The notes under the pieces are model-generated. The model worked only from the letters and a program-made list of their open reading frames with translations, did not search any database and was not told where the DNA came from. Shown here piece by piece: positions 1 to 64,000 of a DNA stretch of 64,000 bases (position 1 is its first letter; the number at the start of each line of letters is the position of its first letter). This DNA comes from Antennarius striatus (Eukaryota > Chordata > Actinopteri > Lophiiformes > Antennariidae): positions 5,014,697 through 5,078,696 of the forward strand of contig NC_090789.1 of assembly GCF_040054535.1 (NCBI RefSeq), given 5' to 3'. A program made the position numbers and the translations under genes.

Positions 1-1975
1 CCATATAAGACATGAGAGACAGAGTTTCACCCCCCGTGGAAACATGAACATTCACAGCTTCCATATATGATCATATTCATTTAATATCTTAGGAGACGAG
101 ACAGCACCACCTCTCATAGAGCACACAGTTAACTTCACAGATCCCTTCTGGTTCTGCACACTCTATCTGAATGGTTCAGCTATATAAACATCTTGCAATT
201 CACAATTTATTATGATGGTCCTAATCATATTGACATGATTAAGAATGAATAGAAAATGAACAAATATTATAACAAAGAAGGGATTGCAAGTCATGCACTG
301 AAGTTACAATGTGTTGAATTGAGGATGTCTTTGGGATGCCATCCTCCAGAAATCTGTCTGGGTTTGCACTTAATGGATGCATGATGCTTTTTGACAAACT
401 TTCTCGCAGAGGTACTCCAGCAATTTGATATCAATGTTTCTTTAAACTAGGAGACTTAAGACCGATCAAGACAAAAAAAATGTTATTGAACACAAACAGC
501 ATGGGCTCTGTCAGGGGAATTGAGGATCCCCCTAGTAGGTACATCACCTGTGTTTTTATCGAGGACAAACTCACACCAGTCAGAGCTGTCTTTGTGGAAT
601 TTGCGCAGGAGAGCAGAGCTCTTGACAAGAAGATGCTCCTCCAGACTGCCAAAGTTCTGCTGCTCCTGTTCTCCTTTTATTGAACATCAGCATAGCAACA
701 GTACATGGATTTACGTCATCAATTCTGTGAATGCAGTTTACCGATAAAATGCACAGAAACAGCTACACTCTACATGTGGTGGATATTTGTATAAGGCGTG
801 CATCTCCTGCTGTTTCTACGCCTCTTACTTACACACCGACCTTCGATAGCTTCCTGTGTCTCAATGCGGTTTGTTTTTCCTGGAGCTGCAAGGACGAAGG
901 GCACTGGTTGAACCTTGTGCGCACCTAAGTCAGTGTCCCAGAGTGAACACACCACCTCCATACTGAGTCAACAGCTTAAGTTCTTTTACATAAGTTCAGT
1001 CACATTTACTAATTGATAACATAATTTTCTTTCACAGGCTCCAGGTTGGATAAGGCCACAAAAAGATTTTTACACAGTTGTTTTCACAGACTTGTCTTCA
1101 TGATAAACTGAATTTGAGGTGTATATTGTAATTGCTGGACTGCCCCAGTAATAATTACTCAATCTTGTACTGCTTTAATATTTACAGTATTTTGAGTTTT
1201 TGTGTGCTTTTAGAATTTTTTCTGTCGGCTTGTATTATCAAGAGTAACCTGCCGCTGTGATAAGAGGATCAGTTTCCTAAGAGCTTCAGCTGCTAAGAAC
1301 ACTTCCAGTTATCAGCCAACAAATCATGACTGACACCTCGTGAAAGACTCCTGAGGAGGACAGAAAATGATGTCCAAGACCGCTTGATGCCTCTTTGTTT
1401 CTCTTCCGTACTAAGATGACCAGGCGGAAGAAGTTTCCACCTCCAAGATGTCAGCATCAACCTGACTTCCACAGTGACTTCTCACACCACCAGAAAATTT
1501 TTACATTGATTTTTAGACATTTATATGTGTTTTTTGTGTGTGCTTTGTACTTCACTTATACAAACAGATTCCCCTTTTGAGTCTGACATATTGCTTGACT
1601 TGTTAAAATGGATTCTTGGATGGTACAGTACTTCAATGGTCACTGTAGAATGATGTTGGCCCTGTCTAACTCCTGGCTGCTGGAAGTCGTGGAGCATTGT
1701 AGTGTAAAAGTCAACTTGATTGGGAATTGACTTAAGTACAGTAGTCCAAGCACACAGGACCAACATCTGTTAGATTGAAATTGGTTAACATGCAAGTCTT
1801 GCTCTGATGGGCTTGTTAATAAATTCAGCTACAAGTAGCCCAGCAGGTGCAGTTTTGGAGTTGTTCTAAGCCACCAAAGTGAAATGGGTAGCATGGAAGA
1901 TTTGACGTTAAGAGCCTAAAATCTCAAAGTGTTATTTGTTACCACAAAATTTTATTCAAGGCAACACTTACTGTC
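1..1975. other. AT-rich region without a recognisable gene
   Basis: I see no gene with a supportable product here. One exon-like open stretch lies at about 451-682 on the + strand. It follows a plausible acceptor (AAACTAG), stays open to a TGA, and includes the peptide SRYITCVFIEDKLTPVRAVF. It could be a last exon of a gene to the left, or a transposon remnant. A motif at 1008-1034 recurs at 11067-11092, which suggests an old dispersed repeat. Confidence 0.4.
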
Positions 1976-2275
1976 CACCAAGTCTTGGGCTGGGGACTGG
2001 AGGGTGGCTTCAAGACCCATGTCGGGCAAAACATTTGGGTGTGACCTGGCAGTGGAGATGAGTTAAACTTTTGAACACTGCTGAGGTGCTCTTGAGCAAG
2101 GCACTATCCCCTTTATGATCAGTTCAACTCTTGAACACTGCTGAGGTGCTCTTGAGCATGGCACTGTACCCTTTGTAAGTTGCTAATTGGGGCGTCTCAC
2201 AAGAGAGTTGCCTGCCGCTCTACTTCTCACCACGACTTGCATGCCCCTACAGGACCCATGTGTGTGTGAGTAGTA
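1976..2275 (+). repeat. tRNA-derived SINE relic with internal 60-bp duplication
   Basis: The stretch carries the teleost SINE body signature 'gaggtgctcttgagcaaggcac' in diverged form. It also has a B-box-like segment near 2008 and a tail reading 'catgcccctacaggaccca' that runs into a short TG tract. The core (about 2056-2115) is repeated directly at 2116-2175 with few differences, so one copy has an internal tandem duplication. The related copy at 48441-48648 shares the body and the 'catgcccctacagg' tail. Confidence 0.6.
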
Positions 2276-2623
2276 ATGTTTACAAATGAGTCGAAAAATA
2301 ATTGCCTCTATGGGGGACTGAAAGAGGGTCTCTAATCTTAAACTGCCTTTTTTTATTTTTTGGCCAACCGATTGCAGTACAATCCAAATTTTTTTGTGAC
2401 ATTGTCGTGCATCGGGGTTGTCAAAAATGTCTTGGCTCCTGCTTAGAATTGAGTGCTCCTTTGATGATTGAGTGTTACGTTTTATCAGTACATGGGTTAA
2501 TTGACTCAGGAGGAAGACATGGATTAGTGAAAGTCAGAACCACAGTTAAGGATGGAAAAACAAAAACCTTTGAGACATCGCAGGACAAGAGCAGGCCACT
2601 ATGAACCAGGCCTTGATGACAGG

Positions 2624-3050
2624 ATACAGAACCCAAGGTGCATAAAGTGCAAAAGTTGCTTAGACGGGACAAATTATCAGGATGTAAGTTTCAGGCTGGA
2701 AAGGCATGCACTGAGTGAGTGGCATAACCGAGAGGCCGAGATAGTGGTCAGGAACATCTGCACTGCATATGGATAAGGTGCTACAAAATGCCAGTGGGAG
2801 GTGCTATCAAGAGTTGTGAGGGCAACAAAAACTCAGAAGCACCAAGGGCTTAAAGAGCCTTGGAACAGATGTGAAAGGTGGAAAAAAAAGTTTTTTTATC
2901 ATGTCTTTTATAAATGTCTTTTATAAATTCTTTATAAATGTCTTTTATTCTGTGTTGTTAATATATCTTTTTTTTATTTTAGGTGTGCCTTACCAGATAT
3001 TTCCGTCTAACTGATTTCAGGAAGCATATATATTCAATACTACATAAAGA
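2624..3050 (+). other. possible zinc-finger-like exon pair (uncertain)
   Basis: An open stretch encodes CIKCKSC followed by a strong donor (GAT/GTAAGT at about 2692). After a polypyrimidine tract and acceptor near 2981, a second open piece encodes FRKHIYSILHKE and then GAG/GTGGGC. Both splice in phase 0. The Cys pair and the H-x5-H spacing resemble the fingers of the large gene downstream, but the C-to-H spacing does not fit cleanly. It may be an exon pair of a related gene, a decayed duplicate, or chance within repeat DNA. Confidence 0.25.
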
Positions 3051-3089
3051 GGTGGGCATTGAACCTCATGCACATTTTATCCAAAGCTG

Positions 3090-3425
3090 TACTCCACTGG
3101 ACGTTAAAGTTCTTGAAGACTTTCAAAACTCCCAAAAAGAAAGTTTCAGCAGATTGACCCAGGTGATGTGTCTCATGCTAATGATCGTCATTAGCATACA
3201 AAGGTGAAACTCATTTCAGCGACCCCCTTTGACACCACCACCAACAATCATTGAGGAGCCAGACGGGTTTCAACGACAGTCGTTGGAATGTGAATAGCAC
3301 TGATCACACCCCACAGGGTTAATAAGCTGGGACATGATCAGCCACCCTCTGCACTGAACAAGTCTCTTGGATGAGAGACGAAACGTCTTCAAGAACTTTC
3401 TTAACGTCCAGTGGATTGACTTAAA
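3090..3425. repeat. short inverted-repeat element (MITE-like)
   Basis: About 30 bp at 3092-3120 (actccactggacgttaaag...) is the near-perfect reverse complement of 3388-3419 (...aactttcttaacgtccagt). The right arm runs into 'gagagacgaaacgtcttcaa', a motif I recognise from abundant fish interspersed repeats. The interior has no convincing coding potential, so this looks like a non-autonomous element or foldback piece. Confidence 0.6.
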
Positions 3426-4249
3426 CAGCCTTGGATTACCATGACCTGGATAACTGAGAACCTACACAGACCTCATTCACATTTACAATGGTTATTCTGA
3501 GATTTACCTTAAATGGGAAGGAAGTTGTCCCCCAATTCATGCTATTTTTTTCTTTCTAGTTGTGAGTTCTTCAGCTGGTGTTGTCATGGGTGACAGGGTA
3601 TATATCAGGGCTTTGAACCGGTTCATGGAACGAAACTTCTCGTATTTTGGCAGGAACGAAAACGAAACTGAAAACTTTATATTTTTTAATGTTCCGGTAC
3701 AGAATCGGAACAGAAAATAATTGTAAACCGGTTAATACCATTTTTTTTTAATTCTTGAAAAAATTATTTGACCTCATGTTTCACTTCCTTTCATTCACTG
3801 GACGCGTAATGAGAGCGGGGAGAAGTAGCGGCTATCAGCAACAGTTAGGAAAAGGGAGGTCTCCCAGTCAAAATTTAATCACAACAGGTAAACACTAGTA
3901 TGTCAATCTTAAAAATGTACGATTTAGACATTAACTCATTGGCTGCAGTCATTTTCAGAGCAGTGTGTCCCCGCACTATCAGCGCTTTATAGCAATATTG
4001 AGCTATGGAAGAAGCACAATGAAGATGTGTTGTTCAGCAATAAATGACATGGTGGAAGTAATTCTTGCCTTATTTCATGCAGTGTCTAAGTAGGAGGCAT
4101 AAGCCTTAACTACAGTGATATAACTGTCATAAAGCAGTGATGTAGTGTTGTAGTACTGCTTATTGTAGGGTAGGGATATATAGGGATAATTATAGTCTAT
4201 AGTATATAAACTAATTGCTTTAGTTTCCAATTTAAAAGTCCTTAAAATA

Positions 4250-5332
4250 CCGTATTTTGTGCACCATTTGGCTCAATGTACAAAGAGGCGCAGTCTAAAT
4301 AACGGAGTTTATTTTTGTACTTAAACTGGACACTCGTCGCACCTTAAGGTTCGGTGCATGTTTGTTAACGGAAGCAAAAAGGTGACTGGTTGAACTGTGT
4401 TGTACAATGTGTTTAAATTTAAAAAAATACACCGACATTATTTTTTTTAAATGTTTTTATTTCTTTATTTTTTGATAAATCTGTGCTAAATCCTTTGAAG
4501 TCCTCATCTTCGGTCTGCATTTAATAGCTCGGCAATTTCACTATCGCTGACCGTCTGGTTTCTGGGTTTCTGTCCGGTAATGATGCTTGCTTTTGTGAAA
4601 CATCGGACAAAAGTCGAAGCAAGACATGTTAGTCCAGGCATCCGCAATCCACGCACATATTGTGGGGGTGTAACTTGCTCGGCACTGCCTCCAGTCCTGT
4701 TAAAAGTGTGTTCACGTGTCTCATCCATCACTCCACGACGCACGTAGCTGACCTTTAAAGGCTCTGTTTACACCGATGTCCATCGGTTGGAGCTCTTTCA
4801 TTAATCCTCCCAGGATGATGGCAAGCTCAGAATTCAACCACTTGACATGGTTTTTGACAGAAGCGGTGGTGTGGGCGTGCAAGGAGTCACAGATCAAGAG
4901 AGATGGCGAAGCGTAAACAAAGCCCCCCGGTCTCTTTACGTGAACCGGAACAACCGGAACTGATAACCTGGAGTTTACATGTTGCATCGTAAGCGTGTCT
5001 CTTCGCCGGGGTCTTTAGCCAAACAAATGTGGTTAACAGCATACCTGCGGTACAGTACCGGCATATACCGTATACCGGTACCTACCAGAGGTGTGCCAGA
5101 TGTAGCCTCGCGTCATGTTCTCTAATTGGTCTATCACTGCCGGCGTACGTAGTTACGTAATACATCCTATGTCGGTGGACAATGGCCGATCCGGTGGAGC
5201 GCTGACTGAAATCACACAAAACCATTTTTACAGATTTTGGAACACATAAGATGCTTAATGTTGAAAGGCGCAGCGTTGATTTTTGAGAAATTTTAAGGCT
5301 TTTAAGCGCGTCTAATGGTGCGCAAAATACGG
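4250..5332 (-). mobile_element. pogo/Tigger-like transposon nested in the hAT-like element
   Basis: Termini CCGTATTTTGTGCACCATTT and TAATGGTGCGCAAAATACGG are inverted copies of each other with one or two mismatches. The left end follows a TA, as expected for a Tc1/mariner-superfamily insertion. The interior holds minus-strand transposase remnants (4504-4987), so orientation is taken as minus. The element interrupts the surrounding hAT-like element and is therefore younger than it. Confidence 0.75.
4504..4987 (-). pseudogene. pogo-like DDE transposase, decayed C-terminal part
   Basis: Two overlapping minus-strand open frames together carry the end of a pogo-type DDE domain. The upstream one (4721-4987) reads LLICDSLHAHTTASVKNHV, where the Asp in CDSLHAH matches a catalytic position of the family, followed by KELQPMDIGVNRAFKGQLR. 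The downstream one (4504-4743) continues with MDETREHTF and a Ser/Asp-rich tail, but in a different frame. The frame change and missing N-terminal DNA-binding half show that this copy is dead. The family assignment rests on recognition of the CDSLHAH and KELQPMDIGVNRAFK segments. Confidence 0.75.
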
Positions 5333-5507
5333 CACCTACATATTTATATTTACAAGGAACGTTATTAACTGTTTCAGGAACTTTATTTTTTGTTCTAACC
5401 AGTTCAGGAATGTCAGTTTTGTGGATGGAACGCAAAACCGGAAACGTTATAGTTCAGTTTCTGTTCGGAACGAACCGATAGGCAAAAAATTCTGGTTCAA
5501 AGCCCTG

Positions 5508-6465
5508 GTATTAATGTGTGTGTGTGTGTCTTCTCATCTTTTGGTAATAAATACATAAACACTCAACCACCTCCAAACCATTACACAGTAAACCTGTGAT
5601 TTGTTTTTACAACTCGTTTATGTGATGGTTTGTTTGGCTGATGGGAGCCAAGTTTCCTCAGTTCCAGCTACTGCAAAAAAAAAATCAGTTTTATGCATTC
5701 TTTCAAGTTACCAAATAATACTGCTGTGGTTAAGTAATATTATGGAGGGGCCACAGATGAACATCCCCATTTATCATTTAATGTTGTTTTAATTGATTTT
5801 GAATTTAAAAAATGTGCACCGAAACAAAGGGGACCACCAGAACACTTGGTATGGATTCTCTTTGAGGTCATGGTAATCCTTAAAGGTTGAATCTGAAGCA
5901 GGTTGAGCAGCAAGTAATTTATTCAGTCAGCTGCTGCTCCTCAGCACATGGTTGTCCACGGACGCTTTAGTGGGGGGATACAAATAAGTGCATGTTTAAT
6001 GTGGCTGAAACATTTGTATGTCATGACCTGAGGAAACCTGAATTGTTGTTCATTTAAGGTAGGGAACAGAGATACGGGAACAGCTGGGAATTCAGAAGAC
6101 CAGGCCAGGTGGTCGTCAGTGATAAACTCATCGAGAGGTGTTGCTGGGGGAAGAACAGCTGTTGTAGACTGTAGATCTTTTGTTTGGATATGCCATAATG
6201 GCTTGTTTGTCTGAAAACACTTTCCTAGTCTTCCCTCGATGCTGCATGTATAAGAGCCTTCTGAGTAATCCCACCAAGTCTCAAAGCTTTCAGGGAAGGA
6301 AAAAACTGTCAACATTGAACAGGAAAGAATTTCCCTGACATGTAAACCTAGCAGTGGAGTTTAGCTGGCTGTGTTCGTGTTCTATTTGAGTTAGTAATGC
6401 ACAAGAATTCAAATCTGTCGATCTCTCCATTCATATGCAATCTTCTCCTATTTGTTCTTCAACAG
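5508..6465. other. gap without recognised features
   Basis: After a short TG tract (about 5515-5529) the sequence is AT-rich and of unique appearance. Short open frames on both strands show no domain motif that I recognise, and none chains by splice sites into a longer protein. It may be the 5' flank, or hold unrecognised first exons, of the zinc-finger gene that follows. Confidence 0.4.
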
Positions 6466-9400
6466 AAAGTGAAAGAAATCTTCCAGATTGGTAATATTTA
6501 TATTTGCACATTCTCATTTTTTTCTGTGTTTTAATGAAGTACACATCTATTGCCATTGCATTCTATGTCCTGTTTATTAATCTTTGCATTTTTCTTGCAT
6601 GTTTAGAATTGGCGAATGCTGGTAAGCATACCTCTCTTTCTTGTTTGTATCTTGTCAAAAGTGCCTCCAAAACTATTTGTCTTTAAAATCGGTTGTGTAT
6701 GTGTTAACATTTTTCCAGATAAACGTCCAGCCAACAAAGAGCACTGGGGCTGTTGTAGAATAACCCCTGTGCTAAGATTTTAAAATAATTAACAATGCAA
6801 ATAAGTTGGAAAGTTCTCAACAGGTGCAGGACATATAAAGTCAGAACAGTATCTTAGTTGAAAGTATGTTGAATAAAGAAATGAGAACAGGGAGCATAAG
6901 TACCAGATGGGGGGTCTTTTTTTCCCCTTTTTCTTTTTTTAAAAAGGAAGACCATTTATGTAAAGACACGATCAAACCAAACTACAAAAACCTAATGGAG
7001 GAAAATGACAAAAGGTACAGGGTAAAAGTAATGTGACAGGCCATGGGCAGTTACTTCCTCAGAGCTCTTTGGTAGATAGAGCAGGAAGAGAAAGAGGCCC
7101 ATAGGAAACTACAACAGAACCTTTGGAGTTCCCACGGAGACTCCCATTTTCACAGAATATGATCCTTGCTCTAGTGAAAACCTGCAAAATCAGCAGCATA
7201 TCAAATACTTGTCCTCCCAACTGTACATCTGGAAACACAACATCATAATTTTGTATATCTGTGGTTTAGATTGGGATGGCTCAACTTGAACAGCGCTTTA
7301 ATGTTCTTTTTTTCTACAGGTATGCTTCCCAACATCTCTGTTTTGCATCCACAGCAGAAAGCAAACAAAAAAACCATCATAGGTTAGTAATGCCACTGTA
7401 AATGCCGTGACATGTGTTACTGATTTAAATAATCAGTTTAATGGTGTAATACTAGACCATATGATTAGCAGTTAGATAAAGCAGTCTTGTCTGAAAATTG
7501 ACGAATAGCCTTTTCTGGATTTCGAAAGCCCAAAGTAGGATAAAAGGTTAAAGTGCGAAAAAATTTGTTAGTGGTCTTGTCTTTTTGTCTGCCTCTTTTC
7601 TGATTTCTTTTGCGTGTTTGTTATACTTCAGTAGTTCAGATCATCAAACAAGCTTCTACAAGGAAAAGAGATGAGAATTAACCTTTATTAATGATATTTT
7701 TAAAGGATAAGCTATCCAAACATACCTGGCCCATATGATTACAGTTGGGGTTGCCAAGGGGACATTTAATTTATCACGAGTGACAGACATTTTGAAAAAG
7801 TCAATGTTTTGTTCACTCACTTTGTCTTTTCCCTAAATTAGTTATTTTAATGATCTGAAATATTTGAGTGGGAGAAATAAAAGCAGAAAAAATCCATTGA
7901 AGCCAAACTTTGGATCAGAAATATTCTCCTTATTTCTAATGCTGTTGGTCTTCCATAGACAGAAACGTGATGTTTCTCAAGATCAGCAAGACCATGTTTG
8001 AAGTAATATGTTCATGCTTTCCTCTAGGATTGTCGTTGCTGACTTTCTGTTTTAACCGAGTTACAAACTGCTGCTTCTATTTTTGCCACGTCTGTGAGGA
8101 AAAGTGTGTGTCAGAGATGGTTGTAGACCACCTTACGTCCGATGACCATTACATCAACTATTTTGTGAGTGCTGAATATCAAAAAAAGTAAACAATATTA
8201 CCAAAAAATTATAAGCACAATTTGATTTTAAGTTTGTTTGTTTTTTAATTTTAGAGTTACACTAACCCTGATACACTGAGCTTCCCCTTGATTCCTGGCT
8301 TGCAGCTTGGACAAAGTCTGGAGGAAGAAGTCAAGATGGCTTTCAGCAATGGGCCGGAACAACTACAGGTTTGTGTTGGCACCACTGGAATTATAAGTCT
8401 ACATTCGAAGGTGCCTGGGTTAAAGTGAGCTTGTGATCTTCTGAGATGAAAAGTTTACCTCAGAAGTTTGCGGAAAAATACCCTTTTTTTTGGCTGCGCA
8501 TCAGGGAAATTTTTCCTGTTAAAATGAGTTTTAATTCTCCTAAAGAGTTATGAATTGTGGACACGGTGTGAACAATCACTTTTCTTTAATCCATACCGGT
8601 ATGGAGAGCAGCACGTCAAGAGTGTTGCAGACAAGTATAACAGCATTAATCTTACAGAATCATTCAAACAAATCCCCAGAACATATTTTACAGCAATTAA
8701 TATTGGTTCAGATGTTTATCCCCTGGCTTTGATTGAAATGGACTTTTTAGGGTCAATGAATTGCCCACCGCTATATAAACAGCCCTCTACCTATAAAAAT
8801 GCATTTATAAATACACTTTCAACCCCCATAGGCACATTGTCTCCCAAAACTTATATGCATACTTTTTCTCACAACATGCCCACCAAATAAACATGCTGCA
8901 ATGGGGTGAAGACCTTCTTAGATGACGTGATGATCTGATTTCACCACATATCCTCTTTACAGATGTTGGAGTTACCTGTGCAACTATTGGAAGAACTTAA
9001 AACAAGAAAAAACTCTGAAGGTATAGAATTCCCATATTTATGTGTTTTAGAATAATATGAAACTGAATGTTAATCAGATTTTTTTTTTTTCATTTCTAGT
9101 GATGTCCGCTTTAAATGAAAATGACAAGCTCCAGAAGAAAACCAGAGGTGCGTCAACAATTATTATTTCTGCAGAATGATGAGGGATTTCAAGTAATTTT
9201 TCCAGTTAATATTTTTTGGTATAGTTCCATGTGTGGGTTCTCTCCGAATTCTCCGGCTTCCTTCCATCTCTAAAAATTTGGTTGCTTTCTTAAGACAGGA
9301 CAAAGTGCAAATATTTATTTACCAAATCAAGTCATAAACAGAGCTCGGGAACAAACATCACTGGACCTTTTCATCATCTGCATCCTCAAGTGTTTATAGT

Positions 9401-9776
9401 CTTCAGGACTAAGGTGTGTGTATGTAGACGTGTGTTGTAGCCTTGAACCGATGGAATGTTCTTGGCTAGAGTGGAAGTAGGACGTAAGATGAAAAAAACA
9501 CAACTTTCAGAATAAGTTCATCAATATCTTGCACAATGTTTTGCATAATACAATCACTTGATAAAAATCTTTCCACTACAGAAACATCTAGCTTACGTGT
9601 AGTGAAGGAATATCAGTTTCATTGTCCAGGCCTCTGTAAGTGAAGTTTTTTAAACCCCTTTGACCTTTAGCTGACCTTTACGTTTATTACCCAGGTTTCC
9701 ATAAATAAACACTATCTAGACTTTTTGACAATAAGTTATAGATGAACTCTAGTTGAACTGCCTGCACTGCACTTAT

Positions 9777-9838
<62 letters not shown>

Positions 9839-12800
9839 ATGAACTTTATTCTTTGTATTGTATACCATGACCATATAAGTGTATATGTGGGTGTCGGCTT
9901 ACAAACTGCTGACAGGATGTGCATGATACCTGCTTCAAGGGGAGAATATAAAGGAAGAAGTTGTTACTCTTTTGTGACATGTGGTGCATTGCTGCTGGCT
10001 GTTTCTATCCTCCATCTTTGAGGACACATGTGTCAAACTCGAGGCCCGGGGGTCAAATGTGTCCGCGAGAGCATAAAAGGTCAGAGTGTCTAAAAATAAT
10101 GCAGGTCCTTCTCAAAAAATTTGCATATTGTGATAAAGTTCATTATATTCCATAATTTAATGATCAAAAATTAAACGTTCATATATTTTCGATTCATTGC
10201 ACACCAACTGAAATATTTCAGGTCTTTTATATTGTTTTAATACTGATGATTTTGGCATACAGCTCATGAAAACCCAAAAATCTTATCTCAAAAAATTAGC
10301 ATATCATGAAAAGGTACCTTACATGAGCTATTAACCTGATCATCTGAATCAACGAATTAACTCTAAATACCTGCAAAAGATTCCTGAGGCTTTTAAAAAC
10401 TCCCAGGCTGGTTCATTACTCAAAACTGCAATCATGGGTACGACTGCTGACCTGACTGCTGTCCAGAAGGCCATCGTTGACACCCTCAAGCAAGAGGGTA
10501 AGCCACAGAAAGAAATTTCTGAGCGGATAGCTCAGCGGATGGCTGTAATGTTTGTAACTTAAGTAATAAATTCAGAGTTATTTAACATTAAGGAGTAGTT
10601 ATGTTTATTTTACATTACATTGAGTTACAATTAGTAGGTATATCTGGCTCTTTGAGGACAGCGATGATACTGATGGGGCCCTTTGCAGACACAGCAGCAC
10701 TCCTTTTATGGTTAGTTTTAGTTAAAATGTGTAGGTGCCACTGCACCTCTTCTGTGGTTAAGGGTATGCTGTTATGTTCAGAGACCCTTTGTAGCCATTC
10801 GCCACGTCGCCATAGGCGAAGTCAATCCCAGATTGGCTTTAAGGTTTTTAACACGTGTAGCCACAGTGGCGTTCGTATTTTTAGGGAAAAAAAGGCTAAA
10901 ACTTAGCTGTCGAAGATGAACTTGCGGTGAGGCTCACCGCAAGTTCATCTTCGTCAGCTTTTCTTTGTATGCGATGGGATGAGTTTTCTTGGAACTGTGT
11001 GGACGACGGGTGCCGAGGCACGTCCTCATCTGAGCCTATGTCCTCAGTTGAACCCGCCGCCCTTATACTAATTGATAACATAATTTCTTTCAGTGTTTTA
11101 CAAATCATGAGTCGCCAAGAACATTTTTGCTTCAGGTTACAGTTTCAGATATCTCTGTTAACACCAAGTCAAAAATTTTGTCACCCCCAAATACGATGCA
11201 AAGCTTCAGAGAAGCTACTAATGACCCTTGCTGATGTCTTCCTGTGCCGTGTGTCTGTGTCCTTATCTTTTATTGTTCAGTTATCCTCCGTCACTCCACT
11301 CAATCTGTTCGATTTTTTTTTTTTTGTCTAGCTATCATACCGAAGAGGAAGATGATACAAGCATACCAAAAAGACAGTAGCAGGAAGTATCCACTTCTCG
11401 GTTAGTAATTTTAGCTGAATTAACCAAATTATAATTTAAAGATTTTGATTGATATGTTCAATTTTGGAGTTTTGTAATATTCTTTAAGTACTTAAGTATG
11501 TGAATGTACGTTAAAAAATATGAACTATAGCTGAGACTATTCTGCATCCTATAAAAATTTCACCTCTTGTGTTTGTGGTGTTGCAGGCATGCAGCATGTT
11601 GTTGAATGCATTAGTGTCGGATCGACAGAGAAGCAACACTACCTCTGCACGCTCTGCCAGCTCTCTCTGGGCGTCCACATGATCATCAAACATGTCCTCA
11701 GCTTTGACCACATACATTCTTACTTTGTAAGTACTGATTGTGTGAGCAGCCATTAAAGCTGATTGTCTTCATTTTGATCTCCAGGACGAGTCCTGAATCC
11801 ACAGCAACTAAAATGATGACTGTCTTCCAGTGGTGTAGTTGTCTAATCAAATTACTTTTAATCTACACAGACGGCATACCACCCCTTCACATTACGTGAC
11901 AAGAATTGCTATCAGTGTTGGACAGATTGTCAAGTTGCCATGATACTTGACTTTGCAAAGCAGACAGAAAAGATTTATGCCTCTTCAAACACAGATATGA
12001 AGGTAGTACAGTCTGTGAAGTCATAAACGCATGTTTCACGAATAGCATTTATGTGAACCTGCATACTTTGTTTTGCAGCAAGTTCGCCTGGAGCCGGATG
12101 AATTCAGATCTGTGAATTTTGATTGTTATGCAGAAGGTTGGTTTGTGGTTTTCAACCCTCAGGCTGTGTTTTGTACCTCTGAATGACCGTATCCTAATTT
12201 CAACCTATGGTGGCTTGCAGCTTTGGAGAGACTGGAGTCCATCATGAAGGAGAAAAACGAGGAGAGCAGCTTGATCGCAGACATCAAACCAGGGATCAAG
12301 CTTGGTATGTGTTATTTTACTGTAAATGAGCTAAACTCGCTAATGGGAATTTATTACATCCCGCTTCAAAGCGGTAATGTGTTGTCAGTGTTCGTTCGTT
12401 ACTCCGTCCATCCCTTCGTTTGTCCACCAAATATCTTCTCAACCGTTGTAGATGGAAAGATGAAGCAAAAATCACATTACTCTGGCAGCAAAGGGGAAGA
12501 AATTGAGATGATGACATTGACCTTGAGAAAGCTAGGTTAGGGTCAAATTTAAAAAAATTTAAACTCAGGAACCAGATAAGATAGAAAGACAAGGGACAAG
12601 GCCAGTGTGAGTAAGACCATAGATCAAAGCTAGTGCTTTGATCTATGAAAGTAGGTCAGGGTGAAATTTTAAATTCAGGGTGTCTTGGGATGTTGCAGTC
12701 TGACTGCCTTGAGTTCTGCAGTAGTTTTTTCTTGCAAGAGTGTCAGTTATAATGCAGAGACGACCCTGACTGCAGAGTGAATGGCAAAGAATATTATGAA

Positions 12801-15800
12801 TTTGTCAGTCTTTTGTAGCATCTCGTACAGATGTCTGTGGTTTCATGCAAGAGGGCTGAGATGTAAGTACAAAGGAAACAGGATGTAAGCTCTGGTATTG
12901 GCTTTTGGTGCAAACTTCTGCCCTCAGCCAAATATCGAGGCTTAAAATAGAACGAAAGACAATAGATCACGAAACATCAGATAGAAGACGATAACCACTA
13001 CAGATTCTACATCTCATAAATGCATAATGATAATTGTGGCGTGTGGGTGAACGGTTCTCATTAGATTTCTGAGAGGCCGTGTGTCTTTGGACAAATGGTC
13101 AAGGTATTTGCTTCAGTCTGACCCCATAAAGAAATCCCAGAGTGATCACAAGTTTTTAATTCTTCAGGGAATTAGCAACTGTCAACATCCAGCCAGATAC
13201 AATTTCCTTGAAAAGGTCTTAAATATTCTAAATTATAAAGTATTAAAAATATATATTATTTTTCTAAGTATTACGTTATATTCTAATTTTAAAGAAAGAG
13301 GAAATTGTAATAAGCTAAAATTAGTGCATCCAGCGGAGGCTTTTAATCATTTTAAGACAAAGAATTTGGCTGTTGCTGCTGTTTACAAATCAAATGTATG
13401 TGAGCTGTAGCTTTGACACGTCTGACCCACAAGCTCAAATGGCCTGGTCATTTGAACTCAGAGCAGTCTCAGTTTAACCACGTTTTGTCCAGAGCAACAG
13501 TTGGTCTGAACACACGACAATCTTCTGGAAAGCTGTCGTGTCAGAAAAGAGAATAAAGCTATACACACACGTAAAAAAGCTAAGTTGCATAAATAAGCAG
13601 GGTCGATAACATGCCAATATTTTCCAACAACCTGCAGGTTAGTTTTGAAATGCTAACTCACCGTTACTTTGTTTAATCTTTGTAGAGACGCTCACTGCGC
13701 GGTATGTTTCCTCCAGACCTGGATCATGTCCATACAGCTTATTTTGTCAGGTAATGAATGGTGAAGGTCACATGCACTATTTTGCTTTAAAACTTTAAGC
13801 TTTGTGATGCATTTATTTCACCTTTTTGTCCCTTGTGACAGGACTGCTGTGCATTCTTAAGAAACGTAAATCAGTATTCACAACACGTGTTAAAACACAG
13901 ACACAAATTGGTACCTTTTCATCTTCCTTCAAATATCTAAACAAAATAAATTGACATAATTTATCTATAATATATGATCTAATGTATCATCTGTCCCTAT
14001 TGGTCTTCTTTAGGCACTGGACAAATACTTTTCTAATGGTAACTCCAATTTTCTCTCATTTCTCATGTCCATGTTTAATGAAAGCTCATTTAAATGATTT
14101 TTTTAAAAACCATTTTATTTATTACAGGTCCTGATAGTTACGGCCAAACAGGTACACTGCTCTTAACTGCAATCAAGTCGTAAAATAACCCTACCAAATT
14201 ATTATTAATATAATAAGTTTGTTTATTGATGTATGAATTAAAATGACTCTGTCCCTAAAGGAAGATCCGTGCCGTTTCTTGGTTTATATGACCTCCTCAA
14301 AAAGCAAGAGGAACCTGTTGTTGGTGAGTTGGAGCTTTATTTTAGTGTTTATTGCTAAGTTTTTGTTATTGGGTTAATGTGTTGTTTTGCTTGTTTAGGT
14401 CTGTCCCTGGTTGTCACATTGATCAGCAGTGAAGGTTCTGCGGGACCTTTTTATTTGTGCTTTGCCTGTGAGGAAACTTTCCCTGAATCCGGTGTCAGAC
14501 ATCACTTCAGCTCTCATAAGCATATCATTCAGACATTGGTGAGGGTTTTTTTTAAATTTTTATCGACAACATTACTAGAGGTGTTTGTGCTTTTGTGTGA
14601 CACCGCAGCAGCTCAAACAAAGGCGAGTTCTGTTGGATGCATTGTTTTGGTCTTTAACCCCTTCTTACCTATATCCTTAGCTATACCTGAATCCTTGGCG
14701 ACTCCCGTTTGCGTGGGAGGGCAGTCTGGATGTGAACTTCTTGATGTCAGTTGCATTGAAAGAGGAGGAGGGGAAGAACGGATCAGATGCAAAGATGCTG
14801 AAGGTAAGAATCCAATTCACTTTTTCTGTGCTGATCTTTTCACATCTGAGTAGATGCATACAAAAATTTTCAGCTTGATGGCATATAAATTAAAACTATA
14901 AAAGTTCATACCTAACAAAACCACAGTAATCCTTCATGTATTGTAATTTTCTTGGACCTACATGATTTCATTTTTCAGAATTGGGTTTCTGTCCACTTAA
15001 AAAAATTAATGTTATTATTATTAATGCAGAATTTATCCTTTTTCAGATGTTTGATATGCCACTCTCACTGTTCATCAGCCTTCTCCAAATCTCTTCTAAC
15101 CCTAACCCTTACCAAAAAGGTAGGATTTGGACTCAAAATTAAATTATTCAAAGACACCTGGGGCGATAAAATCACTGCAGTTAAACCTGTTTTGACAGGA
15201 AATTGTTTGACGAAGCACTTATGCTGCAGATAAAGTTTTTCTATGCATCTTTTGGTTTTGCTATGCAACATAAAGATGTCAAAGACTGTTGTTTGTGCAT
15301 AGAGATCGATTGATTAATCTGTAAACCTTTATTACTAATAAAATAAAAGTGGCAGCACTGGTGTGCAAACCTGGTTTCAGATTCCCACTGAAGGACGATG
15401 GATGAATACCATTTTGAAGATTTTTTTATTTGTCTTGGCATTATCTCCTTGAATTCTGTTTATTTCTTTAAAAAAAAAAAAGAGAAGAAAAAAAGCAAAT
15501 ATTTAGGTTTTTTATTCTCTACAGTGATGGCAAGCCTTCAACTCCAACACACTGTTATAAAGCAAAAGGGTTAGTGATTAAAAATTCTTTAAAAATGATT
15601 AATTCCATCCAAGGTACGTCTGTCTTAGTTGGATTTTTGTATCTTCTCACCTGTGCAGTTCCACGGCGAGAAACGTACAGCAAACTGGAGCAAAATGAGA
15701 GATTCCCTCTGCTTGGTGAGTACTGCTGGAAAGCAGAAATGCACTAAGGATCAGGCACGTCCGTGAAAGATCAAGGAAGAGTCCCGTTGAACCCAGAGAT

Positions 15801-18800
15801 GACTGGATGACTTTCTTCTCTTCATCAACGCAGGTCGAGAGTTTATTGTCATGTACAGGGCAGGTATCCATCCAGTTGGATTTCTGTGCTTGCTCTGTGA
15901 GAGGAGGTTGGTCCACACAGAATATAACACCCACTTTTTCAGTCGGGAGCACATTTCAGCATTTCTAGTGAGTATATTCGTCCACTTCCTACTGCAAATG
16001 GGAAAAATTCAAAGATAAACTCGCAGGGAAAAGTCTGAACTGGAATATTTGTGCGTGTAGAATCATTTCCACCCAGGCTCACTGGTTTCAAGCGCTGACA
16101 CAGCGACCATTCTGGACCTGGCCAAGCAGGCCGGACGTTTTCACTCCATCAGATATGCACAGGTATTATGCGAAAGAAAATAATGTTCTTTGGTTTGTGT
16201 TTGGTAATCTATTTTCCCACATTCTAGTGAATTACGTGTACGTGGAGTGATTTTGTTGCCAAAATAAGAAATTAAGGGACAGTCGCCACTTCTGACACTT
16301 TTTAAAAAAAGGATTATGTTTTCTACCTCCGGGTACACAAGTGTTTCGATTGATCTCGAAGGAAGAAACGCCTGCAGATAAAGAATATGACTGTCAATAT
16401 GACTGTCAGCTTTATTCTTTGTTTTCTGCTTTCAAAGGTCATCACCTTAATGAGGCCCATCGTGGAGCCCTACTCCTACCCTACAGGTGGATAGTCGCAC
16501 CGACAGATTATTTAATGGATTCATATTCTGCTTTGGCATCCTAACTATTTCACTGTTTACTCTAGCAACGTTCATCTTGCAGCGTGCAAAATGGAGAAAT
16601 GGAAAGGGATATCTTAAACCCCCAATAAAGCCTAAGATGAAGCTGGGTAAGTCAATCAAGGTATTGGATGTTAGTTTATGGGTGTGTCACCTGGTAAAGG
16701 AAATAAGTGTTTTGTTGCTGAGTGTGGATCAAAAGAAATATGAAATAATACTTCAGGTCACATCAGCAGACCAGACACTTTTCAAAGCTGCGTTCTCAAT
16801 CATTCAAGCTGTTTTTCATGAAATAATGATCAGATAAATTTTATTAAGTTACTTGATTAGATATTGCATCTATTTTTAATTCCCTTGTGTTTCTCAGTGC
16901 CCAGAGAGATTTCAAAATCCACTGATAGGGGCAATGGGACAGACAAGAGTCTGGAAAAGAGCCAGCTGGACAATTCTGAAAAACAGACCAGTCAAAAATC
17001 CACGGACGACAATGGAACGACCATAAAAAATGTCTCTGTCACAGCTGCTGTGGGTATTATCACTACTAGTGCAGAAAGCAGTGGACATGTAAAAATACAA
17101 GCTGATGGGCAGACAACACCAAATGAAAAAGAATCAGAGAGGAGAACAGAGATGTTTCCAGAAAAAAGTTTGGAGGTGATAAAGAGTGCTGACAATGGAA
17201 TTGATCGGGTGATAAAGAAGGAAAAACAAGATCCAAGTGAAGACGACCTACAGTGTCCCCCGACTACAGACGTTGCTGGTGAAGCACACTCTGCTCAAGG
17301 AAGTAATAAAGATAGTCAGAAACAGTGGAAAAACGCAATTTACAAAGGAACTCAAAGATGCAGCCCAATCAACGTCTCTTCTGCAGAAGAACCAAAGAAG
17401 GTGGCGAGCATCAAACCAAAGGAGGAGACTACCAGTGAAGGGGGAGGAAGTGGCGAGACAAGTCGTGGGCCCGCAGAGCATGAAGGTACGGAAATGACAC
17501 TTAAGTTTATGGGAGGGTGTTTTGCCGTTGATTTGAACATGTATCGGTCTGTGTGCATCTTGCAGAAACCAGTAACGTGAACCATGAAGCGGCGACTCTG
17601 TGGCAGTACATCAAGATAAAGATAAAGAACAGAGAACCTGCAATTGGTCAGTTCAAAATATAAATAAGTACATCACTGCTTTTGTCAGAATTTGTTACAA
17701 ATACAACGTAGTAATTATATTTGTAAAAAGCAGTTTTCTTGTGAAAAGAATATTTGGAGCAGGAGAAGAGATTGATGGCGTCATTTTAATTGTGACTTGT
17801 ACTTTCTTTTTAGGTCTGTGTTCACTTCTTGAATGCCATTGTGATCAGCGGGTGATCTACCTCTGTGAATGCTGCCTGCTGATGATCCCAGAGAAGGACA
17901 TTATCGGACATGTCACGGGGGTTGACCACCAGAGGATGTATCTGCAGGTGGGGCAACGTTACTGGACATGCTTGTTGTCTAGGGTGATCCATTTGGCGAG
18001 TGACCAATGCTGGTCCTGTGTTTGTGAATGGATCCATCGGACTTGTCCACTTCAGTTTTTTTTCTTTCTAATGCTGGTCTATGGTTCTTAATCGCTTCAA
18101 TGACTCAGATAGTTCTGTTTAGTCCACATTCAACCAAAAGACAGAGTAAGTTACTGGAGATGTTCAGAAACACACTGGAGGAAGCAATAACTGGTGGTTA
18201 GTGCGCACACGCCAATGCATATGCAGCCTGTTACAATCGCTCTGCTCATTTTTCCATCTTTTTTACTTATTTTACTTACTTATTTTAAAATGTTTTTTCA
18301 CTTTTTAAATTAAAAAATAAGACTTTTTTTTGCCAATTAACTGTCACCAGGTTTATCTTATTTTCATTAAACCAATCACGCAGATACACCGTGTTTTTTA
18401 GCCGTTTTGTGCACGCTGGGAGTTCTTTCACTGTTGCTGTCAGTCAGCGGAGCGCAGCAGCTCCAAGACCGCAGTGTTTCCACCTGGGAACAGCTGATCA
18501 GACTAAAACCGACAGGCATCGTTCCAATTCCAAGGCCTGCTGACATCCCAGCAGAGCTCTTAAGGAAAATGCAGAGATTTCAGGGGAAAAATAAACAATC
18601 GGAGGAGACAACAGACGTGTTTGGAGAGGAGGAAATGCAAGCCATGTGTTGCTAAAGTCATCATGGGCAACGTGAGATTGCTCGCTAATAAACTTAATGA
18701 GCCTACTAGACTTATACGGAGTCAGAGTATCGGGAACGTGTAAAGTGGTTACGCAAGGGCCTCCCGGTATTCAGACTAGGCCTCCTGCTGGTGTAGACGC

Positions 18801-21800
18801 CACCCCCACTGCGGTGTTTGAATATCAAAGCAGAGGAGGTGAGAAGAGAACTGAGACGTCTCGATGGTGTGAAGGCTGTAGAGACGGGGTGAGCCCCAGG
18901 GTGCTATGAAAAAGTCAGTTAATGTGATGAGAGTGTTGTATTCCAGAAAAACCCAAAATAAAAGCACAACAGAGGATGGTTTGCAGCCAAAAATGGGAAA
19001 TCTTTAATTGATTCTCAGCTCATCAATACAGATCAATTGGGAAACAGCCATTGGACTCATCTCTCATGACCCCTTTATAGTCACGGGATCATGTTTGTGT
19101 GTACGTGTGCAGGTGTGCGTGTCTTTTCTTGGGAAAACAGGAAGCGTTGGATTTCCAGTCACCATGACCCCCTTCCTGTCTGTCCAGTTTTATACAATTG
19201 GGTTCTTCGCTGCCAAACCTGAAAATCTGTTTCCTGCTGATTTGAAGTGTAGCCATTCATTATTCCGCTTCCACATTAAAAGCTATTCCCAACTACAGTA
19301 ATCAGTATATCAGTTTAGGTAATGGTGGAAGATGATGGATATTGGAGATTGGATCACATCTGGATGGGGTCCTGGAATCAACCTCAATAATAACAGAGTA
19401 GACCGTTGTTTTACAGGCTGGTGTCCATTGGCTTCAGCTTTTCTTTGTACCTCATTTACTTTCAACTTTAACTACGACAATTTCAGGACATGTAAATCAA
19501 ATGTTTTGAAGTAGTAATATCTTCACTTGTGTGTCTGATCCAACCTTAGGGGTTGCAGAAACTCCCACCAGGGAAGCAGGCGGGGGACATTAGATCTTTG
19601 GCTGCTTTGTTTGAACAAGAACATGGACAAAGAGAGGCACAGGTTTGGTCGAGGTTCTTTTACATGTGGACTTTGTTACAATCATCACTTGACAACTGAA
19701 AGTATTTATACAGAATAACTGAATGAATAATCCAATGACAGATTTAAGTCATGTATGAAACAAGATGCAATGCTTAACATATAGTTTGTCTGTACTCTAG
19801 GTGGTTAATTTGGGTGCAGAAATATACAGCAGCATTTTAAAACAAAACCCTAAATCAGGTAAGTGTCAGAAGTGCTGAGTCCAAAAGTAATTTTTGTGGC
19901 TCTAGGAAGCAGAATGGTTTTTTTTGTCACGAATGTGTGATCTTTTCCTTCACTGTGTCTATTTTCCATCGTCTCTACAGCCATACAGGAGGTGAGAGCA
20001 CTTTTGGCCCAGCAGAGCAGTTTGTTTGAACCCCTTCCATCCTCTGCTGCGTCTGCTGTCCAACCTGTGCACCACTCCATAGTTCTCCACCCCCAGCATG
20101 AGGTTCCGTCCATCACTGATGGCCTACAGGTCAGCAAGTAATTGTTATAGCTACTTCTCTATGTGGAAGATAATTACACTTTTGAACAAATACAGAGAAC
20201 AAACAAAAAATCTTAACCTCCAACCCTGAAACTGAAGATCCTTTTAATCACCAATTAATCTCACACCAGGTCACCATCCTGTGGCTTTAGTGCATCAAAG
20301 ATAATCCCTACTCCTAAACAACTGATTTCTTAATCTCCACATGAAGTGCTTAATAACAATTTTTAATTTCAAAGGTGGAAGACATGGACATCAGTGAGTC
20401 AGAAGACACTGAGGCGCAACCTTTCTCAGTAAATCCAGCATCGACTGTAACCCCCGAAATCCACCTTGAATCAAATGGAGATGTCACAAAGACTGTGATC
20501 AGAGTGTCTGAACCAGCACTCGACTGTAACACCAGCTTGGCTGTTTCCGAGACTAGCGTGGACTCACACACGTCCACCAGCAGGCCAGAAAATGCAACTC
20601 AAACGGATACCGTCTCCAAAGAAATGAAGAAAAAATCAACATCTCAAAATAAACCGATGATAAATTCTGATGAAAGCAGCTCTGCTACGTCTGTGACGCT
20701 CACCTCCCAGCGTCCAGCCATGTCCCACACTTCTACTTCCACCAGATCGGCAGCGACCGCTTCCCCCTGTACCACAACCACTCCCCCTACTTCCACATCA
20801 AACGAAACCTGCAAGGGTATAACACACAACTCCACTGGGACTTCAACCAGCACCACACACTCTGCAACCGACCTTACGTCCAGCACATCCTCCAAAATGG
20901 ACGAGACGCTCAAATGTTCCGACGATACATCTCAAACTATGGTGACGTCGTCTGAATGTGAAAGCACGGCGGTTTCTTCTGAGGCTTTACACGGAAAGAA
21001 TTCAGCTGGGCCGAAGAATAACTCGCCTCATCAGAGGAAGCCTCTTCCTGTGAGGTCTGAGAAGCAGAATCCATCGGTAGGGCCGTCATGTAGGGTCCCA
21101 AGTAAGACCAAGCCGAGTAGGAGCCTTCCCAAACTGGGTAGGTGTTTATCATTATTATTATTTTACATTTTAATATTTGGTCATTCAGGAAGTTTTGATG
21201 AAATTCTGTGCTTTCAATCCAGTCCGTCTTTCATTTACAGGCTTAAACTATCTGATACAAGTGATATACGACAAAAAGAGGCAGATCTACTGCCAGCTGT
21301 GCTCCATCAGGTTGGCTCAATCTGGGAGATCTCACCTTCACACCTTTGATCACAACCGTAACTACGTGGTGCGTATGTGAGGAATCACGCAGGAGCCTTC
21401 CAAATGGAGCAGGTTGTCTATCCAGGTATTAACTGCGTGTTCTTGTGTTCAAAAGACAAAGATGTGCCCTGGGTGGAGCGGGACGCGGTCGCAGATGGAG
21501 AAGTTTGAGAAGACGGTGGCCCATTTGGCCGAGCTTGAGAAAGACGTGGGAGTCAAGAAAATCCAGGTGACACGACGAAATGTCCCACAGTTCAGTCTGT
21601 GTGGTTTTTAATCTGCTGCAGAGATTAATAACCACACGCAAAGTGATTTATAGTCTTCAATCCATGTACATGTTGTCTTTCTGTGTGCAATCACTACTGG
21701 TCCAGATGAGAATTGGGTATGAGACTATCCATCCATCCATTTATCTGCTGCTCCTTATCCAGGGTCGGGGGAGAAGGGGTGTTCGGGTCAACTCCCATAG

Positions 21801-24800
21801 ACCCTCGAGCACCTGATGGAGGTTATAGAGCTAATCCAATGTTCCACAATCGGGAATTAATAGTCCAAGGTTGGACTCGGTCATATGCTCTCTCCACTAC
21901 CCTGGAATAGACTTTCCTTGGGAGGCTGAAGAATGTGATCACCTATTAATGGCTTTTTACATTTTCATTTACATTGGGTTTACATTGTCTTTCATCTTGT
22001 TAGACATTGCAGGTGAAGGAGGACGTCTACAGTGAGCTGGGTAATCTTCCACAAAGCGAAGGTAAGTTGGAAAAATGTTTCAACATCTATGTTACAGTTA
22101 TCGTCCATATAATCTGTCCAATTTAGTATTCGTTGGAATTAAAGTGCAATTGGATAAATAATTAAAGTAACAAACATTTTGCTTGTTTTATTTCTTTTCA
22201 CCACAGTGTATTCTTTTATATATAAAACATGTTGTCACTGTCTTACTTTTCTGACATTTTATCCCCAGCACTTGAAAGACTGAAGGAAATGCTGAATCCA
22301 TTGTGTCGTCCATCATCTACGACTGAACCTGCAGAGTATACCCCCATCAGCTCGTGTGAAGCCTCAAGTCCAGATGGTAGGAAAGTCCTGGGTCGGCTTA
22401 AAGCATGAAGTTTGAAATTAAACATACTTAACTTGCAAATACAGTCCAGTTCCGACTTTTAGCGTCGATCTCCTCGGTGTTTTTTCTTTTGTGAAAAAAA
22501 TTACTGAATTTCCTACCGCAAACAGACTAAGAAAAGAGAATAAATCTAGGTAAACACAATTTTAATCTCTGTTCAAGTGCTGGATCTGCTTTTGTTTGGT
22601 TAGTATTTTCTCATTTGTCATCACTCCTCCACCGTTCTCTAATTACAACTGGCAAATTAACAAATTTTACAGATCTTCCCGTCTCGGACTCCGAGGTCAC
22701 CGGCAGACACGCCCGAGCCTCTGACACTCGCCAAGAGGCTGCTAAAATGAGACGTCACTCGGAGTCGCAGGTCTCAAAAACGGCGCTTGAAAGCTCCCAG
22801 AAAGCACTCCCCGATTCCTTCAAGTGGGACACGCTCCCATCTGCTGCTTCAAGGAATACAGAACCACAGAATCAATCAAGACCCAACCAGAAAGCAGCAC
22901 ATGAACCAGCATCACCGACCTTCCTAGGAACTCGAATGGGTAGGTTCGTGTGCATCTTAGCCGTTAGTGAGGTTTTTTATGAGTTTATAGACTGTAAATT
23001 TTTTATTTTGTCACAGGAAAAAGAAGTCAGGGCCCAAGTCGTTTGTCCGTATTCTTGCGTGTGCAGGGACTGGAGAGTCAGCCAGTCATAGGTGGGTATC
23101 CACTTCCTTTTCACACTATTTCACAAAAAGCATTCAGGGTTTAAGAAGGCGGTTTCCCCATCAGGTCTAGGCTCTGTGTGGGAGTGTCAAGGGATAGAAC
23201 TGGACTCGTTCTACTTGTGCGAGAGCTGTAAAATCACAACCACCATCAAGTCCGTCCACGGACACATGACCAGCTTGCAGCATCGGTACAATTTTTTGGT
23301 GAGTATCATCTCAATGATACACTGAAAAACCTTTAAGTGACGACAGTTAATTTCATAGTTTCTCTGACATGACGTGTCTTTCAGCTGACGAAGCCCCCGG
23401 AATTCCTTCGATTTTTGAAGGAGGACCTGCTGCCGTGCATGAAGATGGATATTTTTCAAGATGTTGTCAAAATGGTGTCAAAGCAAGAGCTTTCCAACAA
23501 CAGTGATGCTCAGGTAACCTTTTAGGTCCAGGTATCGTGTGTGTGTGTGTGTGTTTTACGTAAAATATCGTTTGGTTAAGTCTCTGAAAATTACGAGAGA
23601 GAATTTATCGAAACATTTGTCTTGTTTTTGTTAGATTGCATCATTTATAGTGGCTGAAATTGAAGCCAATTTGAAATGCATTTATTCTGCTAATTGTTCC
23701 CCTGCTTGTATTTGTCTTGAATCGAAGGTTATACTGCTGAGGCAGGACTGGCATGAACATGTTCGAACAGCGACGTTCAGTGAAGGTAGATGTCACCTCA
23801 TTCATTCATGGTCTTCAGTTTTTACGATGCACCAGAGGATCCAGTGTCAAACTGTGCCGTTTGCTTTCAGCCTTGAAAATCGTCAAAAATATCGACGGAG
23901 AAGAAAATCAGGACGTCTCTTTTGCATCTTTCAGCGCTGTTCAACCAAACGGTGAGTCCCGTTCTCATTCTTATTGATTCTTATTGTCAGCTTTACTGAC
24001 GATGGTGGAATACAAGCATGAGCCTGTGGTTTTGGTTTTGTGATGCGCAGACCAGCGACCTGAGGAGAATCTAGAGGAAACTCTGATCACAGAGAAGCAG
24101 TCGACACCTGAGGCAAACCAGAGAGGTCACAGCGGTATGACTTCATTTTTTTTGGAGTGGATCGTGCTACATTTAAAAAAATGCTAAAAATTCACATAAA
24201 AAACGCAACTTTCCTTTTTCTTTCTCTTTGCTTCACTGTTTTAGAAGCAACACAAAAAGCAGAAAAGCCCAGTCTAGAAGAGACTATGGTGACAGGAGAT
24301 GTGAATGAGGACAAACAAAGCGGCCTGACATCAACAGCTGATTCTGTTGTCGCTCCGCTTCCTGTTACTGACTCACATCACAGTCCACAAGAGAACTCTG
24401 GGAACGTTTCTATGAAACCGCAGACGAGTCCACCGGCCTGTCGGCACCAGAGCCCGATCTCCGAGCTGCAACCGGAACAGGGTCATTCCGAATCGCCGAC
24501 CTCGTCTGTGTGTCGCGGAGATGAAAGTCCTCCGAACAGGAAGCGAGCAGCTGCTTCACCTCCAGAGTCGCTGGTCAGCCCCAACGCCGCCGACCCCCAG
24601 GTTAACGATCCGCCAGCAGCCAAACGCAGATGCACCTCGCCACAGCCCATCAGTCAGTTCAGCACGGCGTCCACGTCTCAGTCGAAGTCCGTTTGCCATG
24701 CTGCGACCTCTACCTCTCCGCCCCCCAAGACAGAGGAAGAAGTAGTAGCAGTCAAATCTGAAGAACTTGACGCGAGCTATTTGGACTGGGAGCGGTGTGA

Positions 24801-25773
24801 AAGCCTCAAGGCTCTGCTGCGGCAGGTGAAGTCAGAGAGAAACATGTCTGCCGGCACGCCGTGTCCAGATAATGCCAACACCCCCCACGGCGAAGGTCGA
24901 TCTGAAACTGCTTTGGAACGACGATGGGATTCCAAGGGAGTGCAGACCACATGTTCAATGATAACCAATGACGAGCCAGCAGGGGTGGATTCAAAGCCTC
25001 CTGTGATGAACGCTGCAGTGGAACACGTTGCACCTTCCAAACCAGCCCCTGCTCATGTCGTGAAGACGGAGGAGACCGAAGCCGTCAGCGCCGACTTTAC
25101 TGGACGGCTCCAACCCAGTCCGGCTGAGACTAAAAACGCTGCAAGCGATCTGTTGCCCATCAGTCCCATCATAACACCCAGACCCGACCCCGGGAAGTAT
25201 CACGTCAAGTGGACGTATCACGAAGCGAACAAAGTAAATCCCAACAACGCCGTTGCGGCTTCAGGAAGTTACGGTTCATACAGCCAAGTGTCTTGTCCCA
25301 CAAACGGACAGACGCAGGTGTATTTCCCTCCTGAGTCTGTTGGTTTGTACAGAACAACAGACAACTCCTACGTTTACACCGGGAACCCGTACCAACTTCA
25401 AGCACCGAGTTCAGGGACTTTCTACCCAAGTCAGAGTTACCTACCGCAGGAAGCAAGCTGCATCGTACAACTTCAAACGCCACCAGGATATTTTGGTCTG
25501 GGAGCGCAGCAGCAGTACTACGCCTCCAACCAGGCTCTCTATTTGGGTCGCATTCCATTCAGCGTCCCAACTCAAAGGTTCCCCCTGAACAACTACAGGA
25601 TCAATACCAACGCTCTGACGCAGAGCTGCAACATCGGACAGGCAGACACTGACATGAGGGTCCAGCCCAACCCCCCAGGCTTACTACCGGTATCCTACAT
25701 CCAGAGTGGAATCGCATCCCACAATCCCGTGCAATCTCCTTGGGAAAGCGTGAAGTCCAGCCACCTGCAGTGA
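6466..25773 (+). CDS. large multi-zinc-finger protein (eight U1/matrin-like fingers), unnamed
   Basis: I assembled about 46 exons with GT-AG boundaries, and the frame stays open across every junction, giving roughly 2,200 residues (stop TGA 25771-25773). Each of eight exons encodes one finger with C-x2-C-x10-12-H-x5-H spacing, the type found in U1C/matrin and dsRNA-binding zinc fingers. Typical cores are YLCTLCQLSLG with HVLSFDH, and FYLCESCKITTT with HMTSLQH. A companion exon, often with an N-P or P-rich start, follows seven of them. Long Ser/Thr/Glu-rich exons (16898-17485, 20375-21137, 22673-22939) look disordered. The last exon (24245-25773) has V-K-S/T-E motifs that fit sumoylation sites and ends in a Tyr/Gln/Pro-rich tract. 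Leading exons 6466-6490 and 6607-6621 are tentative, 7320-7382 is better, and no initiator exon was identified, so the 5' end is open. A nuclear RNA- or DNA-binding role is inference. I do not recognise a named orthologue. Confidence 0.85.
7320..9635 (+). repeat. zinc-finger gene, coding unit 1
   Basis: Exons are 7320-7382 (lead-in), 8028-8164 (finger 1: FCHVCEEKCVS then HLTSDDH), 8255-8368 (companion, starts SYTNPDTL), 8963-9020, 9100-9147 and 9582-9635. The finger exon enters in phase 1 and leaves in phase 0, and the cassette as a whole is phase 1 to phase 1. Confidence 0.8.
9778..9838. repeat. (CA)n microsatellite
   Basis: About 29 uninterrupted CA dinucleotides lie inside an intron of the zinc-finger gene, between the exons ending at 9635 and starting at 11332. 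Confidence 0.97.
10028..10062. repeat. fragment of a hAT-type interspersed repeat
   Basis: The string 'tgtcaaactcgaggcccggg' followed by 'ggtcaaatgtg' is a well-known terminal motif of vertebrate hAT elements. Only one end is present, immediately beside the Tc1/mariner-like piece. Confidence 0.5.
10102..10546 (+). mobile_element. Tc1/mariner-like element, left end and truncated transposase start
   Basis: The sequence starts CAGGTCCTTCTCAAAAAAT and includes a second copy of the 'tctcaaaaaattagcatat' motif near 10287. An ATG at 10434 opens MGTTADLTAVQKAIVDTLKQ followed by KPQKEISERIAQR. This is the first helix-turn-helix of a fish Tc1-like transposase, which then loses homology, so the copy is truncated. 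The two same-direction motifs about 175 bp apart look like an IR/DR-type terminus. It lies in an intron of the zinc-finger gene. Confidence 0.8.
10905..10959. repeat. near-perfect foldback palindrome
   Basis: Positions 10912-10931 (gaagatgaacttgcggtgag) are followed by a single G and then the exact reverse complement at 10933-10952. Pairing continues outward to 10905/10959 with one mismatch, giving arms of 27 nt around a 1-nt centre. It sits in an intron and is not part of a terminator or tRNA. Confidence 0.9.
11332..12304 (+). repeat. zinc-finger gene, coding unit 2
   Basis: Exons are 11332-11400 (linker, ends KYPLL), 11587-11726 (finger 2: YLCTLCQLSLG then HVLSFDH), 11871-12002 (companion, with an extra CYQCWTDC cluster), 12079-12136 and 12221-12304. 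Phases repeat the pattern of unit 1. Confidence 0.88.
12305..13685 (+). other. intron of the zinc-finger gene, no further feature recognised
   Basis: This 1.4-kb intron separates exon 12221-12304 from exon 13686-13750. It is AT-rich, has several unrelated short open frames, and holds no transposon end or structured repeat that I could identify. Confidence 0.6.
13686..14323 (+). repeat. zinc-finger gene, coding unit 3 (divergent)
   Basis: Exons are 13686-13750 (ends SLFCQ), 13842-13910 (DCCAFLRN then HVLKHRH), 14014-14038, 14128-14151 and 14261-14323. The finger is split between two exons so that its Cys pair straddles the junction, unlike the other units. Two exons are only 25 and 24 nt long. 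The companion domain is missing. Confidence 0.78.
14399..15715 (+). repeat. zinc-finger gene, coding unit 4
   Basis: Exons are 14399-14538 (finger 4: YLCFACEETFPES then HFSSHKH), 14681-14803 (companion LYLNPWRLPFAWEG), 15047-15119, 15525-15569 and 15659-15715. Exon 15525-15569 begins VMAS, echoing VMSA at the start of the corresponding exon in unit 1 (9100-9147). Confidence 0.88.
15834..17646 (+). repeat. zinc-finger gene, coding unit 5 with long disordered insert
   Basis: Exons are 15834-15967 (finger 5: FLCLLCERRLVH then HFFSREH), 16061-16162 (companion NHFHPGSLVSS), 16438-16486, 16566-16646, 16898-17485 (196-residue Lys/Glu/Ser/Thr-rich exon) and 17566-17646. The long exon has the composition of an intrinsically disordered linker. 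Confidence 0.87.
18407..18720 (+). mobile_element. non-LTR retrotransposon (LINE) fragment
   Basis: An open frame at 18407-18655 contains IPRPADIPAELLRKM, and the following sequence at about 18667-18711 reads GNVRLLANKLNEPTRLIRS in another frame. The latter resembles the start of the endonuclease domain of fish LINEs (consensus type N-V-R-S-L-x-N-K). The stop and frame change show that the copy is dead. Clade assignment is not possible by eye. Confidence 0.55.
18721..19549 (+). other. intron sequence, no further feature recognised
   Basis: This is the rest of the 1.6-kb intron between exons 17814-17947 and 19550-19642 of the zinc-finger gene. It probably includes more decayed retroelement sequence next to the LINE fragment, but I see no motif that proves it. 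Confidence 0.5.
21241..23091 (+). repeat. zinc-finger gene, coding unit 7
   Basis: Exons are 21241-21368 (finger 7: IYCQLCSIRLAQ then HLHTFDH), 21456-21566 (companion TKMCPGWSG), 22004-22061, 22269-22376, 22673-22939 (89-residue disordered exon) and 23017-23091. Confidence 0.87.
21725..21945 (-). repeat. LINE 3'-end fragment, antisense
   Basis: The stretch 'tccatccatccatttatctg' followed by 'ccttatccagggtcggg', and ending near 'tagactttccttgggaggct', matches the 3'-end tail of abundant fish non-LTR elements. It is inserted in an intron of the zinc-finger gene. Confidence 0.65.
23165..25773 (+). repeat. zinc-finger gene, coding unit 8 and C-terminal exon
   Basis: Exons are 23165-23298 (finger 8: FYLCESCKITTT then HMTSLQH), 23385-23513 (companion LTKPPEFLRFL), 23728-23785, 23871-23951, 24051-24134 and 24245-25773. 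The last exon supplies 509 residues: a Pro/Ser/Glu-rich half with V-K-S/T-E motifs, then a Tyr/Gln/Ser/Pro-rich half (for example SGSYGSYSQ). Confidence 0.88.
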
Positions 25774-25924
25774 TTTCTGTTCAACTGTTGTCTTTTTTAA
25801 ATGTACATAATGGAGATGTTTGTGCTGCACGTGCAGAAAGTCGTCCTTAGTTGTCATAAATGCAAAGAATTTCAGTCTTCTTGCTATTTTTGTACAGATT
25901 TATCATCCAATCTTCTTCCTTTTT

Positions 25925-25930
25925 AATAAA
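25925..25930 (+). terminator. polyadenylation signal of the zinc-finger gene
   Basis: A canonical AATAAA lies about 150 nt after the stop codon at 25771-25773, followed by a T-rich stretch. This gives a short 3' UTR. Confidence 0.75.
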
Positions 25931-25949
25931 ATATCTCCACTCTTGTTTC

Positions 25950-28065
25950 TTAAATAGTGTATTTTTATGTTTTTTTTAATATCTGAGAATCAGACAGTCA
26001 GTATAAGCCTTTAATGACTTGTAGACTTTGCGGGTGTATCTATGACCTGCATGTCAGAACACAGAAAACAAGGTTGAACTGTATTTTATTCATCTTAAAC
26101 TTAAGATGACAGTATTGTTTTATCACTAATTCCTTCCAATAAACTAGTGCATGCAGCTGAACAGAAGTATAGTTCTCATGAAGTGCAATAATGAATGCTT
26201 TTGTCCTTAAGACTTCATCCAGTTAGGGAGTGGAATCGTATCCTCCCTGTCCCTACATTCCATCAGAGGATTGTTTCAGTGTGTAGGCCTTGAATCCTGT
26301 TAGTATGAATCTGTTCTCAGCCTTTGGAAGAAACTGTTTCATTTTATCTCTGTACATAACTCTAAAACTCCCATCATCCAATGTGGGGAGAAGGATGGTC
26401 AAAACACCCCAACCGTGACCCCTCCCTCCATTAAAATCAGTGCATTCTCAGAAACTGCATAAAATTCTCCAAGAAGTTGCAGCTGCATCCGCATGTCATT
26501 AGACATCCCATAAAAGTTAAAAGAACTGTGCATTAATAGAACTTTTGACTGCAAATGTCAAACCAGACCAAAACTCGTAATGAAGAAATGATTTAATGAA
26601 TATCAGATGAATTAAAGTATATTTGTTGAATGGAGAGGAAACTTAGAACTCGGGGTGAAAGTTGTTTTAAGTAAACGGTGGGAATCGGACTCGTTTTTCT
26701 GTTATGCAATTACGATAAAACCCCTGAGTGTGTGAAAGACTACAGAAAGTTTCAAATACATTAATTTAAAAAAATAGAAAGCAACACAAGCGGTTCAGAG
26801 GAACAAATAGACAGACACAACCTTGGTTTATATATTTGTCAGGTCATTTAATTAATTATACTTTGTGCTGACATCGGAACAAACAAGCTGCAGGTTTTCC
26901 TGAATGAAGAAGTAAAACATTTAATCAACTCACACTCGCTGCATCTCTCACACACACACTCTCAGATAGACACACACACCGACACACTTAGAGTAAGGAA
27001 ATTATTGTGATTGTGTTTCACCTTTGTGCAGAGACAGTGTTTACTGAGGCTTGTTGCCAAAGGAAACAGTCCGCTCTCAAGAGCAGAGATGTTCCGGCAG
27101 GGAGACTTTCGGTGAGGTGAAACCGGCCTGAAAGATGCAAGCACAGGTTTTCTGTCTCCAAACAGGAAACGAGGTGTTGAAGTTGACGGGGTCTGAGTTG
27201 CAGCGTCTCATTCTTTTTTAAAAGTTATTCTTTTTCATGATGTTTACTACAATCTGATTGATATCTAATAATCTGAATCTAAGCGAAATGGCAGCTTTGG
27301 GGTCGACCTGAGAGACTAATTTATTAGGAAGACTATAAAAGAGAATGGAATAAGTATTTCAACAACCTCAAGACACTTTTTGTAACTAAGGCATAAGAGT
27401 TTAGTCGTACAGTTGACATGTGGATGACGACAAAAAAACAACGGGACCAGAAGTGACCCAAGAACTGAAAAGCCCAAAAAGTATCTTTGGGCAGTTTTTC
27501 AGGGTCATTCTGAACAGCAGAAAAAACAACAACAATCCGTTTCGCATAAAACAGTGGATGTCAGCTGTAAACATGTTAAAAAAAAATTAAAGAGATCACT
27601 TGCTTATGAATAAAATGAGTGTTAGCTTTCAAACATGACCGTCCGTCACAGCGGGAGGCCCAACTCGTTATTCCCAGACGACTATCAGGAATTTCAGAGA
27701 AAGGCAACAAGGGAATAAGTTTTTAGACACAACTATAAAATGTCAGTAACAGGGAGTGCTTTTGTACCCTTCAAAATTAAAAATTAAAAAAGTCACATAA
27801 ACAAGACGAGAACATCAGGGTTTTGTTTTCTTTCAAATATTTTGGCTCTCAAATTTCTTGTCGGACTCATTTGGTTCTTTACGGACGAGACGTCCTTCGA
27901 CCATCATATAAGTCATCAACGTAAAAACACTAAAAACTCTCAGCACATTCCTCTCTTCACACATAAACCCCATCTTTTCCTACTCCACTACCCTGATAAG
28001 TACTACACCCCCCCCCCTTACTGTCTGCCCCTACAGCCTACACCCTGATCTGACGTTTACGCCCG
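25950..28065. other. tail-to-tail intergenic region and likely fkbp9 3' UTR
   Basis: The zinc-finger gene (+) and fkbp9 (-) end toward each other here. No further exon is visible. The right part should be the fkbp9 3' UTR; a minus-strand AATAAA (TTTATT) occurs near 27319, but I cannot say which signal is used. Confidence 0.5.
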
Positions 28066-31000
28066 TCATAGCTCGTCGTGGGCAGCAGATTCATCTGCTT
28101 TCAGTTTGAACTCCGCCTCTGTGATCTTTCCGTCTCCGTTGCGGTCCTGGTTGGAGAACATGTTGTCGATGATGCGATACGGATCGAAGCCGGGAGCGAG
28201 CCGCCCTTTGCCCTCGTTCACCTGCTGCATGATGTAGTCGGTAAACTGTGGAGGGATGAGGGGAAATGAAGGACTTCAACAGTAGAACATGTTTCAGATG
28301 CGCAATAAGTCTGAAAAAATACATTAAAAAAAAAAGACAGGATATCACAGCATACCTCGGAGGCCTCCACTTCCTTGTTTTCGTCTTTGTCCATCTGAGA
28401 GAACAGGTCAGGAGACACGTCTTGGTTCCAGATGAACATGTAACCTTCTGGGAGTCCTTCCTCCATGTCGATCAGCTCCACGTCGAACACCAGCACGGCG
28501 CTGCCTGGAACCTCACCGGCTGCACAAACACACACCGAACGGCATCAAACACCTTCATCAGTAACTCTGCACGTGAATACTGGTTAACCGGGTCACCTCA
28601 TTCAAGGGTGTTGTTGAGGAAGTTGGTTTTATTCTGTATTTTCTTTCAGTTAAATGAAACATAAAAGTGAATTCCTGTTAGTGAAGCGTAACAGCCGGCT
28701 CGTCTCGGCTGCTATAAACACAGTTTATAATTTGGTTGCACTGCAGATCATCACAATTTTGTTACCACTATTTAAATGTTTTTATTCTCTGTGCACAAGC
28801 ATTCACTGTTTTTCACCACATCCTTTACAGCATTCAAAGCATTACTGATGTAGTTTGAGGTCTAAAAATGTGCCAATTTGAACACAACCAGTCCTATTGT
28901 CCTATTTGATTTTATATTCGTGTGTGTGTGTGTGTGTGTGTGACTTACTGACTCCTCTCTCCCCATAGCCCAGGTGAGGAGGGATAACAAGGTGTCGTTT
29001 CTCCCCCACACACATCTCCATCAGTCCGTCTTCCATCCCCGGAACCACCTGGTTGGCTCCCAGGACGATGTTGTACGTCGTCCCATAATTATACCTGCAA
29101 GAGAAAGAGACACACAATCTAATCAATATCTGATTTTTTTTTAATACAACCAAGCACATATTACTAAACTAAATAACTTTATAGGGGCAGTGAAGTCAAC
29201 ATTTAATTCAAACTACAAATGAATCTAAATGTGACACACACATAATAATAAACTTAAACTGAAGATGTTTTTTAAAAAGTGTATGAAAACACATGTTTCA
29301 TACAGCTTCACTCACGTGGAGTCGATGTCCGTGCCGTCCATCAGAGAGGCGTTGTAGTGATATTTGATGAAGTCGCCCTTCTTGGTTTGCTTGGGACACT
29401 CTTCCGGCTTGTGGGTGACGGTGACCTCGGTCCGGTCTGACGGGTTGTGGAAGTCGATGATGTGAACGTCGAAAACCAGAACAGCCGATCCAGGGATCTT
29501 AGAACCTGAGGGGAACATGGGAAGAGACACTGTTTTGAATCCGACCGGTGAGAGAACACTTCCGGCCGCATCCGAGTGCTGCTCACCTGTCCCCTCTTCT
29601 CCGTACGCCAGGTGTGGGGGGATGGTGATGGTGCGTTTCTCTCCGATGCAGACTCCGATCAGACCCTCGTCCATGCCGGCGATCACGTAGCCTTGACCCA
29701 CGTAGGTGTCATAGGTGTGATTACGGGAGTAGCTGTGGGACAGAAAACATGCCTTTATTTTGATTTTTGACGTATTTTATTTTGTGGTTTTGAAGAAACT
29801 TTAATTTAGATAAACAGTAGAATCAACATGTAAATTATTGATGTCTGTGCTTCTATCAGTTTCTCATATTTTTATTTATTTCCTGTCTAATTTGTTTACC
29901 AACTTTATATATCATACTTTTAATATTTAACTGTTCTGATTTGTTTGTGCCCTTTCACAGTTGCATTTACATATTTCATGTATTTATTGTTTGAAATTTC
30001 TTGTTTGAAATATATGAAATGTAGCATATTTCATATATTATTTTTTTCCTGTGGTGCTCTATTCCTGCTTTGTGACACATTTTGAGGAGAATTTTTTGGC
30101 AAAGCACATAAAACTGACATTTTGACCTCAACTGATTAGAGAAAAAAGAAACAGGTTCAGTTTCAATTCCGTGTTGGATCCAAATCCAGATGGAGAGAAA
30201 TGCTCCCACCTTGTGGCGACAGAGGAAATTGCATCCACTTCTGTTTAATCTGAGTGCTTGATGAGAACATTCACATTGACAAACCTGGAATCAAAAAATG
30301 TCCCATCCAGAAGGCTGCCGTTGTAATGGTACCGGACGTAGTCTCCAGAGACGGACTTCCTGGTGCAGGACTCAGGAACAATCTGATTGGTCACCGTGAT
30401 CCCATCCCTGGGGTTGTGGAGGTCCAGGAGAACAACATCAAAAACAAGAGATGCCTGTCCTGGGATGTCGCTGCCTGGACAGAGAGGAAGGAGAAAAGGT
30501 TTAAGAGACGAGAGGCGAGACATAAGAGAGGACGAGTTTAACAAAAACACTTTTTGTAACCACGAGCAAAACACAAACGACAAAAAGCATCAGCTGATAA
30601 TAATGTGAAAGGAAAATAATATTTTTTTTCTTTAATTGTTATTTTCCTTGTAGCTGCATTAAATGGAAGGATTTCTTTTAAAAGTTGGTTAAATGTTATT
30701 TATACCTTCTCTATGGGTTATTTTGATGCCTTTATTGTTGGAGTTTGATTTAAAATGTTCTTTTTTCAACAACTGTCATTTGTAACAACAATACGGTATG
30801 GAATACATTCACGCTTTGTCTCAAAGGTAGTCAGTTTAGCTTTGAGAAAACAAGAATTAACCTAAAACCATGTACCAGAATCTCTAAAGATGGATTATCT
30901 ACTGAGAAATAACCCTGCTAAATACTCACCATCTCCATTTTCTCCATACCCCAGTGACGGCGGCATCGTAACGATGCGTCTCTCTCCGACACACATTCCC

Positions 31001-33203
31001 AGAAGGCCTTGATCCATGCCGGCGATCAGCCACCCAATCCCAACATACGTGTCGTAGGTTCGCATCCGTGTGTGGCTGCAGCACAGGAAGGAGGACGGAG
31101 AAGCCGTTACGCATATCTGTGCGAGCACATGTATGTGCGACTGTTACATCAGACGGAACATACCTGGAATCGAACAGCGTCCCGTCCAGCAAGGTGCCGT
31201 TGTAGTGATAGCGAACAAAGTCGGACACCTCCACCTTTCTGTTGCAGGTGGGGGGCGTGTGGTAGGTGTTGATCTGGACGCCGTCATCGGCGTTCCAAAC
31301 GTCCAGCAGCAGGACGTCAAAGTGGAGGATGGAGTCGGGGGGGATGAGGTCACCTGAGGAGAGAATCGTCTTTTTGTTGGAATTTCAAAACACACGACAT
31401 TAAACTTATTAAACCCCATAATAGTCTCTGTTGTGAAGACAAGAAACAAGCTTTGGATGTGTTCCATATTTACTTAAATGTTTTGTTAACAACAACCAGG
31501 TCTGAGCATTTTTAACCCTAACTAGACGAGTAAAGAGTTTACCGCATACTGTAGCTAGGTAGCTTATTTAATCCCCAAAATAAGAGCATCTGTACTATTC
31601 AAAGTATTTTTTTTAATGTCATTTTCTTATTGCAGCTGGTTCTTGTTTCATGCTGGATGAAGTTACCTTACTTTCACATTGTACATGTCATAAGATGTTC
31701 TTAATATTCTTAACATATCTGTTAAAAGTTGATTGATCCTGAATTTCATCTCTGATTTGATTTGATTGTTCAATTTTGCAGATTTTTTTTTTTTTGCGTT
31801 TTTTATAATTATGAATGGTGAATGCTGGGTAGCTTCTGGTGGTAACCAGTATCCCCTCCTATGGTGAGCTGGTAGAAGTAATAGATTCTACCGACAGAAG
31901 GGACAGCTGTGTTTAGAGTCTCATAACACAATTCATCATACGTACCATATCCCCGTTTCCCGTAGGCGAGCTGTGGAGGGATCTTCACCGTGCTCCTCTG
32001 GTTGACACACATCCCAACCAGAGCTTTATCCATCCCTTCAATCAACTGTTTCCTGCCCACAAACACGTTGTAGGAGCTGCCACGGTCGTAGCTGAAACAG
32101 ATGGAGCACAATTCAAGTTATTCTCTCACTATTTCATGGGGGAAAAAAAGATGCTGATGTTCAGGTTGATCAAAAGGGCCTCAGAAGGGATCTGACTACA
32201 TCACCTCATGCAAATGACCCTTTAAATTGTCCAATGCCTTTTTGTGCCTGATTAGAAAATTGAAAGGTATAATATAATGGCTTACAACCTGTGATGTCAT
32301 CACAAACTTCCCATGAGCCCAGATTTAAATGTCAAGAAATTGACTTTATTCCAGTCTATTTATTAGTACAAATGTGCAGAACTAAATCTCCCATCTGTGG
32401 CCATTGAAAATCAGAATCAGAGTCTTTATTTGTCATGCTGACACGTTTTCACATGGGACAGTACGAAATACCTCTCTGAAGGTCCCAGTAAGCCCGGTCG
32501 ATAAATAAGATACGATAAAAAAAAACAAGAAAAAAAATTTAAAATGTAAGATAAATAAGAAAAGAAAAACAAGAAAAAAGTTTAAAATGTAAGGTACATA
32601 AAGTATAAAGTGTCGACCCCTTTAACCTGTGCACAGGTGATCACTGATAACAGCTACTACTGTTTAATAACAGGTTTCCCCAAGAACCTCCAGAACGGTC
32701 CTGGAAATGGGTTATACGTCATCAATAAATACCTGATCCATGTGTTTTCAATCAGGAGTGATCACGCAAGTTTCTTATCAATCGATAGGTTCTAGCCTGA
32801 TGGCACAGACCCTCCTTTTTTTTTTCTTTTTTTTTTGGTGCCATTCGGACTACCCGCCTGCCTGCGTGGCCAACAAGAACCAACGACTGAACGCGCACTT
32901 TTACGCATCGCGCACGCAATTCTCACCGCGCACCGCGGATTTGTTCCTGCGTGATGAGACAACCGCACACGGTTCCAGTCATTCACGACGCGATTCTCAC
33001 CTGGAGTCGAACTTTTTTCCATCCGGAAACGTCCCGATGTAGTGATACCTGACATAATCTCCAACTTTGACTGTGCGCACGCACTGCTCCGGCACGAAAG
33101 TTTTCTCTATGAGGATGTCGTCTAGCGGTACCGGAGGAGCGTTGCAGGCGACGAACGCCACCATGACCGACAGATATAACATCCGATGCATGCACTGGAG
33201 CAT
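28066..33203 (-). CDS. fkbp9: FKBP9, ER peptidyl-prolyl cis-trans isomerase
   Basis: Ten exons join in frame to 566 residues: 33001-33203, 31946-32091, 31164-31353, 30930-31075, 30285-30474, 29587-29732, 29316-29505, 28949-29094, 28356-28519 and 28066-28245. The start ATG at 33201-33203 opens a signal peptide ([19 protein letters not shown]). Four FKBP-type PPIase domains follow at about residues 35-140, 147-252, 259-364 and 371-475, three of them coded by a 190-nt plus 146-nt exon pair. Two EF-hand loops ([12 protein letters not shown] and [12 protein letters not shown]) and a C-terminal HDEL retrieval signal complete it. The family catalyses proline isomerisation during folding of secretory proteins in the ER. 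FKBP9 is preferred over FKBP10 because of HDEL rather than HEEL and the GIGWLI and TYNIVLG segments. It is head to head with crtap. Confidence 0.95.
32401..32640. repeat. possible retroposon fragment in fkbp9 intron 1
   Basis: The string 'aatcagaatcagagtcttta' followed by 'tttgtcatgctgaca' resembles the 3' part of fish retroposons, with A-rich repeated segments after it (about 32500-32600). The assignment is from general resemblance only. Confidence 0.4.
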
Positions 33204-34251
33204 TTTCGCAGTTGCAAACGACCAAGCGATGGAGATAACTGTGCGTAAGGCCTGTGAGAGGACGCGCTGCCACCCTGTCTCGTTCAAAGTTTGGCTTCCT
33301 CTACTCCGGTTTGGATAGAAGTCCTGCCCCCCCGGTTCCAGAGCAGGAATAATCACGCGTCAAGTGTGATAAAAATTCAAAACATCCGGTTGAAATTCAA
33401 CGATAAACCCTCGATTGGCGACCTAACTGCACTGTTTTATCCATAAAAATGTAGCAAATAAATATGGAGATATGGACTCCCACGTCGTGCTTGTTACAGA
33501 ACCAACTGTAAATATAGTTTAAGCATAAAGTCGTGCTTTTATTTTGACATCTAAATGTATATTTCCGACCTTTTCCTGCTTCTTCTGCGTATTTCCGCGC
33601 GTCTTGACGCACATTAGGATTGAATGGGATAGATTTGAGTCACCACGTATTGCTCCTGCGCAGTACAGCCTCCGAGATGTGTCAACGTGGTATGATGGGG
33701 GTCTCCACACAGCTGCAGAAGAACCCCCCCCCCCCGTCAGAAAACATGCATATCCAGATCAGCCTCTGAATATCAGTCAAATTTTATATATAAAAAACCC
33801 CTTGTCATGCCTTTTATTTCTTTGAAATGTTGGTGTTCAGGACTTTTTGGGGGTCCAGATCAAGAGGAATGTCTCTACGTGGCACTGAGGGGGCGGGGAT
33901 GACACACTATTCTCACCAGGAGCCAAATTATTAACAGTAAAGTGAAAATTATCTTTAAAGAGAAGGATGAGATACTATGAAAAATGGATGATTAAATATT
34001 TTCCTTCTATTAATAAGACATAAAATGTCTCCACTTGCAGGTTTTTACACGCACAGGATCACGTCAGGCGTGATTTAAAGGGAGGAGCAGCCCCCGCCCG
34101 ATCGGGATAGCGTTCCAGCCTTGCGCCCCAGGGAAGGCAGGCTTTGTCCGGATACGTGGTGGAACTTAAAGGCGGTCCTAGAAACTTACGCACACCAAAA
34201 AAAAAAAAAAAAAAAAGCCAGCCCCCCTCCACCATTGACCAAACTTCAAAC
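33204..34251. promoter_or_regulatory. shared fkbp9/crtap head-to-head promoter interval
   Basis: Only 1,048 bp separate the two start codons, and transcription runs outward on both sides, so both promoters and 5' UTRs must lie here. I see no clear TATA box at a convincing distance. There is a C11 run near 33727 and an A19 run just upstream of the crtap start (34198-34216), presumably in its 5' UTR. Co-regulation is an inference from geometry and shared ER/collagen function. Confidence 0.6.
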
Positions 34252-36404
34252 ATGTCATCCTCCATTTCTTCCCTACTCCTCCGTGCGCTCTCGATCGCGT
34301 TTCTCCTTTCTGTCGTGAACTCTCAGTATGAAAAATACAGCTTCAGGAGTTTCCCCAGAAACGAGTTGATGCCTCTGGAGTCCGCTTACAAATACGCGCT
34401 GGACCAGTACACCGGGGAGAAGTGGAAGGAGACGGTGGAGTACATGGAGGTGTCCCTGCGTCTCTACCGGCTGCTGCGGGACAGCGAGGCCTTCTGTAAC
34501 CTCAACTGCAGCTCCGTCCGGCTGGACGACGAGGAGAAGTTCGCCGAGTTCCCGGAGCTGCTCTCCTTCGGGAACGTCATGAAACGGGCTCAGTGTCTGA
34601 AGCGCTGCAAGCAGGGGCTGCCCGCCTTCAGACAGACCATGCCCAGCCGGGACACCATCGAGGAGTTTGAAAGGAGGGAGCCGTACAGATACCTGCAGTA
34701 CGCGTACTTTAAAGTAAGTGCATATCGATTACCTGGGGGTGGGGGGTGGTGGTAATGTGTTTATTTACGTGCTATCTGTTCCTGTTTTCAATGGTTTTAC
34801 TAGAAGTGCGTTCTGACGTCATCGACGTGCCACGGATGCACGAGAGGTCATAGGATGCAGGGAAACCGGTGGCTGTAAATAGACCCCCAGGGGTCTGAAT
34901 TTGATTCCTGGCTTGCGTTAGGCGAAGGCTCCCCACCCACCCACCCAAACTCCATAGTGGATTGATTGGCGTGGGATTGTGATAAATCATGAACTTAGAT
35001 GTTCACAGTCACCAGATTTCACCCAGTGGTGAACCTGCAGAGTTGAGCGATGCTCTAAGGTTATTGATCCTGCAGTGACCAGTATTTGTTTTCTGATCAT
35101 CCATGAAGGGGCTCTTGATTCAGAGATATTCCAATATTATTTATCAATTATCAGATCCTTCATATGCTCTGTCAGCTGATTGGAAAGTAAAACTTACCGT
35201 TCAGTGTTGTTCCTCAGTCTGACAAGCTGGCCAAGGCGGTGTCGGCCGCCCACACCTTCCTGCTGAAGCACCCAGATGATGAGATGATGCAGAAGAACAT
35301 GGCCTACTATAAAAGTCTGCCCGGGGCCGAGGAACACCTCAAAGACCTTGAGACCAAATCGTATGAGGTACACCCACCCACCACCATCCTGTTAGTAGAC
35401 CCCAGTAGGGCTGTATGGGCCCCCTGGTCTGATCTGGAGAGAAAGAGTGAGTTTATCCAACTGAATGAATGAACGTAGCGTCACTGGCTGGTTGTGTCTT
35501 GTGCTTTTTTTGTTACTGTAGATGCTTTTTGTCCGAGCGGTGCGGGCCTACAACGGAGAAAACTTCCGTACTTCGGTGTCAGACATGGAGCTGGCTCTAC
35601 GGGACTTCCTGAAGGTCTACGCCGAGTGTCTGGCTGCATCCGAGGGCCCAAGAGACGTCAAAGACTTTAAGGACTTCTACCCCTCCATCGCTGGTTAGTC
35701 GGCGCCTGACGGCCCTCATCTCTGACTGCTCAATTTCCTGTTTTCCAGTTAATATAAGATGTAAAACGTGTGCTGTGATTTGGTTCCTCTATAGATCATT
35801 ACATCGAGGTCCTTGACAGGAAAGTGACGTGTGAAAGCGACCTGACGCCCGTTGTAGGGGGGTTCGTTGTCGAGAAGTTTGTGCCCACCATGTACCACTA
35901 CCTTCAGTTTGCTTATTACAAATGTGAGTGGGGATTTAAGATAAAATAACAGCCTGTATATTATTTAGTTATTAATTCGGAGCAGGTCTGCTCGATTGAG
36001 TTTCTTCCCATGGACTAGGTTATCATTTTAATCACAAGTATTAACATTTGTGAGTGTGTTTTTTAGTGAACGACCTAAAGAACGCCGTTCCTTGCGCTGC
36101 CAGCTACATGCTGTTTGACCCCAACGATGAAGTCATGAAGAACAACGTCGCCTATTATCAGTTCCACAAAAGCCAGTGGGGTCTGACAGAGGAGGACTTC
36201 CTCCCCAGATCAGTAAGACAAATAAAATAAAATACAACAAATCTTATCAATGCTGCAACCATTTAAATTGGTGAATTATCTCCATAGAGGCCTGAGAACA
36301 CATGAGGAAAATGTGTAGGATAAATAATATATGACAGTTTCACAGTTATATCTTTTCCTGTTCTTCTTTCTGTGGTTTGCAATAAGACACGTTTGACCTG
36401 TAAT

Positions 36405-36496
<92 letters not shown>

Positions 36497-37091
36497 TCAG
36501 GAGGCGTTGCAGTACTACAATCAGACCACCATGCAGCTGCAGATGCTGGAGTTCGCCCAGCACAGCTTAGTGAGCGACGATGAGGTGAGACTGAATCCTT
36601 GAAATCAGAAGTGTGTGACTGTTGTTTGCTGCTCTGTCAGGCCGTGTCCTTGTGTAACTTATGGTCACATGACACCCTGCAGTACAATATAGGCCCTGTG
36701 ACCGCTGGTAGCTGCTATACCCCAGATCGCCATGAGGTGGCAATATAACACTGGCTTTTCTGCAGGAATTATGATGCAGCAGAAGGACTGTGGCCTTCAG
36801 GACAACCCAGCATAAGCCAGGATTACATGCTTTATGCTCTAAATACCATTCAGTGCTTGACTGTAATCTCTTTAGTGATGCCAGGTATGAGAAATCACAA
36901 ATAGAATTGTGAGTTTGGAAGGTTTAGGCTAATTCACTGATGTTAAAAAAAACACACGTTAAAATAAAATGCAGAGCTGATGTTTCTTTTTTTTTCTTTC
37001 TATGTGGCTGCAGGGGGAGGTGGTGGAGGTTATAGATGAGCTCCTAGAAGAGGATGGAAACCCGACTTTGGAAAGTCCGCCAACACACTGA
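34252..37091 (+). CDS. crtap: CRTAP, cartilage-associated protein
   Basis: Seven exons join in frame to 406 residues: 34252-34713, 35218-35367, 35522-35693, 35795-35923, 36067-36212, 36501-36584 and 37014-37091. A signal peptide ([20 protein letters not shown]) precedes [20 protein letters not shown], which matches the start of mature vertebrate CRTAP. Later family segments are [42 protein letters not shown] and [15 protein letters not shown] forms an ER complex with prolyl 3-hydroxylase 1 and cyclophilin B that modifies fibrillar collagen chains; CRTAP itself lacks the hydroxylase domain, as here. Length is close to human (401). The last exon encodes an acidic tail ([10 protein letters not shown]) ending in a fish-type extension. 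The preceding intron 5 carries a long TG repeat ending a few bases before the acceptor. Confidence 0.96.
36406..36494 (+). repeat. (TG)n microsatellite abutting a crtap splice acceptor
   Basis: About 44 TG units end only 6 nt before the CAG acceptor of crtap exon 6 (exon starts 36501). The usual pyrimidine tract is effectively replaced by TG repeats. Confidence 0.97.
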
Positions 37092-37337
37092 AAACAAACA
37101 CAAGCAACAAAAAGTGCCAACAGTCCCCCAGTTTGTATTTATTGGGTTTTGTACCATTCTGATCAGTGCAGAGCTACATCTACCTATTTTATGCTGTAAG
37201 TATCCGGCAGGGAGGTACGAGCATAAAGCAATAATGATTATAGAGATAAGAATATTTTTACATGCTCTTTCTCTGCTGTGAATCATGTATGTCTGTGTTG
37301 TCCTTCAAAAATGGGAACTTTTGTACGATGAAAGTAT

Positions 37338-37343
37338 AATAAA
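37338..37343 (+). terminator. crtap: polyadenylation signal of crtap
   Basis: An AATAAA lies about 250 nt after the crtap stop codon and is followed by a T/G-containing region. It is the first canonical signal downstream on this strand. Confidence 0.7.
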
Positions 37344-37861
37344 AGTTGTCAAAACATGAAGTCTTGATCAGTTTTAGACCTTTTCTTTTTCTCAAATAAA
37401 AAAATTCCCTAAAGGATAACAAGAGGAAAGAATGAGCGATAGAGGGATGAATAAAGAGCTTGAGGGGTTGTTTTTTTTTTGCTGAACACAGACGTCCAGA
37501 GAAAACACTGAGATGTTTAATAATGTTTGAACATTGAGTCTCTGTGCAGTTTGTCACACAGTGATGTTAAAAACCCACTGGGGAACATTCTCTCTGTATT
37601 ACAGTGTTCTCATTCCTCTCTGGCCTGTATTTACCCGTCTCTTCTATTTCCTCTCGTCTCCTTTGCCAATATTTCATCTCATCTGCCCCCGTTTGGCTTA
37701 CAGTTCAGAACTTATGGGTGTGAAATGGAGATAAAAGCTTTAAAGCGAAGATATCTGCTGGATTTAAAGGAGTCAAGGTCAAAAGTCAGAGTCACACCTT
37801 CGTATGTGAATGAATGCGGCAGAAATGGAATTAGGAGTCAAGACGTACAACAGTTTACGAG

Positions 37862-37867
37862 TTTATT
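37862..37867 (-). terminator. susd5: candidate polyadenylation signal of susd5
   Basis: TTTATT on the + strand is AATAAA on the minus strand, about 1.8 kb downstream of the susd5 stop. It would leave roughly 500 bp between the ends of crtap and susd5. Other signals cannot be excluded. Confidence 0.4.
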
Positions 37868-39046
37868 GTGATTTAGTGAACACATATGCAGCACACACAT
37901 TTCATCCTGGCATCACACACATCAGGCTTCATGAGACGATTAATATTAGTTCCGCATGTAAGGTTTAATTCATGGTGATTTCACACACAGCTCAAGGGAT
38001 CTATGGTAGTGATCAGTCTTCAAGTATGGATGATGTGACAGGTTCATCTACAGTAAGGTCTTTGCTTGTGTGCAGGATGTGTTTGAACAATATTGCTTAA
38101 CGGAAGGTGTAATAAAAGGAATGAGAAGGAAATGTCGGCTATCAGCTAACAGTTTGGTGAAGAAATGTCAACTCTGTTTCCCACACACCGACACTACAGG
38201 TCTACATGTACAACCCATCTAATATTTACACAAGAAAAGCCCGCTTTGCTTTGGCTTCATGAGATTCTTTACGTTTGTTCCTTTACATGCGATGTTTTTA
38301 TTTCATTTCACCTTGCTCTCAAATATTTGGAGCAGTAATGAAACATAAAACATGTAAACGTCTCAATCATACACCACTAGTCTGAAAAATCATTCCATTT
38401 TTGAAGGACTGGATAATAAACACAGTTATAATTTCACACCAGGACATCATGAATTTGTATGAAGTAACATTTATTCATATAACTTATTTTAATGAGAAAA
38501 CTGTCTGAAAATTTCTAACATTTAACCAGAATGACAATCACCTCTGGTCCTGTCTAGATACATGTCTTTAAATTCTTTCTTAAACACAGCAGAACAGAAG
38601 GAAGGAACTAGAATCTGTTATTATTGAGTTTGATTATATTTAGCTTCACTTTTCTCTTTGTAAAGCCAAACGTATATTATTAATCCTGATGTACGTGTGT
38701 TCAGGTAATAGGTTTACTTTCTAATCTAATCTGATTCCATTTGTCACTGACCACCAAACCGTCAGAATATCTCAGACATCAAGCCAAAACTTTAACGCTG
38801 GACTTTGTGAATTTTGTCTCTGTTTCCATGGCAACGTGGCGTTTAATATCCTGTTGGCCTGATTGATGTCAGCGAATACCTGACTGAGACCTGAGACACA
38901 CACACACACACACATACACACACAAACACAAACAAAAACACAGGGACTGAGTCTGCAGACATTCATTCTACACCAGCACACAAAGTAATCAGATGCTTGT
39001 GCTCCTTTTTCTTACACCGTTTTCTCTAATAACTTTCATTTAACAC

Positions 39047-39079
<33 letters not shown>

Positions 39080-39639
39080 CATCATCATCATCATCATCAG
39101 TATCATCTGCTTTTTCCATGCATGCATGTTTCAACAAAAGTCCGGCCCACATCTGCTACGTGATTAAAACGTTCTGGAGGTTCCTGTTGGGGGAGCGATG
39201 AGTGAAATAAAAGATTTTTTATCATTTCAAAGTCAAACAGAAAATAATCAAGAGAAGAGAGACTCAAGATCACAAAACAGCAAATAAGCCGTCAATGAAG
39301 TCACCAAAAAAAATAACAGCATGACAACAGAGTATCTCTACCACAATGTCCGAAAGGTATGAAGGTTGACATACTCAGACAGGAAGGCAGACCTTCATCT
39401 TCTTCTTCTTGTGGTTTTCCTACTAGGTCATTAATAAGCTCCTCATTCGGTCCATGGAGTTGGGTCCCATCCAGACGTAGAACCTCCATCTCTTCAGCCA
39501 GATGTCAGAGCTTCTGAAGATGATGGGTAGGCAAAATAAAAGTTGGGTAACAAGTCTTTGGCAGACAGAGGGGGCCGTGCTTTCTCTCCTAAACGTCTCT
39601 GTCCCATGTCAGCCTCCCTCGTCCCCCCGTTTCTCACGC
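37868..39639 (-). other. likely susd5 3' UTR with short repeats
   Basis: This interval follows the susd5 stop codon on the minus strand and contains no other gene. It holds a CA-type tract at about 38896-38940 and an (ATC)n run at 39046-39100. Confidence 0.5.
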
Positions 39640-47786
<8,147 letters not shown>

Positions 47787-48440
47787 CTTCCTGCGCTTTC
47801 TGCTAAATATCTGGTTGTTTGGTTAAAAGTGACCCCGAAACGTCCAAACGTCTTCGTATCCACGGTCTCAAAGCGCGGAGTGATCGTGGAGAACGCGCCG
47901 CAGCTATTTCCCTCCTGGTGGATGGAGGTGGGCTGAGCAGGAGGAAGGTGAGCTGGTGGTGAAGTGCTGGTGATACTGGAAAGAAAACGTTCAGAGCGCT
48001 TCAAGAGCTGAGCGCAGAGTATCTCCACCCCCCCACCCCCCCACCCCAAAAAAAAATAGGCGCACACGCAAGGAGATGGCGCGCTGGTGCGAAAACTCGC
48101 GTGTCGGTGTCAGTGAATGCGTCAAACTCCTGACGGTCAGCAAAGGCGGTGAGACAGAGAGAGATGCTGCTGAAGTGTCCTTGAGCAACAAGCTGAATCT
48201 TGGCTTGCATAACTTGTGAGCATACACAGATGTCATCCTTAAAATGTGGCCTATGAGGTCCAGGCAGAGGCCCCCCCACCTTGAGTGGGACCTGCTCCTG
48301 TTTCCGCCTGTTAAAAGGAAGTTTTTCTTAGCCAGCAAAAAACCCACTAACGTTGAGATAATCTTTATTGACATAAAAAACAGAATTGATTCGATAAAGT
48401 AATCCTTTATGCTCACTTTCACACATAGGGGTCATTTTAA

Positions 48441-48645
48441 GGGGCGGCAGTAGCTCAGTCAACTGGGTCGTGGACTGAGGACCAGAGGGGGGCCAGTTCA
48501 AGGGCCCTGTGGACGAAAAAGTTCGAAGTGGGAACTGACATGGCTGTCGAGGTGCCCTTGAGCAAGGCACCATTGCCTTATGAGATACTCATGGTGCGTC
48601 CCACGTGAGACCTGCTCACCCATTATCTGCATGCCCTACAGGCCT

Positions 48646-48648
<3 letters not shown>
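48441..48648 (+). repeat. tRNA-derived SINE
   Basis: The head GGGGCGGCAGTAGCTCAGTC with an A-box-like TAGCTCAGTCAACTGG and a B-box-like CCAGTTCAAGGGCC is tRNA-derived. The body contains 'gaggtgcccttgagcaaggc', and the tail 'catgccctacaggcc' opens into a long TG array. These are features of a widespread teleost SINE. It lies upstream of the susd5 start. Confidence 0.8.
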
Positions 48649-48725
<77 letters not shown>

Positions 48726-48735
48726 GTGTGTGTGC
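48648..48735. repeat. (TG)n microsatellite at SINE tail
   Basis: About 42 TG units directly follow the SINE tail, with one TT interruption near the end. It probably grew from the TG-rich SINE 3' end. Confidence 0.97.
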
Positions 48736-48829
48736 ATTAAAGATAGAGCCTACAGAAAGCTTCAGGGTATCTTACAGGTTATTGTTCCATGAATCTGCTT
48801 GTGAAGATAACCAGCGCTTGTAATACCAG

Positions 48830-48917
<88 letters not shown>
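48830..48917. repeat. (CA)n microsatellite, inverted relative to the preceding (TG)n
   Basis: About 43 CA units start roughly 95 bp after the end of the TG array and are its reverse complement. Confidence 0.97.
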
Positions 48918-48921
<4 letters not shown>

Positions 48922-51900
48922 ATACCCACAAAACCTAAAGCGAGGACAATAAAAGTGATCACAACATGTGGTTTGAGGATGAGGAGGATGAAGGCTGACA
49001 TCCACACGGAAACTCCAGAGCAGCTCAACGTGAAACTTTTTTTGAGATTGTCTGATCCTTCACTAAAAAATCACTGAATTAAATGAAAAGTTTCATTTAT
49101 TAAAAGTAGAATATACAGTAGTAGGAAATACTGGAGTAACCTGTCAGAAAATTAGATTGCTTTTACCAGACTGCTCCATTTGTATGTCCCCCTCCTGCCC
49201 CCCAATGCAACTTGATGGATCAGCTGTTATATTTTGTGGGTATTTTGCGGTCGGAACATCAGCGGTGAAATCAGCTGAGACAGACGTGTTCACAAACATC
49301 CGCTGCTTCCTTTAGCGAGGAAGAGACTCGGCAGCAGAACGGCATCAGAGCGAACCGAGTGGAAATCAGACGCCATGTTTTCACAGAGGGACGTCTTCAG
49401 CGTGGCTGAAAGGATGTGGCCATTTGTGCCCCAGACCGCCTCTGAATATGGTCTGAGCAATCGGATCTCAACGCTTCCTAAACGCACCATGGCTGGTTTC
49501 ACACCTACACGTGACTGGATCGGCAAAGACAAACAATGTCAGCCATAAACAGGGCCTCTGTCACATTTTTCCTTCCTGCTCTCACACTCCTCTCATATTT
49601 TCTCCTCCTATACTTGGAGGTTCGCGGTGAATAAAAGGTGGGCCGAGATCTTGACTCATGTCTGAGGGCTATTTCTGGAGGGGTCAAGGGTCAGAGAGGA
49701 GAGGGGAGGACCGGGTGATGATAGAGAGGAGAGAGACGGTGATTCACACCTGCAGCATCTCCGAGAGGCTGGTGAGAATTATATTGCTGCAGGTGTCAAA
49801 GTGGGAGTGGGTGGTGTAATCTCACAGGGCCTCCAGTCCGCACCCATTAGACAGCGTGTGTGGAAGTAAACACACACACACACACACACACACTGAACAT
49901 GTGAGACCAGTGACCACCCATGTGAGACATGTCCTGTCAGAATGTGGTGAAGTGTGGTTTAGTCACAGGAAATCATTGGTCACACTGGTGCAGCCCGAGG
50001 AAGGAGGGGAGACTGGCGTTGTTTCCACGGCAACAACCTCATCAACCTTGAAGTGGCAGATTGGGGTCAACTGTGTGTCTGCTTTGCGATATGTTAAAAC
50101 TGAAATAAAATATCCCCTTCACCAGAAATGACCCTGGAAGTGCTTTTATTGTGTTTTTACAGTTCCAGTCGAAACAAAAAGATTTAATTTTTAACAAAAC
50201 AAACAAAGATAAATTATATACTGTAAATGCAAATGTTTAATATGTTGACTTTTCAGGTGATGACACTACAGTAAGCAGTAAGTTACTCCATCAGTAAGCA
50301 TTGAATCCCAAGTCAGACAATTTGACCTTTTTTTTTTTTTTTTTTGACAGGAAGACGGAATAAATCCAGATGACATTAAAAATGACAAGAATATGTCAAA
50401 TACAAATAATAAGAAACTGGAAATCCTTTTTACTGTCACAGACATACTCTATTAAGAGCTGAGGAGATGTCCTCGCTTGACACCCGTGGAATCACAGCGA
50501 TCATTAATGCACATTCAACACTGAGCTGGTAGCCACAGCAGAATCTAGAGGAGAAGGACCTGGAGCTATTTGAAGGAATGAGATAATTCTATTGACTTTT
50601 GATGAGAGATTGTTAATTGCTATGGAAAGCAGTGAGATGGGGTGACATGAGGTCTAAAAATGTGTCTGGATAAAATGAGAGAGAAATTTACTTCTCATGA
50701 TTTCTTTTTCATGTATTCATCCAATTCATCTCAGATATTAATTTGGCCTTTCTCTTCAAATAATTCAGTGGAATGTTCAGAAGTTTCACCAGTGTGTGTA
50801 GCTGTGAATTTAACTGCTCACGCTTTGTAATCTTTAGTAATAGATCGGCAGCATGCAGCAGTCTCTGCTTCCAGTCCCTGACGATCTCTATCCATCACAT
50901 GGTTCTTATTTTATCTAAGTTTAGGATTACAGGCTGCTGGGGTTTGCATTCAGCCCAACACGTTTTGATGCACTTAAAATGAATAATTAAAGAAAAGGCA
51001 CAGGTGGATGTCTGTTATTTAAATGCACTGCAAGATTACCCCATAGAGTCACCATACACAACAACAGCGTAATTAAATGAGCACATCTGAAGATAAGTCA
51101 GTAAGTTATACTTTTAATATCTGTCATTAAAGAGTTACTGGGGACAAGAACGTCCTACCATGAAGGAGAGAGTTTGAGGTGCAGAAAATAGTACGTATTA
51201 TAAATGAAATCTTCCATCAACAGTTTTTAGCCATCATTTTTAACACCTTCAGTATTTACTACAACCTACCCATGCAGTAAAGATATATTGAAAAACTTTT
51301 AATATATGAATTGGTAATAATGACTTTTTGCATGTCTGGTTGGTCACCCTGTAGTTCTGACTGTTCAGAATCCACTCGCATCAGGCTGGTTACGTCAGAG
51401 CGCCCTCTAGCGGTGGAGGTCCAGAATGACAGCAGTGAAGATATTTCCTGTTGGATGTGTAACTCACTCCCCCGTCTGTCTGCAGCCCTGTGTGCAAAAC
51501 CCACTAGTGGGGAATAAATATTTAAGTGCTTTAGCATTGACCGTGTTTCTACATACAATGATATACAGAAAGCTGATAATACTTCATTTGAAATCAGCTT
51601 TTACAGCTATTGGATTATTCTTACTTTTTTGGTTTGCTCTTTTTACATTAACGGAATTTAATAATGGAGTTTATTTCTATCACTCCAGAAAATAAAATAA
51701 TAATAATCTGCATCATGTTACAAACAATAAAATATCATTATTATAACGTGTAGGTTTTTTTTTGTTATTGCATTTTCCTGTTATAACCAAAAACCTTAAT
51801 TAAAATTTTAATTGATGTCCAAATATGTCCTTTCATGCTATAATCTGATAATTTATTGTTTTAATAAAACAAATATAACCATTATGCTTTATTATTAAAA

Positions 51901-52240
51901 TAAATCATAAGGATGTCAAAAAATGGGCCTCTTTGTGATTTTTAGTTTTTTCCGATTATGAGCTTAAAACAATTGAAGCCTCTCGCTATATAATCAAAAT
52001 ATGCAGCTATAATAAAATTGGTATTTTTGGAGAATAAAAACATATCAGAGAGGTGAGTCCAGATTATTCTAGGTGTGCGTCCGAAGATTGAAGCCTGTAT
52101 GTGACTGTGTTACACATCTCTACTGCAGTTAAACTCTTGGATACTAGATCCAGCATTCACAGACACACACGCCTCCGTCCATCACTCACACACACCGCAG
52201 CTTTGCGTGTGTGCACGTCCCGGTTGCTGATGTTCACGTG
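48918..52240. other. intergenic region between susd5 and fbxl2
   Basis: This is the space between two divergently transcribed genes. There are short CA tracts (49868-49892), a T18 run (50328-50345) and AT-rich DNA. No open frame shows a recognisable domain, and I found no tRNA or other structured RNA gene. It may contain distal regulatory DNA, which cannot be judged from a single sequence. Confidence 0.5.
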
Positions 52241-52926
52241 ATCGTCACGGCAACAGTCGGTCAAACCGGGACATCGTGTTATCATCATCCCCCCCCACCC
52301 CCCCCCCCACCCCCGTTCCAAATAATCCGCAAGACCTCACAATCAAAACAAATCGACCACGCGTGCTTTTCCCGCAGCAATGACGTCACGCAAACCCCTC
52401 CCCCTTATCCGCAAGTAAACACAACGCCAGAGAAGGTGGGGAGGGGGGGGAGAAAACGTCCATCCTCGGTCTCCGTACGTGTGTTCGACGCGTGTCGCTG
52501 TCCTGCGTGGGACGGGAGCGCGCGTTAACGCGGCGCGTCACATGCGCGCTTTGGAGCAGTCCGGCAAGATTTGGGGAGCAGCTGACGCGATGAAGGGAGA
52601 GGCGGAAGTGAAGTCACTTGACAGACCGTCCATGTTATTATTGTTATTTTGGTAGCCCTGTGATGAGACGGGCTGGGGGAGCCGAGACAACGAGCCGCAG
52701 GCCGCCGCGCACCGACGCCACCGCCTCGCTGACCGGGAGACAGGAGCCTCGCTGACGGCCGGGTCAGGGGAGGAGCAGGAGGAGAAGGAGGAGAAGGAGG
52801 AGGGTGTGAATGCCCAGCTCCAGCTCAGCTCCTACACTCCCGACCGACCAAAAATAAAACGGCGACAAAAACAGGAACGGCTCGACCGGAGCGTGCGGTT
52901 CGGTGCGGGGACGTGCAGCCGCAGAC
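52240..52926 (+). promoter_or_regulatory. fbxl2: GC-rich, CpG-dense promoter region of fbxl2
   Basis: In contrast to the AT-rich DNA before it, this stretch is rich in CpG (for example gcgcgcgttaacgcggcgcg near 52517) and has C/G runs at about 52290 and 52440. It ends at the fbxl2 start codon (52927), so it should hold the promoter and 5' UTR. No TATA box is evident, as usual for such promoters. Confidence 0.7.
52381..52388. promoter_or_regulatory. cAMP-response element palindrome
   Basis: A perfect TGACGTCA lies about 540 bp upstream of the fbxl2 start codon in the CpG-rich region. CREB/ATF-family proteins bind this sequence in general; use at this promoter is inference. Confidence 0.6.
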
Positions 52927-53023
52927 ATGAACGGGATCACCAAAGGCCGGTTCGAGGTATGACAGGCGCGCCACTGGTTTAACAGTTCGTTCCTATAGTA
53001 GACGTGGGAGTCTTGTATAAGCG

Positions 53024-53104
<81 letters not shown>

Positions 53105-56100
53105 TAATATAACATGCAGTCGGGAGCTGAGGCGTTTCGTTGGTCAAGGGTAATCCGAAATCCTGTTATTGTCCTGGCGCACCAATAGACAAGCCGCGAC
53201 ACGGGGCTCAGGACTGCGGGACAAGGAGGGCTGTGGCTGAGGATCCACATCATATCAGGGCCGAGTCTGCGTGGATCTGTCGCCCGAGGTTACAGGCTGT
53301 CAGGATTGGGGAGGGGTGGCTGGGTTGCTGCGGATGGTGCGTAAAAACAAGCAGAACCAAAGCGCAGATGAATGTTGGAGCTGACTTTGTGGTACCTGTG
53401 GACGGGCAGGTGTCGCAGGAAGGTTCGGCTGCTTTTTTTTTACCACTGCCAGATCACATCCTGGCTTTGTGTTCCACAATCAGTTCCATATGTGTCCAAA
53501 TGATTCCACCTCCGTTAATGTTTTTGCTTTAATCTGCAAAGGGTTTTCCTAGATCTTCCCCTTCATGCTGCTATCAGTGACTGCTGCAGTCTCAGAGTGA
53601 TTGGAGACTCGACGACAGGCGTCTCCTCTGCTTTGTGGAGCATCCTCAAGTGACCTGCTGCAAAGGCACCTGCTTCTGGCAGCGCTGCTGAGGAATCGTA
53701 ACCCATAGGCCTCCAGTTCTGTCCTTTTCATGGTTCACATGTTGTAGAAACCTTCCTCGAATCCCAGCAGAGATCTTGTTTAGTCAGATTCAAAATTGGG
53801 TAAACGGGAAACTTTACTCTTGGTGTACTCTGAGGTTGTCCTGTAGGATTGTCTAATGACGGCCAGGCTAGGAAGATGCTTTCTTGATGGATTTCCTGAC
53901 ACTTGATGGAATCCGTCTTACGTCGCTGGGTTCTGGTGTTAAAGGGCGTAAAATGACCCCAGAGCATCACGGAGATGCCGCCATGGGTCATGATGGGGTA
54001 TTCTAGTCATCACACGATCTACTAGACCCAGAAGTTCCTGTTTGGATCCATCATTCTGCAGAAACAGCATAACAATCGTTGCATTCCATGCCCGTGTGCG
54101 GTTGGCTTTGAAGCTGGAGTACAGCCATACTTCTCCTGAACTGTGTTCGATTATTGTTCTCCTGTAATATTAGTCACGCATTATTGAGATTCTCACCAGC
54201 TTGACTAGATGAATCTTGACTTTCTCAGTCATGTGTTCGGCTGCTCTGATCTTATCAGTAGTAGTTTTCACATTCTGTTTATCTCAATGTGTCTGAACGG
54301 CCCGGCGCTGATCTATGTCGCCACATCGGTGGATTTCTCAACTGCTGTAAGCTTCTTAAAGGTGCACGAAAACCAAGTGTGTAGCAAGGGGTGGGGGTGG
54401 GGTGGGGGGTGGGTGGGCAATCTGTTAAGAGTAGCGTCCGACTTAGCAGCTGGTTGATGCTCCTGACAGCAGCCGCATTTAGTCACAGAATCACAGGCGG
54501 GGAGTTGCACATCGTATGACCCAGATCTAATATCTCATCGTTCTTCTCGTGTTACAAAGGATCCCTGAACTTAAGCCGTTCTGGGTCAGGAGCTGGATGT
54601 GTCTATGCACCCTGTCGCACACTGTCTAGGAACCGGAGTATGACTGCAGAGAGGAACTCCCTGCTTGGGAGTGCAGCTCTGCTGGCACAGGGATCGAGGC
54701 ACCGTGATCGCTGAGGTGATGAGTTGAGCGAAGAACAAGTACCGGATGGATTGAACCTCACTGTCATGGTATCATACCTGCAAATAATGATGGCGATGAC
54801 AGGGCCTACTTTAAAACTGTTTTCATAGATAAGGTGCACTAGATTATAAGGCGCACTGCCGCTTTTTGTGAAAATGAAAGGCTTTTAGGTGCGCCTTATA
54901 GTGCGGAAAATAATGTAACTGAAACGACTGTCCTCCAGGTTTTATCTCGATTATGTTTGTTGAAAGGAAGGTCAGAGGTCAGGGATGGATTGCAGAAATG
55001 ATTTGGAATTGATTCAAAATTTAATCCCCAATCCCAAACCACCTCTGGCTGTTTAGAGACACAGAGTTAATTTTTTCTCTTGCTGACAGGTCAATTTCTC
55101 CCTCTGCCTTTAAGCATGGGCACTATTTTACAATTAAGGTCAATTTCCTTTAGCTTCATTCAATTGACATCTTTCTAAATATAACTGAAACTGCAGATCG
55201 AATGATGGCGGCGCTTCATTCCGTCATGTCTGTTAACCTTTAGTGAGTACGCTTAGAGATGAGCTGGCATCTGTTTTGAATCCCTGTTGTTACCTGACCA
55301 TCAAACCACCTTAGTTAATAATTAGTTTGACCAACTTCCTCAATTCCTATCGGTTGACCTTCACTTCCTCACCTACCGCCTTTGCATTTCAATAATGACG
55401 TTTTGTACTTTTTTTTTTCCTGTTGCACCATTTCTTCTCTTTTTTTCTTTTTTTAAAAAATTTTTTGCTTCTGCTTCCTCCTTCTCCCCGATGATGCTCC
55501 CTCTCGCTCTCTCCTCCTCTTTTTTTATTCCCTTCTCTTTTATTGCTTTCTCTTTCACGGAGCTTGCATCTGTCATGGACCCTGCTGGCTCTAAAACCTC
55601 TCTCTCCCTCATGTGTTTTTTTTTCATTTTTGGGTGTTTGGAGTTTGCCTGACACAGCAGGGAGTCCCCCTCATTAGATACAGTTTCTGAGTCTTTGAGG
55701 ATACAAGTGTATCGCTGGCAGGATGCGTGTCTGCAGAGGCACTGCGAATGTGGGTGTTTGCCATCATTTAAATTCATGGCTGAATGCAGCCCACCTGATC
55801 TAGAATTTTCTGCCTCTGTTCTTCCCACACAGAGGTCTATCACAAATTACCTGCAAGCTTCTAAGTGCGTGTGTGTGTATATGTGTGTGTATGTGTCCCA
55901 CTCAGCAGATGGCCAGACATCCAGCGACTAGACTAATTGCGATAAGTATGCCAACAAGCTGACCAGGCTAACGGAATTATAAGCTTGTAAGGAGGGAACA
56001 TGGAAAGCCAAAGATACTTGTCTTGTTTATTGCCATCGTGTTTGACAGAACCTACAAGGTTGTGTTCTGATTAAAGCATCGCTTCACCTTCATTTGAGTC

Positions 56101-59100
56101 ACACACTCACAAGCATCTACGTACATTGAATGGAATCGTTCCTCTTGTCTTCTTTTTTTTAACGCAAGTGAGGGAGGACAAATTAATTTGAGTGATTGGA
56201 TTTGTTTTACGTGGATTATGAGAGTAATAATACCCTTTGTAAAAATCTATTTTAAAACATACATTCTGCATCTATCTGATAGCCAAAACCACACATGAAC
56301 ACACACAATGAGTGGTTAATGGAAGACTGGGATTAATGTAGCTTACTATCAATGGGGAAACCTGAAGCTCCTGGATGCTAATTCTTCTTTATCATTAGCA
56401 ACATGTGTGTTAAATTTTCAAGCACACATGGACATGGTGTTGTTTTTGCAGCTGATGACTCTCATCGTGTGTTGTGCATAAATGAAAGTAGTAGTGGGTA
56501 GCACTGCGTAGTCACACGCCGACTGACCAGCCACGCACTGAATCATACACTGATGTTATTCATGGGGAAAAGGGCGAGAGATGAATTTTGATGACGTATG
56601 AGACCAGCAAGGGTCTGCATTTTCATGATAGTTGATGTTTTTTTAGCCTTTTGGTTGAATCTATGATGTCAGCATCAGCAGAATATTATTTCATGGTACC
56701 TGTGAAAAACTAGATAACGTCCTACAGTGAGAAAGGCGGGGCTTGACAAAACTTCAAAGTCTTTTTTTTAATACCAAATCTTCCCTTTTGTCTTTCCAAT
56801 GATGATTTTTCACCACGGATCTGATTGTTAAAAAAAAAAAAAGGACATGTCTCGTAAATTGTAATGATCTGAAACCGAATGAAATCTCATGCTAATCAAG
56901 CTTTAGCTGAACTTTTTTCTTTTTTTTTTTACACAATTGCTTAGATTTTATTCATCCTCACATGAACTTCTTACAGTCAGCATGACCAGAAGTCATTACA
57001 ATCATTTAAAATGGGGCTTATAATGCACACATGTGGATTATTTAAAAATGGACAATACACTAAAAGCTGTAAACGTACCCTTTAGGCACATGTTGAGTTT
57101 AACATAGCAAACAAATCTGGTTTAAATCTGCAATTTCTTTGTTCTGTGTCTCGGCAGGTGTTCTCCAACAGCGATGAAGCCCCCATCAATAAGAAGCTCC
57201 CCAAAGAGCTGCTTCTTCGGTAAGATTCATGACATTAAACCTCCCTCCTTCACACACCCTCACACAAATCATAACACTGCGTACCCTGGGACGAGGGCTT
57301 AGGTCAGGGTAACTCATTAGCTGAACTATCCTTGAACAGTGTTTGTGTGTGTGTGGTTTAATGAGTGTTTGTTTGTTTTGTCACCAGCTGTGTGTGTCCT
57401 GTGTGTGGGTTTGTGTGTGTTTTGCCTGAAATCAGCTTCTTTGACCTACAGACCAATATTTTGTCCCACATAAATCTGACATTGCAGGACATGCTCATCC
57501 TTCACGCTGATTTATATGTGGGTCTAGTGTGTGTGTGTGCGTGCAAGTGTGTGTGTGTGTGTGTGTCAGCGCAAAAGGCTCCTGGCCCTATGCAAACCGT
57601 GTGTTTGTGCATGTGTGCTATAAATAGCTTTTCTTAGCTGTTGGGGGAACTCCTCAGCGCTGCACACTTCTGCTGCTCCAGCTGTGAAGCGACCAGAACA
57701 CCCACTCCCACCAGCACCGTTTTCACAGGTGGACAGAATCGCACGTATTCAGTCATCCAGTGTAGCCGTGCTCGTGACCTACTGTCACATGTGGCATGTT
57801 GAGAGACTTACACAACATCATCCATGTAAAAGACTCATTGTTGTAGCAGCAAATCTTGTTGTGAAACTGTGGAAATTTTTTTTTTTTTTTTTTAGATCTC
57901 TAATTTTGTTAAACTCTGTCACTATAGTAAGCAGTGAGGGACATTATGCGTAGGTATAAAGCAACCCTAACCCTATTTCCACTTAAATGTATACTTAAAT
58001 GGGTAAAACTTTATATTTTATTACATCTGCAGATTCTGTTGATTTTATGTATGACTCAAAATGTAGTTTTGCCTTTTCTCAATAATATGACTGAGAAAAA
58101 TCTTAAATTCAAGAAAAATTAAATTCAAAGATATGGACAAGATATGAAAAAATAAATTGATTTTGAGATACAGTACACAATAGATAATTGATGCCTTTGC
58201 TTGAAACATGACTTATTTTACTGTTTGAATATCAAAATACCGCCACACGCTGGCAACGTGTCCAGATCGTCTCCACTGAGAGACTCCAGCAACCCCCCAT
58301 GACCCGCAAAAGCAGAGTCGGCTGTGTGGAAAATAAATGAATGAATATCTAAATAACCCCTGACTAATTTTTGGATCGTTGCTTGGACTAAATGTTCTCA
58401 GGGTGTTCTTTTCCAAATCAGGAAAGATTCTATTTCTTTGTATTCTCATTAGCATCGTTGTTGATGTTTTAATGTATCACTGTGACTTGTTGTGTGTTTG
58501 CGTGCAGGTGTTACTTATAGCCGGTGAAACTGTGAAAACGTTGCCGTGACAAAAAACTCGTCTGACAGATGAGTTTCGGAGAGAGTTCAGAGCGGTTTCT
58601 ACCCGGAAGCGCTGACTCAGCACCCTCCCTATCACTGCCGAAATTCATGTCTAGCTGTAGTTACTATGACAACTGGTCCTAGGCTGACAGTGGAGGCTTG
58701 ACTCCGTCTTATCTAACCATGCTTGAAGGGCCAGGTGTGCATTTTGTCAAAATATGGAACTACGCTCCATTAAAATCCGATTAGGTATCACGAGGCACTG
58801 CCAGGCAAGATGTGATGCTACATTTAAAGGATGACAAAAAATGTTTTCTGTGCTGGTCTTCAGTGGAAGCATTGAGAGTTTCTTGTGCCAAGTTTAATGG
58901 AAAATGCGCTCATACAAGGCTGTGTCAGCCACACAGCTGTGACACGTCCCTTGTCTGACTTCAGTCGAAACATGACGATGATTCCCCAGATCTGAAAATC
59001 CGATCTCAGATTGACCGATTGCTTCCTTGCGAGTGTGATGAACACAGATCCCTGTGTGGTCAGTCTCTGGTCGCTGTCTCACAGATAATTGAAAGTCAGG

Positions 59101-60067
59101 TTGTGTTTGATTAAAGCAGACAGTCGCTCAATAATCAGCGTCACAGCCATTAGCCAGTTATTTTGTCGGGGGGGGGAGATCGATGAGCCGCTGCTTGATT
59201 GGTCAACATCTCTGGTGGCATCGGGAATCACTCCAAGGTCCTCTTGTGTGTGTGTGTCTGTGTGTATGATGTGTTTGAGTGCACATGCAGGGTTGGACTT
59301 TTTGTGTAGGTCTGTTGATTGCATGCGTGTGCAAGATCCTGTTATAGATTATAAGGACATGTCCCAGCATGCCCTGTCCAAACACACACAAACACACACA
59401 CACTCTCTCTCTCACACACAAAAACACACTGCCTTTGTCTGCCTCTGTGTGTAAGAAACAATGGCCAGCTCCTGTCCCTGTGGATTAAAAAGAAACGTTC
59501 GGGCCCCTGATGAACTCAGAGCGCTGGCATCGTGACAGTTCTCTGATGATCTCAGATATTCTGTTGATTGGCCTCAAAGGCAACCAGATGGAATTTACTT
59601 GTTTATAGATATATAAAACATGTGCGGTATGCCTGTTTGTCTGTCCCATGCTGTCTGTAGTCTCTCCTGTCTGAGTGCCGGAGATTACTCATTGGCAGAT
59701 TAATGGATTGAGCTGACCCAGTAGCCGGCTGCTGCTGACCGACCCACAGTGACCCACACTGCTGTCTGCGGCGCCACCAAGCCAACACTGGAAATATTTT
59801 GTTGTTAATGTTGCTCATCACTAATATAAAAAAACATGCAGTAAATCACACAGATGCCAAAACATAATCAAACTTAAATTCTTGCCTTTTCTTTTTTTTG
59901 TCTCATTTTCTAGAATATTCTCCTATCTGGATGTGGTTACTCTCTGTAGGTGTGCACAAGTATCAAAGGTAAACATTTCACTTTCTTCATTTCCGAACCA
60001 CCCACTGTGGATTTAGACACTTCTCGTTTTGAAACGATTGATGCAGTGGAGAAGTGTGATATGGTGC

Positions 60068-60103
<36 letters not shown>

Positions 60104-61340
60104 CTGGAAATATGTGTGATGTAGCGCCATCTGCTGGTCATGTGTAAATGGGCCTTTGTTAAATCACTGCAGCTGGAAGTCATTCATGAATGATCTAGAA
60201 GTGAATAATCAAGGCCGGGCATGTGAACTGTGAATGAATGTCTTGCAACGAATACAGTTTATAATTTTTTAAAAAGGGAAATATTAAAGAAAAATTAAAT
60301 ATTATTTCTTCTATGCATGATGACAGATTCCTCCTTCACCCTCCTGACCCGTGTCTGTCTCTGTCACCCTTTCAGGCCTGGAACGTTCTGGCCCTGGATG
60401 GCAGCAACTGGCAGAAGATCGACCTGTTCAACTTCCAGACGGACATAGAGGTGAGGGATATTTGAAGGGGCCTGCCTCTCTATACGCTGCATGTTAGCGT
60501 TTGTTGAGCAGCATCAACTGCCACAAGGCTGGGTCAGTAGGCTCAGACCTCATCCTCCATCCACCTCTTTGTCTATTTACCTCTGTCTCCTTCAGGGCCG
60601 GGTGGTGGAGAACATTTCCAAGCGATGTGGGGGCTTCCTGAGGCAGCTGAGTCTCAGGGGCTGCCTGAGTGTGGGAGACGCCTCCATGAAGTGAGTCTCT
60701 GGCGACTCGGCTTCGACTTTTACAGTCATTGGCTATTTGTTCATATAATTATGCTCATATGTAATGAGGGTGTGATTTTATTTTCACATGAATCTGTTGC
60801 ATCTGTTTATTTATCCACCTTTTGCTGTAAGACTTAAAAAGAGGTACAAGCTGAAACTAGAAACAAGAAGAACAACAGTCTCCCGTGGGGCCTGCACAGA
60901 TGACTCTGTTAATTGGCTCCTGAGCATCTTGCAGCATCTTTATTTATTCAATGGAGCGACTCCTGAGTTACCCCCCCCCCCTACTGTTTGACTGCTTCCC
61001 AGGACATTTGCTCAGAACTGCAGAAACATCGAAGTGTTGAACCTGAATGGCTGCACAAAGATCACAGACAGCACCTGCGTCAGCCTCAGCAAGTTTTGCT
61101 CCAAACTCAAACAGCTGGATCTCACCTCCTGCGTGTCCATCAGCAACCACTCCCTCAAGGCCCTCAGGTACCAACCAGGACACATTTATTAGCTCAGCTA
61201 CTTGAACTCATATAACAGCTCCTTTTAACACACACTCAACACTCCGATGGAGGTGATAAGTGTACACAGGTGTTAAGTCACACATGCATCCATCTGGTTT
61301 ACACATCCTACACATCTGTCTTTGACCTTAACTGTGAAAT

Positions 61341-61387
<47 letters not shown>

Positions 61388-63182
61388 TCAGTGACGGCTG
61401 CAGAATGCTGGAGCTCTTGAACCTTTCATGGTGTGACCAGATCACGCGTGATGGCGTTGAGGCTCTTGCCAGGGGCTGCAATGGTTTACGAGCGCTGTTC
61501 CTGAGGGGCTGCACGCAGGTAGGGCAGTACATATGCACACCAAGACACACACATTTATCGATCGGACACAGTCATATCCATAAATGATCGATTGGACGAT
61601 GTGTTTCACAAATAAGGTGTTTGTTCATTTCAATCCAGCTGGATGACGGAGCGTTGAAACACCTACAGAAACACTGCCCTGAACTCACCACCATCAATAT
61701 GCAGTCTTGCACAGTAAGAAAAATACTTGGAAGGTTTGGAGGGAGATGATCAGGGATCAGAAATGTGTTTGTGATTTTGCGTTGTGTTGTTTTGTTTTTT
61801 TTGCCTCCAGCAAATAACAGATGAAGGCCTGGTCAGTCTGTGCCGAGGATGCCACAAATTACAGATCCTTTGTGTGTCTGGCTGCAGTAACATCACCGAT
61901 GCCTCCCTCACTGCAATGGGACTTAACTGCCCTAGACTCAAGTGAGGGGAGAAAACACACACACTCTTTAAGGATGCAACAACACCAGTATTTGTACAAT
62001 TGAAAATAATTTTAGCTACCTGAAAATGCCAGAAATCACAATCTGTTGGTCCAAGACGGGATCTCAGGTCTCGTGCAATGCCAAACGTGTGTGTGTGTGT
62101 GTGTGTGTTTATCAGGATCCTTGAAGCTGCACGATGCTCCCATGTTACAGATGCTGGGTTCACTGTTTTGGCCAGGGTGAGATTAATTTTCCCGTTTTTA
62201 GCTTTAGTTTTTGTTTCACTCCAATGTCTCTCAGTAGTGTTTGAATAATTTCTGTTCCTCCTCACAGAATTGCCACGAGCTTGAAAAAATGGACTTAGAA
62301 GAATGTATTTTGGTGAGACATTTAGTGGCTTACTCCAAATATTGCATCATGTTGTTTGTTTGTGTAGAATCTTGAATAATTCTGTGCTTTTATCTGTTTG
62401 TTTTTTGTAAAAGACCGGATTGTAGGAAAGCAGAGAGATAGATTGGAAAGCAGTTGCATAGGAACAAATATACATTTGCTGACTGAAAAACAAAATTCAA
62501 ACACGAGAGTGTGAGTTCTGAAAGAGGTGTGCGTCACAATCTAGAGGCAGCAGAGGATGACTGAAGGCACCATTGCAACAATGGCTGATTCAACATCACT
62601 TTCATCACGTTAATCCTCTGTGCAGGTGACAGACAACACCCTGGTTCAGCTCTCTATCCACTGTCCTCGTCTGCAAGCGCTGGTAAACGTCTTCACCTGC
62701 AGTTTGTTCAGATTCTACATGCAACTTCAAATCATTTGTGTATCTTTAAACCAACTGTCCCCCCCCTCCAATAGTCCCTGTCCCACTGCGAGCTGATCAC
62801 AGACGATGGCATCAGAGCTCTGAGCAGCAGCACCTGCGGCCAGGAGCGCCTCACTGTGGTGGAGCTTGACAACTGCCCCCTCATCACTGATGTAACGCTG
62901 GAGCACCTGAAGAGCTGCCACCGCCTGGAACGCATTGAGCTCTACGACTGTCAGCAAGTCACCAGGGCGGGCATCAAACGCATCAGGGTCAGTGGAAGTC
63001 ACTGGGAAATATATACTCCGTTAGTTAAGTTAGATTCTGCTATTTTAAATTTAAGCTTCCTCTGTCCTTCATAGGCTCACCTTCCAGACATCAAGGTTCA
63101 TGCCTACTTTGCCCCGGTAACACCTCCTCCCTCTGTACATGGAGGCGGTCAGCGTCTGTGCCGCTGCTGCATCATCCTCTGA
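52927..63182 (+). CDS. fbxl2: FBXL2, F-box and leucine-rich-repeat protein
   Basis: Fourteen exons join in frame to 432 residues: 52927-52956, 57158-57219, 59914-59968, 60376-60450, 60596-60690, 61003-61167, 61392-61518, 61639-61713, 61811-61941, 62116-62176, 62268-62312, 62626-62682, 62775-62987 and 63075-63182. An F-box (INKKLPKELLLRIFSYLDVV to SNWQKIDLF, about residues 20-67) binds SKP1 in SCF ubiquitin ligases. About a dozen Cys-containing LRRs follow (LNLNGCTKITDS, LNLSWCDQITRD, LCVSGCSNITDA, ELYDCQQVTRAG) and select substrate. The C terminus CRCCIIL ends in a CaaL-type box expected to be geranylgeranylated, placing it at membranes. The first exon (MNGITKGRFE) resembles the N terminus of the paralogue FBXL20, but linkage to crtap and susd5 supports FBXL2. 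Intron 1 is 4.2 kb. Confidence 0.9.
53024..53102. repeat. (TG)n microsatellite in fbxl2 intron 1
   Basis: About 38 TG units with one TACG interruption begin 70 bp after the first fbxl2 exon. Confidence 0.95.
54825..54915. mobile_element. MITE of the pogo/Tigger-like type
   Basis: The 90-bp unit has inverted ends: 'attataaggcgcac' near 54844 and 'gtgcgccttatagtgcggaa' near 54889. The right end resembles the terminal sequence of the pogo-like element at 4250-5332 (CCGTATTTTGTGCACC), including the shared 'aaggcttttaggtgcgc' subterminal stretch. It has no coding capacity and lies in fbxl2 intron 1. Confidence 0.7.
54916..57157 (+). other. fbxl2 intron 1, remainder
   Basis: AT-rich intron sequence with a long pyrimidine-rich stretch at about 55407-55560 (CT-rich on the + strand) and a short TG tract near 55868. 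I found no additional exon or element with support. Confidence 0.5.
57220..59913 (+). other. fbxl2 intron 2, no gene recognised
   Basis: The interval holds short TG tracts (57527-57570, 59248-59262), a T17 run near 57879 and CA-rich DNA at 59382-59432. None of the open frames splices into the fbxl2 frame. Confidence 0.55.
61341..61386. repeat. (TG)n tract abutting an fbxl2 splice acceptor
   Basis: About 22 TG units run to within 5 nt of the TCTCAG acceptor of exon 7 (exon starts 61392), as at crtap exon 6. Confidence 0.95.
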
Positions 63183-64000
63183 CAGTGGAGGGCCAGGGGG
63201 GGCCACCTCTGTCTACAGGTCCTGCTGCTCTGATATGGGCTGAATGGGTTGGGGGCTGAGGTGGGTGTAGGGGAGAGGAGGGGCTGGACCCACTCACTGC
63301 TCCTGATCACCGATCAATCGAGAGACAGATTGCCACTGATCCCTGATCAGTCGAACCCACCCCTCCTGTCTCCTCTTGCGCACGTATCAGGACCGCAGCA
63401 GCTCCAGGTTTGTGCGTGGTGGGTGGGAGCGGGGTCTCATTCTCTCTTTGTCACTGTAAAGACAAAACAGATTCTGTACTTCACCTCTGAGCGTAGAGGG
63501 CTGCACCTGGACAGCTGGAGAATGAAGGATCTGCAAAGTGAAACTAAAATGCATAATGTTCAAAGCTAAAAAAAAAGACAATATTGCCATCTTGGACAAT
63601 GGTTTGCCCTGTGGAGTATCATCTCAACCAATCACAAGACACTTCAACTTGGCCATCCTCAAGATCATCTGGATATTAATAGTGAAGCCTTGGCAAGGCC
63701 AGCTCAATTCTCTTGTGTGATAGAGTTGAGGAATAAACAGGAAGTACAAAAGGACACGTAATATATTTGTGTATCTCAGAAACATTTGTTGAGATTCAGA
63801 TAATGTTCGTACAGAGAATGTTTTGCCATTGGAAAAAAAAAAAGAATTCCTCAAAAAAAAAATGTTTTAGTTTCTTTTTTTCAGTGCTTATTGTAATTGT
63901 CCATACCTGTCTTTCCAGAGAGGGAGATGTTTGTCTTTTGAAATGGGAAAAAAAAAATTGCTGTGACAAAAAAACGACCTGTGATTCAGACTCTGTGTCT
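63183..64000 (+). other. fbxl2: fbxl2 3' UTR
   Basis: This is the sequence after the fbxl2 stop codon. A candidate AATAAA is at 63732-63737. No further gene is visible before the window ends. Confidence 0.6.

Follow-up and report, generated by a model that had tools for sequence, protein, structure and literature searches.

We found that the window, the whole 64,000-nt stretch of DNA analysed here, probably carries a real multi-exon gene on its plus strand (gene A), which belongs as a diverged member to a family built on one phase-symmetric module and comprising at least four genes of this genome; we give this reading a probability of roughly 0.7. The module would comprise a linker exon usually ending in P-x-h-G, a U1/matrin-like finger exon running from phase 1 to phase 0, a companion exon with phase 0 at both ends and a short exon leading from phase 0 back to phase 1, and it would be present in seven copies in gene A, two in gene B and one each in genes C and D (Table 1). 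If this is true, a protein module made of a finger and a companion, without a clear Pfam model, is defined in at least four genes of one fish genome, and its exon-phase layout accounts for how copies can be added with the reading frame kept intact.

The curated model of gene A contains 39 exons with 6,398 nt of coding exon and 38 junctions, and its translation of 2,131 residues plus a stop, the terminal stop being the only one, comes close to the ~2,200 residues given in an earlier sequence-only reading of this DNA. Starting from an unguided prediction and inspection of the DNA, we placed the exon ends on AG/GT sites by phase and open frame, some of them with the module pattern already in mind. 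The unguided predictor itself proposed 25 exons, some of which were later discarded, and did not detect the fingers of four units (1, 2, 4 and 7). The sequence-only reading had argued from more than 40 in-frame junctions that the gene is functional; all 38 junctions of our model are indeed in frame, but this is weak evidence because an in-frame fit was a condition for choosing the exons, and such junctions by themselves are no proof of function. The splice-site weights and the codon-usage table were approximate vertebrate values, so that scores are relative only; on this scale the U4.C acceptor (-1.8), U6.L (-1.7) and U3.lk (-1.5) are weak. The earlier placement of the gene start at 6466 could not be confirmed: between 3500 and 7320 there are six possible start exons, none of them prominent, and the one well-scoring 1-to-1 exon in that region is 15 nt long (6607-6621). 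At the other end, the terminal exon has a strong coding score, and a PADLOC search with it returned no families. Its two basic patches suggest that the product may be nuclear.

Table 1. Features of gene A, related genes and neighbouring genes. Positions are those of the window unless a contig is named; numbers in brackets after exons are phases at entry and exit.
Feature	Position	Strand	Evidence or remark
Gene A as modelled	7320..25773	+	AG/GT sites, phase, open frame
Linker exon (1-1) preceding unit 1, ending TIIG	7320..7382	+	exon model, translation
Unit 1 finger exon (1-0), 137 nt	8028..8164	+	regex, exon model, leave-one-out profile
Unit 1 companion exon (0-0)	8255..8368	+	unguided prediction, exon model
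Unit 1 short exon (0-1), 58 nt	8963..9020	+	exon model, open-stretch control
Unit 2 finger exon (1-0), 140 nt	11587..11726	+	regex, exon model, leave-one-out profile
Unit 2 companion exon (0-0)	11871..12002	+	exon model
Unit 2 short exon (0-1), 58 nt	12079..12136	+	exon model, open-stretch control
Unit 3 finger exon (1-0), 140 nt	14399..14538	+	regex, unguided prediction, exon model, leave-one-out profile
Unit 3 companion exon (0-0)	14681..14803	+	unguided prediction, exon model, B/C/D companion profile
Unit 3 short exon (0-1), 73 nt	15047..15119	+	unguided prediction, exon model, open-stretch control
Unit 4 finger exon (1-0), 134 nt	15834..15967	+	regex, exon model, leave-one-out profile
Unit 4 companion exon (0-0)	16061..16162	+	exon model, B/C/D companion profile
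Unit 4 short exon (0-1), 49 nt	16438..16486	+	unguided prediction, exon model, open-stretch control
Linker exon (1-1), 588 nt, charged residues and Ser/Thr abundant	16898..17485	+	unguided prediction, exon model
Unit 5 finger exon (1-0), 134 nt	17814..17947	+	regex, unguided prediction, exon model, leave-one-out profile
Unit 5 companion exon (0-0)	19550..19642	+	exon model, B/C/D companion profile
Unit 5 short exon (0-1), 58 nt	19801..19858	+	unguided prediction, exon model, open-stretch control
Ser/Thr-rich linker exon (0-1), 763 nt	20375..21137	+	exon model
Unit 6 finger exon (1-0), 128 nt	21241..21368	+	regex, unguided prediction, exon model, leave-one-out profile
Unit 6 companion exon (0-0)	21456..21566	+	unguided prediction, exon model
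Unit 6 short exon (0-1), 58 nt	22004..22061	+	unguided prediction, exon model, open-stretch control
Unit 7 finger exon (1-0), 134 nt	23165..23298	+	regex, exon model, leave-one-out profile
Unit 7 companion exon (0-0)	23385..23513	+	exon model
Unit 7 short exon (0-1), 58 nt	23728..23785	+	exon model, open-stretch control
Terminal exon, 508 aa + stop, NRKR and AAKRR basic patches, Tyr-rich end	24245..25773	+	unguided prediction, exon model
FKBP-type isomerase with EF hand	28-33 kb	-	downstream of gene A
CRTAP	34-37 kb	+	E 4.4e-58 to cartilage-associated protein
Sushi/Link gene	~39.6-47 kb	-	downstream of gene A
LRR gene	60-64 kb		downstream of gene A
Gene B (L013), two units	C14:5001048-5003229 (exons placed)	-	~11.5-13.6 kb upstream of window, transcribed away from gene A
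Gene C (L037, L038), one unit	C14:4976224-4976734	-	38 kb upstream
Gene D (L030), one unit	C9:14807167-14808741		found by unit 2 search, then profile

The phase pattern is the same in all seven units of gene A: the finger exon (128-140 nt) enters in phase 1 and leaves in phase 0, the companion exon (93-132 nt) keeps phase 0 at both ends, and the short exon, 58 nt long in five units, returns to phase 1. The module is phase-symmetric, as had been proposed, and the exception that had been claimed for the finger exon of unit 3 was not found. The 1-to-1 exon that had been described as following the short exon is present in six of the seven units; in unit 5 the follower (U5.A) runs from phase 1 to phase 0 and is succeeded by the 763-nt exon. 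The exon preceding the finger exon ends in P-x-h-G in six cases, T replacing P at unit 1. The 1-to-1 symmetry of the module allows multiplication in frame, and the copies may have arisen through in-frame internal duplication. The companion exon is probably helical. As a control for the short exons, we searched the inner parts of the seven relevant introns for open 0-to-1 stretches with lenient splice thresholds that were set once the exons were already known; nine such stretches of 30-109 nt were found, of which six measured 58 nt (two within the unit 6 intron), and every intron contained a candidate of the chosen length.

The seven fingers of gene A have all four zinc ligands intact and the spacing C-x2-C-x10-11-H-x5-H, within the C-x2-C-x10-12-H-x5-H pattern that had been read from the sequence. 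A regex search of the whole window in six frames placed them at 8084, 11646, 14458, 15887, 17864, 21291 and 23218 on the plus strand. Eight fingers had been counted before; neither the regex nor the profiles yielded an eighth on this strand, the best other profile hits in the interval having E values of 0.2 or worse. Three other regex matches were set aside: that at 9759 is a CA repeat, that at 19925 has H-x4-H spacing and lies inside an intron of the model, and that at 20683 has H-x3-H spacing in another frame of the 763-nt exon. The product of this exon (254 aa) has no Pfam match, and its second frame is partly open and includes a finger-like chance motif. A degraded finger seen by eye at about 2985-3053 gave no profile hit, and the sequence after it resembles the inverted repeat of a mobile element. 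When each finger was held out in turn and the resulting profiles were used to search 94 kb in six frames (4,083 segments), every held-out finger was recovered (E of 2.8e-6, 4.2e-8, 3.8e-6, 4e-3, 7.7e-6, 9.4e-4 and 1.3e-6 for units 1-7), indicating that the likeness among the fingers is not due to chance.

The seven-finger profile also hit two minus-strand fingers upstream of the window (E 3.5e-12 and 2.1e-9), those of gene B, the second of which was matched at E 0.09 when unit 1 was used as a whole-genome query. Gene B contains two finger, two companion and two 58-nt short exons with the phases seen in gene A, and a plausible first exon. By eye, its last exon probably lies near C14:4999100-5000000, where the sequence includes a run of basic residues and segments rich in Tyr. 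Gene D was reached through the unit 2 search (E 0.6 on C9) and was hit by the nine-finger profile at E 9e-10 among eight loci; it shows a linker, a finger exon of 140 nt, a companion of 126 nt, a short exon of 46 nt, a 1-to-1 exon and a Gly/Arg-rich exon in this order, and the adjoining gene looks like TEX10. Gene C, reached by a gene D search (E 4.5) and hit by a ten-finger profile at 5e-10 among two loci, has a linker, a finger exon of 140 nt that retains a basic G-x-K-H pattern, a companion of 120 nt and a single 46-nt candidate for the short exon. Further downstream there is a 320-residue open stretch with many charged residues and no Pfam match. The order of finger, companion and short exon is found in all seven units of gene A, both units of gene B and the unit of gene D, and in gene C a finger and companion are followed by the short-exon candidate.

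A profile made from the four fingers of genes B, C and D alone recovered all seven gene A fingers in a search of 114 kb (E 2.8e-9 to 9.4e-3; next hit 0.43), and we regard the homology of the fingers across genes A-D, judged from such profile matches, as firm. Companion homology is weaker; the main grounds for it are the position and phase of the exons and a modest similarity. The B/C/D companion profile scored the gene A companions at 3.5 to -1.3 bits, with 2, 5, 10, 56, 71, 76 and 123 of 500 shuffles matching or beating the individual companions, and found none of the seven in a six-frame search; with a companion profile from gene A alone, those of gene B were absent among the hits listed. 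A tree of the eleven units of genes A-D, run as the sequence-only reading had proposed for its units, has very long branches with one of eight inner branches starred, and it gives no resolved branching and no order of duplication. Because the units are this diverged, we infer no recent or fish-specific expansion; of the earlier suggestion of a fish-expanded gene outside any recognised family, the lack of a clear Pfam family stands, but the architecture is shared by at least three further genes of this genome, and such an expansion is not shown. The hits between known members reached E values of only 0.09 to 4.5, and whole-genome queries drew on the units other than 4, 5 and 6, so further members may exist. 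Distant tblastn hits at ten other loci (L011, L019, L025, L027, L028, L036, L042, L047, L048 and L049) had no finger-profile match with E <0.5 and were dropped as chance; the companion-like stretch in L019 had, on inspection by eye, no splice site of phase 0, and a search of the surrounding 30 kb yielded no finger.

The finger itself is best read as U1/matrin-like, from weak sequence and fold matches to TUT1/4/7, SF3A2, ZMAT2 and JAZ. All seven fingers of gene A and all four of genes B, C and D follow the C-x2-C-xn-H-x5-H spacing rule that a passage of PMC6488673 gives for U1-type fingers. A Pfam-A scan of the seven gene A units at E up to 10 gave four families (best E 0.015; AKAP95 at 0.41), with zf-met (PF12874) not among them and no match over the curated cut-off, but the nine-finger profile matched L007 (2.6e-4) and L004 (0.0033) among the eight zf-met loci scanned in this genome. 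The finger-only profile of nine units placed ZFHX4 (E 0.028) and ZNF423 (0.073) first, with U1-type proteins behind. For the folds predicted from the finger exons alone, without the companion, the best Foldseek match had an E value of 0.33 with none at or below 0.001, archaeal ribosomal and Kaiso chains also stood near the top, and every Z in the structure comparison was below 8.

Unlike the zf-met fingers of ZNF346/JAZ, ZMAT2 and SF3A2, the gene A unit adds an upstream P-x-h-G-L and a downstream companion exon, and its helices mostly lack basic residues. Genes with tandem Krüppel-type C2H2 fingers resemble gene A in carrying many fingers per protein through repeated units. Their layout is one of 28-residue repeats within a single exon, whereas gene A has one finger per exon, H-x5-H spacing and a module spread over several exons. 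The one finger of TUT4 is described in PMC6488673 as joined to nucleotidyltransferase domains, of which the gene A exons scanned with Pfam show none. In teleost Piccolo, according to the abstracted account in PMC3484663, a zinc-finger domain was likewise amplified inside one fish gene, a different one.

The strongest competitor is that gene A is an ordinary vertebrate gene that already has a name, which we consider quite possible but not the better bet. With at least four family genes in this genome, databases probably contain orthologues from other fish, and those of genes A-D are likely to stand there as uncharacterised proteins; gene C may also resemble zebrafish si:ch211-13c6.2. Against this reading, the gene A units have no clear Pfam family, and none of the titles and abstract openings listed in text searches dealt with such a module family. 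The one paper found with the zebrafish name has it in a table of egg-quality genes (PMC6631549), in passages silent on the module. The family is probably a little-described one of nuclear proteins associated with RNA or RNP.

The relatives of the finger suggest what gene A might bind. Passages of PMC6488673 treat the TUT4 finger as a U1C-type homologue of JAZ ZF3, which binds dsRNA through basic residues in its helices, and propose that the TUT4 finger does likewise; in the cryo-EM work reported in PMC11402785, basic residues of this finger contact pre-let-7. These precedents, the U1-type spacing and predicted fold, and the presence of TUT4, TUT7 and JAZ among the weak matches would fit dsRNA binding by the gene A modules in the manner of JAZ/ZNF346 or the TUT4/7 finger. 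We nevertheless consider this unlikely: two of the seven gene A fingers and neither of the gene B fingers have a Lys or Arg between their two His, as against both fingers of genes C and D and all eight zf-met comparison fingers, which are canonical by selection as the top zf-met hits. The gene A fingers have a mean helix charge, a sequence proxy, of 0, as opposed to +3.25 for these eight, which were kept from 11 regex matches in zf-met loci after three simple repeats or chance matches had been dropped. The earlier suggestion of dsRNA association is weakened for gene A because most of its fingers lack the basic residues of the dsRNA-binding relatives. Judged against the JAZ and TUT4 fingers, the products of genes C and D seem capable of RNA binding.

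We would instead expect the gene A protein to be nuclear and to serve RNA or RNP metabolism as a multivalent scaffold. That it is such an RNA/RNP scaffold has, in our view, an even chance; a role chiefly in protein contacts is a weaker but substantial possibility, and DNA or chromatin binding takes the small remainder. The single-module genes C and D retain the basic residues that most gene A fingers have lost, which suggests that the gene A array more likely grips proteins, or that only a few of its fingers touch RNA; some fingers could still contact RNA and others hold proteins. A more specific scenario remains speculative and rather doubtful: the ancestor would have had one RNA-binding module of U1 type, like that of genes C and D, from which seven in-frame copies arose, and most of these would have lost their RNA-contact residues to form a multivalent array that binds proteins within a nuclear RNP. 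If the family is real, it offers a natural series of one to seven modules for studying how an RNA-type finger changes its job after duplication.

That gene A represents a pseudogene in decay, or a poorly expressed relic of the family, is suggested by several weak splice sites, the lack of a distinct 5' end, transposon-like sequence seen by eye upstream and in introns, and the strong divergence of the units from one another, but it is very improbable given the intact zinc ligands in all seven fingers, the 39 exons without an internal stop (although chosen to be open) and the 508-aa terminal exon with its strong coding score.

Among the genes downstream of gene A, we take the Sushi/Link gene to be SUSD5-like and the LRR gene to be FBXL2-like; the order CRTAP-SUSD5-FBXL2 is also that of human 3p22, and this match suggests a vertebrate locus. 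An open stretch at 10335-10559, inside the intron that separates unit 1 from unit 2, had no Pfam hit and is presumably a piece of a Tc1-type transposase, judging by its look. Upstream of gene A, the sequence at 3098-3420 resembles, by eye, the inverted repeat of a mobile element. A long open stretch on the minus strand (39643-41634) encodes an extreme Asp/His-rich repeat and is probably part of the Sushi/Link gene.
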